A stretch of 64,000 bases of DNA from Costertonia aggregata (GCF_013402795.1 NZ_CP058595.1:3388001-3452000), one strand, 5' to 3'; counted from the stretch's first letter, positions 1-64,000 are shown. Translations and numbers: made by a program. The notes: generated by a model from the sequence alone, not told the origin.

Positions 1-480
1 GATTTTCCGGTCATTGGAAAAATTAAGATTGTAGGTCTTTCACCTGAAGAGGTAAGAGTATTGCTTCAGAAAAAATTATCCGATTATCTCAAAGACCCGA
101 TTATTAATATCAGACTCAGAAACTTTACAGTGACCATTTTGGGCGAGGTTAACAATCCTGGAACTTTTCCTGTTTTTGGTGAGCAAGTCACCATTTTAGA
201 GGCGTTGGGTCTTGCAGGAGATATTTCAATACAGGGTAAAAGAGACAATGTTTTGGTAATAAGGGATTTTAATGGGACCAAGGTTTACAACAGAATAGAT
301 TTAAGAAGTAAAAATGCCATGAGTTCTCCTGTTTTTTACCTTACCCAAAATGATGTAGTCTACGTTGAGCCAAATAGTTCTAGAATCGGTCAATCCACAA
401 TAGACCCCAGAGTTGGCCTATACGTGTCAGTTATCGGGGCTATTGCAACAATTACAACAATAATCCTCACAAATAACTAA
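1..480 (+). CDS. Polysaccharide export outer membrane protein, Wza type (5' end cut off)
   Basis: The frame is open from base 1, so the gene begins outside the window and only the last 159 residues are seen. The visible part reads through a poly_export/SLBB-like region: a segment around residues 45-60 (GEVNNPGTFPVFG) is typical of the SLBB fold, followed by ILEALGLAGDI and NDVVYVEP, both usual in this family. The last 25 residues are hydrophobic and could form the membrane-spanning helix that ends Wza-like proteins. Known role: outer-membrane channel for capsule or exopolysaccharide. It sits 24 bases before the BY-kinase gene, the usual operon partner. The missing N-terminus should carry a lipoprotein signal. 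Confidence 0.88.
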   Translation, partial: DFPVIGKIKIVGLSPEEVRVLLQKKLSDYLKDPIINIRLRNFTVTILGEVNNPGTFPVFGEQVTILEALGLAGDISIQGKRDNVLVIRDFNGTKVYNRIDLRSKNAMSSPVFYLTQNDVVYVEPNSSRIGQSTIDPRVGLYVSVIGAIATITTIILTNN

Positions 481-504
481 AAACGTAACGTCTACTTTTT
501 TAAT

Positions 505-2886
505 ATGGATATAAACACATCAGGTTTATCAAACCAAACAACTGTAGATTATAAAGAAATAGTAAAAAAATATACACGTTATTGGCCTTGGTTTGTTTTT
601 TCGGCATTATTGTTTTTGATGCTAATATTCGTGTACATGAGGTATGATGTACCTTTATATTCAGCACAAGCAAGTATTAAAATAACAAATAAGGGCTCAT
701 CTGAATTAAATGTATTTAAGGACCTGGAAGTTTTATCTGGAGATAGTGGAGATCCTATCGAAGATGAGGTTTTAAGTTTTAAATCAAGGTCAAATTTAAT
801 TGAAGTTGCTAAACGGCTTCAGCTCAACGTAAAGGTCTTGGCCATTGGTGACATAAAGAATTCCGAAATTTATGGCGACCTACCATTTAAAATAAATTTT
901 ATAGAATCAGATTCGGTTATACGAAATGCCAATTTTGACTTTTACATACAACCAAAAACAAACACGACCTTTGCTTTTTCTCTACAAAAAGATTCTCCAT
1001 CTAAAAAATTCGATTTTGGAGAGGACATTTCTACAAAAATCGGGGATATTATCATTACCCCGAATTTTAAGGATATTTCCAATTTTAGAAATAAGGAATT
1101 TAAGGTCGAGGTACGCCCTATAAATACAGTAGCTCAATATTATCAAAGAAGTATCAGTATAGCACCCGAACAAAAGGGAGCCAGTGTATTAAATATTTAT
1201 TTGTACGATCCAGTGCTTAAAAAAGCGCAAGACATAATCAATGAGCTGATAAAAGTTTATAATGAGAATGAAATCAACGATAAAAGAAATATTGCAAACA
1301 GAACCTCACAGTTTATAGAAGATCGAATCAGCAACATTTATTCCGATCTCTCGTCAGTGGACCAAAATGCCGAAGAATTCAAATCTAATAGGGGACTTAC
1401 CGATATATCATCGCAAGCTAGCTTAAATTTGAATTCAGGGGCACTAAGTGAACAAGAACTTCAAAATACGCAGATACAGCTACAGATCGCTTCATCAATG
1501 AAGGACATCGTTGAAAATTCCGATGGTTTTGAAGTACTTCCATCAAATATAGGCCTATCAGACCAATCAATAGCCACTACTACGGCAAGGTATAACGAGT
1601 TGGCGCTGGAAAGAAAAAAACTTCTTGAGAGTTCTAACGATAAAAACCCCATCATAGTAAACATAGATGAACAGCTTTCAAATTTGAAACAAAATATGCA
1701 GTCGAGTTTAGGTAGCATGACGAATAATCTAAACCTGCAAGCGAATAGTTTGAGCAAAAGATTGTCCACTATCAACTCTCGACTGTACTCTGCACCAAAG
1801 AATGAAAGAAAATTAAGGGATATTACCAGAAAGCAAGAAACCACGGAAGCCCTTTATTTATATCTTTTGCAGAAACGTGAGGAGGCACAAATAGCGTTTG
1901 CTTCCTCTGAGCCAAATTTTAAAGTTATTGATTGGGCCTACAGCTTATCCAGCAGTCCAATAGGACCAAATAAAAGGATAATGTATTTGGCCGCTATTTT
2001 TGTAGGGCTATTGATCCCATTTATGATATTGTATGTACGAGATTTACTTGATACCAAAATCCATAATAAAAGGGATTTGGAAAAAATAGTTGATATTATT
2101 CCGGTCTTAGGAGAGCTTCCCAAATTGGGCAGAAAAGAGAAAAAATTGATCCATACCCAGGATAGAAGCATTTTGGCAGAATCCCTTAGAATTTTAAGAA
2201 CCAATTTAGACTATCTTTTAAAGACCAATAGTTCCTCTGAGAATGGAAACGTCATATTTGTGACCTCAAGTGTCTCCGGTGAGGGAAAAACTTTTGTTTC
2301 CTCTAATTTGACCATGACCTTGGCGAGTACCGATAAAAAAGTTCTTTTGATAGGCGCAGACATACGAAACCCAAAGTTGTATACCTTTTTCTCAGGAAAA
2401 GATGTTGATAAATTGGGAACAAAAATAAGGGATAATAAAGACGGACTTTCAGAATATTTGTTCAATGATGATTTGGGTATAAAGGATGTAATAAATCCAA
2501 TACTGGCCCACGATACAACAATAGATGTTATTTATTCAGGGAAGATTCCGCCTAATCCCGCCGAGCTGTTGATGAGTGATAGGTTTGAAGAGCTTTTTAA
2601 GGATGTGTCAAAAAAATATGACTATATAGTTGTAGATACCGCACCTATGCTAGTGGTTACCGATACTTTGTTGATAAGTAAATACGCAGACCAAATTTTA
2701 TACATAACTAAAGCGGGAATGACCGAGAAAAAGGTTTTGGAATATCCACTAAAACTCAAAAACGATAAGAAAATCAAAAACCTCTCTTTCGTTGTCAATA
2801 ACGTAAAACAATTGGATTTAGGTTACGGCGGCAAATATGGCTATGGCTATGGAAAGACTCTTAAAAAGTGGTGGAAGTTCACTTGA
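505..2886 (+). CDS. Polysaccharide co-polymerase / BY-family tyrosine kinase (Wzc-like)
   Basis: 793 residues. A Wzz-type chain-length domain is bounded by two membrane segments (about residues 31-47 and 492-511), with a long coiled-coil-rich periplasmic part between. The cytoplasmic C-terminal half is a bacterial tyrosine kinase: Walker A SGEGKT at residues 591-596, Walker A' VLLIGADIRNPKL, Walker B YDYIVVDTAPM. The tail is a tyrosine/glycine cluster (GYGGKYGYGYGK) that would be the autophosphorylation site. Known role: controls polymerisation and export of capsule or exopolysaccharide together with the Wza-type gene just upstream. The convergent gene downstream encodes a phosphatase of the type that dephosphorylates such tails. 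Full length for the fused (Gram-negative) form. Confidence 0.93.
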   Translation: MDINTSGLSNQTTVDYKEIVKKYTRYWPWFVFSALLFLMLIFVYMRYDVPLYSAQASIKITNKGSSELNVFKDLEVLSGDSGDPIEDEVLSFKSRSNLIEVAKRLQLNVKVLAIGDIKNSEIYGDLPFKINFIESDSVIRNANFDFYIQPKTNTTFAFSLQKDSPSKKFDFGEDISTKIGDIIITPNFKDISNFRNKEFKVEVRPINTVAQYYQRSISIAPEQKGASVLNIYLYDPVLKKAQDIINELIKVYNENEINDKRNIANRTSQFIEDRISNIYSDLSSVDQNAEEFKSNRGLTDISSQASLNLNSGALSEQELQNTQIQLQIASSMKDIVENSDGFEVLPSNIGLSDQSIATTTARYNELALERKKLLESSNDKNPIIVNIDEQLSNLKQNMQSSLGSMTNNLNLQANSLSKRLSTINSRLYSAPKNERKLRDITRKQETTEALYLYLLQKREEAQIAFASSEPNFKVIDWAYSLSSSPIGPNKRIMYLAAIFVGLLIPFMILYVRDLLDTKIHNKRDLEKIVDIIPVLGELPKLGRKEKKLIHTQDRSILAESLRILRTNLDYLLKTNSSSENGNVIFVTSSVSGEGKTFVSSNLTMTLASTDKKVLLIGADIRNPKLYTFFSGKDVDKLGTKIRDNKDGLSEYLFNDDLGIKDVINPILAHDTTIDVIYSGKIPPNPAELLMSDRFEELFKDVSKKYDYIVVDTAPMLVVTDTLLISKYADQILYITKAGMTEKKVLEYPLKLKNDKKIKNLSFVVNNVKQLDLGYGGKYGYGYGKTLKKWWKFT

Positions 2887-2893
2887 TTTGAAT

Positions 2894-3634
2894 TTAAAAA
2901 AAATTATCAATAGTTCTCTCGATAACGGGTATCAGTGTTTTCATTTTTGTGTTGGATACTTTTACCTCTTTTAAATTTCGTAGTTGATTCATGTTATGCA
3001 CATCGGAAGCTACATAATCAATCAATCTTTCGTCCAAGAGCCTAAAAGCCGCTTTTTGAACGTCTTTCCCATAAAAATCGGTCAACGATAATAAGTTTAA
3101 CTGAAATAAGATTCCTTTCTCCTTATAATTTCCATACTTAGAAAAAGTATCATGAAGGTAGATGTAACGCTCAGGGTGTGCTAAAATAGGAAAAAACCTT
3201 TCCGAAGCGACTGCGGCTACGGCGCCATTAAAATTTATCGATGCCTGTAGATAAGACATTTCTATCAACAAATAATTTTTGCGCATGGGCATTATCTTGC
3301 CATTTTTTAAAATGTTTTCAAAGTTGTCGTCTATCATATGTTCGGCAGATACCTCAATCGACACTTCCTTGAGATTACTATCTAACAACCCGTCCTTTAA
3401 AGAATTATACGAACTTAATATCGTCTCGGGTGTATTGGGATAATAATTATTCATAATATGGGGTGTGCAAATGAACTTTTTTACCCCAATTTCGGAAAAA
3501 CCCTTTATCAATTGAATGGAATCATCTATTGTTTTGGCCCCATCGTCTATTCCTGGCAGAATATGGTTATGGATGTCGACAAAACCCTTAAGATAGTCTA
3601 CTAAAAATTTTTTTTTGATAAAAAAATCGAACAT
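2894..3634 (-). CDS. Tyrosine-protein phosphatase, PHP type (CpsB/YwqE family)
   Basis: 246 residues from ATG at 3634; a TTG two codons earlier is possible but less likely. The PHP metal site is visible near the N-terminus (DIHNHILPGIDDG, with H22, H24 and the DD pair), followed by CTPH, EMSY and AHPERY, and DVHN near the end, all expected metal ligands of this polymerase/histidinol-phosphatase-like fold. Known role: manganese-dependent protein-tyrosine phosphatase acting on BY-kinases. It faces the kinase gene with a 7-base gap, so the pairing is very likely functional, although the two are not co-transcribed. Confidence 0.9.
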   Translation of the reverse strand: MFDFFIKKKFLVDYLKGFVDIHNHILPGIDDGAKTIDDSIQLIKGFSEIGVKKFICTPHIMNNYYPNTPETILSSYNSLKDGLLDSNLKEVSIEVSAEHMIDDNFENILKNGKIMPMRKNYLLIEMSYLQASINFNGAVAAVASERFFPILAHPERYIYLHDTFSKYGNYKEKGILFQLNLLSLTDFYGKDVQKAAFRLLDERLIDYVASDVHNMNQLRNLKEVKVSNTKMKTLIPVIERTIDNFF

Positions 3635-3943
3635 GGGCAAGGGGGAAATGTTATTTTAAAGACAAAGTTAAGACAATATGATGTATAATTTTTTTGAACT
3701 TTTAAATACTTTACCTGATTGGTTCAATAATAGTAAAACATGATGTTTTTAATTATGATGCTTACAACGCCCCCCCCTTTTTAATTTTTGGCATGTGGTT
3801 GTGTACATCATGAATATGTTTACATCGTTGATGTGCTTTGTAAACATAAAAGCATCCGAGGTTTACAGTATGATGTTTGATTTAGGTTAAAGCATTGAAC
3901 TCAACAAAAACGTTTGAACTGCGATGTAATCGGATAATTTGGA
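3635..3943. other. Intergenic region with C8 tract and inverted repeat
   Basis: About 309 bases between two minus-strand genes, so it should hold the promoter of the phosphatase gene and the 3' end of mnmE. I find no convincing coding frame. It is AT-rich with one striking run of eight C at 3770-3777, and an 8-base inverted repeat (ATGTTTAC / GTAAACAT, 3816-3823 and 3840-3847) with a 16-base spacer. The word GATGTTT or ACATC recurs several times. Function unknown. Confidence 0.5.
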
Positions 3944-5332
3944 TTACTTACCGATACAAAAATTAGCGAAGATATTGCCTAGAAGATCATCTGATGAAAT
4001 TTCTCCTGTAATCTCCCCGAAATGATACAAAGCTTGGCGAATATCAATAGCCAATAAGTCACCCGAAACTTCGTTTTTTAGACCAAATTGTACTTTTTTA
4101 ATCTCTTTCAACGCTTTTAAAAGTGAGTCATAATGCCTGGTATTGGTCACTATGGTCTCATTGCTCTTCAAGGCACCCGTATTCACAAATTCTAACAATT
4201 TGTGTTTTAGTCCATCAATTCCAATACCATTTTTAGCTGATAGAAAATGTAAGTTTTCAACAGTATCTTTTAGCTGATCAATACTGTTTTCGTCAAGATT
4301 ATCTATTTTATTCGCTATGGTAATCAAGGGTTTTTGAGGATATCTGTTTTTGATTTTTTCGATTTCCGTTTTCAAGGATTTACTTTGCGCACTAAAATCT
4401 TTGGCATCGAACATATAGATAACCACTTGCGACTTGTCTATTTTCTCAAAAGTACGCTGTATGCCCATACCTTCAACAACATCGGTCGTTTCACGAATAC
4501 CGGCTGTATCGATAAAGCGAAACCCTATGCCACCGATCGCAATTTCGTCTTCGATGGTGTCCCTAGTCGTACCTGCAATTTCCGATACCAGAGCTCTATC
4601 CTCATTTAAAAGTGCGTTCAATAATGTTGATTTCCCTACATTGGGCTCACCTACAATAGCTACGGGAATACCGTTTTTGATGACGTTTCCTATGGCAAAC
4701 GAATCTATCAACCGTTTCAGGACCAGTTCAATTCGTGAAAGAAGTTTAGTGAACTCATTTCTATTGGCGAACTCTACGTCTTCCTCCGAAAAATCCAGTT
4801 CAAGTTCTATCAACGAAGCAAAATCCATCAATTCTTGACGCAATTGTTTTATTTCGCTACTAAAACCGCCTCGCATTTGTTGCATAGCTATTTGATGATT
4901 GGCGGCATTATCACTCGCAATAAGGTCGGCAACGGCTTCCGCTTGGCTCAAATCAAGTTTGCCGTTTAAAAATGCACGCAAGGTAAATTCCCCGGCATCG
5001 GCCATGCGACAGCCCTTTCTCAAGAATAATTGAATAATCTCTTGTTGAATATATATAGAACCATGGCACGATATCTCGATAACGTCTTCCCCTGTATATG
5101 AACGGGGATTTTTAAAAATGGATACCAAGACTTCATCCAAAACCGAGTTCCCATCCATAATATGTCCCAAGTGGATGGTATGGGTTTTTTGCCCATGCAA
5201 TACTTTCCCGGAAACCGACCTAAACTGTTTAGATGCTATACTGATCGCATCCTCTCCTGAAATTCGGATAACGGCAATAGCGCCCGCCCCAGAAGGTGTG
5301 GCCAAAGCGATGATAGTATCTGTTTGATTCAT
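3944..5332 (-). CDS. mnmE: tRNA uridine-5-carboxymethylaminomethyl modification GTPase
   Basis: 462 residues, the normal MnmE length. The N-terminal tetrahydrofolate-binding domain opens with DTIIALATPSGAGAIAVIRI. The inserted G domain has G1 GEPNVGKS (228-235), DTAG (275-278) and NKID, and the protein ends exactly with the conserved CIGK motif that carries the catalytic cysteine. With MnmG (not in this window) it modifies the wobble uridine of certain tRNAs. It stands alone, with a 92-base divergent gap to the DUF4870 gene. Confidence 0.97.
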   Translation of the reverse strand: MNQTDTIIALATPSGAGAIAVIRISGEDAISIASKQFRSVSGKVLHGQKTHTIHLGHIMDGNSVLDEVLVSIFKNPRSYTGEDVIEISCHGSIYIQQEIIQLFLRKGCRMADAGEFTLRAFLNGKLDLSQAEAVADLIASDNAANHQIAMQQMRGGFSSEIKQLRQELMDFASLIELELDFSEEDVEFANRNEFTKLLSRIELVLKRLIDSFAIGNVIKNGIPVAIVGEPNVGKSTLLNALLNEDRALVSEIAGTTRDTIEDEIAIGGIGFRFIDTAGIRETTDVVEGMGIQRTFEKIDKSQVVIYMFDAKDFSAQSKSLKTEIEKIKNRYPQKPLITIANKIDNLDENSIDQLKDTVENLHFLSAKNGIGIDGLKHKLLEFVNTGALKSNETIVTNTRHYDSLLKALKEIKKVQFGLKNEVSGDLLAIDIRQALYHFGEITGEISSDDLLGNIFANFCIGK

Positions 5333-5424
5333 ATTGGCAAAAATACAAATTCATTTAGGTTTGTAACATTTTGGGCAAAAACGATACTTATTACTTGTAG
5401 TAACCCTTTAATTCAATCAAAAAA

Positions 5425-5787
5425 ATGGAAATCATCAATCAAAAGGTTTTACGAAAAGACAATCAATTATTGGCCATCACACATTTGACCCAACTTTTAA
5501 GCTATGTTACCGGTTGTGGAGGGTTCATTGTACCACTTGCACTTTGGTTAACGTCAAAAGACACTGTAGAGGGTATGGACGAACACGGAAAATCTATCAT
5601 TAATTTTCAATTGAGCTTGCTCTTGTACATTGTTCTTTGTGTTCCGGGCATACTTTTATTCGGTTTGGGAATTTTGGGCTTGATTGCCGTTGGTACAATA
5701 GGTTTTGTTTTGCCTATAGTGAATGCAATACGTGCATCTAACGGGGAGTCTCCCAGTTATTTTTTAACGATTCGTTTTATTTCGTAG
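5425..5787 (+). CDS. DUF4870 (Tic20-like) small membrane protein
   Basis: 120 residues. After a polar start containing QLLAITHLTQLL there are about three hydrophobic segments (roughly 28-45, 65-88 and 90-106), with the charged stretch MDEHGKSIINFQLS between the first and second, which is the hallmark of DUF4870 proteins. Function is not established for the family. It is a single-gene unit ending in a strong hairpin shared with the convergent dnaN gene. Confidence 0.82.
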   Translation: MEIINQKVLRKDNQLLAITHLTQLLSYVTGCGGFIVPLALWLTSKDTVEGMDEHGKSIINFQLSLLLYIVLCVPGILLFGLGILGLIAVGTIGFVLPIVNAIRASNGESPSYFLTIRFIS

Positions 5788-5800
5788 CGGATAAAATAAA

Positions 5801-5823
5801 AAATCCGGCCATGTGCCGGATTT
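5801..5823. terminator. Bidirectional terminator between DUF4870 gene and dnaN
   Basis: A 9-bp stem, AAATCCGGC at 5801-5809 paired with GCCGGATTT at 5815-5823, with a 5-base loop, flanked by an A run on the left and a T run on the right. It lies between two convergent genes, so it can stop transcription in both directions. Confidence 0.85.
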
Positions 5824-5851
5824 TTATAAATAAATGATATAAACACCAGTT

Positions 5852-6970
5852 CTAGTTGTTGAGCATTACGGGCATTACGAGCATGGTAACATTTTCTCCT
5901 TCATCAAGCCCATCGGTAGGGGTAAGGATACCTGCCCTGTTGGGCAAGCTCATTTCCAAGGAAACTTCATCTGAAGTAAGATTGTTCAACATTTCAACCA
6001 AAAAACGGGAATTGAAACCTATCTGCATATCGTCCCCTTGGTAAGAACATGTCAAACGTTCTTCGGCTTTGTTGCTATAATCAATATCCTCTGCCGAAAT
6101 ATTAAGCTCTGCACCTGCAATCTTTAGCCTGATTTGATGGGTTGTTTTATTGGAAAATATGGACACACGCCTTACAGAGCTCAATAACTGATTTCTGGAT
6201 ATGGTTAACTTGTTAGGGTTTTCTTTTGGGATAACGGCCTCGTAATTGGGGTATTTACCATCAATTAACCTACATACCAATTCCGTATTCTCAAAACTGA
6301 ATTTTGCATTACTGTCATTATACTCGATAACAACATCTGACTCGCTTCCGGCCAAAATCCCTTTTAATAGGTTCAACGGTTTTTTGGGCATTATAAATTC
6401 CGCAACTTGCGATGCTGTTATGTCCTCTCTTTTATATTTGACCAGTTTGTGTGCATCGGTAGCCACAAAAGTTAGGTTTTCCGTAGAAAACTGAAAAAAA
6501 ACACCACTCATTACAGGTCGTAAATCATCATTTCCTGCCGCAAAAATAGTCTTATTGATTGCCGTGGCCAATACGTCCCCCAGAATGGTCGTTGAGCTGG
6601 GGTTTGATAATTCTACCGCTTTGGGAAATTCGGCTCCATCTGCATAGGCCAAAGCATATTTACCGTGATTTGAACTTATTTCGACCGTATTGTTGTCCTC
6701 GACAATAAAAGTCAAAGGCTGCTCCGGAAATGTCTTTAAAGTCTCCAATAATAACTTTGCCGGTACCGCTATGGTGCCCTCATGGTCAGAATCTACCGTG
6801 ATTACCGTGCTCATGGTAGTTTCCAAATCCGATGCCGAGACTAAAAGTCTGTTTTTTTGGAGGTCAAACAAGAAGTTATCTAGAATAGGGAGTGTATTAC
6901 TGTTATTGATGACACCGCCTAGCACTTGTAACTGTTTTAATAAATAGGTACTGGATACTATAAATTTCAT
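5852..6970 (-). CDS. dnaN: DNA polymerase III beta subunit (sliding clamp)
   Basis: 372 residues, typical clamp length. The start MKFIVSSTYLLKQLQVLGG, the segment LPILDNFLF, ATDAHKLVKYK and the C-terminal VTMLVMPVML fit the three-domain clamp, including the hydrophobic cleft-forming tail. It encircles DNA and holds the polymerase and other partners. Here it is not next to dnaA or recF; the upstream neighbour is gldG, about 140 bases away, and the gap contains a duplicated 16-17 base element and a promoter-like box. Confidence 0.97.
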   Translation of the reverse strand: MKFIVSSTYLLKQLQVLGGVINNSNTLPILDNFLFDLQKNRLLVSASDLETTMSTVITVDSDHEGTIAVPAKLLLETLKTFPEQPLTFIVEDNNTVEISSNHGKYALAYADGAEFPKAVELSNPSSTTILGDVLATAINKTIFAAGNDDLRPVMSGVFFQFSTENLTFVATDAHKLVKYKREDITASQVAEFIMPKKPLNLLKGILAGSESDVVIEYNDSNAKFSFENTELVCRLIDGKYPNYEAVIPKENPNKLTISRNQLLSSVRRVSIFSNKTTHQIRLKIAGAELNISAEDIDYSNKAEERLTCSYQGDDMQIGFNSRFLVEMLNNLTSDEVSLEMSLPNRAGILTPTDGLDEGENVTMLVMPVMLNN

Positions 6971-6991
6971 TCGTTGTTCTTTAGTGTAAGA

Positions 6992-7062
6992 TACTCTTCA
7001 ATCCAAAAAAATAAGGGTACGAACGCTTTCTGTTACGTTATGTTGTACTCTTTCAATCCAAA
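6992..7062 (-). repeat. Duplicated element in the dnaN upstream region
   Basis: Two near-identical copies, read on the minus strand as TTTGGATTGAAGAGTA (6992-7007) and TTTGGATTGAAAGAGTA (7046-7062), about 54 bases apart between the dnaN start and gldG. They could be operator or duplicated promoter sites; this is inferred from position only. Confidence 0.55.
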
Positions 7063-7070
7063 CAAAGATA
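7063..7070 (-). promoter_or_regulatory. Candidate -7 box of the dnaN promoter
   Basis: TATCTTTG on the minus strand fits the Bacteroidota -7 consensus TAnnTTTG. A TTTG at 7095-7098 could be the -33 box, but the 24-base gap is longer than the usual 19-21. About 93 bases before the dnaN start codon. Confidence 0.4.
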
Positions 7071-7109
7071 TTTTAAATGTCCATTTTAAGGAAACAAACT
7101 TATCAACAC

Positions 7110-8780
7110 TTATTTACTGTATTTTTTCTTTCTTATGTAATTGAAAGCAAGTCCAAAAAGAACTGTTAGTACTAGTGGAAGCCCAATATTGACGAGCTGC
7201 CATTTGGTTTTTTGGTTTTCAATTTTTTTAGTATCCAATAAGGGGATGGCCACCCGTTTGTTCCTTATGTTTATAAGTCCGGTATCGTCCAAAAGATAAT
7301 TGATGCTATTCATGAGGAATTCCTTATTGCCAAAGAAGTTGTTGGTCCATTTATCATATCCGAGTTCCAAAGGCTGTCCGTTCTTTATTTGATTTTTGAT
7401 AACGTCCCCGTCCGCAACGACCAGCATTTTGTTTTCTATTGAGCTTTCTTCCTTGACTCCTTTAAGCTGTACGGGTTTTATTCGATTTTTGAACGCCGAA
7501 ACAAAACGCCCTTCGATAAGAACCGCCAAGGGTTTGTTACCATTGGTATAACTCTCTTTTTTTGGTGGTATGTTTATAATATCCAAACTTATTTTTGTGG
7601 GTATGCCAACAGTTTTGGATAGTGGCGAGCTTGAATATAAAACAGTTTTGTCGTACGTGTTTGGCAAGGTGTCTATGCTATTGGCGAACTGCATGCGTAA
7701 TGCTTCTAGGTTATTGTTGATAGGATGGTCGTTTTTGGAAAATACCATGGGGTTAAAATACCATGGCAATGGGTTGAATTGGGAGTCGTTCCCTTCTCCC
7801 GAGGCCAGAACGATTTGCGTAAAATACATATCGTTTACCAAGACCGGATTTATACGCACACCATATTTAAAAAAGAAATCGTCGAGGTTTAAATCTCGTT
7901 GAATGGCCAAATTGCTACCGGTTTCATTAAAAAGGCTATCCAGTTCCATAGCCACTTTATCTATTAACCAAATGGATTTTCCTCCGTTCATTATATATTG
8001 GTCCAGAACATATTTTTCATCATCGGTAAACCGTTCGGTAGGTTTGGCTATTAGGGCCAAGTCATAATTTTTAAGCTGATCAAGCACTTTTTGTGGAGAT
8101 GAGGCTACTGAATCCATAGTAATCGCCCCGATATTATAGTATTCCCGTATTGAGGAAAGATAATCGGCCAAATAGATATCATCCAATTCTCCGTTACCTT
8201 TTATGACCGCCACACTTTTTTTATCAACGAGTTTTAACTTACTGAAAGCGTCGGCAAACCCATATTCCAAATGTTGAACCGAATTGTTGATACGCTCTTC
8301 CTGGGAAGCCCCCAACGTATTTTTTAAAAGTGATACTTTTACGGTCTTTTCGCCATAATTGACCATCGCCCACGGAAACACGATTTCTTGTGAAACCTTC
8401 CCGTTCTCTTCTACCGTAACATTTGCGGGTTTAAGGCCTATACGCTGTAGTTGTGCAAAAACGGCATCGGTATCTTCAACATTGGCCAGGGGATCGAGAA
8501 AATTAAATTTTATGTTTTTGTTCTTCGACGCAAACTCTGCTAACAACTGTTGGGTCTCTATTTTGAGTTTAACAAATTCAGAGGGTAGGTTGCCATCTAA
8601 CAGCACATCGATTATAACAGGCTTTTCAAAATCTAAAACCGAATTTACGCCCGGTTCAGATAATGTATATCTTTTGTCCTCGGTCAAGTCTAGCCGGTCA
8701 TAAAACAAATTCCCTAGTACATTCAGGAGTATTAAAACGGCCAGTGCCTTGGCGGTAGACAATAGGGTGTCCTTTTTCAT
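7110..8780 (-). CDS. gldG: Gliding motility ABC transporter substrate-binding component GldG
   Basis: 556 residues. An N-terminal membrane segment (about residues 8-25), a large extracytoplasmic ABC_transp_aux-type domain opening with LTEDKRYTLSEPGV, and a C-terminal membrane anchor (about 525-545) ending in KKKYSK match GldG. Known role: with GldF and the ATPase GldA it forms an ABC transporter required for gliding in Flavobacterium. Its ATG overlaps the gldF stop codon by one base (TAATG), so the two are translationally coupled. gldA is not in the window. Confidence 0.93.
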   Translation of the reverse strand: MKKDTLLSTAKALAVLILLNVLGNLFYDRLDLTEDKRYTLSEPGVNSVLDFEKPVIIDVLLDGNLPSEFVKLKIETQQLLAEFASKNKNIKFNFLDPLANVEDTDAVFAQLQRIGLKPANVTVEENGKVSQEIVFPWAMVNYGEKTVKVSLLKNTLGASQEERINNSVQHLEYGFADAFSKLKLVDKKSVAVIKGNGELDDIYLADYLSSIREYYNIGAITMDSVASSPQKVLDQLKNYDLALIAKPTERFTDDEKYVLDQYIMNGGKSIWLIDKVAMELDSLFNETGSNLAIQRDLNLDDFFFKYGVRINPVLVNDMYFTQIVLASGEGNDSQFNPLPWYFNPMVFSKNDHPINNNLEALRMQFANSIDTLPNTYDKTVLYSSSPLSKTVGIPTKISLDIINIPPKKESYTNGNKPLAVLIEGRFVSAFKNRIKPVQLKGVKEESSIENKMLVVADGDVIKNQIKNGQPLELGYDKWTNNFFGNKEFLMNSINYLLDDTGLINIRNKRVAIPLLDTKKIENQKTKWQLVNIGLPLVLTVLFGLAFNYIRKKKYSK

Positions 8781-9511
8781 TACCTGTTCCTGTTTTTGAG
8801 CTGTATTACGGTTAAAAAAAGAAAGAAGAGCGTCATACTAAAGAAATATACGATATCGCGGGTATCTATGACACCAAGGGCTATACTGTCAAAATGTGAT
8901 TTCATACCTAATTTTTGGACATTTTGTGCATGTTCGCCATTGGATAAAAAACTCGAAATACCTTCAAGGCCATAATACATAAAAAAACATAGGGCCATGC
9001 CCCATATAAAGGCCACGATTTGATTTTCGGTAAAAGTAGATGCAAATATTCCGATAGCCGTGTAATTGGCGACCAAGAAAACTAGACCAAAATAAGACCC
9101 TATGACCATTCCCATATCCAAATTCCCAACGGTGGTTCCCAACTCGGAAATACTGAATACATATAAGAACGTAGGGGCAATGGCAATAATGGCCAAGGTG
9201 AGAGTACCCAAAAACTTTCCCAACACCGTTTGCCAAATAGCAATTGGCTTTATGAATAACAACTCTAGAGTTCCCATTTTTAGTTCTTCGGAAAAACTTT
9301 TCATGGTAATGGCGGGAACAAGAAACAAAAATATCCAAGGTGCCATAAGAAAGAAATTCCCCATGTCGGCAAAGCCATGGTCAAAGATGTTGAATTCACC
9401 TTTAAAGACCCAAAGAAACAAGCCATTAAGCACTAAAAAAAGCCCAATGACCAAATATCCTATAGTAGAGGTGAAGAACGAATTGATTTCTCTCTTGAAT
9501 ATAGCTATCAT
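8780..9511 (-). CDS. gldF: Gliding motility ABC transporter permease GldF
   Basis: 243 residues with about six hydrophobic segments and the ABC-2 permease signature region SFSEELKMGTLELLFIKP. It begins MIAIFKREINSFF, typical of ABC-2 permeases that start just before the first membrane helix. Coupled to gldG by a one-base stop/start overlap. It lies 28 bases downstream of the ABM-domain gene, so the SAM hydrolase, the ABM protein, gldF and gldG may share one transcript. Confidence 0.93.
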   Translation of the reverse strand: MIAIFKREINSFFTSTIGYLVIGLFLVLNGLFLWVFKGEFNIFDHGFADMGNFFLMAPWIFLFLVPAITMKSFSEELKMGTLELLFIKPIAIWQTVLGKFLGTLTLAIIAIAPTFLYVFSISELGTTVGNLDMGMVIGSYFGLVFLVANYTAIGIFASTFTENQIVAFIWGMALCFFMYYGLEGISSFLSNGEHAQNVQKLGMKSHFDSIALGVIDTRDIVYFFSMTLFFLFLTVIQLKNRNR

Positions 9512-9539
9512 TAACTTTAATTTACACTGTATTGATCAA

Positions 9540-9827
9540 TTATAATTTCTCTAGGCTCCATGCTTCGGGGGGTGTGGCAAACAAAACTTTGGTCTGTGAC
9601 CAAACTGATTTAAAAAAATCGGAATGTCTGTATTGTTCCAAATAATTCTCATTTTCCCAATAGCTGTAAGTGAAAAATATTTCAGGTTTTATCTTATCTT
9701 GATATAGCTCTAAAAAAGTGCAACCGTCAAAACTGGCTATGCTTTCTTTATTTTTCTCGAAAATTTGCCTAAAACTAGTGATATTTTCGGTTTTAAATGT
9801 CATTTTTACAATCCTTACCACCATCAT
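9540..9827 (-). CDS. Antibiotic biosynthesis monooxygenase (ABM/YgiN-like) domain protein
   Basis: 95 residues, one ferredoxin-like ABM domain: an initial strand MVVRIVKMTF, then FLELYQDK, FFTYSYWENENYLEQYRHSD and a C-terminal TKVLF strand. Such proteins dimerise and some oxidise quinols, others have no known substrate. Its ATG overlaps the end of the upstream SAM hydrolase gene by four bases (ATGA), suggesting coupled translation. No specific reaction can be assigned. Confidence 0.8.
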   Translation of the reverse strand: MMVVRIVKMTFKTENITSFRQIFEKNKESIASFDGCTFLELYQDKIKPEIFFTYSYWENENYLEQYRHSDFFKSVWSQTKVLFATPPEAWSLEKL

Positions 9828-10654
9828 AAAAAATTAATGGTTATGGTATCCCTATAGTCCAACCCTAGAAGTGTCGAAGCGCCTCCTACGGTATTCAGGT
9901 CACTCTTATAAATGGCCAACTCAATATATTCGGCAGAATTAAAAAGGGCCAATAGATCCCCAGGGCCTTTACGTTGATTTTTTTCGAGGTTAAAATTGAT
10001 AATATCACTGTATTTATAATGAATCTCATTAATTTTTTTGGACCGGGCCTGCAACTCGAACCTTCTACCCTTACGATATGCTTCGAACAGGCTTTTTTGT
10101 ATGTTGGTCACAACATTGCCATAGTTGTCTATATATATCACGCTACCCACAATTGCATTGCCACCGTCGGTTATGCGAGGGGCAAACTCCTTGATATCCT
10201 TTAATTTGTCAAAAGGCTTGCCGACAACTTCTAGGGTGCCACCACGTGAAATATGGCAAGCTACTTGTACAAAAACATTCAGCACGGGAAAAGAACCAAA
10301 TTGTGGATTGGGAATGTTTATCTCCACAACCTTTTCCGGTTTTATTTCAGAAGTTATCAAACAAATAACCCCATTATTGGCAATGATAAAATAATGACCA
10401 TCTACCAGAACGGCTATATGCTCGTTTTCGGGAGAAGGTTCGGAATCTACTCCCACAATATGAATGGTGCCTTCGGGAAATGCCTTATATGAATTTTTAA
10501 GGATATAGGCACATTCCTGAATATTGAACGGACTTATGGAATGGGAAATATCAACAATCTTCGCATCTTCCAGCTCTGTGTAAATGGTACCCTTTATAGC
10601 TCCTACAAAATGGTCTTTATGCCCAAAATCAGTAGTTAAAGTTATTATTGCCAT
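9824..10654 (-). CDS. SAM hydroxide adenosyltransferase (SAM hydrolase, DUF62 family)
   Basis: 276 residues. The opening ITLTTDFGHKDHFVGAIKG is the conserved N-terminal motif with the SAM-binding aspartate; VDSEP and the C-terminal domain IDNYGNVVTNI are also family marks. Known members hydrolyse S-adenosylmethionine to adenosine and methionine; the related fluorinase and chlorinase have a short extra loop that I do not see clearly here, so a hydrolase is the safer call. First gene of a minus-strand run leading through the ABM protein to gldF-gldG. Confidence 0.9.
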   Translation of the reverse strand: MAIITLTTDFGHKDHFVGAIKGTIYTELEDAKIVDISHSISPFNIQECAYILKNSYKAFPEGTIHIVGVDSEPSPENEHIAVLVDGHYFIIANNGVICLITSEIKPEKVVEINIPNPQFGSFPVLNVFVQVACHISRGGTLEVVGKPFDKLKDIKEFAPRITDGGNAIVGSVIYIDNYGNVVTNIQKSLFEAYRKGRRFELQARSKKINEIHYKYSDIINFNLEKNQRKGPGDLLALFNSAEYIELAIYKSDLNTVGGASTLLGLDYRDTITINFL

Positions 10655-10782
10655 GCAGGACTGTTGATATGTTTTTGGTTAGGTAAATTGATTTTTTACT
10701 TATGTTTGTTTAACAAAATTACACAAAAAAAAGGCGAATAAGAGCATATCCCATTGCCATAAATCTTTAATACAATTATTCT

Positions 10783-11742
10783 TTGAACGAACTCATATTA
10801 GAACTTACCGAAATTAGCCCAAGAGACTTTTTTGGGCAGCAGAACGCTAACATTGATGTACTAAAAAAATATTTTCCCAAACTTAAGATTGTTGCCCGCG
10901 GCAGCAAGATAAAAGTATATGGTGATGATGAACTCCTAGAAGAGTTTAGTAAGCGGTTCAATATGCTAACGGCCCATTTTGTCAAGTATAACAAACTGGA
11001 TGAAAATGTAATCGAACGGGTATTGACGAGCGATACACAGGAAGACTATCAATCTAGCGAAAAGAGTGGGGAAGTATTGGTACATGGTGTGAGCGGAAGA
11101 TTGATAAAAGCGCAGACCGCCAACCAACGCAAATTGGTCGATGCGGCAAAGAACAACGATATGGTATTCGCCATTGGCCCTGCAGGAACCGGAAAAACAT
11201 ATACAGGCGTTGCGTTGGCCGTTAAAGCATTGAAAGAAAAACAGGTGAAACGCATTATATTGACCAGACCTGCGGTAGAAGCAGGGGAAAACTTGGGTTT
11301 TTTGCCCGGGGATTTAAAGGAAAAACTGGATCCTTACATGCAGCCCTTGTATGATGCACTCCGTGATATGATCGCTGCGGAAAAATTAGCACATTACATA
11401 GAGAATGGCACAATACAGATAGCCCCAATGGCCTTTATGCGGGGTAGAACATTGGATAATGCTTTTGTGATTTTGGACGAAGCACAAAATACCACGCACG
11501 CGCAAATGAAAATGTTCCTTACCCGTATGGGGAAAAACGCTAAGTTTTTAATTACGGGAGACCCTGGGCAGATAGACTTGCCAAGGCGTGTCATTTCTGG
11601 GCTTAAAGAAGTCTTATTGATTCTAAAAAACGTTGAAGGCATCGAGATGATTTATTTGGACGATAAGGATGTGATAAGACATAAACTGGTCAAAAAAGTA
11701 ATAGATGCCTATAAAGATATAGAGCACCAAAACTCCATGTAA
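10783..11742 (+). CDS. PhoH-family ATPase
   Basis: 319 residues with a forced TTG start: an in-frame stop lies 15 bases upstream and no ATG intervenes before the conserved sequence. Walker A GPAGTGKT is at 132-139, followed by LTRPAVEAGENLGFLPGD and the Walker B region VILDEAQNT, all diagnostic for PhoH/PhoL. The N-terminal part resembles the KH-like RNA-binding domain of PhoH-like proteins. Known role is uncertain, probably RNA metabolism or stress. It is followed by purC after 36 bases, likely co-transcribed. Confidence 0.94.
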   Translation: MNELILELTEISPRDFFGQQNANIDVLKKYFPKLKIVARGSKIKVYGDDELLEEFSKRFNMLTAHFVKYNKLDENVIERVLTSDTQEDYQSSEKSGEVLVHGVSGRLIKAQTANQRKLVDAAKNNDMVFAIGPAGTGKTYTGVALAVKALKEKQVKRIILTRPAVEAGENLGFLPGDLKEKLDPYMQPLYDALRDMIAAEKLAHYIENGTIQIAPMAFMRGRTLDNAFVILDEAQNTTHAQMKMFLTRMGKNAKFLITGDPGQIDLPRRVISGLKEVLLILKNVEGIEMIYLDDKDVIRHKLVKKVIDAYKDIEHQNSM

Positions 11743-11778
11743 ACAATTACATTGCAAAAATAAAAAGCCCGCAGAGGT

Positions 11779-12729
11779 ATGTCAAACACAATAATCGATA
11801 CCGATTTTAATTTCCCAGGTCAGGTAAGCGTATATAAGGGTAAGGTCAGGGAAGTGTATGCTCTGGAGAACGATGTTCTTGTCATGATCGCTACGGATAG
11901 GCTATCCGCTTTTGACGTAATAATGCCCAAAGGCATACCGTATAAAGGCCAAATTTTGAACCAAATAGCAACCAAAATGATGGCTGCGACCGCAGATATT
12001 GTTCCCAATTGGTTGACTGCTACTCCAGACCCTAACGTTGCGATAGGCCATGCATGCGAACCCTTCAAAGTTGAAATGGTGATTAGGGGGTACATGTCCG
12101 GTCATGCTGCAAGAGAATATGCATCGGGAAAGCGTATGTTGTGTGGAGTGCCCATGCCCGATGGAATGAGGGAAAACGATAAATTTCCACAACCTATTAT
12201 AACGCCGGCTACCAAAGCGGATAAAGGTGATCACGATGAGGATATTTCACGTGAGGATATCTTAAAAAGAGGTATTGTCTCCCAAGAAGACTATTTTGTT
12301 TTGGAGCAATATACCAAAGCATTGTTTCAAAGAGGTACACAGATTGCTGCAGAACGTGGTCTTATTTTGGTTGATACCAAATATGAATTTGGGAAGACCA
12401 GAGATGGGAGAATCGTACTCATCGATGAAATTCATACACCGGATTCTTCTAGATATTTTTATGCGGATGGCTATGAAGAAAGACAAGATAGGGGTGAAGC
12501 CCAAAAACAATTATCCAAAGAATTTGTACGTCAATGGCTTATTAATCATGGTTTTCAAGGTTTGGAAGGTCAAACTGTTCCCAATATGAGCGAAGCATAT
12601 ATTAAAACGGTATCGGATAGGTATATTGAACTCTATGAAAATATAATGGGTGAAGCCTTCATAAGGGCAGAAATCTCAAATATTCAAGAACGTATAAGAA
12701 ACAATGTTTTGGATTATTTGAAACATTGA
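11779..12729 (+). CDS. purC: Phosphoribosylaminoimidazole-succinocarboxamide synthase (SAICAR synthase)
   Basis: 316 residues, the long-form SAICAR synthase. Recognisable blocks are [11 protein letters not shown] near the start, [34 protein letters not shown] and [11 protein letters not shown]. It joins aspartate to CAIR with ATP in purine synthesis. It follows phoH by 36 bases and ends just before a strong hairpin terminator. Confidence 0.97.
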
Positions 12730-12755
12730 TTTTTTTTTGAATATTTTGTCCCATA

Positions 12756-12782
12756 AAAAAGACCGCTACTTGCGGTCTTTTT
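12756..12782 (+). terminator. Terminator of phoH-purC
   Basis: Perfect 11-bp stem: AAAAAGACCGC (12756-12766) pairs with GCGGTCTTTTT (12772-12782) around a 5-base loop, ending in a T run. Placed 27 bases after the purC stop. Confidence 0.88.
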
Positions 12783-12804
12783 AATTTACTATTCTTCTTT
12801 AAAA

Positions 12805-12835
12805 GAAAGGCAGAAACTTAATGTCTCTGCCTTTC
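12805..12835 (-). terminator. Terminator of the giant secreted-protein gene
   Basis: 10-bp stem, GAAAGGCAGA (12805-12814) with TCTGCCTTTC (12826-12835), and an 11-base loop. On the minus strand the hairpin is followed by TTTTAAAG, so it fits the gene that ends at 12873. Confidence 0.7.
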
Positions 12836-12872
12836 ATTAACTAAGAAGGCTATGTGATAATTGCAGCACAAA

Positions 12873-15800
12873 TCACTCTTTGATTATCCTGACTTGTGAT
12901 ACAGTTTTACCTGTTACATCCCTAAGATTCAATATATACACGCCTTTGGGCAAAGTCGTCATATCTAGGGGAGCACTGCCAAATTCATCTACTTTAAAAT
13001 CAAAGGACTCTTTTACCAGCTGCCCCATCATATTATGTAGCGTACCTTTTAAAGTTTGGTTAGAAGTACCTTCTAAAGTAAACTGTGTTATGTTTTCAAC
13101 AGGGTTTGGATATACTTTTCCATTGTTTAAAATAGAATTTGATGTATTTTCCACACTATTTACAACCTCAAAGTTGATGGTAAGCGAAGTCCCAGCCTCC
13201 CCATTTCCTGAGCGTTCCGAAAAAGGAGTCGCGGTTACCGTATTGTTTCCTAATGGAAAACTAACTGAGTTGAAGTTACCATTTCTATCTCCTGCTAATG
13301 TAAAAGGTACGATGCTTTCCGTTTTAAAACCTTGCGTACCATTAAAATCAAAGATGACACTTCTAACAGGAAGGTCCCCTACACTTGCTAAAATGCTAAA
13401 ATTGTTTGAAGCAAAGTCTGCTAGATCGATTATATCACCTTCCAACAATGGACCTACCTCTTCGTTGGTTTCTGCGTTTATAAGTGTGAGACTAGTAATT
13501 TCACTCGCTCGAGTATCTACGACCTCAAAGTTTATCGTTAAAGCGTTACCGACTTCTCCTTCACCATTGGATTCTGAAAACGGAGTTGCTTTCACGGTAT
13601 TGTTGCCCAATGGAAACGATACTGACCTAAAATCACCATTCAAATCACCGTTTAAAGTATAAGGTGCGATATTTTCCGTTTTGAAACCTTCGGTATCGTT
13701 GAAATCAAAAACAACACTTTTAACCGGGGCTTCACCTATACTCGCCAAAATACTAAAACTATTTGATGGGAAATCGGCTAAGTCAATCACATCGCCTTCC
13801 AATAATGGGCCTATCTCTTCATCGGTATCAGCATTTATGAGGGTGAAACTGGTTATTTCTCTTACTCTTGTATCGATTACCTCAAAGTTTATTGTCAAGG
13901 ATTTTCCGGCTTCCCCATTACCGCCACGTTCCGGATAAGGGGTCGCTGTCACTGTGTTGTTACCTAATGGGAAGACAACAGAATTGAAATTGCCGTTCAA
14001 ATCACCTGCCAAGGTAAAGGGCGCTATGTTTTCTGTTTTGAAACCCTCAGTACCATTAAAATCATAAATGACGCTGCTTACCGGAACTTCTCCTACACTA
14101 GCTAAAATACTAAAGCTATTGGATGCAAAATTGGCTAAATCAATTATTGTACCTTCCTCTAGCGGACCTACTTCTTCATTGGTTTCTGCATTTATAAGGG
14201 TGAAATTGGTCACAGTGGGCGCATCCAATACGGTTAATTCAATAAGTGATGTTCCAGTACTCTTATCCGGTGCATTGCTAGAAACATTAAGTTCGTCATA
14301 ATACACATCGGGAGATAAATCAGTGGCATCTAACGTAACGGTCAAATTGCGGGAGCCACCTGCCGGAATTACTCCTGACAACGATGAAATATCACTTATG
14401 AAATTCGTAAGTGGAATTTCAGGTCTAATGAAACGTAAAGCCAACCCATCTTTTATGTAGGGTGTGTTGAAAGCTACCTGAGCCCCATCAGTGGCATCGG
14501 CATTTTCAATACCAACTGTGCCTTGGTCTGTAAACGACGCTGCGTTGACATCATCGTAAAAAACATCTATTGTTCCATCATCCAGAATAATAATCTTGAA
14601 TGTTACCGTTTCTTCAGGATTACCAAAGAATATCGGAGCATTCGTCCACTGAACCACCACAGCATCGGCAAAAGCTGCAATATGCACTGATCCACCTTCT
14701 TCTTGCGGTTCTAAATCTGCCCAGAAACCTGCAATGATATTGTTTATACCATCATCTACAGGTATTTGCCCATTAAAGAAAGTAAATGGACTGGTTGGTG
14801 GTTGAAACGATACGAACCCATTGGCATTTACAAAAAGGCTCTCATAAGTACTGTCATAAAACTCGATGGGAAACGGTAAAGCAAGCTCTGCCGTGCCATC
14901 GGCACCAACAAACTCGGTAAGCTCAAAGCCTATAGTACTTATGTCGAATGGGAAATAAACAGGTCCACCTTCTTCATCGCTATCGATCCACGTGTACCCA
15001 AACTCATCATCCTTGCCCATACTATTGAGTACTTTCGCACCTGAGCGAGTATCCTTAATTCCCTTTTCCTTAGTTTCAAATCCAGAAAACTCGATTAGCT
15101 CTGCATTGTTGCTTATTACGGCACTAGGGTTTGCCAAGGCAGCTGCCATTGTCAATTCTGGAAAGGAATATACCAAAGGAGAACTCCCGTCATTTCGCAA
15201 CGTTATTTCTGTAGTTACCGTTTTACCCGTATCTACAACTTCAAACACTTCTGAAGGGTCTAAAATAGCAGTTGGTGGGTCGACCCCTATACCGTTTACG
15301 ATAACCTCAATAGTATCTGTATCAGGTGCATCGCTGACGATGGAAATAATCCCGTTGATACTTCCAACTGTTGAAGGTGCGAACGTTACCGTAATTTCTT
15401 GCTCTTCTCCACCGGGTATTACCGTTGAAGAAAGGTCAACACTAAAATCCGGGTTATCAGAAGTTATGCTTTCAATGTTCAATAATGCAAGGCCAGTGCT
15501 GCTAATCGTAAAAGTTCGATTATTTTCATTTCCAATGAAAACGTCATTAAACGTCAATAATTCATCTGATACCTCAATACCTGAAACTTGTCCTGAAACC
15601 TCAAAAGAAGTCGCAACCGCGGCAGTTGGTGTAACAGGGTCATTGCTATTCACCAAGATATCTGTTTCAAAAATTCCGTTCGCTAATGAGCTTCCATCAA
15701 AACTTACGGAAACTTCAACACTTTGACCGGGTGCAACAGTACCGGAAGACGGCTCCAACGTGATATAATCCCCTTCGTCCCCGCCACTTAATGCTCTGGT

Positions 15801-18800
15801 CAAAAAGGCAAAGTTGTCAAGGTTGTCATAGCTTGCACCGTTATCCGAACTTGCATAATATGTATCGGGCCTTACCGAAGTCGTGTCAAAAGTCCCTTGG
15901 GAAAAATCAATCCCCTCCGGATATTTGTGGACTACCCAAAATGATTCGCCAGCATTGAATTCTTGAGGTTCATTAAGAATTTCTTCTAAAAAGATACCAT
16001 CGGCACTGGTCTGGGTTATGACCTGCGAGGTCAAGAGTTGGCCCAAATCAGGTGTTTCTCCTCCTCTGATGACTTCGAGAATAATCGATACTTCATCAAG
16101 GTCTTCAGTCTGGTATGCATTTCTGACAGCGTTAAGAGTGAAATCACTTTCCGCATCAAATTTGACCGCAAATGCCAAAGCGGTACCATCCCCAAAACCT
16201 ATAAAATCATCTGGAAAATTGATACCTGTATCGTAAAAGATAGAATCTGAAAATACCCTTGCATTTTTCTCTAGCTCAATATTTTTTGCAGATAATAGCT
16301 TGAGTTTTTTGTTTGGTTTACTTTCAATTGACTTAAGCCTGTTTTTATCAAATCTTTCAGTATTGCCCTGCCCATATTTACGCATGTCCATATTGGCAAT
16401 CAAGTTGGCGCTATTTGTAGAAGGCGGGGAAAATACTGTTGTACCGACACCGGTTGTGAAATTCAATTCGCTTTCACCGGTGTTTGTGATTTGGAACGAA
16501 CGTTCGGCTATCGCGGGGTCGTCGATTCTCACGTCAACAGCAGCGCTTAACGCATCTGGAGTTACACCTATTGTTGGTGGTACTTGAACTGTGAGAGTAA
16601 CAGGTATCTCTATATTCGGATTTGTTTCATCATTACTTGCTACATTAATCGTAGCATTGTAGACACCGGGAACTAGACTTCTTGCGTCAAACTTTACCGT
16701 TGCGGTTTCAGTAGTTCCAAAGGGAACAATGCCTGCTGTGGGCGAAACAGTAAGGAAAAAAGCATTTTCGTCACCGTCTATAATTTCAACATTATCTATG
16801 TCCATAGTAGAACCGACTGCTTCCATCGGGGTTAAAAATACCACTTGTTCTATTTCAGAGGCAAAAGCGGTCCCAGAGAAAACCAATTCGTCGTCAAAGA
16901 AGACTTGCATTGCCGCATCGTCCTTATCAACTATAATCCGTAGATCAAAGTAACCTTCGGGAGTTACGGCAGTAATAGGTATGAAGGCCGATGATCCACC
17001 ATCTAAAATATCTATACTGCGGTCTGCATTGAAACGCACCCGGGTCACCACCGATCCTGCAGCGGGGGATTGCGGGATAACCTCCCACGTAGTACCACTA
17101 CCTTGAATGTTTACTCTGGTAGAGGAGACCATAAAAGGTTCGTTGCCGGGCGTGATTACAGGTGTAAAGGCTAAACGATTACCGCCTAAACCATCAGAAA
17201 CACTACTAATGTGCTGATTTCCCTCAAAAGGATTGGTATTGGTAACGACCCAATCATCAGCTTCGGTAGCTGCCGATATGAACCATCCAAACTGATCATC
17301 GATATTACCAAGGGCATACTCTTCAAAATCACCTGAAAAAAGGTTCGTAACGATTGAATTAAATATACCGTCATGCGAAGTTATCAAAGAAGACAATCCT
17401 TTTGGTGCTCCATTAGTCCCATAATTTCCGGTTTTGAAACCTTCAGTAGCGATAAAATTATTTGTAAGGGTCACCCTGTTTTCAAAGCCGACCGGAGAGA
17501 TACCATCGCTATTGTTAATGGTAATGGTATAGTTTAAGTCATCGTCGCCCGAGTTTTGGATGCTCAAATCTCTAGTGATGACTTGAAATTGATCTATCGT
17601 TTCATCAAAGGATTCTGGTGAGATACCGATCATAGGCGCTTCTGTACCATCTAAAACCCTTAGTGTTACCGGTATGGTCACTGTTCTATCAAACCCTTCA
17701 GTAGTCAGTATGATTTCGTCGGTATAAATGCCTTTTGTAATACCTGTTGTATTGAACTGTACTTGTAGTATGGCAGATTCAGATACATCCAACGTTATTG
17801 TGGCAGGGTCGAATAGCTCTATCAAGGAACCAGGCGCTACGCTAGGCGTAACTACCACGGATTGATCGGATACATTCGTAACGGTCAATTCGCTAATTGA
17901 AATTTCATCTACGTTAATTTCATCGGATATTGAAGATGGCGAGGCCGCAATTGGCGCAGCTCCTGCGATTTGCCATCCCATGTCGCTAAAATGTGCTCTA
18001 GTAATATCACCAATATTGAAATTGGATTCTGAAGCTCCCACTTGTGGGCTCATTAATGAATTGGGGTCACCTGCTGGAAAAGTTGCTTCGTCCCAATGCG
18101 CAATACTGGAGCCTCCTTGAAAAGGATTTGGTGCAAATAGTTCGGGGAGAACACCGCCAAGTGCCGCTACGGCATTTGTGCCATTGACAAAGACATCTCC
18201 ACTGGTGTAGAAGTCTCCCAATTCTTGTGATGGGTTGGGCAGATCAAGTACTGAATTGCCATCGCCATCAACTACGAAAATATCAAAAATGATAGGTACA
18301 CCACCAGCAAAGCCAAGCGAACCTACACCATTGTTATCAACATCTCCACCATCAATAAAACCTAACCCATGGCCAGCTTCATGTAATGCGACAGTGACAA
18401 AGTCAAATAATCCGGCCGGAGTGTTCCCATCTGTTCCAAAATACCATGGAATGCCGTTTCCAAGATTTACCACTAAATCAAATTCTTCTTCGGGATCCAA
18501 GTCAACCCCTGCCAAGGCGTTTGCCAAAGCAGCCGGGTAGAATACACCAGGTTCTGGAGCACCTTCAAAATCCCTAAAAATAGAGGTGGGTCCTGCCGAG
18601 GCAAGAACCCCGGGGCCTAAGTCTGCAAACTCTGCAAAAATCCGGATAGGTACGGTTGAAACAATTTCCTCTGCCCAAATGTCCAAGGCAAACTGGAATG
18701 CGGCCACAACCTCGGGCCTAGACTGTGCCTCGGGACCAAAAGTAACCAAAAGTTCAGCCGTAGCAGATTTTTTGGTACGTGAAAAAGAAGACTTTTTCGC

Positions 18801-18962
18801 CGCCATTTGTGACATGGCTATTCTGGAATGCTGATCTTCATAATTTGCGGGGCAAACTACGATAGGACCAGGCAGTTTTTCCATTTTCTGAGCCTGTGCC
18901 GTTTGAATTCCGCAGAAAACAAAAAGCAAGATAAAAGTGAAAATGCGATAACTTTTTAACAT
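12873..18962 (-). CDS. Giant secreted protein: metzincin-like protease head, choice-of-anchor repeats, T9SS tail
   Basis: 2,029 residues if started at ATG 18962, which gives a clean signal peptide (MLKSYRIFTFILLFVFCG...AQAQ); an in-frame ATG at 19007 would add 15 polar residues. The head (to about 330) has HEAGHGLGFIDG at 194-205, the HExxHxxGxxD zinc site of snapalysin-type metzincins, and a possible Met-turn SLMSPQ. Then come several choice-of-anchor/ASPM-SPD-2-Hydin-like beta domains, a LamG-like segment, three 119-residue repeats and a Por-type T9SS domain (VYPNP...KGVYILNL...RIIKE). Expected to be exported by T9SS and attached to or released from the cell surface. Single-gene unit. Whether the head is active is unproved. 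Confidence 0.85.
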   Translation of the reverse strand: MLKSYRIFTFILLFVFCGIQTAQAQKMEKLPGPIVVCPANYEDQHSRIAMSQMAAKKSSFSRTKKSATAELLVTFGPEAQSRPEVVAAFQFALDIWAEEIVSTVPIRIFAEFADLGPGVLASAGPTSIFRDFEGAPEPGVFYPAALANALAGVDLDPEEEFDLVVNLGNGIPWYFGTDGNTPAGLFDFVTVALHEAGHGLGFIDGGDVDNNGVGSLGFAGGVPIIFDIFVVDGDGNSVLDLPNPSQELGDFYTSGDVFVNGTNAVAALGGVLPELFAPNPFQGGSSIAHWDEATFPAGDPNSLMSPQVGASESNFNIGDITRAHFSDMGWQIAGAAPIAASPSSISDEINVDEISISELTVTNVSDQSVVVTPSVAPGSLIELFDPATITLDVSESAILQVQFNTTGITKGIYTDEIILTTEGFDRTVTIPVTLRVLDGTEAPMIGISPESFDETIDQFQVITRDLSIQNSGDDDLNYTITINNSDGISPVGFENRVTLTNNFIATEGFKTGNYGTNGAPKGLSSLITSHDGIFNSIVTNLFSGDFEEYALGNIDDQFGWFISAATEADDWVVTNTNPFEGNQHISSVSDGLGGNRLAFTPVITPGNEPFMVSSTRVNIQGSGTTWEVIPQSPAAGSVVTRVRFNADRSIDILDGGSSAFIPITAVTPEGYFDLRIIVDKDDAAMQVFFDDELVFSGTAFASEIEQVVFLTPMEAVGSTMDIDNVEIIDGDENAFFLTVSPTAGIVPFGTTETATVKFDARSLVPGVYNATINVASNDETNPNIEIPVTLTVQVPPTIGVTPDALSAAVDVRIDDPAIAERSFQITNTGESELNFTTGVGTTVFSPPSTNSANLIANMDMRKYGQGNTERFDKNRLKSIESKPNKKLKLLSAKNIELEKNARVFSDSIFYDTGINFPDDFIGFGDGTALAFAVKFDAESDFTLNAVRNAYQTEDLDEVSIILEVIRGGETPDLGQLLTSQVITQTSADGIFLEEILNEPQEFNAGESFWVVHKYPEGIDFSQGTFDTTSVRPDTYYASSDNGASYDNLDNFAFLTRALSGGDEGDYITLEPSSGTVAPGQSVEVSVSFDGSSLANGIFETDILVNSNDPVTPTAAVATSFEVSGQVSGIEVSDELLTFNDVFIGNENNRTFTISSTGLALLNIESITSDNPDFSVDLSSTVIPGGEEQEITVTFAPSTVGSINGIISIVSDAPDTDTIEVIVNGIGVDPPTAILDPSEVFEVVDTGKTVTTEITLRNDGSSPLVYSFPELTMAAALANPSAVISNNAELIEFSGFETKEKGIKDTRSGAKVLNSMGKDDEFGYTWIDSDEEGGPVYFPFDISTIGFELTEFVGADGTAELALPFPIEFYDSTYESLFVNANGFVSFQPPTSPFTFFNGQIPVDDGINNIIAGFWADLEPQEEGGSVHIAAFADAVVVQWTNAPIFFGNPEETVTFKIIILDDGTIDVFYDDVNAASFTDQGTVGIENADATDGAQVAFNTPYIKDGLALRFIRPEIPLTNFISDISSLSGVIPAGGSRNLTVTLDATDLSPDVYYDELNVSSNAPDKSTGTSLIELTVLDAPTVTNFTLINAETNEEVGPLEEGTIIDLANFASNSFSILASVGEVPVSSVIYDFNGTEGFKTENIAPFTLAGDLNGNFNSVVFPLGNNTVTATPYPERGGNGEAGKSLTINFEVIDTRVREITSFTLINADTDEEIGPLLEGDVIDLADFPSNSFSILASIGEAPVKSVVFDFNDTEGFKTENIAPYTLNGDLNGDFRSVSFPLGNNTVKATPFSESNGEGEVGNALTINFEVVDTRASEITSLTLINAETNEEVGPLLEGDIIDLADFASNNFSILASVGDLPVRSVIFDFNGTQGFKTESIVPFTLAGDRNGNFNSVSFPLGNNTVTATPFSERSGNGEAGTSLTINFEVVNSVENTSNSILNNGKVYPNPVENITQFTLEGTSNQTLKGTLHNMMGQLVKESFDFKVDEFGSAPLDMTTLPKGVYILNLRDVTGKTVSQVRIIKE
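13144..14214 (-). repeat. Three tandem 119-residue (357 bp) repeats in the giant secreted protein
   Basis: Units lie at about 13858-14214, 13501-13857 and 13144-13500. Each opens with a line like FTLINAETNEEVGPL, contains SNSFSILASVGE, FDFNGTEGFKTENIAPF and PLGNNTVTATPF, and closes with SLTINFEVVDT. They are highly similar at protein level and recognisably alike at DNA level. Similar modules occur in other secreted bacterial proteins next to carbohydrate-binding domains, so an Ig-like linker or binding role is likely. Edges are approximate. Confidence 0.88.
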
Positions 18963-19007
18963 GCTAAATGTTAAAAAATTATCACACCATGAGTAATTTT
19001 TTTTCAT

Positions 19008-19510
19008 AATGTGAGGTGTTAATTAGTTAAACTTTTGAAAATTAACATAAAATTATAACACCACAAAACATTTATTTAGGATAATTCTTACTTTTTGCAA
19101 TAAATAGTTAAAATTCGCCTTCTTTTTGTTAAGACATTAACAATATTAAGTCGTTGCTACCTTAAAGTCACACGTGTTTGTTGGAGGTTTTCATTCAGCA
19201 GTAAAATTTTCGCTCAAAGAATGGAATTCTCATTATCCCAAGTGTTACATATGAAACCCTGTTGAAGATTCAGGTGGGTCTTATGATTATATCAATCAAT
19301 ACGGTTTCGTGCTGAGAAGGTCTCTGATTAAAACTGCATGCTCAAAAAAATGGGCAACAGGTACTAAATAAAAGTATAATTTCCTGAGAGTTTCCCCAAC
19401 TTTGAATTTATTTTTAATGCTTACTTGAGCATGTTATATGTTGAGCGTATGTTGACTTATCAAAAGTTATGGAACGAGGTCATTTTCCATTAAATTCTTA
19501 AAAAGAAAAG
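19008..19510. other. Long intergenic region, no supported gene
   Basis: About 500 bases between the giant gene and tRNA-Met. It is AT-rich and should carry the giant gene's promoter, though I find no clean TTTG-N20-TAnnTTTG in the right place. One plus-strand frame at about 19256-19369 reads 37 codons without a stop (NPVEDSGGSYDYINQYGF...) but has no start codon and is preceded by a stop; it may be a gene remnant or chance. Confidence 0.5.
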
Positions 19511-19528
19511 ACCACTAAAAAGTGGTCT
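19511..19528 (-). terminator. Terminator of tRNA-Met
   Basis: 7-bp stem GACCACT (19511-19517) with AGTGGTC (19522-19528) and a 4-base loop. On the minus strand it is followed by TTTTCTTTTT. It begins 11 bases after the tRNA 3' end. Confidence 0.8.
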
Positions 19529-19539
19529 ATTTTTGGAGT

Positions 19540-19613
19540 AGCGAGAGAGGGACTTGAACCCTCGGCCTCCGGGTTATGAATCCGACGCTCTAACCAGCTG
19601 AGCTACCTCGCCA
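19540..19613 (-). tRNA. tRNA-Met (anticodon CAT)
   Basis: Minus strand: acceptor GGCGAGG/TCTCGCT (1-72 is G-U), D arm GCTC-AGCTGGTTA-GAGC, anticodon loop TTCATAA, T arm GAGGG-TTCAAGT-CCCTC, discriminator A. The 74-nt body lacks an encoded CCA. The base pair next to the anticodon loop is A-C, while the rest of that stem pairs. CAT could be elongator Met or lysidine-modified Ile; the GGC start and GTAGCTCAG are closer to elongator Met, and the 1-72 pair argues against initiator only weakly. Confidence 0.9.
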
Positions 19614-19632
19614 AGGTATAGTAAAACGGGTG

Positions 19633-19664
19633 CAAATATAAAGTTTAATTTCTTGTTCATCAAA
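19633..19664 (-). promoter_or_regulatory. Promoter of tRNA-Met
   Basis: On the minus strand TTTG (19661-19664), a 20-base spacer, and TATATTTG (19633-19640): an exact Bacteroidota sigma-type promoter. The tRNA begins 19 bases after the -7 box. The bases just after the box (CACCCG) match those in front of tRNA-His. Confidence 0.8.
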
Positions 19665-19746
19665 ATAAGGGCCTTAAAAATATTCCTTCGGTTTTATTTT
19701 TTTATCATAAGGAAATCTATATATTGCCCATAGAAAACATTTGAGA

Positions 19747-20130
19747 ATGGACGATAGAATAAAATTTGAAATAGAGTTTGTTATACAATCCTCACCATCA
19801 TTACTATACAATTACATATCAACGCCTTCCGGTCTTTCTGAATGGTTTGCCGACAACGTAAATTCACGCGGTGAACTATTTAGTTTCATTTGGGACGGTT
19901 CGGAAGAAGAGGCTAAGCTTTTAAAACGAAAAAGCGATGAATTCGTAAAATTTGCATGGACGGACCAAGATGATGATGGCTTTTTTGAAATGAAAATAAT
20001 AGTTGACGAAATCACGAAAGACGTATCCCTGTTCATAACAGATTTTGCTGACGAGGACGAGCTTGACGAGGCTAAAATGCTTTGGGAAAACCAAATAGCT
20101 TCCCTAAAACAAGTACTGGGATCCAAATAA
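19747..20130 (+). CDS. START-like / AHSA1-family (SRPBCC fold) domain protein
   Basis: 127 residues from ATG 19747 (MDDRIKFEIEF); a TTG two codons earlier is less likely. The region LLYNYISTPSGLSEWFAD is the first helix-loop of the Bcl-2-like/START fold, followed by FIWDGSEEEAKLL and FAWTD. The C-terminus has the acidic run FADEDELDEA. This family of Bacteroidota START-like proteins has no assigned ligand. The aminotransferase gene follows after 54 bases on the same strand. Confidence 0.83.
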   Translation: MDDRIKFEIEFVIQSSPSLLYNYISTPSGLSEWFADNVNSRGELFSFIWDGSEEEAKLLKRKSDEFVKFAWTDQDDDGFFEMKIIVDEITKDVSLFITDFADEDELDEAKMLWENQIASLKQVLGSK

Positions 20131-20184
20131 ACGTTTTTGCAATAAAGAAGTATCTTTGGCCTTGGATTTTTCAAGGCTTTTTTT

Positions 20185-21030
20185 ATGATAAATTTTAATG
20201 GAAATATAACTCCATCAGATACTTTTTTTCTAAATCACACCAATAGGGGCTTACGATACGGAGACGCACTTTTTGAAGCTATCCGGGTCGTTAACGGTAA
20301 AATCTTTTTTTGGGAAGACCATTACCTTAGGCTTATGGCCTCTATGCGTATTTTGCGTATGGAAATCCCTATGGACTTTACCATGGAATTTCTTGAGGAA
20401 CAGATTTTGAAAACCATAGCCGCAAATACTTCCAACACCGGTTTGGCCCGGGTTCGCCTCATCGTTTTTAGGAATGATGGCGGGTTTTATCTACCAGAAA
20501 AAAAATCGATTTCCTATATTATCGAAACCACGGTTTTGGAGACTCCTTTCTTTGTTTTGGAAGAAAAGGAATACGAGGTAGAACTGTTCAAGGATTACTA
20601 TATCAACGCTGATATGCTATCTAACCTAAAGACCAATAATAAGATACTGAACGTTATAGGCAGTGTTTATGCACAGGAAAACGGCTATCATAATTGCTTA
20701 CTGCTAAACAATGCCAAACAAGTCGTAGAGGCATTGAACGGTAATCTTTTTATGATCAAGGGGAATATGGTCAAAACCCCATCTTTAAAAGACGGTTGCT
20801 TGAACGGAATCATTAGAAAAAAACTGATTGAAATCGTTAAAAAGTTGGATGATTATACCTTCGAAGAAGCCTCAATTTCGCCTTTTGAGCTTCAAAAAGC
20901 AGATGAATTATTCGTTACCAACGCTATTATGGGCATACAGCCGATTACAAAGTACAGAAAAAAAGAATATACGAATACGGTTGCAAAAGATTTGATGGGA
21001 AAGCTGAATGTAGCGGCTAGGTTGGGTTAG
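20185..21030 (+). CDS. Class IV PLP aminotransferase (branched-chain aminotransferase / aminodeoxychorismate lyase-like)
   Basis: 281 residues. LRYGDALFEAIRVVNGKIFFWEDHYLRL is split here as the typical substrate-entry segment (RYGDALFE ... EDHYLRL), and SNLKTNNK carries the probable PLP lysine, followed by NCLLLN and DGCLNGIIR. Class IV enzymes include IlvE, D-amino acid transaminases and PabC; sequence alone does not settle which. It is preceded by a good -7 box (TATCTTTG at 20151-20158), so it may have its own promoter. Convergent with yqgE. Confidence 0.88.
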   Translation: MINFNGNITPSDTFFLNHTNRGLRYGDALFEAIRVVNGKIFFWEDHYLRLMASMRILRMEIPMDFTMEFLEEQILKTIAANTSNTGLARVRLIVFRNDGGFYLPEKKSISYIIETTVLETPFFVLEEKEYEVELFKDYYINADMLSNLKTNNKILNVIGSVYAQENGYHNCLLLNNAKQVVEALNGNLFMIKGNMVKTPSLKDGCLNGIIRKKLIEIVKKLDDYTFEEASISPFELQKADELFVTNAIMGIQPITKYRKKEYTNTVAKDLMGKLNVAARLG

Positions 21031-21043
21031 TTCAATTGCCAAA

Positions 21044-21604
21044 TTAATTCAAATTCGGATTTTCGGGTGCATTGGACCATAAAAGATAATCACCGCCCAA
21101 TTCCATCATTTTTTCTTTCCAGAACGCACTGGCGGGCTTGTGTATGATGTCACTTTCATATTCGTTTTTTACGACTACCCATGATTTGGAGGTCAGTTCT
21201 TCTTCCAATTGAAAGGTGGACCAGCCGGAATATCCCAAAAAGAAACGGATATCTTTATCGGTTATCGATTTGTTGTTGATAAGGTGAACTGTCTTTTCAA
21301 AATCGCCTCCCCAGTAGATCCCATCGGATATTTCAATACTATTGTCAATTAAATCGGGTACACTATGGATAAAATAAAGATTATCCTGTTCTACCGGGCC
21401 GCCATTGTAAACTTGAATGGGGATTTCAATTTCGGTTACTAGATCGCTTATATCGTAATCCAACGGTTTGTTCAATATAAAGCCCACTGAGCCTTCGTCG
21501 TTGTGCTCGGCTAAAAGTACAACGGCCCTGTTAAATGATACATCGCCTGTAAGGGTAGGTTCAGCTATCAATAACTTTCCTTTTTTCGGTTTTAATAGTA
21601 CCAT
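21044..21604 (-). CDS. YqgE/AlgH family protein
   Basis: 186 residues. The start has KGKLLIAEPTLTGDVSFNRAVVLL and GSVGFILNKPL, then VYNGGPVEQDNLYFIH and FLGYSGWSTFQLEEE, which are the family's conserved blocks. The biochemical function is unknown; in some bacteria AlgH/YqgE affects regulation. Single-gene unit, converging on the aminotransferase gene with a 13-base gap. Confidence 0.92.
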   Translation of the reverse strand: MVLLKPKKGKLLIAEPTLTGDVSFNRAVVLLAEHNDEGSVGFILNKPLDYDISDLVTEIEIPIQVYNGGPVEQDNLYFIHSVPDLIDNSIEISDGIYWGGDFEKTVHLINNKSITDKDIRFFLGYSGWSTFQLEEELTSKSWVVVKNEYESDIIHKPASAFWKEKMMELGGDYLLWSNAPENPNLN

Positions 21605-21669
21605 GTTAATGTGTTAGTCTAACTAAAATAAGATAATTCTTATTAATACCAAAAGTGGGCAATAAAAAA

Positions 21670-21691
21670 GCACTATGCAAAAGCATAGTGC
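21670..21691 (-). terminator. Terminator of the HU gene
   Basis: Perfect 9-bp stem GCACTATGC (21670-21678) with GCATAGTGC (21683-21691), AAAA loop, followed on the minus strand by a run of six T. It starts 25 bases after the HU stop codon. Confidence 0.88.
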
Positions 21692-21715
21692 TCAATGTAT
21701 TATTCTATGAAAGAA

Positions 21716-21988
21716 TTAGTTTACTGCTTTACCTAAATCAGCACCAGCTTTGAACTTCACTACATTTTTTGCTGCGATTTGGATAGTTTTACCGGTAGAT
21801 GGGTTTCTACCTTCTCTAGCGTTTCTTTTAGATACAGACCAAGATCCGAAACCTACCAAAGAAACTCTTCCACCTTTTTTAAGTGTACCTTCAACATTTC
21901 CTAAAAAAGATTCTAACGCTTTCTTAGCTGCTGCTTTTGTAATGCCAGCATCAGCTGCCATCGCATCGATTAATTCTGTTTTGTTCAT
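21716..21988 (-). CDS. HU-family DNA-binding protein
   Basis: 90 residues. MNKTELIDAMAADAGITKAAAKKAL, the arm GRNPSTGKTIQI and the ending VVKFKAGADLGKAVN are classic HU. It bends and compacts DNA as a dimer. Single-gene unit with its own promoter-like box and terminator, consistent with high expression. Confidence 0.97.
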   Translation of the reverse strand: MNKTELIDAMAADAGITKAAAKKALESFLGNVEGTLKKGGRVSLVGFGSWSVSKRNAREGRNPSTGKTIQIAAKNVVKFKAGADLGKAVN

Positions 21989-22031
21989 AATGTAATTAAA
22001 TTAATTGTTTAAAATAATTTTAAAGCTTAAA

Positions 22032-22061
22032 CAAATTTATATGGATTTACGATCAACACAA
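22032..22061 (-). promoter_or_regulatory. Candidate promoter of the HU gene
   Basis: On the minus strand TTG at 22059-22061 (within CTTGTG), a 19-base spacer and TAAATTTG at 22032-22039, a good match to the Bacteroidota promoter. It lies 44 bases before the HU start codon. Confidence 0.6.
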
Positions 22062-22085
22062 GTAAAATCAAGGGAAATCACTGCT

Positions 22086-22116
22086 TTTGTTGATAACTCA
22101 GGGTGTTTGTTGATAA
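22086..22116 (+). repeat. Direct repeat TTTGTTGATAA x2, 20 bp period
   Basis: TTTGTTGATAA occurs at 22086-22096 and 22106-22116. The inner TGTTGATAA differs from the DnaA-box TGTGGATAA at one base. It lies between the HU gene and the end of fmt, upstream of the HU promoter. Confidence 0.5.
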
Positions 22117-22163
22117 AGTAGAGGGTTTTCTTACGTTTCTCGCAGCCCAATAATAATGGGGCT

Positions 22164-23120
22164 TTAGAGAAGATGGGCATTTTTTGCCAATTTTAATCCG
22201 TTCAAAACATCCTTTACTGGCATTCTACGTTTTCCAGGGAGCTGTATTTCCCGTAAATCAATATAGCCTTGTGCTACGGCAACTTTTAGCTCTGTTTTGC
22301 CGACAACCAGTTCGCCTGTTGCTACATTATGCTGTTCCAAAATCGTATCAACATCATATATTTTGATGACCATGGATTCCTCCCCATTTTTTAGCGTTGT
22401 CCAGGCGGACGGGTAGGGGCTTAGGCCTCTAATATGGTTGTAAATGTCATTAATGGGCAAAGACCAGTCTATCTTACAGGTGTCCTTATGTATTTTGGGC
22501 GCATCCTTTACTTGGGCCGTAGTTTCCATTTCTGACTGTGGCACTGGTGTCACTTCATCATTTTCTATTTTTTTTACCGTATCAATCACCAATTCTGCCC
22601 CTATCATCATTAACTTATCATGCAGTATACCTGCAGTATCCTCTTTTTTGATTTCTGTTTTTTTGCGGAGGATTATTTTTCCGGTGTCTATTTTCTCATC
22701 TATAAAAAAAGTAGTGACCCCGGTTTCGGTTTCCCCATTAATTATCGCCCAGTTTATAGGAGCGGCCCCCCTGTAGTTGGGCAACAAAGATGCATGTAGG
22801 TTAAAGGTGCCGTATTTGGGCATTTGCCACACTATTTTAGGTAACATTCTAAAAGCGACAACTATCTGTAGATTTGCATTTAGCGATCCCAATTCCTTTA
22901 GAAAGGCCTCATCTTTTAAATTGGTGGGTTGCAATACCTTGATATTTTTTTTGAGAGCGTACCTTTTTACTGCGGATTCTTGCACTTTTCTACCCCTGCC
23001 CGCAGGACGGTCTGGCGCGGTAATTACCCCAACGACGTTTTTTTTGTTTTCCATCAAAGCGGAAAGTGTTGCCACGGCAAAATCCGGGGTACCCATAAAT
23101 ACTATACGCAATGCATCCAT
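22164..23120 (-). CDS. fmt: Methionyl-tRNA formyltransferase
   Basis: 318 residues. RIVFMGTPDFAVATL at the start, ITAPDRPAGRGRK, and the catalytic segment NLHASLLPNYRGAAPINWAI (with N and H) plus FFIDEKIDTG (with D) are all present, as is the C-terminal OB-fold domain. It formylates initiator Met-tRNA. It follows recQ with a one-base gap and probably shares its transcript with recQ and the ATPase gene. Confidence 0.97.
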   Translation of the reverse strand: MDALRIVFMGTPDFAVATLSALMENKKNVVGVITAPDRPAGRGRKVQESAVKRYALKKNIKVLQPTNLKDEAFLKELGSLNANLQIVVAFRMLPKIVWQMPKYGTFNLHASLLPNYRGAAPINWAIINGETETGVTTFFIDEKIDTGKIILRKKTEIKKEDTAGILHDKLMMIGAELVIDTVKKIENDEVTPVPQSEMETTAQVKDAPKIHKDTCKIDWSLPINDIYNHIRGLSPYPSAWTTLKNGEESMVIKIYDVDTILEQHNVATGELVVGKTELKVAVAQGYIDLREIQLPGKRRMPVKDVLNGLKLAKNAHLL

Positions 23121-23121
23121 A

Positions 23122-25020
23122 TTAGATTAATTCGTATTTGTTTTTTAAATCGATTTTTATCAGTTCATCCTCCAATAGTTCCTGAATGGCTAAAAGAATG
23201 TTTTTTTCTTTGTAGGTCAATACTTGTATCAATTCCCTAGAGGACATATTCCCGGCGGATAATCGTTTGAGTATATCTTCACGTACCAGATTGATGATAG
23301 GAATATCAATTTCATCCTTATGGAGGCAAATATCACAAATGCCACAGTCATGTTCTAATCTTTCGCCGAAGTATTGCAATAATTGTTTGCTCCTGCATAC
23401 CGTATCGTTTTTGATGTAAGAAAGCATATGCGTTATATTGTCCGACTTCACTTTTTGAATGGTTTCCACTTTTTTGGAAATACCGTGTATGGTATTGTCG
23501 TCTTCCCTGGGCACTAAAAAAGTAACTTCCAAATCGCTATGTTGGGCATTATAGGTTATGATTTCATCAGTTTTAAGACGTTCCAGGGTTTTGATAACGT
23601 TATCTTCTGTAACATTAGCTTTCTTTGAGATTAAATAGGTATTTATTTTGGTGTTGTAATCAAAAATCCCACCATAGGTGCGCAATATCGTCTTAAGTAT
23701 GGGTGCCTCTTTCTTATGAATTTCAAGATAAGCGAAGAGTTGTTGTTTTGTACAAATAAACTGTACCGTTGTTTTTTTTGAAAAATTCTCCGACAGACCA
23801 ATAATGGAATTTTGATCCAGCATTCGTAGGCCATTATAGGCAAGCAAAGTATTTAATTCATAGATGTTGCAGAACTCGTTGAACTTTAAGGCGAAGGTTT
23901 CGTTAGCACCTTCACCGTAAGGGATTTGAAAATAGGAGTTGAGTTTTCGGTATAACAGTTTTAAAAAAGAAACGTCAGGTAGAACACTCAAAAATTGCTT
24001 CTTCACCTGTTCTTCATCTGCCTTGTTCGTAATTAGAACCGCTTGAGCCGCTTCACCGTTTCTTCCCGCACGCCCGGCTTCTTGAAAGTAATTTTCCAGA
24101 CTATCCGGTATTTGGTAATGTACAACAAGTTTAACATCAGGTTTATCAACGCCCATGCCAAAAGCGTTGGTAGCTACCATGATCTGGGTCTTGTTTTTTA
24201 ACCACGCATTCAAACGCTTCTCTTTTTCTTTTTTGGGCATACCACCATGAAAAAATGATACTGAACAGCCTTTGGATTGCAAAAAAGAGCTTAGCTCTAC
24301 ACATAACCTTCTTGTACGCACGTAAACAATGGTACTGTCTTTACGGGTTGTACACAAATGTTGCAGGCGATACAATTTATCCTCGTCCCAGGAAATGGTA
24401 AAAGCAATATTGTCACGCAGAAAAGAATCTTTTATAATGCTTTTGTTGTGCATTCCCAGATTCTCCAAAATATCTTTGGCCACTTTTTCGGTGGCTGTTG
24501 CCGTTAGTGCGATTATCGAAATATCAGGAGCGAGCTCCTTTAATCTGGAGCACTCCAAGTATGCAGGTCTAAAATCATGTCCCCATTGCGAGATACAGTG
24601 GGCCTCGTCTATTGCAATTAGGTTTACGTTCATTTGGCGAATCCTGTCCGAAACCACTTCTTGTTGCAAACGTTCAGGGGATAAATATAGAAATTTATAA
24701 TTTCCGTGGATGCAGTTGTCCAATAGGTTACTGACTTCGTCAAAAGGAATACCCCCGGTCAATGCAATAGCTTTGATTCCTTTTTCTTTTAGGGTTTCCA
24801 CTTGATTGTGAATCAAGGCGACCAAAGGCGAGACCACAATACAAATACCATCTTGTGCCAAAGCGGGAATTTGATAGCAAAGCGATTTGCCACCACCTGT
24901 CGGTAACAGGGCGAGCACATCGGTTTTATTCAAAACGGTATTTATGATTTTTTCTTGAGAACCTTTAAAGCTGGTAAAGCCCCAATACTTTTTCAAGATA
25001 TGTTTTGGGTTTTGGGACAC
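23122..25020 (-). CDS. recQ: ATP-dependent DNA helicase RecQ (short form)
   Basis: 632 residues from a GTG start at 25020 that overlaps the stop of the upstream ATPase gene by one base (TAGTG). A longer open frame to 25125 runs through that gene and is unlikely. Motif I LPTGGGKSLCYQ, DEAHCISQWGHDFRP, GMGVDKPDVKLVVHY and AGRAGRNGE are textbook RecQ. A zinc-binding RQC region with C..CGICDIC follows. I see no clear HRDC domain at the C-terminus, where a different helical segment (VREDILKRLSAGNMSSRELI) ends the protein. Role: unwinding of recombination and replication intermediates. Confidence 0.94.
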   Translation of the reverse strand: MSQNPKHILKKYWGFTSFKGSQEKIINTVLNKTDVLALLPTGGGKSLCYQIPALAQDGICIVVSPLVALIHNQVETLKEKGIKAIALTGGIPFDEVSNLLDNCIHGNYKFLYLSPERLQQEVVSDRIRQMNVNLIAIDEAHCISQWGHDFRPAYLECSRLKELAPDISIIALTATATEKVAKDILENLGMHNKSIIKDSFLRDNIAFTISWDEDKLYRLQHLCTTRKDSTIVYVRTRRLCVELSSFLQSKGCSVSFFHGGMPKKEKEKRLNAWLKNKTQIMVATNAFGMGVDKPDVKLVVHYQIPDSLENYFQEAGRAGRNGEAAQAVLITNKADEEQVKKQFLSVLPDVSFLKLLYRKLNSYFQIPYGEGANETFALKFNEFCNIYELNTLLAYNGLRMLDQNSIIGLSENFSKKTTVQFICTKQQLFAYLEIHKKEAPILKTILRTYGGIFDYNTKINTYLISKKANVTEDNVIKTLERLKTDEIITYNAQHSDLEVTFLVPREDDNTIHGISKKVETIQKVKSDNITHMLSYIKNDTVCRSKQLLQYFGERLEHDCGICDICLHKDEIDIPIINLVREDILKRLSAGNMSSRELIQVLTYKEKNILLAIQELLEDELIKIDLKNKYELI

Positions 25021-25580
25021 TAATTCTCTATTTGATTTAAAATAAAAGATACTCGATTTTCGATACTCCCCTTTGGTACGGTAATCGGTACATACCCCAT
25101 TTTGCCATAAACCTTTTCCAAACAAAAATGTATCTGTTCCGCTTCTTTAAAGCTTTCAAACCTTTCATTGTCCCGTACATATATTTCTTTCCATGGTGGT
25201 AGCAAAAACACTTTATCGTACACAAAGTTTTCACATGCTTCTACAAAGTTTTTTTTGTGTTTTTGCCCAAAAAATTCCATATAGCCCAATACATCGGGTA
25301 TGCCACGATCAAAAAATACCGGGGATTTTTTTAGTTGTTGTGCATCAATAAATTGCGCTACCCTTCCTTTAATGATTTTTGCGTTGAATTTCATGGGGTC
25401 GGAAACTGAAGAAATAGGGTTTGAACCTATGGTCTGCATCGTACCATCTTGCTTGGCTTCCAAGGTCATTAAACGTATAATTTCGGGAAAACAATGATAC
25501 CCTGATGCTTGCAATTTTTCAATAATCGCTGTTTTTCCGGTTCCGGGGCCTCCCGTTATTACAATTTTGTCCTGTTTCAA
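25020..25580 (-). CDS. AAA-type ATPase/kinase of the NadR/AAA_28 type
   Basis: 186 residues from TTG 25580 (reads LKQDKIVITGGPGTGKT). The open frame goes on to 25673, but that part would run into the promoter region of the divergent DUF493 gene and has no fold. Walker A GGPGTGKT, then FPEIIRLM, FFDRGIPDVLGYMEFFG and LLPPWKEIYVRDNERF resemble small P-loop kinases of the AAA_28 group. Substrate unknown. Its stop overlaps the recQ start, so it heads an operon ATPase-recQ-fmt. Confidence 0.82.
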   Translation of the reverse strand: MKQDKIVITGGPGTGKTAIIEKLQASGYHCFPEIIRLMTLEAKQDGTMQTIGSNPISSVSDPMKFNAKIIKGRVAQFIDAQQLKKSPVFFDRGIPDVLGYMEFFGQKHKKNFVEACENFVYDKVFLLPPWKEIYVRDNERFESFKEAEQIHFCLEKVYGKMGYVPITVPKGSIENRVSFILNQIEN

Positions 25581-25692
25581 TACAAATTGAATATTAAATG
25601 GTTTATGGCACAAAAATACACAAACCTGTAACAACCGATCGCAGCATAAAAAACTGCCAAACACTAAAAGCAAAAAATTGTAAAGGTTACTT

Positions 25693-25700
25693 TATCTTTG
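25693..25700 (+). promoter_or_regulatory. Candidate -7 box before the DUF493 gene
   Basis: TATCTTTG fits TAnnTTTG and is 15 bases before the ATG; I find no TTTG at the proper -33 distance, so it is only partial. Confidence 0.4.
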
Positions 25701-25714
25701 CACAAAAGAAGAGC

Positions 25715-26002
25715 ATGGGCAAGGAAAAACCGGAGGAGTTCTATAAAAGGCTAAAAGAACAGTTGGATGAAAGTACCACATGGCCATCTGACTACCTGTA
25801 TAAATTTATAGTGCCAACGGAAAGTGATAAAATTGGTAAAATTCAAGATATTTTTGATAATACGGGAGCCGTAATCGAATCAAAACAGTCAAAAAAAGGA
25901 AAATATACCAGCATATCGGTTACCGTAAACCTTAAAAACCCCGACGAGGTTATCCAAAAATACAAAGAAGTAGGTAAGCTAAAAGGTGTTATATCCCTTT
26001 AA
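25715..26002 (+). CDS. DUF493 (YbeD-like) protein
   Basis: 95 residues from ATG 25715; the open frame upstream overlaps the promoter region of the divergent gene and lacks conservation-like features. FYKRLKEQLDESTTWPSDYLYKFIVP, then KQSKKGKYTSISVTVNL and the ending KEVGKLKGVISL are the DUF493 pattern, an ACT-like regulatory fold in the E. coli homologue YbeD. Function unknown in this group. DUF4290 follows 89 bases later. Confidence 0.88.
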   Translation: MGKEKPEEFYKRLKEQLDESTTWPSDYLYKFIVPTESDKIGKIQDIFDNTGAVIESKQSKKGKYTSISVTVNLKNPDEVIQKYKEVGKLKGVISL

Positions 26003-26091
26003 AATAGTATATCTACCATAATTTTGTTATTTTGCGGTCATTATTGGACTATACTTCACTATTCCTAAATTTTTAAGCAAAAAACCACAAT

Positions 26092-26748
26092 TTGAATTTA
26101 GTAGAAAACCTAGAATACAATACTGAGCGCGAAAAGCTCATTATTCCCGAATATGGGCGTCATTTTCAAAAAATGGTCGATCATGCCGTATCCATCAAAG
26201 ACGATGAAGAAAGAAATAGAATAGCCAAAGCGATCATAAGCGTAATGGGCAATTTGCAACCACATTTACGGGATGTGCCCGATTTTCAACATAAACTTTG
26301 GGACCAATTGTTTATTATGTCCGATTTTAAACTGGATGTAGAATCACCCTTTCCCATTACCAGTAAAGAGGTTTTGCAACAACGTCCCGAACCTTTGAAA
26401 TACCCCCAAAATTTTCCTAAATATCGCTTTTATGGCAACAACATCAAAAGAATGATAGATGTTGCCGTTAAATGGGAAAAGGGCGATATGCGTGATGGCC
26501 TGGAATATGCCATCGCTAATCATATGAAAAAGTGCTACTTAAATTGGAATAAGGACACCGTTGATGACAAGGCCATTTTTGAACACTTGTTCGAGTTGAG
26601 TGACGGTCAGATTGATTTAGCGTCCGATGGTGAAAATCTTACGGATAGTGGCCAATTCCTCAAAAATAGAGTCGCCAAAAATACGGGGCGGAGCAACAAC
26701 AATAAAAAAAATCAAAGAAATAATAATCGCGGTAAAAAGCGATACTAA
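26092..26748 (+). CDS. DUF4290 family protein
   Basis: 218 residues with a TTG start (NLVENLEYNTEREKLIIPEY). A helical N-terminal 190 residues contains YGRHFQKMVDHA and HLFELSDGQIDL, matching DUF4290, a Bacteroidota-specific family of unknown function. The tail is an asparagine/lysine/arginine-rich stretch (NNNKKNQRNNNRGKKRY) that suggests nucleic acid binding, by inference only. Followed by murA after 15 bases, so likely in one operon. Confidence 0.86.
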   Translation: MNLVENLEYNTEREKLIIPEYGRHFQKMVDHAVSIKDDEERNRIAKAIISVMGNLQPHLRDVPDFQHKLWDQLFIMSDFKLDVESPFPITSKEVLQQRPEPLKYPQNFPKYRFYGNNIKRMIDVAVKWEKGDMRDGLEYAIANHMKKCYLNWNKDTVDDKAIFEHLFELSDGQIDLASDGENLTDSGQFLKNRVAKNTGRSNNNKKNQRNNNRGKKRY

Positions 26749-26763
26749 TACTCAGTACTTTAA

Positions 26764-28071
26764 ATGGGAACATTTAAAATTGAAGGGGGGCACCAGCTGC
26801 ATGGTGAAATCACGCCCCAAGGTGCAAAAAACGAGGCCTTACAAATATTATGTGCGGTTTTGTTGACACCGGAGAAAGTAACGATTACCAATATTCCCGA
26901 TATAGTAGACGTCAACAAACTTATTTCTTTGTTAGAGGACTTGGGTGTGAAAATCCAAAAGAAGGGTAAGGGCGCTTATACCTTCAAGGCAGATGATATT
27001 AATCTGGACTATTTACAGTCTGATCAGTTCAAGCTAGACGGTAGGGGCCTCAGAGGCTCTATCATGCTTGTAGGCCCTTTGCTCTCGCGTTTTGGCAAAG
27101 GATATATACCCAAACCTGGCGGTGATAAAATAGGTCGTCGCAGATTGGATACGCATTTTGAGGGATTCATTAAACTCGGTGCTAAATTCAGATATAATAA
27201 AGAAGAGTATTTCTACGGAGTGGAGGCCAAGAAACTAAGGGGTACGTACATGTTGCTCGATGAGGCTTCGGTTACCGGTACCGCAAATATACTCATGGCA
27301 GCCGTGCTTGCCGAAGGTACGACAACGATATATAATGCCGCTTGTGAACCATATCTACAACAACTTTGCAAAATGTTGAACAGAATGGGTGCAAAGATCA
27401 CGGGCATCGGCTCCAATTTATTGACCATTGAAGGTGTTGATACACTAGGCGGTACCGAGCATCGTATGCTACCCGATATGATTGAAATTGGAAGTTGGAT
27501 AGGACTTGCGGCCATGACCCGGAGCGAGCTTACCATAAAAGATGTAAGCTGGGACGATTTGGGACAAATTCCCTCGGTATTCAGAAAATTGGGGATTCAA
27601 TTGGAACGCAAGGGTGACGATATCTTTATTCCCGAACACAAAAATGGTTATGAAATCCAAAACTACATAGACGGTTCAATCCTTACTATTGCCGATGCTC
27701 CATGGCCAGGGCTCACACCGGATTTGTTGAGTATTATTCTCGTAATGGCCACACAGGCTAGGGGAGAAGTGATCATTCATCAAAAAATGTTCGAGAGTCG
27801 TTTGTTTTTTGTGGACAAGTTGTTGGACATGGGAGCTAAAATAATCCTATGCGACCCCCACAGGGCCGCCGTTATGGGGCATGATTTCAAATCTACCTTA
27901 AAGGCCACTACAATGACTTCTCCTGACATTAGGGCGGGGGTTTCATTGTTGATCGCCGCACTTTCGGCGAAAGGTACATCTACTATTCACAATATAGAAC
28001 AGATTGACAGGGGGTATGAGAATATTGATGAACGTTTAAGTGACATAGGCGCAAAGATCACGAGAGTTTAA
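26764..28071 (+). CDS. murA: UDP-N-acetylglucosamine 1-carboxyvinyltransferase with Asp at the fosfomycin site
   Basis: 435 residues. GAKNEALQI (K22, N23), the GSIMLVGPLLSRFG block and the C-terminal DRGYENIDERL are MurA. It transfers enolpyruvate to UDP-GlcNAc in the first committed step of peptidoglycan synthesis. The catalytic-loop cysteine (E. coli C115, in PGGCTIG) is aspartate here: PGGDKIG, D121, bases 27124-27126. The same change in other bacteria keeps activity and gives fosfomycin resistance. Lies after DUF4290, before a GNAT gene (19-base gap). Confidence 0.96.
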   Translation: MGTFKIEGGHQLHGEITPQGAKNEALQILCAVLLTPEKVTITNIPDIVDVNKLISLLEDLGVKIQKKGKGAYTFKADDINLDYLQSDQFKLDGRGLRGSIMLVGPLLSRFGKGYIPKPGGDKIGRRRLDTHFEGFIKLGAKFRYNKEEYFYGVEAKKLRGTYMLLDEASVTGTANILMAAVLAEGTTTIYNAACEPYLQQLCKMLNRMGAKITGIGSNLLTIEGVDTLGGTEHRMLPDMIEIGSWIGLAAMTRSELTIKDVSWDDLGQIPSVFRKLGIQLERKGDDIFIPEHKNGYEIQNYIDGSILTIADAPWPGLTPDLLSIILVMATQARGEVIIHQKMFESRLFFVDKLLDMGAKIILCDPHRAAVMGHDFKSTLKATTMTSPDIRAGVSLLIAALSAKGTSTIHNIEQIDRGYENIDERLSDIGAKITRV

Positions 28072-28090
28072 GCATACTATCAGCTACACT

Positions 28091-28417
28091 ATGGATAAAA
28101 AAACAGATTGGAAATCCATACCATTGTTAAATAACGATTCAAGCGCTAAAAAACGTTTTGAACTGCATATAGATGGTCAAATTGCTTTTTTGGATTACAT
28201 AATCTCCAAAAAGGAGATAATATATTTGACCCATACCGAAGTTCCCAAAGTTTTGGAAGGCAAAGGTGTGGGTGGTGCACTGGTCTCCAAAGTACTTGAA
28301 CACATAAAGGAACAGGAAATCAAAATGGCACCTTTATGCCCGTTTGTTGTAGTCTATCTAAAACGCCACCCAGAATTGGCCGAAGGTATTCTGGCACCCG
28401 GTTATTCAATCGGCTAA
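28091..28417 (+). CDS. YjdJ-type GNAT acetyltransferase-like protein
   Basis: 108 residues. A short acetyltransferase fold with IAFLDYIISKKEIIYLTHTEVP, then GKGVGGALVSKVLEHI (acetyl-CoA loop) and the ending CPFVVVYLKRHPEL, which is the signature of the small YjdJ/GNAT-like family. No substrate is known. Co-directional with murA, convergent and overlapping by four bases with the next gene on the minus strand. Confidence 0.9.
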   Translation: MDKKTDWKSIPLLNNDSSAKKRFELHIDGQIAFLDYIISKKEIIYLTHTEVPKVLEGKGVGGALVSKVLEHIKEQEIKMAPLCPFVVVYLKRHPELAEGILAPGYSIG

Positions 28418-28824
28418 AAAAGGTTTATTAGCCCCCAAATAAAAATCAGGTTCCATAGTATTGTTCTTCCCCAATTTCTTACTATCAATTGTCGTACATC
28501 TTTTTCCGTAAATGTTGTATTCGAGATTTTATGGTGTAGCGGAACAAACTGAGAAAAGGTAAGTGCCCAAACTAAAATCACAAGAATTAAGCTGGCAATG
28601 GTATAGAAGGTTTGGGACTCATATACTTGTATAGCGGAAACGACCAACTGACCGAACATCAACGGAACAACCACATAGGATATACGCTGCACATATATTT
28701 TGTGCCATTCTATCAAATCAAGTCTACCGTAATACGGAAAGCTGGGATAAATGATTAGCTGAACCGTCCAAATAAGGATAACAAGCCCAAAATCGAAAAG
28801 TAATCGTAGAAATTCAATATGCAT
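28414..28824 (-). CDS. Four-helix membrane protein, unknown function
   Basis: 136 residues from ATG 28824 (MHIEFLRLL), which overlaps the upstream gene by 11 bases; a start at 28854 would add 10 residues. About four hydrophobic segments are separated by short loops: LFDFGLVILIWTVQLIIY, SYVVVPLMFGQLVVSAI, IASLILVILVWALTF and TILWNLIFIWGLINLF. Charged residues sit between helices three and four (HHKISNTTFTEKDVRQ). I do not recognise a named family. It is the third small membrane protein after the pirin gene. Confidence 0.75.
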   Translation of the reverse strand: MHIEFLRLLFDFGLVILIWTVQLIIYPSFPYYGRLDLIEWHKIYVQRISYVVVPLMFGQLVVSAIQVYESQTFYTIASLILVILVWALTFSQFVPLHHKISNTTFTEKDVRQLIVRNWGRTILWNLIFIWGLINLF

Positions 28825-29233
28825 TTGTTTGTTTTTGGGGTATATTAGACACAAGCCATGCCCAATATATCAATAACGGATGAACAACTAGTAGTCTACC
28901 CCAAGATACCCAAGCAGGTACACATAAACTATTATCAGCACAGGAACCTATTTGGATAAAATAGATATGTGATAGTATGAAAATCAGTAATAAGCCTATA
29001 ATGGCATAACAGGCCATCTTTCTTGTTTTTTGATTAAGGACCAATACTCCAATTGCTATTTCCAATAAACCACTCAAGTAATTTATATACACGGGATAAG
29101 GCAGATAATCGGGAATAAGGCTATGATAGAAATCGGGATTTACGAAATGGTAAGCTCCCGCAGCCACGTAGAAAACAGCCAAACTGTATTTAAGGGTTTC
29201 CGTCACCGCTAAGTTTCCATTTATATTCCACAT
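28814..29233 (-). CDS. DoxX-like small membrane protein
   Basis: 139 residues, about four hydrophobic helices. LAVFYVAAGAYHFVNPDFY and YLSGLLEIAIGVLVL are the DoxX-family pattern (a helix with xxAGxxHF and a GxxEI helix). It overlaps the preceding gene by 44 bases if started at ATG 29233; a GTG at 29206 would cut this to 17. DoxX proteins are linked to thiol and quinone redox in a few organisms, but no specific role can be given here. Confidence 0.78.
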   Translation of the reverse strand: MWNINGNLAVTETLKYSLAVFYVAAGAYHFVNPDFYHSLIPDYLPYPVYINYLSGLLEIAIGVLVLNQKTRKMACYAIIGLLLIFILSHIYFIQIGSCADNSLCVPAWVSWGRLLVVHPLLIYWAWLVSNIPQKQTNAY

Positions 29234-29588
29234 GTACTTTTCTCAGGATAAGAAAAAATGGAATCCACCACAAAAAATCGTTGGTAATAAGTGTGTAAAT
29301 AAATTCAAAGGGAACGATATCCTGCAGGTAATTGAAGAAGAAACCAACAGGCCCCAATATTTTCCCTAAAAACCCGACCGCTACAATGGGCCAATGTCGC
29401 ATAGGGTCATAAGAAGCCCACCAGTACCCTAGGCCATAAACCCCGATTACCATTCCCATACCTTGCCAAACCATGGGATGGTTCAACGGTTGCATCCCTA
29501 CCAAATCAAAAAAATGGTCAGGAAACAGTACGACCCAAGCGCCCCATATTATATTGTAAATCGCCGCTAGTTTAAGAGTTAGTTTCAT
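29190..29588 (-). CDS. Small membrane protein following pirin, unknown function
   Basis: 132 residues with about four hydrophobic segments: AAIYNIIWGAWVVLFPDHFF, GMGMVIGVYGLGYWWASY, PIVAVGFLGKILGPVGFFF and LWWIPFFLILRKVH. The WGAWVV...FPDHFFDLVG and DPMRHWP stretches look conserved but I cannot name the family. It starts four bases after the pirin stop, so it is in the pirin operon. Confidence 0.75.
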   Translation of the reverse strand: MKLTLKLAAIYNIIWGAWVVLFPDHFFDLVGMQPLNHPMVWQGMGMVIGVYGLGYWWASYDPMRHWPIVAVGFLGKILGPVGFFFNYLQDIVPFEFIYTLITNDFLWWIPFFLILRKVHVEYKWKLSGDGNP

Positions 29589-29592
29589 TAAT

Positions 29593-30594
29593 TTATTTTT
29601 TTACTAAGGTGCCATCGGGGTATTTTGCAAAACGACCTTTGGACCTATCGTGTACATTATCCGTATATGGCCAAGGCCATCCACCAAATTGGGTGGTTCG
29701 ATATTCTTGCATCGCTTTTTGGATTTCTACATCGGTATTCATGACAAATGGCCCATATTTAGCTATAGGCTCATTAATCGGTTTACCTTGTAACAGCAAT
29801 AAATGCGACGGTTTTTTCCCAGATATGATGGAAATATCGTTGTTCGGGTTCAATGTTGCACCGTAATTGGGTCGTATGGCCGTATTAGCAATGGTGATTG
29901 AATCACCTTCGTAAAAATATAAGGTTCTATTAACATCGGATATATTGGACTTTGGTAAAATGTACTCGGTCTCGGCATCAATATGTATGTTCCAAATAGC
30001 GACATCGTTATCGGTAATGCCCGCCCACGAATCCGGAGCCGGATCTAGTGCTTTAACCGAAGCGTAGCTTCCCGCAATTATTTTGACTTGTGCATTCTCG
30101 ATTTTCACTATCGGTATTTCCTCGTGCCATAACATTTTAAAATGGGGCTCGACAAACTTATTCGCTTTGGGTAGGTTGAGCCATATTTGGAACAGCTCTA
30201 ATGTGTTTTCTTTATCTGTATGAAGCATCGGAAACATTTCAGAATGTTGTACACCACGCCCAGCGGTCATCCATTGTACGTCACCTTCTCCAAATCTACC
30301 TGCGGCCCCTAACGAATCTGAATGGTCACAAAACCCCTTGTTTACGATGGTTATGGTTTCAAAACCCCTATGCGGATGCGCCGGAAAACCAGGTATGGTT
30401 TGACCATGATACATTCGCCAGCCATCTTTTATTGTAAAATCATTACCTAAAGTTCTCCCTTCCAACGAAGCGTTCGGGGACATATCTTCTTTTCCTTTTG
30501 GATAATGGTCCAAATGGTATACACAAAATAAAAACGGGTCTTCCGTTTGCCAAGGAAAGCCCAATGGAAAGATTTTTTTTATTGGATTGGCCAT
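29593..30594 (-). CDS. Pirin-family cupin protein
   Basis: 333 residues. The N-terminal cupin has HPHRGFETITIVNKG with the iron-binding histidines, then GDVQWMTAGRGVQHSEMF, and a second cupin-like half with GKPINEPIAKYGPFVMNTD. Pirins bind metal; some act as quercetin dioxygenases, others as transcription cofactors. It heads an apparent operon with three small membrane proteins (down to 28414). Confidence 0.93.
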   Translation of the reverse strand: MANPIKKIFPLGFPWQTEDPFLFCVYHLDHYPKGKEDMSPNASLEGRTLGNDFTIKDGWRMYHGQTIPGFPAHPHRGFETITIVNKGFCDHSDSLGAAGRFGEGDVQWMTAGRGVQHSEMFPMLHTDKENTLELFQIWLNLPKANKFVEPHFKMLWHEEIPIVKIENAQVKIIAGSYASVKALDPAPDSWAGITDNDVAIWNIHIDAETEYILPKSNISDVNRTLYFYEGDSITIANTAIRPNYGATLNPNNDISIISGKKPSHLLLLQGKPINEPIAKYGPFVMNTDVEIQKAMQEYRTTQFGGWPWPYTDNVHDRSKGRFAKYPDGTLVKK

Positions 30595-30649
30595 TATTGA
30601 AACTGTTTTATTAACATATTACAAGTTATCCTAAAAAATGGAAAAGACG

Positions 30650-31108
30650 CTAGTGTTCAGCTGTATTGATTTCAATCCAATACCCATCGGGATCTTGAAT
30701 ATAAATCTGTTTTACGCCATCGGTTCGTTTGGTTATGGCATTCGCTTTTCCGGGCCAATCCGAAAACGGCACATTATTCTCTTTCAAGTGCGCAATTACG
30801 GTATCCAGATTTTGGGTTGCCAAACACAAATGCATGGATTTGTTTTTTTCGAAGGGAGTAAATTCTTTTTGGATAAGGTGTATCTGTGAACTTCCCTCAA
30901 TAATAAACCATCTGAATCCGGGTTTCTTGTCCGGATGGGGCGTTTCCCGTAACTTTAAAATATTGCCATAAAATTCGGCGCTTTTATCAACATCATCTAC
31001 CACTATGGCGAAATGGTCAATTTTGAAGTCAAACGATTGTGCACTGCTCAGTTGCACCCCCATCAATAAACACATCAACAATATATACGGTTTCATGTGG
31101 AATATCAT
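30650..31108 (-). CDS. Periplasmic VOC/glyoxalase-fold protein
   Basis: 152 residues with a signal peptide (MKPYILLMCLLMGVQLSSAQ), cleaved before SFDFKIDHFAIVV. The start at 31108 overlaps the upstream lipoprotein's stop by four bases (ATGA); ATG at 31096 also gives a good signal. The domain has DHFAIVVDDVDKSAEFYGN and IQDPDGYWIEI, the paired metal-site strands of glyoxalase/VOC proteins. Being exported is unusual for the fold. Substrate unknown. Confidence 0.85.
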   Translation of the reverse strand: MIFHMKPYILLMCLLMGVQLSSAQSFDFKIDHFAIVVDDVDKSAEFYGNILKLRETPHPDKKPGFRWFIIEGSSQIHLIQKEFTPFEKNKSMHLCLATQNLDTVIAHLKENNVPFSDWPGKANAITKRTDGVKQIYIQDPDGYWIEINTAEH

Positions 31109-31695
31109 TCGGTTAGCTCAAAAGAATTGATTATTTGTGCATAGGTGTTCTTTGTTTTTTCCCTTTTGTCCTTCAGGGTCCAGGCCATAATCATATACAC
31201 ATTTTCGTTACCTTCAACAAAGGCGATGGTATACGCTATTTCATACATAATACCATCAACTTTTCCGTCAACATCTACTACCTGTGCGTCCAGGCCGTTT
31301 ATTTTCATTGCTTTGGCCGGCATTTGCTTTGTAATGGTAATACTTTCCTCAAGAAAATTTAACTGTATATCCCTGTAATTCTCCGAAACCGATTTGGAAT
31401 CGTCCCATTCGTTCAATTCTTCAAAGACTTCCTTAAGCTCATCTTTTGGTTCATCAATGACCACTACATAAGCTTCCTTGAATATATTCTGATATTGCAA
31501 AGACGCATCTGGGTTAAGACCCGTGGCTGTTTTCATATATTTTGGGACAGCCATGCTATAATCATTGATCTTGACTGTTTTAAAGTCTTCGGAAACGGAC
31601 AACTCTTCCTTTTTTCCAAAGCTGGGTATCTCTAAACAGGCGTTGAATTGAAAAGTGAGCAATATGATAAGTACGGTCCTAAAATATATATTCAT
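31105..31695 (-). CDS. Putative lipoprotein, unknown function
   Basis: 196 residues. The N-terminus MNIYFRTVLIILLTFQFNAC is a lipoprotein signal with the lipid-accepting Cys at 20. The rest reads as a mixed alpha/beta domain (MAVPKYMKTATGLNPDASLQ, MIMAWTLKDKREK) without a family I recognise. It overlaps the VOC gene by four bases, so the two are likely translated together. Confidence 0.75.
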   Translation of the reverse strand: MNIYFRTVLIILLTFQFNACLEIPSFGKKEELSVSEDFKTVKINDYSMAVPKYMKTATGLNPDASLQYQNIFKEAYVVVIDEPKDELKEVFEELNEWDDSKSVSENYRDIQLNFLEESITITKQMPAKAMKINGLDAQVVDVDGKVDGIMYEIAYTIAFVEGNENVYMIMAWTLKDKREKTKNTYAQIINSFELTE

Positions 31696-31720
31696 GGTAG
31701 TGGTTGGTTGTTATTGTACA

Positions 31721-31888
31721 TTAGTTTGATAACGCATCAATTTGTTTTTGAACAGCATCAGCTTCTGCATATTTACTGTCGCTGGCCGATCGGTTGCTTT
31801 TGGATAAATCAAAGGCTTCCTTCATCAATTTTTGATATTTTTCCTGCAATTTCTCTTTTTCCGTTTTCTTCTTGAATAATCCGAACAT
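31721..31888 (-). CDS. Small Lacal_2735-type protein (55 residues)
   Basis: A gene too short for most callers: MFGLFKKKTEKEKLQEKYQK, then LMKEAFDLSKSNRSASDSKY, ending QKQIDALSN and a TAA at 31721-31723. The charged, helical, KKKTEKEKL pattern matches small flavobacterial proteins known to me as the Lacal_2735 family, function unknown. It lies 14 bases after the M20 gene and 25 bases before the lipoprotein gene. Confidence 0.8.
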   Translation of the reverse strand: MFGLFKKKTEKEKLQEKYQKLMKEAFDLSKSNRSASDSKYAEADAVQKQIDALSN

Positions 31889-31902
31889 AGCTTTTTTTGT
31901 GT

Positions 31903-33330
31903 TTAATTTCCATTAATCGGGGGTGGCCCATCTATCATAGGCTCGTACACCTCGTTTCCTTTTCTAGTCTTAAATTCCTCCTTGACCTTTATGACCAATT
32001 TTGGGTTTTCAAAAAGGTCTACCATGGTCATTCCCAAAGCCTTTGATGCGTACACCATGCCTTTATGACCTATTGACATACCGCCACAGGCTACTACGGC
32101 CCAAGAATGCCAAGGTGTATCTTTTGGGGCTACCGTGACCCCAAGGTTGATATTGGGCACGTTCCAGCTTACATCGCCAACATCGGTAGAGCCGCCTCCC
32201 GGATTCTCTTCGGTCTCCTTCAAGGGATAAATTTTGCTGTCCATACCAATTTCGGGTTTCCCCGTCGCCTTTTGGATTGCTTTACCAAATGCCGTTTCCT
32301 CTTCAGTGTAACGTATGGGGCCCAACAATTCCAAATTGTTTTGCATGATTTCCCCACCGGAACGATTTACCAATGTTTCATAAATACCTGATACCAAAGA
32401 TATTTTGTAATCTACATTGGCCATAATTGCCGCACCTTCGGCCATTTTTTTGACCCTTTCGTAGGTAGGTAGCATTTTTGAGCGTTTAGGGTCCCGAACC
32501 CGTACCCAAAGTTTGGCATAGTCAGGTACAACGTTTACGACTTGGCCACCGTCCTGAATATGATAATGTATTCGGGAGGTGGGCAGAATATGCTCGCGAT
32601 AATAATTTATGCCTGTTGTGTAGAGCTCCAATGCATCGGATGCGCTACGGCCGTTCCAAGGGTCTGAGGATGCGTGTGCCGTTTGCCCATAAAATTCTAC
32701 GATAAAGTCGATAAGGGATAGCCCACTTTGCACATCGGCCTCGATACCTGATGAAGGGTGCCAACTCAAGTTGACATCCACATCGTCCCAAAGCCCTTCT
32801 TTCACCATCCATACTTTTGCAAAATATTTTTCTTCGGCCGGGGTGCCCAAAAACTTTACCGTTCCTTTTATTTTCCCTGTATCCATCAATTCCTTGATAG
32901 CGATGGCAGCACCTAGGCTAGATGTACCGAACATGTTATGTCCGCAACCGTGCCCGGCCGCACCGGGTTTTAATGGTTCTTTTACAGGGGTAGCTTTTTG
33001 CGATATGCCCGGTAGGGCATCAAACTCGCCCAAGATACTTATTACGGGTTTCCCCGATCCGTACGTTGCTGTAAATGCTGTTGGTATGCCAGCTACACCG
33101 CGTTCTACTTCAAGTCCGTTTTTTTCGGCATAGTCAGCAAGAATGCGCGAAGACTCCTTTTCGTTGAAAGCAGTTTCAGCCAAAGCCCAAATAGAATCGC
33201 TAATTTTTATCAATGCCGATTTATGGGTCTCAACCGATGCTATAATCGCCTTTTTATTCTTGGTAAGTTTTTGCGCACTCAAAGTAATGATCATAAAAAG
33301 CGCTACTAAGAGAGATAGTTTATATTTCAT
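31903..33330 (-). CDS. M20-family amidohydrolase (AbgB/p-aminobenzoyl-glutamate hydrolase-like), exported
   Basis: 475 residues. Signal peptide MKYKLSLLVALFMIITLSAQ. Metal-site motifs ILGEFDALPG, GHGCGHNMFG, GTPAEE and ADV(Q)SG fit M20D amidohydrolases; STDVGDVSW near the C-terminus is also typical. Family members cleave acyl or aminobenzoyl groups from amino acids, with two metal ions. Exported, so it acts in the periplasm. The substrate cannot be read from the sequence. Confidence 0.9.
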   Translation of the reverse strand: MKYKLSLLVALFMIITLSAQKLTKNKKAIIASVETHKSALIKISDSIWALAETAFNEKESSRILADYAEKNGLEVERGVAGIPTAFTATYGSGKPVISILGEFDALPGISQKATPVKEPLKPGAAGHGCGHNMFGTSSLGAAIAIKELMDTGKIKGTVKFLGTPAEEKYFAKVWMVKEGLWDDVDVNLSWHPSSGIEADVQSGLSLIDFIVEFYGQTAHASSDPWNGRSASDALELYTTGINYYREHILPTSRIHYHIQDGGQVVNVVPDYAKLWVRVRDPKRSKMLPTYERVKKMAEGAAIMANVDYKISLVSGIYETLVNRSGGEIMQNNLELLGPIRYTEEETAFGKAIQKATGKPEIGMDSKIYPLKETEENPGGGSTDVGDVSWNVPNINLGVTVAPKDTPWHSWAVVACGGMSIGHKGMVYASKALGMTMVDLFENPKLVIKVKEEFKTRKGNEVYEPMIDGPPPINGN

Positions 33331-33613
33331 TTTTCAATGTTTTTGGATAGTGATTTTGTATAGCGACACATTACGTAAATATAGTATTTTCTTATCTCAT
33401 ACAGAAGTCAGTTTTTTGCTATCCTAAGCTTTTTCCATTTATTTTTTTGAGTATCGGTATTTGTTTGGACCTATGACGGTTCAAATGATTTTTTCAGGAA
33501 AATGGTATATGGCATAGAACTTGTTTTAAGTATGCCAATTACAATTTAAACGCGCTTTATTCGTTACTGTTCAGATGATTAAAACCATATTAATGATAAC
33601 CAATTCAACCGTT

Positions 33614-34663
33614 ATGAAGAATTTATTTCGCTTTTTGGGATTGTTCACCCTTATGATTTGTTTGGGGGCCTGCAGTGCTACCAATCGTTTAACGATGGGG
33701 GTCACCGAACCTGCACGAATACCTTTGGATTCGGATATTACTAAAATTGGTATCATAAACAGAAGCATACCTTCTGATGGGAACAAGGTAGTGGACGAAA
33801 TTGATAAGATTTTGTCACTGGAAGGAAAAAACCTAGATAAGGACGGGGCGGAAGCAGCCATTACCGGTTTGGCAGACGAATTAGAAAGAGGCGACCGTTT
33901 TGAAGCTATAAAAATCATAAATGACGGTGAATTACAACGTAAGGGTCTTGGGGTATTTCCAGCGGCACTCCCATGGGAAACCGTAGAAAAAATCTGCAAG
34001 GAAAACGATGTGGATATTTTATTCTCGCTTGAATTTTATGATACCGATACCAAGGCAAATTACGAAGTATCCATGGTGACATTACCCAATAATTTAGGAA
34101 TCAATACTAAAGTACCCGGCCATAAAGTTGAATTGAACACGGTTATAAAAAATGGTTGGCGTGTATACGACCCCTTGGGAAAAGTGATACTGGACGAATA
34201 TGTTTCAACAGATTATCTAAACTCTCGTGGAGCTGGAATCAACCCTGTAAAGGCCGTTGAAACCATTATCGGCAGAAAAGAAGGTGTGCAACAACTTAGT
34301 AACGTTTCGGGCGCAGATTACGCTTTGAACACAAAACCTTTGCGGCGAAGGGTGTCTAGGGATTATTTTGTACGCGGAACCGATAATTTTATAGTGGCCA
34401 AACGCAGAGCACAAACGGGAGATTGGAACGGAGCAGCGGATTTATGGGAAAATGAAATTGAGCATTCTAAAATGAAAATAGCAGGACGAGCCCATTATAA
34501 TATGGCCATTATCAATGAAATAAATGGAGATTTGGAAAAGGCCATCGAATGGGCATCCAAGGCATATTCCGATTATGGAAATAACATGGCACTGCGTTAT
34601 GTAAATATCTTAAAAAGTAGAATGGCTCAAAAACGTGAACTCAATAGGCAATTATCAAAATAA
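33614..34663 (+). CDS. DUF6340-like lipoprotein
   Basis: 349 residues from ATG 33614 (MKNLFRFLGLFTLMICLGAC), a good lipoprotein signal with LGAC; an earlier ATG at 33575 would put 13 residues before it. The body has ADELERGDRFEA, DVDILFSLEFYDTDTKANY and a C-terminal TPR-like segment (HYNMAIINEINGDLEKAIEWA). I take it as the DUF6340 group seen in Bacteroidota, from memory and with moderate certainty. Single-gene unit. Confidence 0.78.
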   Translation: MKNLFRFLGLFTLMICLGACSATNRLTMGVTEPARIPLDSDITKIGIINRSIPSDGNKVVDEIDKILSLEGKNLDKDGAEAAITGLADELERGDRFEAIKIINDGELQRKGLGVFPAALPWETVEKICKENDVDILFSLEFYDTDTKANYEVSMVTLPNNLGINTKVPGHKVELNTVIKNGWRVYDPLGKVILDEYVSTDYLNSRGAGINPVKAVETIIGRKEGVQQLSNVSGADYALNTKPLRRRVSRDYFVRGTDNFIVAKRRAQTGDWNGAADLWENEIEHSKMKIAGRAHYNMAIINEINGDLEKAIEWASKAYSDYGNNMALRYVNILKSRMAQKRELNRQLSK

Positions 34664-34702
34664 TATTGATGTTTTCAGAAAAATAGCCTCTAGCAACCAG
34701 TC

Positions 34703-36178
34703 TCAGTCGTGTTGGTCCCATACGGGTCTTCCAGGCAGGGTATGCTTACCAATAATGCGAAGGCTTTCCTGTTTTACCATGAACTGTTTTTTGCGGGCAT
34801 AAAGAGTATCGCTGGCAAATTTCCGCATTTTATCTATGTCGATAATAGGGTCAGGGTAGTCCCTGCCCAAGCAAAATCCCAAAAATATGAGCTCCATTTT
34901 GGGTATTTTCCACGGTTCATGTATGTATGCTACTGGTAAATTGGCTAATTCTGGCACCCATTTTTTGATAAAAACCCCATCAGAATCGTACATTTTACTA
35001 TTTTTTACCGGATTATAAATACGAATTGTATTTACGCCGGTCTCGCCGGATTGCATGTTCAATTGTGGGAAATGTATGCCGGGTTCAAAATCCAAAAAAT
35101 TTTGGGCCAAATGTGCCGTACAGTCCTGCCAGGGTTGCCAAAGCAAGTGTGTGAAAAAAGACGCCAACATTGCCCGTAATCTAAAGTTTACAAAACCAGT
35201 AGTGTTTAAGCAACGCATAGCGGCATCAATAATTGGGATACCTGTTCGCCCTTCTCGCCATGCTTCTTGGAATTCTGGTTTTCTTTCCTTTTTAAGTTCA
35301 TGAAACCCTTTGTTTATACTTTTGAACTCCATCTCACCTTCCATTTCGAATTTTTGGATAAAATGGGCCTGCCATCGCATGCGGGACAGGAACGAACTTA
35401 AATTACGCTTGTTGTTTTTGGCATTCTTATGGCCTGCGGCATATTGGCAAACTTGCCTCGTAGAGATATTGCCCCAAGCCAGATATGGCGATAAACGACT
35501 GCTATGCAATCTTGATTTGTTTGATTGACTATAATATGCATTATAGCCTTTTACCCTATTTTCCAGGAAAGAATTCAAATATTTGACGGCATAGGACGTA
35601 CCGCCCTGCTGCATATTTTTATCCGCTGAAGTTTTGAGGGAAACCGCACTGAATTTTGTGGCGAACAATCTATCTATTTCATTTATGGTAAAAAAATCAG
35701 CAGCATCCATATTCGGCGTATCAAAATCTTGATTGATAAAGCTGACCCAGTCGTTCTTCCAACTCTTCCTATTCTTTATCCCCCTAAAGACACCATTTTG
35801 AACACTTTCAGTCCAAATTACCTTATTGTTCCTACACCAACCTTTAACACTCTTGTCCCTATCATAGGTTATTTTCATACCTGTTTCTTGATACGAGAAA
35901 ACACTATCGATCTTTTTAATGGTATTCAACTTTTGGAAAAGGTCGGGAATATTGCTTTTAACAATAAATACTTTGGTGTTGTAAGGTCTTAATTGCTGTT
36001 GTAGGTTTTCAAGACTTTGTTTTATGAAATCGATATGTTTTTGGCTGTAGTGATTATCTTTTGTCCAAAGTGGTTCAAAACTGTAAAGAAGCAAAATTTT
36101 ACGGCCTGTTTTTATGGCCTTGAGCAAGGGTTCATGATCTAAAAGTCGAAGATCTCTCTTAAACCATACTATGACCAT
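34703..36178 (-). CDS. Cryptochrome/photolyase-family flavoprotein lacking the FAD-proximal tryptophans
   Basis: 491 residues. N-terminal Rossmann domain (MVIVWFKRDLRLLDH) and C-terminal FAD domain with SRLSPYLAWGNISTRQ, LSRMRWQAHFIQKFEME and TGVNTIRIYNP. Aligned by eye to E. coli photolyase, the WQW of the WQWAA.TG motif (W382 and W384) reads PQL here, with the downstream NTIRIYNP kept. W382 is an electron-transfer residue and W384 lines the DNA-lesion pocket in classical enzymes. So it may be a sensor or repair another lesion. Its ATG overlaps the photolyase stop by one base. Function not proved. Confidence 0.85.
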   Translation of the reverse strand: MVIVWFKRDLRLLDHEPLLKAIKTGRKILLLYSFEPLWTKDNHYSQKHIDFIKQSLENLQQQLRPYNTKVFIVKSNIPDLFQKLNTIKKIDSVFSYQETGMKITYDRDKSVKGWCRNNKVIWTESVQNGVFRGIKNRKSWKNDWVSFINQDFDTPNMDAADFFTINEIDRLFATKFSAVSLKTSADKNMQQGGTSYAVKYLNSFLENRVKGYNAYYSQSNKSRLHSSRLSPYLAWGNISTRQVCQYAAGHKNAKNNKRNLSSFLSRMRWQAHFIQKFEMEGEMEFKSINKGFHELKKERKPEFQEAWREGRTGIPIIDAAMRCLNTTGFVNFRLRAMLASFFTHLLWQPWQDCTAHLAQNFLDFEPGIHFPQLNMQSGETGVNTIRIYNPVKNSKMYDSDGVFIKKWVPELANLPVAYIHEPWKIPKMELIFLGFCLGRDYPDPIIDIDKMRKFASDTLYARKKQFMVKQESLRIIGKHTLPGRPVWDQHD

Positions 36179-37485
36179 TAGGCAACCGCTTCTTTATATA
36201 CTTTTAAGCAACGCTCCCTGGCCTCTTTGTGATCAACCATTTTGTCCGGGTATGTAAGCTCCTGTAAGTCGGGCACCCATTTATTGATGTATTCCTTTTG
36301 TTTGTCAAACTTATCGATTTGGGTCATGGGATTAAAAATCCTGAAATAAGGCGCCGCATCAACACCGCTACCGGCAGCCCACTGCCAATTGCCAACGTTG
36401 GCACTTTGATCATAGTCCAAAAGCTTTTCAGCAAAATAAGCTTCACCCCAGCGCCAATCTATCAGTAAATGTTTACATAAAAAACTGGCCACCAACATAC
36501 GAACCCTATTGTGCATGTATCCGGTTTGGTTCAACTCACGCATTCCGGCATCGACCAAAGCATATCCCGTTTCCCCATTTTTCCATTTTTCATATTCCTT
36601 TTCATTGTTTCGCCAATCTATACGATCATACTTGGGTCTAAAGGCTTTGTTGACCGTATGTGGAAAGTGCCACAGGATTTGCATAAAAAACTCGCGCCAA
36701 ATAAGTTCGCTCCAAAACACCTCATTTTCTTCGGCAATGGCTTTTTTCATCATTTTACGTACCGATACCGTTCCAAAGCGTAAATGAGGCCCTAAACGTG
36801 AGGTGCCATTTTCCTTTGCGGGAAAATTACGGGTGTCTTCATAGTTTTCAATTAGGGTAGGGGTTACGGTATAATCGGGAACTTTTATATTAGAAGTTTC
36901 AAAACCCATATCGGAAAGCGATAGATTGGGTAGTCTTGAATGCTCGATCAGATTGTCCATATACTGATTTGTATAATGAACAGTCAAATCATCTTCGTTA
37001 AAGGTAGACTTCCATTTGTTTTTGTAAGGCGTGTATACCACATACGGATCACCATCGTCTTTGACGACCTCGTCTTTTTCAAAAACGACTTGGTCTTTGT
37101 AGGTTTTGAAATCAATATTTTTTTCGCTCAAAAAAGAGTGTATTTCCTCATCCCGTTCTTTGGCATAAGGTTCATAGTCACGGTTGGTGTAAACCGATTC
37201 AATTTCATGCTCGCTTACTAGTTTTTTGAAAACATCTTTGGGGCTGCCATGGTAAAGTGCAATTGAACTTTGGTTATTTTCTTGAAGTTCGTCCCTCATT
37301 TTTTGTAAAGTTTGATGGATAAAAGTTACCCGAGCATCATTTTTGGGTAGTTTATCCAATATTTCGGTATCAAAAATAAATACGGGAAGTACGGGAAAAT
37401 CACCTTTTAGGGCTTGTAGAAAACCTATATTGTCATCCAATCGCAAATCTCTACGAAACCAAAAGACTGAAACTTTTTTACTCAT
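36178..37485 (-). CDS. Deoxyribodipyrimidine photolyase (class I-like)
   Basis: 435 residues. VFWFRRDLRLDDN, then GTSRLGPHLRFGTVS, SELIWREFFMQILWHFP and WQWAAGSGVDAAPYFRIFNP, with the tryptophans of the lesion-binding and electron-transfer sites intact. It repairs cyclobutane pyrimidine dimers with light energy and reduced FAD. Starts one base after the SDR stop codon, and overlaps the cryptochrome-like gene by one base; four genes in this run share the minus strand. Confidence 0.94.
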   Translation of the reverse strand: MSKKVSVFWFRRDLRLDDNIGFLQALKGDFPVLPVFIFDTEILDKLPKNDARVTFIHQTLQKMRDELQENNQSSIALYHGSPKDVFKKLVSEHEIESVYTNRDYEPYAKERDEEIHSFLSEKNIDFKTYKDQVVFEKDEVVKDDGDPYVVYTPYKNKWKSTFNEDDLTVHYTNQYMDNLIEHSRLPNLSLSDMGFETSNIKVPDYTVTPTLIENYEDTRNFPAKENGTSRLGPHLRFGTVSVRKMMKKAIAEENEVFWSELIWREFFMQILWHFPHTVNKAFRPKYDRIDWRNNEKEYEKWKNGETGYALVDAGMRELNQTGYMHNRVRMLVASFLCKHLLIDWRWGEAYFAEKLLDYDQSANVGNWQWAAGSGVDAAPYFRIFNPMTQIDKFDKQKEYINKWVPDLQELTYPDKMVDHKEARERCLKVYKEAVA

Positions 37486-37486
37486 C

Positions 37487-38179
37487 TTAGCTTATATTCA
37501 ATGTAGACATACCACCATCGACACCAACGATCTGCCCGGTCATCCACGTGCTGTCATCACTCAATAAAAATAAAGCGATATTTGCAATATCCTCTGGTTT
37601 GCCCACACGTTTTAGAGGATGACGCTGAGACATCATCTCTACTTTTTTGTCATTGTTGAGCAAGCGCCCCGCCAATGGTGTATCTACCAATGAAGGTGCC
37701 ACTACATTTACTCTTAGTTTTGGTGCATATTCAGCGGCCATTGATTTTGCAAAACCTTCAATAGCGCCCTTAGCGGCGGCCACACTTGTATGAAAAGGCA
37801 TGCCAGTGCCTACTGCTACAGTGCTGAAAAAGACCATACTGCCGCCTTCTACCATTTTTCCTATGATGGTCTTTACCGTTTTGACCATACTAAAGAAATT
37901 AAGTTGCATGTCCTCTTCAAATGTCTCCAGACTCATCATTTTGAAAGGTTTTAAGTTTATACTACCGGGGCAGTACACAAAACCGTGCAGTTCTTCAGGT
38001 AGGTGGGAAACGTCCAAATCGTCCGTAGTGGCATCAAATGGAATATGGGTAACATCCAAACCATCCAAGCCCTCTTTTGTACGTGATGCAACAAAGACTT
38101 TGTTGTTTTTTTGCAGTTGTGTCGCAAGGGATAATCCTATGCCATGCGAACCACCTATCAATAATATATTTTTACTCAT
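37487..38179 (-). CDS. SDR-family oxidoreductase of the photolyase operon
   Basis: 230 residues. GGSHGIGLSLATQL is the NAD(P) glycine-rich loop; FVYCPGSI, STVAVGTGMPFHTSVAAAKGA has the catalytic S and K but the usual YxxxK reads HTSVAAAK, so the catalytic tyrosine appears replaced by histidine; GQIVGVDGGMS ends it. This departure needs a careful alignment. Placed between the photolyase and the SRPBCC gene, 3 bases from the latter and one base from the former. Confidence 0.83.
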   Translation of the reverse strand: MSKNILLIGGSHGIGLSLATQLQKNNKVFVASRTKEGLDGLDVTHIPFDATTDDLDVSHLPEELHGFVYCPGSINLKPFKMMSLETFEEDMQLNFFSMVKTVKTIIGKMVEGGSMVFFSTVAVGTGMPFHTSVAAAKGAIEGFAKSMAAEYAPKLRVNVVAPSLVDTPLAGRLLNNDKKVEMMSQRHPLKRVGKPEDIANIALFLLSDDSTWMTGQIVGVDGGMSTLNIS

Positions 38180-38182
38180 AAT

Positions 38183-38680
38183 TTAGAATGATTTATAATG
38201 TATTTCTTTTGGTGTTCTTTCTATGGTACCAAAAAGTTCGATTAGTTTTTGTTCCCTATACTCAAATATTTGACGCAATTGTTTTTTCACTAAAATGGGA
38301 TGGGCGATTTGCCCTAATATTCCAAAAGGAATCTTGTAGTCTATAATATCCTCCATTTGTACACCCCCTTCGATCTCTTTTATAAAATGCTTGTGATGCC
38401 AAAGTGCATACGGCCCAAAACGTTGTTCATCTACAAAGTACTCACCTTTTTCGACATGTGTTATCTCGGTCACCCATTTGGTCGTATATCCAGGAAAGGG
38501 GGATACTTTGTATTGTATTATTTGTCCCGAAAACATGGGCCTATCAGCACCTGACAATATCGTAAAACCCATGTGGTCCGGAGTAATGACTTTAAGGTTT
38601 TTTGGGTCGGACAAAAATTCCCAAGCCTTTTGTTTGGTGATGGGCAAAGCTTGTTTGGAACGTAGTTGGTATAATTTCAT
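38183..38680 (-). CDS. SRPBCC-family protein of the photolyase operon
   Basis: 165 residues from ATG 38680 (MKLYQLRSKQALPITKQKAW). The fold starts with KQALPITKQKAWEFLSDPKNL and has FVDEQRFGPYALWHHKHFI, a pattern of ligand-binding SRPBCC/START-like proteins often found next to SDR and photolyase genes. First gene of the operon, three bases before the SDR. Ligand unknown. Confidence 0.84.
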   Translation of the reverse strand: MKLYQLRSKQALPITKQKAWEFLSDPKNLKVITPDHMGFTILSGADRPMFSGQIIQYKVSPFPGYTTKWVTEITHVEKGEYFVDEQRFGPYALWHHKHFIKEIEGGVQMEDIIDYKIPFGILGQIAHPILVKKQLRQIFEYREQKLIELFGTIERTPKEIHYKSF

Positions 38681-38694
38681 AAATAACATTTACA

Positions 38695-38702
38695 CAAATA
38701 TA
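38695..38702 (-). promoter_or_regulatory. Candidate -7 box of the photolyase operon
   Basis: TATATTTG on the minus strand fits TAnnTTTG and lies 14 bases before the SRPBCC start codon. No TTTG sits at 19-21 bases upstream, so the -33 box is weak or the promoter is activator-dependent. Confidence 0.5.
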
Positions 38703-38711
38703 GAATCAATA

Positions 38712-38743
38712 TTGTTTAATAAAAAATATAGAAGGTTAAACAA
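38712..38743. promoter_or_regulatory. Inverted repeat upstream of the photolyase operon
   Basis: TTGTTTAA (38712-38719) and TTAAACAA (38736-38743), an 8-bp inverted repeat with a 16-base spacer, followed by a third half-site TTGTTAA at 38745-38751. It lies just upstream of the -7 box, where the -33 region would be, so it could be an operator. No regulator gene is in the window. Confidence 0.55.
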
Positions 38744-38868
38744 ATTGTTAATATCATTTTAGATTTGGATTTCGATTGTTTTCAAATAGGTTATTTGCCC
38801 TCACTTACCAGCTTTATGTATTGGGTTTTCATTTGAGTTTTGTACATTTCACCGTAAAATAACGGCCC

Positions 38869-40011
38869 ATGAGATTTTTGTCTCTGTTTTTTGCTTTATT
38901 TAACTTTCTATTTGCCCTAAGCCAGCAAGATATTGATGCTTTAGGTGAACTAACCGATGAACTATCCGAAAATTCCGGATTGATTTTTTATGATGGCCGA
39001 CTCATTACACACAACGATTCAGGCAATTCCCCACAATTGTTTGAAATTGATACGGTTACATTGCAAATTGCCAGAACAATAACACTTACCAATGCATCGA
39101 ATGTAGACTGGGAAGATATTACCCAAGACGATGAATTTATATACGTTGGTGATTTTGGGAACAATAGTGGGGTTAGGCAAGACTTGTCAATCTATAAAAT
39201 CAGCAAAGAAGATTATAAAAAATCAGATAATGTAGTTACGGAGAGAATTGATTTCAAGTATGAAAATCAAACAGATTTTATAAAAAACGGCAACAGCGAT
39301 TGGGATGCAGAGGCCATGTTTGTTTTGGACGATACGCTTATTATACTTACGAAACAATGGAAAAGTATGCGGACCTCCGCATATAGTGTTCCCACGGAAA
39401 CAGGTTTGCATACGGCCAAATTACTTGGCTCACATGAGGTCAACGGATTGGTAACGGGAGCTACTTACAATACCGTTTCAGATGTTCTGTACCTCTCCGG
39501 GTACTCTCCGTTTTTACAACCTTTTATTGTTCGTGTAGATGGTGTTGAAACAAAAAATATCTTTGGTAATAATCAGGTGAAGATGATGCTCAATATAGAT
39601 TTTGCCCAAATCGAAGGGATAACCTGGGTAGACAAGAATCGCTATTTTTTGTCATCTGAACTCTTTGAGAATGCCAACCCGCCCGTACGGTTAAAATCAC
39701 AATTATTTACATTCACTTCGGAAGATAAGGTAGAGTCAGATGATATTCTTGATGAAGGTGGGCAACTAGATGAAGAAAAATTGGTAATCTATAGAAAACC
39801 AAATTCCTCTATATTGCAATATAACTTCAGTATCGATAAAGAATTACAAAGTAGGGCCATATATGATACGACTGGGAAACGGGTACAATTTTCCTTGGGC
39901 GATACCGTAGAAAATACCGATATTGATTTATCGGCGTTCCAAAAATCGATATACTATCTCACTTTTCATTTTAATGGGCGTACCGTGTCCAAGCCATTTA
40001 TCTGGGATTAA
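38869..40011 (+). CDS. Secreted protein with T9SS-like C-terminus, unknown function
   Basis: 380 residues. Signal peptide MRFLSLFFALFNFLFALS. The body has repeated blade-like stretches (SGLIFYDGRLITHNDSGNS, NASNVDWEDITQDDEFIYVG, SDVLYLSGYSP), which suggest a beta-propeller. The last 65 residues look like a T9SS sorting domain (SRAIYDTTGKRVQFSLGD, then SIYYLTFHFNGRTVSKPF). Single-gene unit. Divergent from the photolyase operon. Confidence 0.78.
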   Translation: MRFLSLFFALFNFLFALSQQDIDALGELTDELSENSGLIFYDGRLITHNDSGNSPQLFEIDTVTLQIARTITLTNASNVDWEDITQDDEFIYVGDFGNNSGVRQDLSIYKISKEDYKKSDNVVTERIDFKYENQTDFIKNGNSDWDAEAMFVLDDTLIILTKQWKSMRTSAYSVPTETGLHTAKLLGSHEVNGLVTGATYNTVSDVLYLSGYSPFLQPFIVRVDGVETKNIFGNNQVKMMLNIDFAQIEGITWVDKNRYFLSSELFENANPPVRLKSQLFTFTSEDKVESDDILDEGGQLDEEKLVIYRKPNSSILQYNFSIDKELQSRAIYDTTGKRVQFSLGDTVENTDIDLSAFQKSIYYLTFHFNGRTVSKPFIWD

Positions 40012-40091
40012 GTTATTATGGCCAATTCTTTAGAACTGTGCCGTATGGCTCTTTTAAGATTTAATTAACGCCACCCGTAAAGCTTTATATC

Positions 40092-40099
40092 TAGTTTTG
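40092..40099 (+). promoter_or_regulatory. Candidate -7 box of the DUF2911 gene
   Basis: TAGTTTTG matches TAnnTTTG, 21 bases before the ATG. No clear -33 box. Confidence 0.4.
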
Positions 40100-40120
40100 T
40101 GAAAATTAAAAACTACACCA

Positions 40121-40966
40121 ATGAAAAAATTAACCCTTTTATTATGTATGGTAATCACGACGGCCACAATGCAGTCACAGATTACAACACCAGCACCAAG
40201 CCCTTTTTCAACACTAGAGCAGAAAGTTGGTCTTACCGATGTTACCGTTGAATATTCAAGGCCGTCAATGCGCGGTAGAACCGTTTTTGGTGATTTGGTC
40301 CCTTATGATAAATTATGGAGAACAGGCGCAAATGCCTACACCAAAGTTACTTTTGGCACCGAGGCAACAATAGATGGCCAAACCTTGAAGGCGGGAACAT
40401 ATTCCGTATTTACCAAACCAGGTAAGTCTTCATGGGAAGTTTTCTTTTACACCGATACCGAAGGAGGAGGAACACCCCGAGATTGGGACGATAGTAAAGT
40501 TGCCGCAAAAACCACGGTACAGGTATATCCTATTGAAATGCCAATCGAAACCTTTACAATTACAATCGATGATTTAAAAAGCGATGGTGCCAATTTAGGA
40601 ATCATGTGGGAAAAGGCATATGTTGGCGTTCCGTTTACGGTTCCTACCGATGCTGCGGTTCAGAAAGATATAGATAGGGCTCTAAATGGGCCGAGTGCCG
40701 GCGACTATTACGCATCGGCAGTTTATTACTTGAGTGAAGATAAAGATATCTCAAAAGCTAAGGAATGGATGGAAAAAGCAATGTCGATGACCGAAAAACC
40801 TGCTTTTTGGCAATTGCGCCAACAATCTTTGATATATGCTAAAGCTGGGGACAAAAAGCAAGCCATCGCAACCGCTAAAAAGTCTTTGGCCGCTTCTGAA
40901 GCTGCGGGCAATACCGATTACATAAAAATGAACAAGGATTCTTTGAAAGAATGGGGTGCCATGTAG
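40121..40966 (+). CDS. DUF2911 family exported protein
   Basis: 281 residues with a signal peptide (MKKLTLLLCMVITTATMQSQ). The domain opens with SPFSTLEQKVGLTDVTVEYS and RPSMRGRTVFGDLVPYDKLW, then the GANAYTKVTFGTEATI strand, all typical DUF2911. The C-terminal 90 residues form helices with TPR-like character (MEKAMSMTEKPAFWQLRQQS). Function is not known; widespread in Bacteroidota. Ends before a hairpin shared with the symporter. Confidence 0.9.
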   Translation: MKKLTLLLCMVITTATMQSQITTPAPSPFSTLEQKVGLTDVTVEYSRPSMRGRTVFGDLVPYDKLWRTGANAYTKVTFGTEATIDGQTLKAGTYSVFTKPGKSSWEVFFYTDTEGGGTPRDWDDSKVAAKTTVQVYPIEMPIETFTITIDDLKSDGANLGIMWEKAYVGVPFTVPTDAAVQKDIDRALNGPSAGDYYASAVYYLSEDKDISKAKEWMEKAMSMTEKPAFWQLRQQSLIYAKAGDKKQAIATAKKSLAASEAAGNTDYIKMNKDSLKEWGAM

Positions 40967-40991
40967 TGTATGTAACCTCAATATCAAAACT

Positions 40992-41015
40992 AAAACCCGC
41001 CTTTGAGCGGGTTTT
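40992..41015. terminator. Terminator between DUF2911 gene and symporter
   Basis: 9-bp stem AAAACCCGC (40992-41000) with GCGGGTTTT (41007-41015), 6-base loop, followed by a T run. The right end overlaps the stop of the minus-strand symporter at 41015, so it works mainly for the DUF2911 gene. Confidence 0.8.
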
Positions 41016-42724
41016 TATGTTTTAATGGGCGGGTTGTTTTTTAACCCCCTGTCGAATACTTCCAATAAAAAGGCCAAAGCCATGACCAAGGCACAACCAA
41101 AGGCATTGAGCCATAAATAGGACATCCAATCATAATACCAGCCAAAAATAACGACAATCTGTGTTATCACTGCCGCTACAAAAACTGCGTTCCCTCTTAC
41201 AAACCTAAAGAAAAATGCCAATAGGAAAATCCCCAGAACATTACCGTAAAAAATCGAGCCAATAATATTGACCAATTGAATTAGGTTATCAAACAAATTG
41301 GCGACACATGCTATGATAATCGCAATAATGCCCCACAAGAGTGTAAACCCTTTGGATGCCTTTAAATAATGTTCCGGGCTAAACTCACCAACCCTATTTC
41401 TTTTATAAAGGTCTAGGGCCGTAATCGTGCCCAAAGCATTAAGTTCTGATGCCGTCGAAGACATGGCAGCGGACAGGATAACCGCCAACAATAGCCCAAT
41501 AAGGCCTCTAGGTAGGTAATTTAGGATAAAATGTATAAAAACATAATCCTTGTCATTGGTCTCCACAACACTGTCTGCCTTTCTTATTAGGGTCTTGGCA
41601 TTCTCCCTGTTTCTTTTTTCAAGGGTATTTATCTTGATAATATTTTGTTTGGCTTCTTCTACGCTCGCATATTCTTTGAGTTCCAGAGCTGCGGAAAATT
41701 TATTCTGAGCCATTTTTTTTTCAATCTCCAAATCTTTGTGCGCTAGTTCCAATTTTTTATAATCATCTGCGTACGAAGACTCCATTACCGCATTTGTAGC
41801 AGCTGGATTAAAATTTAAAGGCGAAGGGTTGTATTGGTAAAAAACAAAAACCATAACCCCGACCAAAAGGATAAAGAATTGCATGGGAATTTTCAAAATT
41901 CCGTTGAAAACAAGCCCCAGTTGACTTTCCCTGACCGATTTACCGGATAAATACCGTTGTACTTGACTTTGGTCGGTTCCAAAATAGGCCAATGCCAAAA
42001 ACATACCACCTGTTATACCGCTCCAAAAGGTGTATCTACTATTGGTATCAAAGTTGAAATCCAAGATGTTAAGTTTGTCACTAGCTCCGGCAACTTTTAA
42101 GGCTTTACCAAATGAAAGGTCGGCGGGCAAATAGCCCAATATAAAAAAGAAGGCGATGAACATCCCTGTCATTATAATGAACATTTGTTGTTTTTGGGTA
42201 ACGCTTACCGCTTGGGTTCCACCGGTGACGGTATAAATAATGACGAGTACACCAATAATGATGTTCAATGTTCGTAAATCCCAGCCCAGTACAGCCGAGA
42301 GTATAATGGATGGCGCAAAAATGGTTATTCCCGCAGCTAAGCCCCGTTGTATCAAAAACAAGGTCGCGGCCAAGGTTCTGGTTTTCAAGTCAAACCGTTT
42401 TTCCAAAAACTCATAAGCGGTAAATACCTTTAGCTTATGGTAAAGCGGTATAAAAACAATACAGATAATGACCATAGCCAAAGGAAGGCCAAAATAAAAC
42501 TGCACAAACCCCATTCCGTCATGAAATGCCTGGCCGGGTGTAGATAAAAAAGTAATGGCACTTGCCTGAGTGGCCATAACGGACAGACCAATGGTCCACC
42601 ATTTGGATTGATTGCCGGCGAGCACGTAATCGCTTACGTTCTTGCTTCCCTTTGTTTTCCAAACACCAAACCCTACGATGAAGATAAGCGTTCCGGCGAG
42701 TATTATCCAATCCAGCGCTTCCAT
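41015..42724 (-). CDS. Sodium:solute symporter (SSS) family with cytoplasmic-type coiled insert
   Basis: 569 residues, 13 or more predicted membrane helices. N-terminal helices with GNQSKWWTIGLSVMATQASAITF contain the substrate/Na-site region; the GTDQSQVQRYLSGK segment is also typical. At about 300-395 there is a charged, helical insert (ADDYKKLELAHKDLEIEKKM...) between two membrane helices, longer than in most SSS carriers. Solute cannot be read. Its ATG overlaps the stop of the 35-residue microprotein (TAATG), and the PIG-L protein is upstream. Confidence 0.9.
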   Translation of the reverse strand: MEALDWIILAGTLIFIVGFGVWKTKGSKNVSDYVLAGNQSKWWTIGLSVMATQASAITFLSTPGQAFHDGMGFVQFYFGLPLAMVIICIVFIPLYHKLKVFTAYEFLEKRFDLKTRTLAATLFLIQRGLAAGITIFAPSIILSAVLGWDLRTLNIIIGVLVIIYTVTGGTQAVSVTQKQQMFIIMTGMFIAFFFILGYLPADLSFGKALKVAGASDKLNILDFNFDTNSRYTFWSGITGGMFLALAYFGTDQSQVQRYLSGKSVRESQLGLVFNGILKIPMQFFILLVGVMVFVFYQYNPSPLNFNPAATNAVMESSYADDYKKLELAHKDLEIEKKMAQNKFSAALELKEYASVEEAKQNIIKINTLEKRNRENAKTLIRKADSVVETNDKDYVFIHFILNYLPRGLIGLLLAVILSAAMSSTASELNALGTITALDLYKRNRVGEFSPEHYLKASKGFTLLWGIIAIIIACVANLFDNLIQLVNIIGSIFYGNVLGIFLLAFFFRFVRGNAVFVAAVITQIVVIFGWYYDWMSYLWLNAFGCALVMALAFLLEVFDRGLKNNPPIKT

Positions 42725-42831
42725 TATGTATAGGCGGTCATTATCAGATAAAATATGAATATGTAAACCACATTGAGCAATAACACAAGGTTATACTCTT
42801 TTTTCCACACAAATTTATCTTCTGGTGTCAT
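42724..42831 (-). CDS. 35-residue single-pass membrane microprotein coupled to PIG-L and symporter genes
   Basis: Absent from common calling thresholds. MTPEDKFVWKKEYNLVLLLN, a 15-residue hydrophobic core (VLLLNVVYIFIFYLI) and a short tail ending MTAYT. Its ATG overlaps the PIG-L stop by four bases (ATGA at 42828-42831) and its TAA overlaps the symporter ATG by one base (42724). The charged N-terminus (DKFVWKKEY) followed by one helix implies an N-in or N-out single-pass topology that I cannot fix. No family recognised. It may be a symporter subunit or assembly factor; that is inference from coupling and position. Confidence 0.72.
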   Translation of the reverse strand: MTPEDKFVWKKEYNLVLLLNVVYIFIFYLIMTAYT

Positions 42832-45362
42832 CCTTTGATGTTTTCTTTGCGTTCTACCTTATCTTTTCCTAAAGATAACATATTGGCAAAAAGCTTGTAA
42901 GCTCCAGAAACACCTGCTGGTAGTTCCCTAAAAAAGCTTAGTCCTGTATAAATATAGTTGCCCTGACCGTACGGAGCTACTAAAAGGCTTCCTTTTTTTT
43001 CATTTTCCCCTTTATCGCTCATTGAAAGGATAGGGGTAAAGGCATTATCCCATTCGTTTGGAAAATATAGACCGCGTTCTTGTATCCATCCATCAAAGTC
43101 GGAAGGTTCAATGACGTTGGGGAAGTTAACAATACTGTGTTTTGATGCTAGTATCTTTACATCGGCGTTTTCATCGGTAACCCTATCGCGGGAAAGAGTT
43201 AATGGATATGGGGCAATGTCCTTAAACTGCTCCTTCCATCTACCCGATGTGTTGTATTGTATCACAAGATTGCCGCCGTCTTTTACATAGTCCAATAAAA
43301 ATCGCTGTTTAAATTTTAAGGCATCCACTACATTATAGGCACGTATGCCCAAAACCACGGCATCAAATTTATCCAAACTACCGGCCTGTATATCATTGGG
43401 GTCTATTATTACTACATTGTAACCTATTTGTTCAAGGCTTTTTGGAACATCATCTCCCGCTCCTACGATATACCCGATGTTTTCACCTGATTTTTCTATG
43501 TTCAACCTCACTACTTTCGCTTCTGAGGGTAAAAGTATAGACTGTGTGGGCACATGATCGTACTCGATTTTCACCAGCTCTTTAGTGATTTTTTTACCGT
43601 TTATCTTGATTATGGGAGAAATAAAGCTCTCATCTTCATAATTGGGTGGCGTAAGCGTAAACATTAAAATTTGTTCGTCTCCTTGTTTTGCGATGTCAAA
43701 GGCTTTGGTTTCAGTATCCACGATCCATCCTTTGGAGTAGCAAAATTGAACCTCTCCCTTTACATTGTCTTTATGTGCTTTTACTGTTATGGGTACCTGT
43801 TTAGGGCTTCCATCGGCAAAAATCAATACCTTATCGCTAAAGCTTGCCGTGACTTCTGGAAGTATTTCAAAGGGTTGATACAATTCGCCCTTATCAGGTT
43901 TGGAATATCTATGCACTACTGGCTTTTCAAAAGATATACTCACCCCATTGATTTCAAGTTGAAACAGTGCATGAAAAGCTCTTGGAGTTTCTGGTTTCCC
44001 AATAAGTTTTTCGTCTTGTACGTTGTACATGCCCAGACTTCCTTTTTCGTTTAACCAATAGGGGCTTGTGTATTGGGTGTTTTCGGGAATATTTATATCG
44101 ATTTTTAAATTTTGTTTTTCATTATTTTTTAAAATGATGGATGGGTTTGATACGGATTTACTGTTGGTAATTTGAATGGATTTTAAAACAATGTTCGTAT
44201 TGCTCCTGTTCAAAGCCTCTATATTTACCTCGACAGTCCCTCCGGGATTGGAATAAGGGGTTTTGGCCGATGCTTCTAGATATAGTCCCGACACTGCTGC
44301 AATGATAGCTTTAAGCTCTTTGGATTTTTGGGTCTTCCAGTGCTCATCGGTTATGTCTTGAAGTAATCCATAGGCCTCTATGAGTTCCGGTAAATGGGAT
44401 GAAGGGTCTTTAAAATTAAAGTTGGCTTCAACCCTGTTCAAAAGGGTACCGATTGCTTTTCCGCCCTTTACCCGGGTCCACGTAGTGTTGATTCCGTCAA
44501 AAATATCGCTTTTATCGCCGGGCAGATCCCCTTTGAGCAGCTCTATATATTCATTTTGTGACCCACGTGTGGATAATCTACCAAAACCTTGGCAAAGGTG
44601 CTGACTGCTCGCTAGTGCAGCAATCTCGTTGTTTGAAACTCCCAGCATTGGATAAAAAACACCAACATCCAGATTGAGCATGTTGGACTTATCTGCCGCA
44701 TCAAACTTTTCTTGACTGCCATAAAACCACCAAGAGGTATTAAAGAAAAGCCTTCTCGGCTGCCACGTTTCCGTATTTTGTAATTGGTTTTTGTATGCGT
44801 TCACATCGTTGGCCAGTTCAAAAGCTTCCATACTCAACATTGCCGATGCAGTGTGATGCCCATGGGTTGTTCCCGGGCTTCGATGGTCAAACCTATTTAT
44901 GATAACGTCGGGCTTGAACTTTCTTATGGCCCAAACCACATCGGCCAGCACTTTTTCTTTGTCCCATATGGTTAAAGTTTCGTCCGGATGTTTGGAGTAC
45001 CCAAAATCATTTGCCCTGGTAAAGATTTGTTCCCCACCATCTACACGTCTAGCCCCTAAAAGTTCTTGGGTTCGTAAAACACCCAAAAGTTCACGTAATT
45101 CGGGACCTATCAGATTTTGACCCCCATCACCTCGGGTCAATGACAAATATGCGGTTCTGGCTTTTACTTTGTTGGATAAATAGGAAATCAATCGGGTATT
45201 TTCGTCATCAGGATGCGCGGCAATATAAAGTGCCGAGCCTAAAAAATTAAGTTTTTGGATATCGTGATGAATTTCGGAAGAAGATTTTTTTACGGGTGCT
45301 TGTGCATTTAGGGATGCCACAAAAAAGGCAAAAGCCAAACAAATTGCCAGAAAACGGTGCAT
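42828..45362 (-). CDS. Exported PIG-L/LmbE-type deacetylase with C-terminal glutamine-amidotransferase-like domain
   Basis: 844 residues. Signal peptide MHRFLAICLAFAFFVASLNA. LmbE motif AHPDDE at 49-54 and later THGHHTASA with the zinc histidines; large middle beta-rich region (NPGGTVEVNIEAL...); C-terminal 200 residues resemble a class I glutamine amidotransferase-like fold (GIRAYNVVDALKF...GNLVIQYNTSGRW). PIG-L proteins deacetylate N-acetylglucosamine-containing compounds. It precedes the microprotein and the SSS symporter, so the three probably handle the same substrate. Confidence 0.88.
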   Translation of the reverse strand: MHRFLAICLAFAFFVASLNAQAPVKKSSSEIHHDIQKLNFLGSALYIAAHPDDENTRLISYLSNKVKARTAYLSLTRGDGGQNLIGPELRELLGVLRTQELLGARRVDGGEQIFTRANDFGYSKHPDETLTIWDKEKVLADVVWAIRKFKPDVIINRFDHRSPGTTHGHHTASAMLSMEAFELANDVNAYKNQLQNTETWQPRRLFFNTSWWFYGSQEKFDAADKSNMLNLDVGVFYPMLGVSNNEIAALASSQHLCQGFGRLSTRGSQNEYIELLKGDLPGDKSDIFDGINTTWTRVKGGKAIGTLLNRVEANFNFKDPSSHLPELIEAYGLLQDITDEHWKTQKSKELKAIIAAVSGLYLEASAKTPYSNPGGTVEVNIEALNRSNTNIVLKSIQITNSKSVSNPSIILKNNEKQNLKIDINIPENTQYTSPYWLNEKGSLGMYNVQDEKLIGKPETPRAFHALFQLEINGVSISFEKPVVHRYSKPDKGELYQPFEILPEVTASFSDKVLIFADGSPKQVPITVKAHKDNVKGEVQFCYSKGWIVDTETKAFDIAKQGDEQILMFTLTPPNYEDESFISPIIKINGKKITKELVKIEYDHVPTQSILLPSEAKVVRLNIEKSGENIGYIVGAGDDVPKSLEQIGYNVVIIDPNDIQAGSLDKFDAVVLGIRAYNVVDALKFKQRFLLDYVKDGGNLVIQYNTSGRWKEQFKDIAPYPLTLSRDRVTDENADVKILASKHSIVNFPNVIEPSDFDGWIQERGLYFPNEWDNAFTPILSMSDKGENEKKGSLLVAPYGQGNYIYTGLSFFRELPAGVSGAYKLFANMLSLGKDKVERKENIKG

Positions 45363-45438
45363 ATGTCTTGATTTAGTCGGTACTCAAAGATAGAAAGATA
45401 AACTAGTGCATATGTGCTTTTAGAACTTCTTTAACAAA

Positions 45439-46017
45439 CTAGTCGGTCGCATCTTCGGCTTGTAGGTTATCATCGATTGAATTATCATCAAAAGAAGAAA
45501 TCAAAGCGACCCCTTTTTGTAATATCAAACTGTTGGGATAGGTAACCATCTCCCCGTTATTTCTTCGTAAATGAAGGTGAAAGGCCCGTATGTCCTCGAT
45601 AACAAAAATATCCTTTACAGGTTCTGGTGTATCGTTGATTTCCTTATCGAATATGCGTATGGTATTTCCTATTTTGAACGGATAGGAAAAAAAAATGATA
45701 ACGCCGGCCGTAACGTTACTTAAAATAGACCACTGCGCAAAAAATGCAATACCGATAACGGCAAAAACCGAAGAAATCAAAACGCCCAAATCCTTGAAGT
45801 TCACGCCCCATATCAAAGTCAAGACCGCAAGGGATGTCATGGTCAAGGCTATTGAAATATATTTGATGATGAGGTTTGTCCTAACCTGATTAAAGTCCCC
45901 AAGCTTACCTACTTTGCGAACCGCTTTGGTAAATCCAAACTTTAGTATCAATACCAGAACAAAAGTGATTAAACTCGACAGAAGTTCACTTTTATGGGCG
46001 GTAATAAATTCTTCCAT
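45439..46017 (-). CDS. Small MscS-family mechanosensitive channel
   Basis: 192 residues. Three membrane segments (LITFVLVLILKFGF, SIALTMTSLAVLTLIWGV, SSVFAVIGIAFFAQWSIL), then the pore-end and beta-domain VTAGVIIFFSYPFKIGNTIRI, matching MscS. It is short because the C-terminal cytoplasmic cage is reduced. Releases solutes on hypo-osmotic shock. Three bases downstream of the lipoprotein gene. Confidence 0.87.
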   Translation of the reverse strand: MEEFITAHKSELLSSLITFVLVLILKFGFTKAVRKVGKLGDFNQVRTNLIIKYISIALTMTSLAVLTLIWGVNFKDLGVLISSVFAVIGIAFFAQWSILSNVTAGVIIFFSYPFKIGNTIRIFDKEINDTPEPVKDIFVIEDIRAFHLHLRRNNGEMVTYPNSLILQKGVALISSFDDNSIDDNLQAEDATD

Positions 46018-46020
46018 AGA

Positions 46021-46980
46021 TTATAATCCTAGACTATCGCGCAAATATACATCACTGTTGCTGTTTTGTGTCCAATACGGTGTGTTCATTGTTTTGATTT
46101 TTGTCGCTTTTGAAGTAAGGGTTTTTGCATTGGCCCCATAACCACTCTTGGAAGTTTCGGACCAGCCCTCTATGGCATAAGGAAATTCTGATGCATATTT
46201 AATTTCCAACGTTCTATCAAGTTCGGGGTATGTTATTGAATATATATTTATACCATTTTCCGTTGTTGATGTAGCGGTTGCGGTATACGCTTTTAACTCC
46301 TTGTGGGATAGTCTTATATATTCCATAGATGGTATTATTTTCAACTCACCGATAGGCAAATCGGACGGATTTATACGTATTTTGTTCCAAAGCTCGTTTT
46401 CCAGCACTGTTTTTTCAAGCTCCAGATTTTGGTCGGCCTCTGACTCAAAATAAGAACGGGACTGTACTTTGAACTTATCTTTGTTGTTTAACTGTGCATA
46501 TACCTGTCCGCACCATTCCTGGGATGAAAAAGAAACTTTGATGGCATGTTGGTTATCGTGCACCGGATAAAAACTACTGCTCATAATGGAATACGGATAT
46601 ATTCCCGTGAGATAATTCTTGGTATGGTTCAATTTTAGGACCGGGATATTATCCGGGTTGGCGCCATCGGCCTTTACTTGTTTGTCATTTAAAAAAGGCT
46701 CGGTTACATAAATAAGTACGGAATTCCCCTCGCGTAGCTGGCCATATCTTGCCTGTTCTATTTTGTATGAAGTGATTTCTGCGTTACCGGCATACCAATA
46801 CTTTTTGAATTCTTCGGAAAGCTGTTTTTTTGGCTTTATTTTGGTATTGTTAGGTTTCTCTGTATTCAGGGCGATGTTACTGTCATTGTTTTTCGCAACT
46901 TCCTTACATGACTGTAAGGTCGAGGTAAGTGCGGCCAAAAGCACCATTGAAATCTCTAGTTTGAACCAATTTTTGAACAT
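46021..46980 (-). CDS. Putative lipoprotein, unknown function
   Basis: 319 residues from ATG 46980 (MFKNWFKLEISMVLLAALTS); a TTG seven codons upstream is possible. The lipobox is TLQSC with Cys at about 25. The body has EQARYGQLREGNSVLIYVTE and KVSFSSQEWCGQVYAQL, without a family I can name. Between maf and the MscS gene on the same strand, with gaps of 37 and 3 bases. Confidence 0.72.
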   Translation of the reverse strand: MFKNWFKLEISMVLLAALTSTLQSCKEVAKNNDSNIALNTEKPNNTKIKPKKQLSEEFKKYWYAGNAEITSYKIEQARYGQLREGNSVLIYVTEPFLNDKQVKADGANPDNIPVLKLNHTKNYLTGIYPYSIMSSSFYPVHDNQHAIKVSFSSQEWCGQVYAQLNNKDKFKVQSRSYFESEADQNLELEKTVLENELWNKIRINPSDLPIGELKIIPSMEYIRLSHKELKAYTATATSTTENGINIYSITYPELDRTLEIKYASEFPYAIEGWSETSKSGYGANAKTLTSKATKIKTMNTPYWTQNSNSDVYLRDSLGL

Positions 46981-47017
46981 GATGTATACGATTTTTTTCA
47001 AAATTACCTAAAATACA

Positions 47018-47605
47018 TCAACCTACCATACCCATTAACGTTTTGTAAACCAATTGTGTAGGCAAACCAACAACGTTGGTATAAGAGCCTTGTATTTCCT
47101 CAATTGCAATCAGCCCTATCCATTCTTGAATGCCGTATGCCCCGGCTTTGTCGAAGGGTTGGTAAGCGTCTATATAAAAATTGATTTCTTCATTGGTCAA
47201 TTCCCGAAATTTTACTCGGGTCACTTGGTGTTGTACGATTTGGTTTTTTAATGTTGTAAAACATACCGATGTGATTACGTCATGCCAATTTCCCGAGAGT
47301 TTTTTTAGCATCTCATAGGCTTCCTGTTTGTCTAAGGCTTTTGCCAAGGATTCTCCATTATGCCAGACAACGGTGTCGGAAGTGATTAAAATCTCTTTTT
47401 GTAACAAGCTGCCTTCAAAGGGGGTGGCCTTCAATTTTGCCAGATAATCCGAGATTTCGGCTCCAGATAATCCTGAAGGATATATTTCCTCAATAGGCTT
47501 TAACCGTATTTCAACATCTAGGCCTAATTCCTTGAAATACTGTTGGCGTCGTGGCGAACCCGATGCGAGTACAAGATGATGGTTTTTTAATCTATCCAGT
47601 AACAT
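47018..47605 (-). CDS. Maf-like nucleotide pyrophosphatase
   Basis: 195 residues. ASGSPRRQQYFKELGL, the SDTVVWHNGE motif and DKAGAYGIQEWIG are standard Maf. Maf proteins hydrolyse non-canonical nucleoside triphosphates to monophosphates and are linked to septum formation. One base separates it from the KdsC-like gene upstream, so they share a transcript. Confidence 0.92.
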   Translation of the reverse strand: MLLDRLKNHHLVLASGSPRRQQYFKELGLDVEIRLKPIEEIYPSGLSGAEISDYLAKLKATPFEGSLLQKEILITSDTVVWHNGESLAKALDKQEAYEMLKKLSGNWHDVITSVCFTTLKNQIVQHQVTRVKFRELTNEEINFYIDAYQPFDKAGAYGIQEWIGLIAIEEIQGSYTNVVGLPTQLVYKTLMGMVG

Positions 47606-47606
47606 A

Positions 47607-48134
47607 CTAATCGTTTGCAGCGCTAAAATTCTCCAACCAATCGCCCCGTACCTTGAGTACTTGTTCTATAACATCACGTACACAGCCATCACCACCGTTT
47701 TTATGGGAGATGTATTTGGACACTGCCTTTACCTCTTGAACCGCGTTTTGCGGGCATGTGGGCAGTCCTACCAGTAGCATGGGTGGGATATCAGGTATAT
47801 CATCCCCCATGTAAAGTACATGCTCTGGTTTTATGTCATAAATATCCAAATATTCTTTTAAGGGCTCTTCTTTGTGATGTGCGCCCATGTAAATATCGGT
47901 TACGCCCAAGCCACGCAGCCTGTTTCTGACACCTTCGTTGGTGCCACCGGTTATGATACATACATTATACCCTTTGTTCAAAGCGGTCTTTAGCGCATAG
48001 CCGTCTTTGACGCTCATTTTCCGTAGCATTTCACCATCTGTGGTAATTATAAGCGTACCATCTGTAAAAACACCATCTACGTCCAAAACAAAGGTGGTGA
48101 TTTGCTTAAGGCTTTCTTTATAACTTTTTTCCAT
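47607..48134 (-). CDS. KdsC-like HAD phosphatase (3-deoxy-D-manno-octulosonate 8-phosphate phosphatase)
   Basis: 175 residues. HAD motif I VLDVDGVFTDGTL, motif III region KDGYALKTAL, and the loop GDDIPDIPPM with GGDGCVRDVIEQVL match the KdsC group, which acts on Kdo-8-phosphate in lipopolysaccharide synthesis. It overlaps the DUF2520 gene by 17 bases. Next to Maf and DUF2520, a gene order common in Bacteroidota to my knowledge. Confidence 0.9.
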   Translation of the reverse strand: MEKSYKESLKQITTFVLDVDGVFTDGTLIITTDGEMLRKMSVKDGYALKTALNKGYNVCIITGGTNEGVRNRLRGLGVTDIYMGAHHKEEPLKEYLDIYDIKPEHVLYMGDDIPDIPPMLLVGLPTCPQNAVQEVKAVSKYISHKNGGDGCVRDVIEQVLKVRGDWLENFSAAND

Positions 48135-48879
48135 ATATTTTTTGAATCGATTGGGTCAATAACCCATATATCTCATATTGGTCTTTGTCCTGTATCTGGT
48201 TTAAATGTTCTTCTATGGTTCTTGTATCGTTTCTTTTAGCGGGGCCGGTCTGCGATTCTTTTGGGGACAGGGTTTGTATTTTATGGGCCGTTTCCATTAT
48301 CAAAGCTTTTAATAGATCAAAGGGTATTTTGTGTTCTGTGCAGATGTTTTCCCCTATATGGTATAGGTGATTGGTAAAATTGTTTACGAATACTGCTGCC
48401 AAATGCAATGGTTTTCTTTGTTCGGAAGTAATATGATAAACTTTTTTTGATAAGGTTTTTGCTAATCGTTCAAGCAATTTTTCATCTTCTTTGTTTTTGG
48501 CCTCAATGCAGATGGGAACGGTTTTAAAATCTATTTTTTTGCCTACGGTAAATGTCTGTAGCGGATAAAAAACACCTTTCCTATTTGATTTCAAGTCGTT
48601 CAGGGGAACACTCCCAGAGGTGTGGCATACCAATCCCCGGTAATTTGTAAATAACTGTGAAACAGTATTTATAGAATCATCACTTATAGCTATGATCAAA
48701 ACATCTGAAGGGTTGATTTTTTTAAAATCAGTTGTCGTCGGGGCATGTTTTTCAAAGTGTGTCAAAGCCTTCTTGTTCCTTCCCACAACCTGTATTACGG
48801 TAACATTGTTTAGTGCTAGAAAGGCATCAAATAGATGTTTCGCTACATTTCCCGTACCTACAAGCGTAATTGTGATCAT
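48118..48879 (-). CDS. Rossmann-like and DUF2520 domain protein
   Basis: 253 residues. ITLVGTGNVAKHLFDAFLAL is the Rossmann nucleotide loop, HTSGSVPL and YPLQTFTVGKKI follow, and the C-terminal helical half contains LHLAAVFVNNFTNHLYHIGE, the DUF2520 signature. The family resembles NADP-dependent reductases (ProC/PanE type) without a known substrate. Overlaps the KdsC-like gene by 17 bases; first of this minus-strand operon. Confidence 0.88.
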   Translation of the reverse strand: MITITLVGTGNVAKHLFDAFLALNNVTVIQVVGRNKKALTHFEKHAPTTTDFKKINPSDVLIIAISDDSINTVSQLFTNYRGLVCHTSGSVPLNDLKSNRKGVFYPLQTFTVGKKIDFKTVPICIEAKNKEDEKLLERLAKTLSKKVYHITSEQRKPLHLAAVFVNNFTNHLYHIGENICTEHKIPFDLLKALIMETAHKIQTLSPKESQTGPAKRNDTRTIEEHLNQIQDKDQYEIYGLLTQSIQKIYGKKL

Positions 48880-48986
48880 GGGCTCAAAAATACAAATTTA
48901 ATGGCCCTGTTCACATTAGGTTTTAATTAACAAAGTTGTTTAACTTTTTAAAGCGCTTTCAAGCTCTTAAAATCATCAAAAGGGCG

Positions 48987-48994
48987 TATTTTTG
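48987..48994 (+). promoter_or_regulatory. Candidate -7 box of the cytochrome c biogenesis gene
   Basis: TATTTTTG fits TAnnTTTG, 26 bases before the ATG at 49021. The -33 box is not clear. Confidence 0.4.
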
Positions 48995-49020
48995 CATGCT
49001 GAAAACCAATTTGTTTACTA

Positions 49021-52000
49021 ATGACAGATTTGCTTAAAAAGATTTTCTTCTCTACACGTTTAATGGCGCTTTTATTCATTGTTTTTGCCGTTGCCATGGC
49101 CTTTGGTACATTTATCGAAAGCAAATACAGCACGGACACTGCCCGCATATGGATTTACAATGCTTGGTGGTTTGAAGCGATAATGGTTTTCTTCGTCATC
49201 AATTTTATTGGCAATATGTTCCGTTATCGTTTATTTCAATGGAAAAAATGGCCCGTGTTGACTTTACATCTTTCTTGGGTTCTTATCATTTTAGGGGCAT
49301 TTATAACCAGGTATATTAGTTTTGAAGGCATGATGCCCATACGGGAGGGAAATTCTGAAAATGTTTTTTATTCGGATAAAACCCACCTAACGGTTTACGT
49401 TGATGGAGAAATTGATGGGCAACCAAGGCGAAAAATCTTAGAAGACGATTTGATAGTGACCGCAGAGGCCTTAAAGTCAAATCTGCCCTGGAATCAAGAT
49501 TTTAACGGACAACCTTTCACCGTTTCTTATGTAGATTTTATTGATGGGGCGGAAGAAGGCCTAATCCCTGACGAAAATGGTAAGGAATTTTTAAAATTGG
49601 TCGAAGCGGGAGACGGTCAACGCCATGAACATTATTTGGAGAGTGGCGAGGTTTCCAATATACATAATGTATTGTTTGCCCTGAACAAACCTACCGATGG
49701 TGCCATCAACATAACGGTCACCGATAGTACATATCAAATAAATTCTCCTTTTGAAGGTGATTTTATGCGAATGGCGGATCAGTTCAAGGGCGAATTGGCA
49801 AAGGATAGCACCCAGCAATTACAGCTTCGTTCGTTATATTCGGTAGGCAACATGCAATTTGTGATACCTGAGCCAGTGGTTAGGGGGGTCAACGGAATTG
49901 TAAAAGTACCTGTCGAAAAAATGACCGAACAGACCTTGGATGCTTTGGTCGTATCGGTATCCAGTAATGGAGAAACGGTTGAGAAGAAGCTGTTGGGAGG
50001 AAAAGGCACTTCTGAATTTTCGGATAAGTTTACCGTGGGCGGGCTTGATTTTATGTTGAGTTATGGCTCCAAAGTATACGAGTTGCCATTTAATATTAAA
50101 CTGAACGATTTCATTGCTGAAAAATACCCTGGCACCGAAAAAGGATATGCTTCTTTTATGAGTAAGGTTACCGTAGAGGACGAGCGCCCGTTCGACTATG
50201 ATATTTTTATGAACAATATTTTGGACCATAGGGGATACCGTTTTTTTCAATCTAGCTTTCACCCCGATGAAAAAGGTACAGTTCTCTCCGTAAACCATGA
50301 CCAATGGGGTACTTGGATTACCTATGTCGGATATTTTTTATTGTATTTAGGGCTCATGGGCATTATGTTTTTTGGGAAAACACGTTTTAAAGATTTGGCC
50401 AACGCATTAAAAAAATTGGAATCCAAGAAAAGGAAGCTTACCACGATATTCTTATTGGGTACGTTGCTGAACGTAGCGGGCCAAGAACATTCTGCGAATG
50501 ATGGCCACGACCATAATGCGGCACCCACACAGGCACAAGTGGATTCGTTGATCAAAACCACGGTTGTATCCGAGGAACACGCTGACAAGTTTGGTGCTTT
50601 GGTCATTCAAGATGATGCTGGCCGAATGAAACCGATACATACATTCTCGTCCGAGCTTTTGCGTAAACTAAGCCTTACCGATAAATATGAAGATATGAAC
50701 GCAGACCAGGTGTTCCTGTCTATGATGTTGGCTCCGGCAGCATGGTATAATGCAGAGTTTATCGCTATTGATAAAAAAGGGGAAAATGACAGTATCCGAA
50801 GTGTTATAGGGGTTCCCAAAGGTCAAAAATATATGAAGGCGACCGACTTTTTTGACAAAAAAGGAAACTACAAGCTAGAACCTTTTCTTCGTGATGCAAC
50901 GGCAACCAATAACCCCAACCAGTTTGAAAAGGATTTTAAGGAAGCCAATATTCGTTTGTCACTTCTAAACGAAGCATTGAGTGGTCAAATTGTCAAGATT
51001 TTCCCATTATTGAACGATGAAAACAATAAATGGATTTCTGCTATCGAATATCGTGGCGGGCAGTTTCAGGTAGGTGATTCGCTGTATGCCAATTTTATCA
51101 AAAATTCTATCCCCTATTATAAGATGACGCTCCAAAAAGCGATAGCTTCTGGAGATTATTCTGATGCGGACAAGCTTTTGGAAGCCTTCAAACAAAACCA
51201 AAAAAACCATGGTAGTGAGGTATTGCCGTCTGATAAAAAAATCAAAACGGAAATCATCTATAACAAGCTGGATATCTTCAACCAGTTATGGAAATGGTAT
51301 CCCTTGGTCGGATTATTACTGTTTTTTGTATTGATTTTTCAGATTTTCAAGGACCGCTCCCTATGGCGTGTCGCCATATATTTCTTGAAAGGAATGATCA
51401 TCATCTTTTTTCTTTGGCATACCGCAGGGCTCGTGTTGCGTTGGTACATTTCGGGCCATGCCCCATGGAGTAACGCTTACGAAAGCATACTGTATGTTGC
51501 TTGGGCCACAATGGCCATAGGCTTGGCTTTCGGGAGAAAAAGCAATATGACCATAGGGGCTTCGGCCTTTGTGGCGGGAATGCTGCTGTGGATAGCCCAT
51601 CAAAATTGGGTAGACCCTGCAATTGGGACCCTCGTTCCTGTACTCGATAGTTACTGGCTCATGATTCACGTTGCCGTAATTGTGGGTAGCTACGGTCCGC
51701 TCACGGTAGGTATGATTTTGGGCGTTGTTAGTCTCATTTTGATAATCCTTACCAACACAAAGAACAAAACCCGTATGGAAGTGAATCTCAAAGAAATGAC
51801 CATTATCAACGAAATCTCATTGACCGTTGGTCTGATTATGCTGACCATAGGCAATTTTTTAGGTGGGCAATGGGCCAACGAGAGTTGGGGGCGTTATTGG
51901 GGCTGGGACCCTAAGGAAACTTGGGCATTGATTTCCATTATGGTGTATGCCTTCGTGATCCACACACGATTGGTACCAGGGCTTAGGGGCAAGTGGTTGT

Positions 52001-52209
52001 TCAACTTCTTGAGCGTCATCGCTTTCGGGAGTATTATGATGACCTATTTTGGCGTTAATTATTATTTGGTAGGCCTTCACAGTTACGGCCAGAGTGGTGC
52101 AGCGGCCATAACGCCAGACTATGTTTGGTATATTGCGTTAGGCGCCGCCATTTTGGGTGGAGTAAGTTATTGGAGGTACAAGGCCAATTATGTAAAAACG
52201 GCCAGTTAA
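49021..52209 (+). CDS. Cytochrome c biogenesis protein, ResB-CcsA fusion
   Basis: 1,062 residues. N-terminal ResB-like part with about three membrane helices and a large periplasmic region; then a CcsA half with multiple helices and the haem-handling WWD motif W-GRYWGWDPKETW at about 955-968. Histidines in the helices near HTAGLVLRWYISGHAPWSNAYE are probable haem ligands. Together they export haem and ligate it to apocytochrome c (system II); the fused CcsBA form is usual in Bacteroidota. Middle segment about 490-530 includes a histidine-rich stretch (EHSANDGHDHNAAPTQAQ). Single-gene unit. Confidence 0.93.
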   Translation: MTDLLKKIFFSTRLMALLFIVFAVAMAFGTFIESKYSTDTARIWIYNAWWFEAIMVFFVINFIGNMFRYRLFQWKKWPVLTLHLSWVLIILGAFITRYISFEGMMPIREGNSENVFYSDKTHLTVYVDGEIDGQPRRKILEDDLIVTAEALKSNLPWNQDFNGQPFTVSYVDFIDGAEEGLIPDENGKEFLKLVEAGDGQRHEHYLESGEVSNIHNVLFALNKPTDGAINITVTDSTYQINSPFEGDFMRMADQFKGELAKDSTQQLQLRSLYSVGNMQFVIPEPVVRGVNGIVKVPVEKMTEQTLDALVVSVSSNGETVEKKLLGGKGTSEFSDKFTVGGLDFMLSYGSKVYELPFNIKLNDFIAEKYPGTEKGYASFMSKVTVEDERPFDYDIFMNNILDHRGYRFFQSSFHPDEKGTVLSVNHDQWGTWITYVGYFLLYLGLMGIMFFGKTRFKDLANALKKLESKKRKLTTIFLLGTLLNVAGQEHSANDGHDHNAAPTQAQVDSLIKTTVVSEEHADKFGALVIQDDAGRMKPIHTFSSELLRKLSLTDKYEDMNADQVFLSMMLAPAAWYNAEFIAIDKKGENDSIRSVIGVPKGQKYMKATDFFDKKGNYKLEPFLRDATATNNPNQFEKDFKEANIRLSLLNEALSGQIVKIFPLLNDENNKWISAIEYRGGQFQVGDSLYANFIKNSIPYYKMTLQKAIASGDYSDADKLLEAFKQNQKNHGSEVLPSDKKIKTEIIYNKLDIFNQLWKWYPLVGLLLFFVLIFQIFKDRSLWRVAIYFLKGMIIIFFLWHTAGLVLRWYISGHAPWSNAYESILYVAWATMAIGLAFGRKSNMTIGASAFVAGMLLWIAHQNWVDPAIGTLVPVLDSYWLMIHVAVIVGSYGPLTVGMILGVVSLILIILTNTKNKTRMEVNLKEMTIINEISLTVGLIMLTIGNFLGGQWANESWGRYWGWDPKETWALISIMVYAFVIHTRLVPGLRGKWLFNFLSVIAFGSIMMTYFGVNYYLVGLHSYGQSGAAAITPDYVWYIALGAAILGGVSYWRYKANYVKTAS

Positions 52210-52226
52210 GTAAAAATACCCAAATA

Positions 52227-53501
52227 CTATTTCATCAATAGTTTCATTAATTCCTCTGCTGCTACCTGACCTTTTAATTTTAAAAATGGTCTAGGGGTGT
52301 TATCGCCCAATTCAAAAACAATGGCGGGCATATTATGGTTTACGAAAAAATAATTTCTTGAAACCATTGTGGGTCTTAGGTTTTTTGATGCCGAAATATT
52401 TGTTTTTTTCGATGGTAAGCGTTGTCCGATATTTTTTATCCATTCAAAAACGATTTCCCCCTTTTTCTTGGTAACGGTACTATCCAAGGGGTAATAAATG
52501 TCGTCCCAAGTAGAATGAAAATCGATACCAAAATCAAATACGTAGTTTTCTTCGCTTTTTAAGTTCAAAAAATCACGTATACTGGACGTTTCGGGCTGAT
52601 TAAATTGTTCCCAATCCCGATTAAGGTCCACTCCGCCCATGTTATGTCTCCAATGACCGTTATCCACTCCATCGGGGTTCATTAAAGGGCTTATGAACAT
52701 TGTATATTTTTCCCTAAAGGCTATGGCTTGGGGCGTATCGCTGCATAGGGTTTCTACAAACGATTTCATGGCCAAAAATCCCGTGACCTCGGGTGGGTGC
52801 TGTCTCGAAATGACCATTATGGCCTTTTTGGTATTGGTGTTGCCTACCTCCAAAAGGTGAATAGCACGGTTTTCCTTACTCTTTCCTATTTCATAGTTTT
52901 TAACGAACCGCAATACCGACAAAGAGTCCACCCACTGTTTTACCCGTGTAGAGCCATAAAGTTCTTGGGCCGTCACCCAAGTCGGCTTTTCATCTATGGG
53001 GATGGTTATTTCTACGAATTCAGGTGCAGCTTTTATCCCATATTCGCCCTGCCCTGGGTTTATGGGTTTAAAATTGGCACTGTCAAGCGGCATGAAATTA
53101 TATCCGTCCTTACTGATTTTTGGATAATACCTACTTCTTGAATCTTGGTAGGTCATTTTGATGGTTACGGTTCTCGGAAATTTTGTCCATACTTTAAAAG
53201 CATACCAAGGACTAACGTTTATGGGTGTGTTCTCTGCGGTTATCAAGGCGGTGTAATGATCATTATCATCATCTGTAAGTCCATTCAATCGACCGCTTTC
53301 AAAATCGTTACTAAAAAAAGTAGTACTATCGGCAAAAGACCATATGCCCTTCCATTGTTTTTGAACGGGTTTCGATACAGTTGAAACTATGGGGCTAGGG
53401 CCCTGTCCCTGATATCCGGTGGCAGTTTTTTTACTGTTTTTACATGAAAAAACAATGAACACCATTGTTGCTGTTACAACATATCTGTTAATACTTTCCA
53501 T
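52227..53501 (-). CDS. M14-family zinc carboxypeptidase, lipoprotein
   Basis: 424 residues. Lipoprotein signal MESINRYVVTATMVFIVFSC. The carboxypeptidase zinc site RQHPPEVTG (H..E), the second histidine in DFHSTWDDIYYPLD, and the catalytic glutamate in PAIVFELGDNTPR are visible, as is GVDLNRDW. The N-terminal 150 residues form a beta-rich pre-domain. It is a periplasmic or surface peptidase removing C-terminal residues; no substrate is implied. Convergent with the CcsBA gene, gap 17 bases. Confidence 0.9.
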   Translation of the reverse strand: MESINRYVVTATMVFIVFSCKNSKKTATGYQGQGPSPIVSTVSKPVQKQWKGIWSFADSTTFFSNDFESGRLNGLTDDDNDHYTALITAENTPINVSPWYAFKVWTKFPRTVTIKMTYQDSRSRYYPKISKDGYNFMPLDSANFKPINPGQGEYGIKAAPEFVEITIPIDEKPTWVTAQELYGSTRVKQWVDSLSVLRFVKNYEIGKSKENRAIHLLEVGNTNTKKAIMVISRQHPPEVTGFLAMKSFVETLCSDTPQAIAFREKYTMFISPLMNPDGVDNGHWRHNMGGVDLNRDWEQFNQPETSSIRDFLNLKSEENYVFDFGIDFHSTWDDIYYPLDSTVTKKKGEIVFEWIKNIGQRLPSKKTNISASKNLRPTMVSRNYFFVNHNMPAIVFELGDNTPRPFLKLKGQVAAEELMKLLMK

Positions 53502-53735
53502 AATTATCGCTTAGGTTTTATCTTCTAAAAAGATGTTTTAAAGTTAGCGTAATTTAAAAAGTTAACATGAGTATATGCTCCCGTGTGGATTTTTTTCGCA
53601 TATTTGTTTCATTATGAAGTTATAGGAATTATGTTATTTATTGATGTCATGGGATACTCAACCCAAATGTAACCGACTTTCTACTGTTGGTATACTGACA
53701 TTTTCCTCTTTTTTTTAAAACATAATTCAATTACA

Positions 53736-55145
53736 ATGACGAATCGTTCAAAACTCACGGTTAAAAAACTTTTTGACTACTTTATCATAGCGGTAATGGG
53801 AAAAGAAACTGAATTTACGACCGGAAGCATCCGCAAAGCCATCTTTATGCTTTCCGTTCCCATGATTTTGGAGATGATGATGGAGTCTATATTCGCTATT
53901 GTCGATATTGCCTATGTATCCCAAGTGAGTGTAAACGCCGTAGCGACGATTGGTCTTACGGAATCGGTAGTTACCCTTGTGTATGCCGTGGCCATTGGTC
54001 TGAGCATGGCCGCTACTGCCGTAGTAGCCCGTAGAATAGGTGAAAAAGATGTAAATGGAGCTAGGGAATCTGCCGTTCAGGCCATAGCCCTAGGCATTTT
54101 GGTCTCGATTTTGGTGGGTTTTATCGGTTTTTTTTATGCAAAAGAAATTTTGGCCCTCATGGGTGCCGAACCCGATTTGATATCCGAGGGCTACGGGTAC
54201 ACGCAATGGCTTATTGGTGGCAATATTACGATATTGCTTTTGTTTCTGATCAACGCAATCTTTAGAGGTGCGGGTGATGCATCTATGGCGATGTGGACCT
54301 TGGTACTTTCCAATGGGTTGAATATTATTCTAGACCCTGTCTTTATTTTTGGTTGGGGTCCCGTTCCTGAATATGGCGTCATGGGTGCTGCAATAGCGAC
54401 CAATATAGGTAGAGGTACTGCAGTTTTTTTTCAGTTGGCAATACTCTTTTTTGGCTGGAGTAAAATCAAGATAGGGTTCAGGGATATTGCTATTCGTTTT
54501 ACGGTAATGCTCAACTTGGTCAAGGTATCTTTGGGTGGCATAGCCCAATTTTTGATCGGTACCTCTAGTTGGGTATTTCTAATGCGGATGATGTCCGAAT
54601 TCGGTAGCGAAGTACTGGCAGGTTACACTATAGCCATAAGGGTAATGTTGTTTACGCTAATGCCTTCGTGGGGCATGAGCAATGCCGCAGCTACTTTGGT
54701 TGGGCAAAACTTGGGGGCACAACAACCCGAACGAGCTGAAACATCGGTTTGGAAGACTGGAAAATATAATGCTTTCTTTATGGCCATCGTTTCCATAATT
54801 TATTTACTGTTCGCCCATGATATCATAAGCTGGTTCAACAATAATCCGGTAGTTATCGAAAATGGTGGACTGTGTCTTAAAATTATTGCCATTGGTTACA
54901 TTTTCTATGCATATGGCATGGTGGTAACCCAAGCGTTTAATGGAGCAGGGGATACCAGTACGCCCACCAAGATCAATGTATTGGCATTTTGGCTTTTTCA
55001 GTTGCCCTTTGCCTATTTAACGGCAATCATTTTCAAAATGGGGGCTATGGGTGTTTTTATGGCAATTACCCTTGCTGAAGTGCTACTGGCCATAATTTCG
55101 ATTGTTTGGTTCAAGAAAGGAAATTGGAAGAAGGTACAAGTTTAG
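53736..55145 (+). CDS. MATE-family multidrug efflux transporter
   Basis: 469 residues with about twelve membrane helices in two halves. SVPMILEMMMESIFAIVDIA and TIGLTESVVTLVYAVAIGLS in the first half, GTSSWVFLMRMMSEFGSEVL and VGQNLGAQQPERAETSVWKTG in the second, match MATE exporters driven by Na+ or H+. Substrate unknown. First gene of a plus-strand run with the trans-sulfuration enzyme (60-base gap) and bshB1. Confidence 0.93.
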   Translation: MTNRSKLTVKKLFDYFIIAVMGKETEFTTGSIRKAIFMLSVPMILEMMMESIFAIVDIAYVSQVSVNAVATIGLTESVVTLVYAVAIGLSMAATAVVARRIGEKDVNGARESAVQAIALGILVSILVGFIGFFYAKEILALMGAEPDLISEGYGYTQWLIGGNITILLLFLINAIFRGAGDASMAMWTLVLSNGLNIILDPVFIFGWGPVPEYGVMGAAIATNIGRGTAVFFQLAILFFGWSKIKIGFRDIAIRFTVMLNLVKVSLGGIAQFLIGTSSWVFLMRMMSEFGSEVLAGYTIAIRVMLFTLMPSWGMSNAAATLVGQNLGAQQPERAETSVWKTGKYNAFFMAIVSIIYLLFAHDIISWFNNNPVVIENGGLCLKIIAIGYIFYAYGMVVTQAFNGAGDTSTPTKINVLAFWLFQLPFAYLTAIIFKMGAMGVFMAITLAEVLLAIISIVWFKKGNWKKVQV

Positions 55146-55205
55146 CCTTCTTCTTTTTTTCATTGGTTTTTTGAGTAACTTTATCTTCTTTAAAATTATG
55201 GGTAG

Positions 55206-56378
55206 ATGAATAGAAAAAAGGGACTCAATACAATTTGCACACATGTAGGGGAGCTAAAGGATGAAAAATTCAAAGGTGCCGTATCGCCTTTATACATGAG
55301 CACGTCTTATGCGTTTGAAGATGTTGATATAAAACGATATCCCAGATATTTCAATACGCCAAATCAAGAGGCGTTGTGCCAAAAAATAGCCGCTTTGGAG
55401 CATACGGAGGCTGCCTTGATATTTGGTAGTGGAATGGCTGCGGTAAGCACTGCTTTAATGGCCTTTTTAAAAGCTGGGGACCATGTAATATTTCAAAAAA
55501 CGCTATACGGTGGCACCTATAATTTGGCCACCGAGGAATTTGATAAATACGGAATTTCCTACTCGTTTACTAAAGGCTTACAGCCCTCTGATTTTGAAGT
55601 CGAAATACAGAAAAATACCAAGGTTATTTACGTAGAAACCCCTTCAAACCCTTTACTGACCATAACCGATTTGAAAGCGATTTCCCAAATCGCGAAAGAA
55701 CACGGCATAATCACCATGATCGATAATACTTTTGCGAGTCCTGTAAACCAAAATCCGATCGATTTTGGAATTGACATCGTCATTCACAGCGCAACAAAGT
55801 ACATGGGGGGCCATTCGGACATTTGTGCCGGAGCTGTCGCTTCCACACATGAACATATGAACCGTATTTTTAATTTGGCCAAGAACTTTGGCGGTAGTTT
55901 AAGCGATTATACGGTCTGGTTGTTGGAGCGTAGTATGAAGACCATGGGCTTACGGGTGAAGGCACAAAATCAAAATGCCCAATACATGGCCGAATACCTC
56001 GATACAAATGACGCTATAGCCAAGGTATATTATCCAGGTCTGCCCAATCATCCGGATCATGTGTTGGCCAAATCACAAATGAGAGGCTTTGGCGGCATGT
56101 TATCTTTTGAACTTGCCCAAGAATACGATGCCTCTCTATTTCAAAAAGCATTAACGCTTATTAAACCATCCATGAGTCTGGCCGGTGTTGAAAGCACGGT
56201 ACTATCGCCTACGCAAACTTCGCATTCCCTATTAAGCCCAGAGGAACGGGAGAACCAAGGTATAAAAGATGGACTGATCCGTTTTTCGGTAGGCATTGAA
56301 GAGCCAGAGGATTTGATAGCCGATGTAGAACAGGCATTAAAAAAAGTAAGGTCGACCAGTACGGTCACGACCCAATAG
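55206..56378 (+). CDS. Trans-sulfuration PLP enzyme (methionine gamma-lyase / cystathionine gamma-synthase type)
   Basis: 390 residues. YMSTSYAFEDVDIKRYPRYFN, FGSGMAAVSTALMAFLKAGD, YVETPSNPLLTITDLKAI and the PLP lysine K198 in SATKYMGGHSDI are the Cys/Met-metabolism family. Which reaction (gamma-lyase, gamma-synthase or related) is not fixed by the sequence I can see. bshB1 follows 23 bases later, suggesting a link to thiol metabolism. Confidence 0.9.
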   Translation: MNRKKGLNTICTHVGELKDEKFKGAVSPLYMSTSYAFEDVDIKRYPRYFNTPNQEALCQKIAALEHTEAALIFGSGMAAVSTALMAFLKAGDHVIFQKTLYGGTYNLATEEFDKYGISYSFTKGLQPSDFEVEIQKNTKVIYVETPSNPLLTITDLKAISQIAKEHGIITMIDNTFASPVNQNPIDFGIDIVIHSATKYMGGHSDICAGAVASTHEHMNRIFNLAKNFGGSLSDYTVWLLERSMKTMGLRVKAQNQNAQYMAEYLDTNDAIAKVYYPGLPNHPDHVLAKSQMRGFGGMLSFELAQEYDASLFQKALTLIKPSMSLAGVESTVLSPTQTSHSLLSPEERENQGIKDGLIRFSVGIEEPEDLIADVEQALKKVRSTSTVTTQ

Positions 56379-56401
56379 TCAATCCACCACAATTAAAATA
56401 T

Positions 56402-57124
56402 ATGAAATTAGATATATTGGCCTTTGGCGCACATCCTGATGATGTTGAACTAGGCGCGGGAGCCACTGTTGCCAAAGAGATTGAACAAGGTAAAAAAGTA
56501 GGTATTGTAGATCTAACGCGTGGCGAATTGGGTACAAGGGGTTCTGCCGAGATTCGCGACCAAGAAGCTCATAATGCAGCTAAGCTTTTGGGGGTTGCCG
56601 TTCGAGAAAATCTTGGTTTTGCCGACGGTTTTTTTGTTAATGACAAGGCCCATCAAATCGAAATCATAAAAATGATACGAAAATACCGACCCGAAATCGT
56701 TTTGTGCAATACCATAGATGACCGTCATATAGATCATGAAAAAGGCAGTAAACTCGTAAGTGACGCTTGCTTTTTAAGTGGCTTGATAAAAATAGATACA
56801 AAATTTGATGGCGAAGAAGAGTGGCAAGAGCCTTGGCGTCCCAAGGTAGTATACCACTACATTCAATGGAAGAACATAGAACCAGACTTTGTGGTAGATG
56901 TGTCAGGGTTTATAGACAGAAAGACCAAAGCTATCTTGGCCTATAGTTCCCAATTTTATGACCCTAAGAGCGATGAACCGGAAACCCCGATCAGTAGCAA
57001 GAACTTTATAGATAGTGTACATTATCGGGCCAGAGACCTTGGTAGGTTGATCGGTGTGGAGTTTGCCGAAGGTTTTACCGTTGAAAGGTTTGTAGCCGTA
57101 AAAAGTCTACAGGACTTGATTTAA
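56402..57124 (+). CDS. bshB1: Bacillithiol biosynthesis deacetylase BshB1
   Basis: 240 residues. LAFGAHPDDVELGAG with the zinc motif at 10-14, LTRGELGTRGS, and the second zinc histidine in DDRHIDHEKG (H112) fit BshB1, which deacetylates GlcNAc-malate to GlcN-malate for bacillithiol. Bacteroidota use this thiol. It follows the trans-sulfuration gene by 23 bases and overlaps the convergent kinase gene by four bases. Confidence 0.93.
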   Translation: MKLDILAFGAHPDDVELGAGATVAKEIEQGKKVGIVDLTRGELGTRGSAEIRDQEAHNAAKLLGVAVRENLGFADGFFVNDKAHQIEIIKMIRKYRPEIVLCNTIDDRHIDHEKGSKLVSDACFLSGLIKIDTKFDGEEEWQEPWRPKVVYHYIQWKNIEPDFVVDVSGFIDRKTKAILAYSSQFYDPKSDEPETPISSKNFIDSVHYRARDLGRLIGVEFAEGFTVERFVAVKSLQDLI

Positions 57125-59217
57125 CCGGCTTTATTATATTTTTTGGTGGATTTTGGGACGGAAAAATAAAAAGTAGATCCTTTTCTGGGAATACTGTCCA
57201 ACCATATTTTACCGCCATTGTTCTCGACCATTTCTTTACACAGCGAAAGGCCCAGACCCGTTCCCTTTTCATTATTTGTACCGTAGGTGGTTATGTTGCT
57301 ATTGGAAGAAAATATTTTTTCCTGGATTTCCTTTTGCATTCCAACACCGGTATCTCTAATTGACACTATCCAACAATCGTTTTGTTCTTGGGCCTCAATG
57401 GTCACCATTCCGTTTTTCGGAGTGAACTTTAAAGCGTTGCTTATCAAATTCCTGATTACGATATCAATTTGATTGCTATCTGACCATGCCAGAGTGTTCT
57501 CCTGTACTTTGCTAATAAGTTTTATAGACTTGTTTTCGGCAATTTCGTTCAATAAATTAATATTTTCGGACACTAAATTTTCCAAGGCGACCAATGCCGG
57601 TCTGGTCACTGTGCCGTTCATTTGTGATTGCCCCCAGGACAATAAATTGTTCAGTGTAAAAGAAATATGGTCTATATCATCAGAAAGCTTGGGCATGAAT
57701 TTCATGAATTCGGTTTCTTCGATCTCCCCATTTTTGAAAAGTTTCAACAAACCTTGCAATGCACCGACCGGCCCCCTTAGATCATGACCTATGATAGAGA
57801 AAAGCTTATCTTTTGTCTCATTCATGTCACGTAGTTCGGTTTCTCTTTTCTTAAGGGTGTCCCTTTTTGATTTCAGTTCTTTATTGAGCTTTTTTTGGAT
57901 TTTAGTGCTTCGGTAAACCAAAAAGGTGGTGATCATAAATACGGCCAAAATAAGAAGTGCGGCATTAATATAACCTTGTTGTTTGGCCAATTCTTGTTTG
58001 TTCGAAGCTATTAAGTCCTCTTTTTGTTTTTCATAATCCATTTTCGTCTTCAGCATGGAAAGACTTTTTTGGGCTTCGCCTTTAGACAAAATTTCAGAGA
58101 GATCTTGGTAAATCTCATGAAATGTTAAGGCTTCATCATAATTACCACTTCTCTTTTCAATTTCGTATAACGTTTTGGAACATTCTTTTTGACCCTCAAG
58201 TGCCTTTATTTTTTTTGATATGGCATAACCTTCCAGGGCATATATTTTTGAGAGACTATCATTTTGTTTTCCCAATTGTGCTTTTGACATGCCGTTCAAC
58301 AAATCTATCATGGCACGGTCATCATCTATTTTTTTGTGTAACAACTTACATTGTTCATACCAATATACCGCCCAAGTATACTTGGACTGCTTCAAATAAA
58401 CATCACCTTTGACTTGATAGGAGTAGGCCAACCAATCCAATTTATCATGCTTTTCAAAAATGCGTATGCTTTTATTGATGTTGAACATGGCCAGATCGTA
58501 GTTTTGCATGTCTTTATACAACGATGCCAAGTTGCTCTTGGTCTCGGCCATGACTATGGGATCGCCGATTTCTTCATTTATGGTTATGATTTTTTGATAC
58601 CATTCCAAAGCACTTTCGAAATCCTTTTGTGATAGGTACAGCCCTGCTATGTTTTCTGATAATATAGAAAGCATTAACTTATCATTGACTGTATGGGCCT
58701 TTTCAAGTGCCAATAAATAAATATTAAGGGCTTCGGCGTAATCGCCCATGTAGGCATACTCTCCTGCCAGTCCGTTTTGGACACGTATAATCAATTTGTG
58801 GTTGTGTATCGATTTTGCGATTTTTAAAGCTTTTCGGTAGTTTTCAATTGCCTTTTTTGAGTTGCCGTTATCGGAATAATGCATACCAATTTCAATAAGA
58901 GAAAGAATCTCTCCCGATTTATAATTTGCCCTTTCACTTAGCTTTAATGCATTTTTGGATATTGTGAAAGCACTATCGGGATTATAGTACCGAAACTCTT
59001 TGGCCAAATCGTTGAGCAGGTTAATGTAAGAAGTATCTTTTAGACTAAACTTGGGTGTTTCTTGTATTGCCTTGATTTTTGCCCTCAGGTCTTTAGATAT
59101 ATTTTCTTGGCCAAAGCCAAAAAGGGGAAGCCACAAAGCTATGAGCAAAAGGAAACAGAATTTCCTCAGGTCGCTAAATGGTGGGTAAGTTATTTTATAC
59201 TTAGTTAATGGCATCAT
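57121..59217 (-). CDS. TPR-containing sensor histidine kinase (orphan)
   Basis: 698 residues. Signal peptide-like start (DLRKFCFLLLIALWLPLFGFGQ is split here as KFCFLLLIALWLPLFGF), about eight TPR-type helical repeats (for example YIGDYAEALNIYLLALEKA), one membrane helix (about 415-435), a coiled linker and a HisKA-HATPase core: H478 in GHDLRGPVGALQGLL, N box LISNALKFTPKNG, DTGVGM and GTGLGLSLCKEMV. It senses something outside via TPRs. No response regulator gene is adjacent. Confidence 0.9.
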   Translation of the reverse strand: MMPLTKYKITYPPFSDLRKFCFLLLIALWLPLFGFGQENISKDLRAKIKAIQETPKFSLKDTSYINLLNDLAKEFRYYNPDSAFTISKNALKLSERANYKSGEILSLIEIGMHYSDNGNSKKAIENYRKALKIAKSIHNHKLIIRVQNGLAGEYAYMGDYAEALNIYLLALEKAHTVNDKLMLSILSENIAGLYLSQKDFESALEWYQKIITINEEIGDPIVMAETKSNLASLYKDMQNYDLAMFNINKSIRIFEKHDKLDWLAYSYQVKGDVYLKQSKYTWAVYWYEQCKLLHKKIDDDRAMIDLLNGMSKAQLGKQNDSLSKIYALEGYAISKKIKALEGQKECSKTLYEIEKRSGNYDEALTFHEIYQDLSEILSKGEAQKSLSMLKTKMDYEKQKEDLIASNKQELAKQQGYINAALLILAVFMITTFLVYRSTKIQKKLNKELKSKRDTLKKRETELRDMNETKDKLFSIIGHDLRGPVGALQGLLKLFKNGEIEETEFMKFMPKLSDDIDHISFTLNNLLSWGQSQMNGTVTRPALVALENLVSENINLLNEIAENKSIKLISKVQENTLAWSDSNQIDIVIRNLISNALKFTPKNGMVTIEAQEQNDCWIVSIRDTGVGMQKEIQEKIFSSNSNITTYGTNNEKGTGLGLSLCKEMVENNGGKIWLDSIPRKGSTFYFSVPKSTKKYNKAG

Positions 59218-59415
59218 GATACTAATACCGTAAAACTAATTTCTTATCATGGCTATTAATAATTAATGTTGTGAAACGCCATTTTTTGTGTGTTTTACCC
59301 TAAAAAAGTAGCATTTCATCGATATTTTTGAATTTCATAGGAATAGTTGTAAGATGTAGCGTGGGAATTCAATGATACTATTTTGTTTTATTTTTGAAAA
59401 TAATTTTTCTTTTTT

Positions 59416-59447
59416 TTTGAAACATAAGTTTAAAAAAATTACATTTG
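59416..59447 (+). promoter_or_regulatory. Promoter of tRNA-His
   Basis: TTTG (59416-59419), a 20-base spacer, and TACATTTG (59440-59447): an exact Bacteroidota promoter. The tRNA begins 13 bases later. The stretch ATTTGCACCCG right here also follows the tRNA-Met -7 box. Confidence 0.8.
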
Positions 59448-59460
59448 CACCCGCTTAAAT

Positions 59461-59535
59461 GGTGGTTGTAGCTCAGCTGGTTAGAGCATCGGTTTGTGGT
59501 ACCGAGGGTCGCGGGTTCGAATCCCGTCTTCCACC
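59461..59535 (+). tRNA. tRNA-His (anticodon GTG)
   Basis: Begins with the extra G at position -1 typical of tRNA-His (GGTGGTTG), D arm GCTC-AGCTGGTTA-GAGC, anticodon arm TCGGT-TTGTGGT-ACCGA, T arm GCGGG-TTCGAAT-CCCGT, acceptor 3' side CTTCCAC plus C73 which pairs with G-1. Two U-U mismatches are seen at acceptor pairs 5-68 and 6-67. The 3' CCA is not encoded. Confidence 0.94.
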
Positions 59536-59546
59536 CTAAAAGTAAA

Positions 59547-59568
59547 GCCTCGTCACTAGTGACGAGGC
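59547..59568 (+). terminator. Terminator of tRNA-His
   Basis: A perfect palindrome of 22 bases with GCCTCGTCA at the left and TGACGAGGC at the right and a 4-base loop, followed by a run of T at 59569-59575. Starts about 12 bases after the tRNA 3' end. Confidence 0.9.
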
Positions 59569-59598
59569 TTTTTTTGGTTATGAAACGTTTTTTTTTGC

Positions 59599-61161
59599 TT
59601 ATTGAGCTGCCTTATCCACAACAACACGGGCATTGCGATTGGCCACCTCCCATGCAGTGTAAAATACTAGGCGCGTTCTATTTTGCAGCAGGTCATAGTT
59701 TATTTTATCCGGGGTATCTCCCGGTCTATGGTAATCATCGTGGGTGCCATTAAAATAAAAAATTATCGGAATATTGTTTTTGGCAAAATTGTAATGGTCG
59801 CTCCTGTAATAAAAGCGATTAGGGTCGTTTTCATCGTTGTATGTATAGTCCAACTCAAGATTTACGTATTTTTTGTTCACTTCTTCGGATAATTCATGCA
59901 ACTCGGTACTCAACTTATCTGAGCCGATCAGATAGATATAATTTCTATCTCCCTCGCGCTTTGGGTCAATTCTTCCTATCATATCAATATTTAAATTGGC
60001 CACTGTATTGGCCAAAGGAAAAATAGGTTCCACATCTGTATAATATTGAGACCCCAGAAGCCCTTTCTCCTCTCCGGTTACGTGAAGAAAAACAATAGAC
60101 CTTTTGGGGCCATTGCCCGCATCGGCCGCTTTTTTGAAGGCCTCTGCGATTTCCAGTAAAGCTACGGTTCCGGAGCCATCATCATCGGCACCATTGTTAA
60201 TGGCACCGCTGGCCGTTACACCAATATGGTCCAAATGTGATGAGAGGACAAGATATTCGTCTGGTATTTCGCTTCCCTTTACAATCGCTATTACGTTTTC
60301 TGAAGCTATAGCGTTGTTTTCACTGGTTACATTGAGGGAAACCTTAACGGGTACTGATTTTGGGGAATCTTCAGAATCAATATCCTTAAAAATAGCTTTG
60401 GCGGCTTTGGCGTTGACAAGTATACTGGCAAAATCATTGGCTTGATTGTTTTTTAACTTCATTTGGCCACTATCATTATTTTTCATCCAACTAAACCGTT
60501 GCTTAAATCGTCCAAAATTGGATTCGTCGTAGTAAATAACTCCTTTGGCACCTTTCCCAGATGCGATTTCCATTCGTTTTCCAAAAGATTCAGATACATT
60601 GCTCCAGATAGATGGTTCGTTAGTACCCGATATTCGGTAAACGCCTTGGTCGTTTTTGGGCTCGCCCAATTTAATAAGAACAAGTTTTCCGTTTACGTCC
60701 ATATCGGTATAGTCAGAATAGTTTTCATCATCTATGCCATATCCTAGAAAAACGATTTCATCAAAATCGCCCTCTGCCTTTGAGAAGGTGAGAATATCAG
60801 TACCAAGGTCAAATTCTTGGCCGTTTATCGATATATAACCATCCGGTAGCTTACTCATTTCGAGAGGTACGTTCTGAAAGTAATTTCCATCTGATTTTGC
60901 CGCTGGTATTCCAAGGGCTTCATATTGCTTTTTAAGATATTCTACCGCCTTTTTTTGTCCGGGTTGCCCGGTCTCCCTTCCCTCAAATTCATCTGAAGCA
61001 TATATATACAGGTGTTCTTTGAGTTCGGCCTCGGTTATGGTGTTTGCAAAAGTGGTAGGGCTTACCGTTGCCATTACCTTGTTAGTTGGCCCTGTGGTTG
61101 TCTTTTGGGATGAATTACAGGCAGCTGCAAGGCAGGCGATTACTATGGCTATTTTTTTCAT
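59599..61161 (-). CDS. M28-family aminopeptidase, lipoprotein
   Basis: 520 residues from ATG 61161 (MKKIAIVIACLAAACNSSQK), a lipoprotein signal with LAAAC; the open frame upstream adds 31 residues without sense. Zinc ligands are visible: SSHLDHIG, NNGADDDGSG, VTGEEKGLLGSQ, NLNIDMIGRID and YYRSDHYNF, with a PA-type inserted domain before them. It removes N-terminal residues from peptides, in the periplasm or at the surface. Divergent from the hydroxyproline operon (131-base gap). Confidence 0.93.
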   Translation of the reverse strand: MKKIAIVIACLAAACNSSQKTTTGPTNKVMATVSPTTFANTITEAELKEHLYIYASDEFEGRETGQPGQKKAVEYLKKQYEALGIPAAKSDGNYFQNVPLEMSKLPDGYISINGQEFDLGTDILTFSKAEGDFDEIVFLGYGIDDENYSDYTDMDVNGKLVLIKLGEPKNDQGVYRISGTNEPSIWSNVSESFGKRMEIASGKGAKGVIYYDESNFGRFKQRFSWMKNNDSGQMKLKNNQANDFASILVNAKAAKAIFKDIDSEDSPKSVPVKVSLNVTSENNAIASENVIAIVKGSEIPDEYLVLSSHLDHIGVTASGAINNGADDDGSGTVALLEIAEAFKKAADAGNGPKRSIVFLHVTGEEKGLLGSQYYTDVEPIFPLANTVANLNIDMIGRIDPKREGDRNYIYLIGSDKLSTELHELSEEVNKKYVNLELDYTYNDENDPNRFYYRSDHYNFAKNNIPIIFYFNGTHDDYHRPGDTPDKINYDLLQNRTRLVFYTAWEVANRNARVVVDKAAQ

Positions 61162-61292
61162 TTTAGGAATGTTATTTTCAAAATCCTTCAAAAATAGGGA
61201 AAAGAAAGTGATTTTCATCTTTAAAAACAACCTGAACAAAATAGATTTTTTCACTGTATATTTAACTAATATTCAATTCAAATAAATTTTAT

Positions 61293-62195
61293 ATGGTACA
61301 ATGGGAAGGCGTTATGCCTGCTGTTACAACAAAATTCACTGAAGCGGATACGCTGGACCTCAAAATGTTTGAAATCAATATCTCCGCACAATTAGATGCC
61401 GGTGTACATGGTATTGTTTTGGGCGGTACATTGGGTGAGGCCAGTACGCTTACTGCTGACGAAAAAAGAATTTTGATAGAAAAAACGGTCGCTATCGTTC
61501 AGTCAAAAGTCCCGGTAATCATCAACATTGCCGAGCAAACTACCAAGGCCGCAATCGAGGCGGCCCATCATGCTGAAAAGTATGGCGCAAAAGGATTGAT
61601 GATTTTACCGCCTATGCGTTACAAGGCAACTGATTTTGAAACGATTACATATTTTAAGGCAATCGCCCAGAGTACCGATTTGCCCATTATGATTTATAAC
61701 AACCCTGTTGATTACAAAATTGAGGTAACTTTGGATATGTTTGAAGAAATGTTGCAGCAAAAGAACATAAAAGCGGTAAAAGAATCTACAAGGGATATTA
61801 CCAACATTACGCGAATCAAAAACCGGTTTGGGAACCGTCTAAACATTTTGTGTGGGGTAGACACCTTAGCGTTGGAAAGTATGATGGCCGGTGCTGATGG
61901 CTGGGTAGCAGGGCTTGTATGCGCCTTTCCGGCAGAAACAGTAGCTATCTATAAATTAGTGAAAACCGGTAGAATCAAAGAAGCCTTGGAAATCTACAGG
62001 TGGTTTATGCCGCTTCTTGAATTGGATATTAGCCCACAACTGGTACAGAATATCAAATTGGCAGAAGTGGCTACGGGAATCGGTACTGAAAACGTTCGGC
62101 CACCAAGATTACCCTTACAGGGTGCGGAAAGAAAAAGGGTTTTGTCCATCATAGAGCAAGGCATAAAAGCCAGACCAAAACTACCTATTATATGA
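61293..62195 (+). CDS. Dihydrodipicolinate synthase family aldolase, probable pyrroline-4-hydroxy-2-carboxylate deaminase
   Basis: 300 residues. GIVLGGTLGEASTLT (the family TGE region), the catalytic Tyr in MIYNNP (Y135) and Schiff-base Lys in AVKEST (K163) are intact. In hydroxyproline catabolism this enzyme converts 1-pyrroline-4-hydroxy-2-carboxylate to 2-oxoglutarate semialdehyde with loss of ammonia. Its stop overlaps the start of the next gene by four bases (ATGA), and that gene is a semialdehyde dehydrogenase followed by a hydroxyproline epimerase, which makes the pathway assignment strong. Without that context the family alone would not fix the substrate. Confidence 0.88.
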   Translation: MVQWEGVMPAVTTKFTEADTLDLKMFEINISAQLDAGVHGIVLGGTLGEASTLTADEKRILIEKTVAIVQSKVPVIINIAEQTTKAAIEAAHHAEKYGAKGLMILPPMRYKATDFETITYFKAIAQSTDLPIMIYNNPVDYKIEVTLDMFEEMLQQKNIKAVKESTRDITNITRIKNRFGNRLNILCGVDTLALESMMAGADGWVAGLVCAFPAETVAIYKLVKTGRIKEALEIYRWFMPLLELDISPQLVQNIKLAEVATGIGTENVRPPRLPLQGAERKRVLSIIEQGIKARPKLPII

Positions 62196-63778
62196 TAACA
62201 GGGAAAAATTATATAGGAAACAACCTTTCAGCCGTAGGTTCAGAAATCTTCAAGACTTTTGACCCGCAACAAAACCAACCCAATGCATGGGAATTTTATG
62301 AAGCTACTCATGATGAAATTGACCAAGCTGTTCAACTTGCCCATGAGGCGTTTCAGCAATATTGCTTTTTTTCAGGTATTGAAAAAGCTCAATTTTTAAG
62401 GACTATCGCCTTGGAAATTGAAGCTTTGGGCGATGTTTTGCTTTCAACCTATTGTAAGGAATCCGGTTTGCCCCAAGGTCGTGCCATAGGTGAGCGGGGC
62501 AGGACCATAGCACAATTGAACGCTTTTGCCACTTTGTTGGAAGAAGGTTCTTGGGTAGATGCCACTATTGATACGGCGCAGCCAGATAGACAACCATCAC
62601 CAAAAGTTGACCTACGTAAAATGTTGTTTCCATTAGGCCCTATAGCCGTATTTGGCTCCAGTAATTTTCCTTTTGCATTTTCAACGGCAGGTGGCGATAC
62701 CGCCAGTGCTCTGGCGGCAGGCTGTCCGGTAATCGTAAAAAGCCACCCGATGCATGCCGGAACAAGTGAGTTGGTCTCTTCAGCGATAACCATTGCCGCC
62801 CAAAAGACAGGTATGCCCAATGGTGTCTTTTCAAACTTGAACAGTAAGGGCATCATGGTAGGACAAAAATTGGTGATACACCCCTTGATAAAAGGGGTAG
62901 GGTTTACGGGCAGTATCAAAGGGGGTACGGCCCTCTATAAGTTGGCCAATGAACGAGATGAACCCATTCCTGTATTTGCGGAAATGGGAAGTATAAACCC
63001 GGTTATTGTTTTTTCATCTGCACTAAAGAAAGAGAAAGAAGCATGGGCAACGAGTTATGCCAATTCCATGATGTTGGGTGCCGGTCAGTTTTGTACCAAC
63101 CCGGGACTTATTTTAGGTATTAAAAGTGAGGATTTAGATCGTTTTATGGAGGTTTTGGGGAAAGCGCTTGAAAAGCTGGAACCTAGCTGTATGCTTCACC
63201 CGGATATTCACACCAATTTTGAAAATGGAAAGAGAACACTATCGGAACAAGCTGATGTAAGTATTGTCGCCGAATATAGGGGTGACACGAACCGTAACTA
63301 TGCCAAACAAAAGGTATTGAAAATAGACGGCGCTAATTTTTTAAGCAATACTAGACTGCATCAAGAAGTATTTGGCCCGTTTTCAATAGTGGTCGAATGT
63401 GAAAGTATTCGTGAGTTAAAGCAAATTATACAAAAGTTGGATGGACAGCTTACCGGAACAATCTTAGGTAGCGAGAATGAAATCTCTGAACATTCCCAAA
63501 TCGTGAATGCTCTGCAAAATAAGGTAGGACGTATTATTTTCAACGGGGTCCCGACAGGGGTAGAGGTATGCCCGTCCATGCAGCATGGTGGCCCGTTTCC
63601 CGCCTCTACCGACAGCAGGTTTACATCGGTAGGTACTTCGGCCATAAAACGATGGGTACGCCCCGTATCTTATCAAAATTGGCCAAATAATGCGTTGCCC
63701 GATGAGCTTAAAGATGAAAATCCACTTCGGATCATGCGCTTGGTCAATACCATACATACCAATGCATCTATTTTATAA
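62192..63778 (+). CDS. Aldehyde dehydrogenase, probable 2-oxoglutarate semialdehyde dehydrogenase
   Basis: 528 residues. Catalytic glutamate E264 in VFAEMGSINPV, nucleophile C301 in GAGQFCTNPG, and cofactor loop GFTGSIKGG are present; the length fits the NADP-type ketoglutarate semialdehyde dehydrogenase (about 520 residues). It oxidises 2-oxoglutarate semialdehyde to 2-oxoglutarate, the last step of hydroxyproline (and also aldarate) breakdown. Overlaps the aldolase by four bases and is followed by the epimerase after 9 bases. Confidence 0.9.
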   Translation: MITGKNYIGNNLSAVGSEIFKTFDPQQNQPNAWEFYEATHDEIDQAVQLAHEAFQQYCFFSGIEKAQFLRTIALEIEALGDVLLSTYCKESGLPQGRAIGERGRTIAQLNAFATLLEEGSWVDATIDTAQPDRQPSPKVDLRKMLFPLGPIAVFGSSNFPFAFSTAGGDTASALAAGCPVIVKSHPMHAGTSELVSSAITIAAQKTGMPNGVFSNLNSKGIMVGQKLVIHPLIKGVGFTGSIKGGTALYKLANERDEPIPVFAEMGSINPVIVFSSALKKEKEAWATSYANSMMLGAGQFCTNPGLILGIKSEDLDRFMEVLGKALEKLEPSCMLHPDIHTNFENGKRTLSEQADVSIVAEYRGDTNRNYAKQKVLKIDGANFLSNTRLHQEVFGPFSIVVECESIRELKQIIQKLDGQLTGTILGSENEISEHSQIVNALQNKVGRIIFNGVPTGVEVCPSMQHGGPFPASTDSRFTSVGTSAIKRWVRPVSYQNWPNNALPDELKDENPLRIMRLVNTIHTNASIL

Positions 63779-63787
63779 CCAACAGAT

Positions 63788-64000
63788 ATGGGGAAAAGTG
63801 TTTTTCAATGTATAGATGCCCATACCTGCGGAAATCCCGTTAGGGTAGTGAAAACCGGTGCACCTGAATTGATAGGGAAAAACATGAGCGAGAAAAGACA
63901 GCATTTTCTAAAAGAATATGACTGGATCCGCAGAGGGCTTATGTTCGAGCCGAGAGGGCACGATATGATGAGCGGAAGCATTTTTTACCCACCTTCACAT
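63788..64000 (+). CDS. Proline racemase family, probable 4-hydroxyproline 2-epimerase (3' end cut off)
   Basis: The first 71 residues are visible. IDAHTCGNPVRVV is the family's N-terminal motif, followed by the long helix KRQHFLKEYDWIRRGLMFEPRGH and MMSGSIFYPPS. Family members are proline racemase, hydroxyproline epimerase and trans-3-hydroxyproline dehydratase; with an aldolase and a semialdehyde dehydrogenase upstream the epimerase is the best guess. The catalytic cysteines lie further on: one, C14 in AHTCG, is not the catalytic pair, so the call cannot be refined here. Confidence 0.82.
   Translation, partial: MGKSVFQCIDAHTCGNPVRVVKTGAPELIGKNMSEKRQHFLKEYDWIRRGLMFEPRGHDMMSGSIFYPPSH

Follow-up and report, generated by a model that had tools for sequence, protein, structure and literature searches.

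The 64,000-nucleotide stretch of the Costertonia aggregata genome analysed here (GCF_013402795.1, NZ_CP058595.1:3388001-3452000; hereafter the window) carries a giant gene whose product joins an HExxH zinc-binding motif to a long array of modules and repeats, and the question is what kind of enzyme, if any, stands at the head of such a scaffold. An earlier note on this DNA, made from the sequence alone, had read the motif as a snapalysin-like site with an aspartate as third zinc ligand. Conservation and predicted folds suggest another answer: the product would be a leishmanolysin-type metzincin from an apparently unstudied family, mounted on an unusually large T9SS-exported scaffold.

The giant gene and its export signals

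The open frame at 12873-19007, on the minus strand like every feature given below, is a single uninterrupted gene. It encodes 2,044 residues when counted from the ATG at 19007 and 2,029 from the ATG at 18962. The long minus-strand frame ending at 12873 was thus correctly described in the earlier note, but its start is most likely at 19007 rather than at 18962. On sequence grounds the upstream ATG is favoured because the orthologue L037 opens in the same way and has an N-terminus of equal length: the opening ATGAAAAAAAA(T/C)TAC, read as MKKNY, is common to both genes, and the N-termini of L039, L042 and L046 are MKKNY, MKKTY and MKQNY, respectively. Residues are nevertheless numbered throughout from the ATG at 18962, as in the earlier note. 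The genes beside the giant gene in the window resemble housekeeping genes.

The putative signal peptide (18888..19007) comprises the hydrophobic stretch ILLFVFCGIQTAQAQ and would be cleaved after AQAQ, leaving a mature protein with a computed mass of ~213 kDa and a computed pI of 4.05. It is followed by a zincin head, Ig-like modules (one apparently with a ConA-like insert), a nidogen-like stretch, three repeats and a T9SS tail. This tail, a type A C-terminal sorting domain at residues 1950-2029 (12879..13115), had been proposed previously and is recognised by both TIGR04183 (34.3 bits against a cut-off of 23) and PF18962 (Por_Secre_tail; 36.3 against 27). SprA is encoded in the same genome (2878 bits).

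The zinc site and the family of the head

The zincin head (residues 26-335; 17958..18887) comprises a short N-terminal segment and a metzincin catalytic domain, as supported by an AlphaFold2 model and by a sub-cut-off match to NCBIfam NF038122. The stretch HEAGHGLGFIDG occupies residues 194-205 and includes HEAGHGLG (18360..18383), which would provide the zinc ligands H194 and H198 and the general base E195. Conservation was scored on an alignment of 81 heads, i.e., that of the window and those of 80 relatives gathered from a genome collection; the predicted zinc geometry rests on this alignment, as does the placement of the lone cysteine discussed below. H194, E195, H198 and G199 are invariant (81/81), and G201 is present in 80 of the 81 heads.

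An M7-type metzincin holding zinc through H194, H198 and D204 (18351..18353) would account for the letters HEAGHGLGFID, which fit HExxHxxGxxD, and for the aspartate found in L037-L041 and L046; most of the nearest relatives have it. However, D occupies this column in only 12 of the 81 heads (G in 48, S in 10), and other giants of the same clade carry T, S or A there. By contrast, H289 (AHWDE; 18096..18098) is present in all 81 heads and M304 (NSLMSP; 18051..18053) in 80, both lying within AHWDEATFP..NSLMSP. At E ≤1, Pfam M7 (PF02031) finds nothing in the window protein and hits a single one of 72 heads, with E 0.09; moreover, the members of NF038122 that score over its cut-off have no D at the D204 position, yet keep SHW...MDP. 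Snapalysin also differs in that the window head has a separate invariant His and a much larger catalytic domain; the letters shared with the subgroup of the window protein are coincidental. The snapalysin assignment was rejected on conservation and is very improbable, and we propose from the alignment that H289, not D204, is the third zinc ligand, followed by a Met-turn at M304. A local role for D204 in the nearest relatives is possible.

The spacing of these residues is characteristic. H198 and H289 are 91 residues apart, the distance from the second to the third His being 87-109 across the family; 87 residues separate G201 from H289, and the third His and the Met are 15 positions apart in 70 of the 81 heads. 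The metzincin signature (HExxHxxG, third His, Met-turn) is present in the sequence, and the top structural matches are all metzincins.

Which named family does this head belong to? No Pfam model reaches its cut-off on it. The matrixin model PF00413 (M10) gives 13.7 bits against a cut-off of 24, the site having D in place of the last H of HExxHxxGxxH. With Pfam M8 (PF01457), three of the 72 heads give a match at E ≤1 (best E 0.027) and the window protein gives none; its genome has no hit over the cut-off of that model. The NCBIfam model NF038122 (metallo_LGF) scores 56 bits on the whole protein and 63 bits on the head, against a cut-off of 80, and matches all 72 heads tested. Its members over the cut-off share the layout HExxHxLGF, SHW ~90 residues on and an M-P turn; they differ in reading MDP where the window protein reads LMSP, and they are found mostly in frames of 366-866 aa (one of 1,246), shorter than the giant described here. 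By these sequence comparisons the head is homologous to NF038122, as a neighbour or a diverged branch of that family. The earlier statement that no named family covers the arrangement thus holds insofar as no model spans the whole, but the head has a sub-cut-off match in NF038122 and the arrangement recurs in about ten relatives. Among open-licence papers, we found none on NF038122 or metallo_LGF, nor on leishmanolysin-like proteins in Bacteroidetes, and the protease family of the head appears to be named in databases yet never studied.

The structure prediction of the head that the earlier note had called for yielded a confidently predicted metzincin (pLDDT 94.4, pTM 0.92). After re-alignment of the chains with VIA-align 2, its best match was leishmanolysin (1lml; Z 14.9, 193 residues aligned, rmsd 4.1), followed by karilysin (Z 12.1, 135 aligned) and human MMPs (about Z 12). 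Leishmanolysin came first only upon this re-alignment: plain Foldseek placed MMPs first, with poor TM-scores of 0.21-0.22 by query, and leishmanolysin was absent from its top 50. When the head was searched against solved structures, a single-sequence search gave no match and a profile search gave weak MMP and karilysin matches, mostly at the HExxH helix (best E 0.0011). The layout HExxHxLGF, long insert, H and M had been deduced from the sequence ahead of the fold search. In addition, hhalign paired the H289-M304-W330 block with the HWRE, NELMTG and DLGY motifs of two Bacteroidota proteins that both match Pfam M8 over its cut-off (E 1.3e-8 in one comparison), the C-terminal block alone being aligned.

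These three lines (VIA, sequence layout and hhalign) are the basis for the leishmanolysin-type call. Leishmanolysins have ~62 residues between the Gly and the third His, and this large insertion is a hallmark of the family (PMC11957388); in an invadolysin, the ligands are H231, H235 and H336, with Met 347 (PMC9928134). The window head resembles them in its big Gly-to-third-His insert, here 87 residues, and in the Met-turn that follows. It differs in that M8 proteins are typically Cys-rich (19 Cys in GP63), whereas the window protein has one mature Cys, and in that a T9SS tail stands in place of a GPI anchor. Conservation and the predicted fold make it almost certain that the head is a zinc protease with the build of leishmanolysin and not that of snapalysin. 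We predict that it works as a leishmanolysin-type metzincin but leave it outside M8, given the lack of a Pfam M8 match and of the Cys richness.

The scaffold and its distribution

Several HYDIN/choice-of-anchor D Ig-like modules follow the head, in agreement with what had been noted before; the best lies at residues 1129-1220 (15303..15578) and matches both PF22544 (4.3e-26) and NF012200 (1.3e-16). The LamG-like part noted earlier, residues 541-729 (16776..17342), was predicted as a ConA-like jelly roll (AlphaFold2 pLDDT 90.4) and appears to be inserted in an Ig-like module. A sequence search of this part against solved structures returned nothing significant. With its model, VIA gave a Z of 19.2 to residues 415-612 of BT_1020 and also many GH16 and lectin-like jelly rolls, and Foldseek gave Cip1 (1.9e-8) and CBM66; the predicted fold points to carbohydrate binding. 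A nidogen-like (NIDO) stretch at residues 1375-1429 (14676..14840; PF06119, 28.7 bits against a cut-off of 25), which the earlier note had missed, is also found in four relatives. Three repeats then follow at residues 1585-1703 (13854..14210), 1704-1822 (13497..13853) and 1823-1941 (13140..13496). As reported earlier, they are 119 residues long; their spacing is exact and they are 71-77% identical. They match no Pfam or NCBIfam model, and their copy number among relatives varies from one to three.

As beta-sandwich modules and repeats make up most of the length, the head might be catalytically dead, structural or adhesive, and the protein a surface scaffold; no member has a known activity, and function is not readable from a fold alone. 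Against this stands the invariance of all catalytic and ligand residues, E195 included, over many phyla, which is unusual in a pseudoenzyme. Scaffolds are also swapped among members: in L045, a related head is mounted on PARCEL repeats, which suggests that heads and scaffolds have recombined. Furthermore, some relatives of 410-480 aa consist of the head with little beyond the tail, and the head is for this reason taken as the functional core. We consider a dead head unlikely. An active-site-complete family, a confidently predicted metzincin fold, the sorting tail and SprA give good support to the earlier proposal of a protease head on a long T9SS-exported scaffold.

The heads span Bacteroidota, Chloroflexota, Poribacteria, Actinomycetota and other phyla, and no relatives were found in viral contigs. 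Giants of the same architecture group together in a single supported clade (10 rows, 99/92), whose members include Tenacibaculum, Allomuricauda, Robiginitalea, Croceitalea, Marivirga and Neolewinella; L040, which is ended by its contig edge, falls inside it. They are scattered over Flavobacteriaceae, Marivirga and Neolewinella: 28 of the 299 Flavobacteriaceae genomes have any match, and seven, the window's own counted, have heads of at least 64% identity in frames of 1,915-2,361 aa. No flanking ORF of at least 150 aa is common to the window and the loci of six relatives. With its sporadic presence and no conserved neighbour, the giant protease gene looks like a stand-alone accessory gene.

Proposed mechanism, possible latency and known analogues

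We consider it likely that the protein is a very large T9SS-exported zinc endopeptidase with a leishmanolysin-type metzincin head, probably made as a zymogen, on a matrix-binding arm. Zinc binding, activity, latency, substrate and final location are inferred here from sequence features, conservation, predicted folds and the presence of SprA. H194 and H198 of HEAGH would hold the zinc, with E195 as general base; the chain would depart from the active-site helix at G201 and, past an insert of ~87 residues, supply H289 as third ligand, the Met-turn at M304 coming next. C37, in the short N-terminal segment, would probably cap the zinc until this segment is cut. The ConA-like domain, the Ig-like modules, the NIDO stretch and the three repeats would together form a long arm gripping a substrate-bearing polysaccharide or matrix. 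After Sec export, the protein would cross the outer membrane through the T9SS to the cell surface or the medium, with removal of the tail. Loss of the C37 segment would then activate the enzyme, which would cleave peptides at the surface or matrix held by the arm.

The candidate cysteine switch, C37 (18852..18854), is the sole Cys of the mature protein, as is also the case of the single mature Cys of L038 and L039. It is located 12 residues past the putative signal cleavage site, within a CPAxFED-like motif, and 37 of 80 heads have a Cys in this column. For proMMP-9 (5th9 and 5ue4), the range aligned by VIA starts at model residue 11, beside C37, against residue 98; the switch cysteine of MMP-9 is C99. 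The same metzincin could instead be constitutively active, C37 serving for dimerisation or being a chance survivor. Such a role would fit with its absence from the close relative L046, of the same clade, and from many distant relatives, Chloroflexota, Poribacteria and others having mostly L, V, I or Y in this column. It would explain less readily why the mature protein has no Cys other than C37, and why this one sits in a fixed spot just ahead of the catalytic domain; mirolysin, ulilysin and cytophagalysin carry such a prosegment Cys at their N-terminus (PMC11674741). By sequence and by analogy with these enzymes, a switch function for C37 is plausible and somewhat favoured; the constitutively active enzyme is a serious contender that we rate a little below even.

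Leishmanolysin has been studied mainly in eukaryotic parasites and animals. The present analysis ties the metallo_LGF-type family to it and offers a mechanism, proposed zinc ligands and a latency hypothesis for a widespread bacterial family that databases name by motif alone. More tentatively, and with the balance of our judgement against it, the M8 lineage may have a prokaryotic branch that has gone unrecognised, formed by the metallo_LGF relatives as a whole and present in many phyla; in Bacteroidota this branch would have its own lone-Cys latency, and one subgroup would be mounted on giant sugar-binding T9SS scaffolds. As the Bacteroidota giants couple a lectin-like arm to a metzincin, they may have a role in removing peptides from glycoprotein or polysaccharide matrices.

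Among known proteases, cytophagalysin CPL1 of Cytophaga offers several likenesses: it is a secreted Bacteroidota metzincin with an N-terminal Cys prosegment, Ig-like domains and a possible T9SS C-terminal domain (PMC11674741). In contrast to the window protein, it is an M43 pappalysin whose third ligand lies three positions past the Gly, and it is smaller (137 kDa against ~213 kDa); the cited passages on CPL1 describe neither a ConA-like insert nor 119-residue repeats (PMC11674741). The elastase FP0506 of F. psychrophilum was also considered as an analogue and dropped, as it is a predicted gluzincin lipoprotein without a T9SS tail.

Scaffolds beneath the protease head

Scaffold swapping is exemplified by L045, a relative from an uncultured Flavobacteriaceae, in which a related protease head (8001-8906) is joined to a scaffold of PARCEL repeats. 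This scaffold was matched by the Mbov_0838 PARCEL model at 1.1e-138, a match under that model's cut-off, and TIGR02167 exceeded its own cut-off on it. In the window protein, the 119-residue repeats (13140-14210; pattern FTLINAETNEEVGPL...NNTVTATP...LTINFEV) were matched by no Pfam or NCBIfam model; the repeat was found in one to three copies in 11 of the 81 proteins examined.

Small bacterial M8 proteins

L117 and L118, both from Bacteroidota of the same class as the window genome, are small proteins of about 350 aa that Pfam Peptidase_M8 matches above cut-off and that carry the motif series HEMGH...HWRE...NELMTG. These proteins may form a bridge linking M8, the leishmanolysin family, and metallo_LGF (NF038122).

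Gene start, antisense strand and a second T9SS tail

The first codons of the gene contain an A+T-rich hairpin of 20 pairs (18942-18988, minus strand), which lies a short way 3' of ATG 19007 and overlaps ATG 18962. The fold has an MFE of -21.9 kcal/mol over 91 nt (z -5.1), a stability reached by none of 200 shuffles, and the hairpin could possibly control translation. The sequence of the hairpin region is not common to the orthologue L037. Two long antisense ORFs face the gene on the plus strand (12880-13662 and 14992-15726); part of one of them has a similar antisense counterpart in the relative L039, a likeness that is expected because the sense protein is conserved.

A second T9SS-tail protein is encoded in the window (38869-40011, plus strand; 380 aa), and NCBIfam recognises nothing in it apart from this tail. 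Its TIGR04183 score was above the 23-bit cut-off in the genome search (24.8 bits) and below it in the protein scan (21.8 bits).
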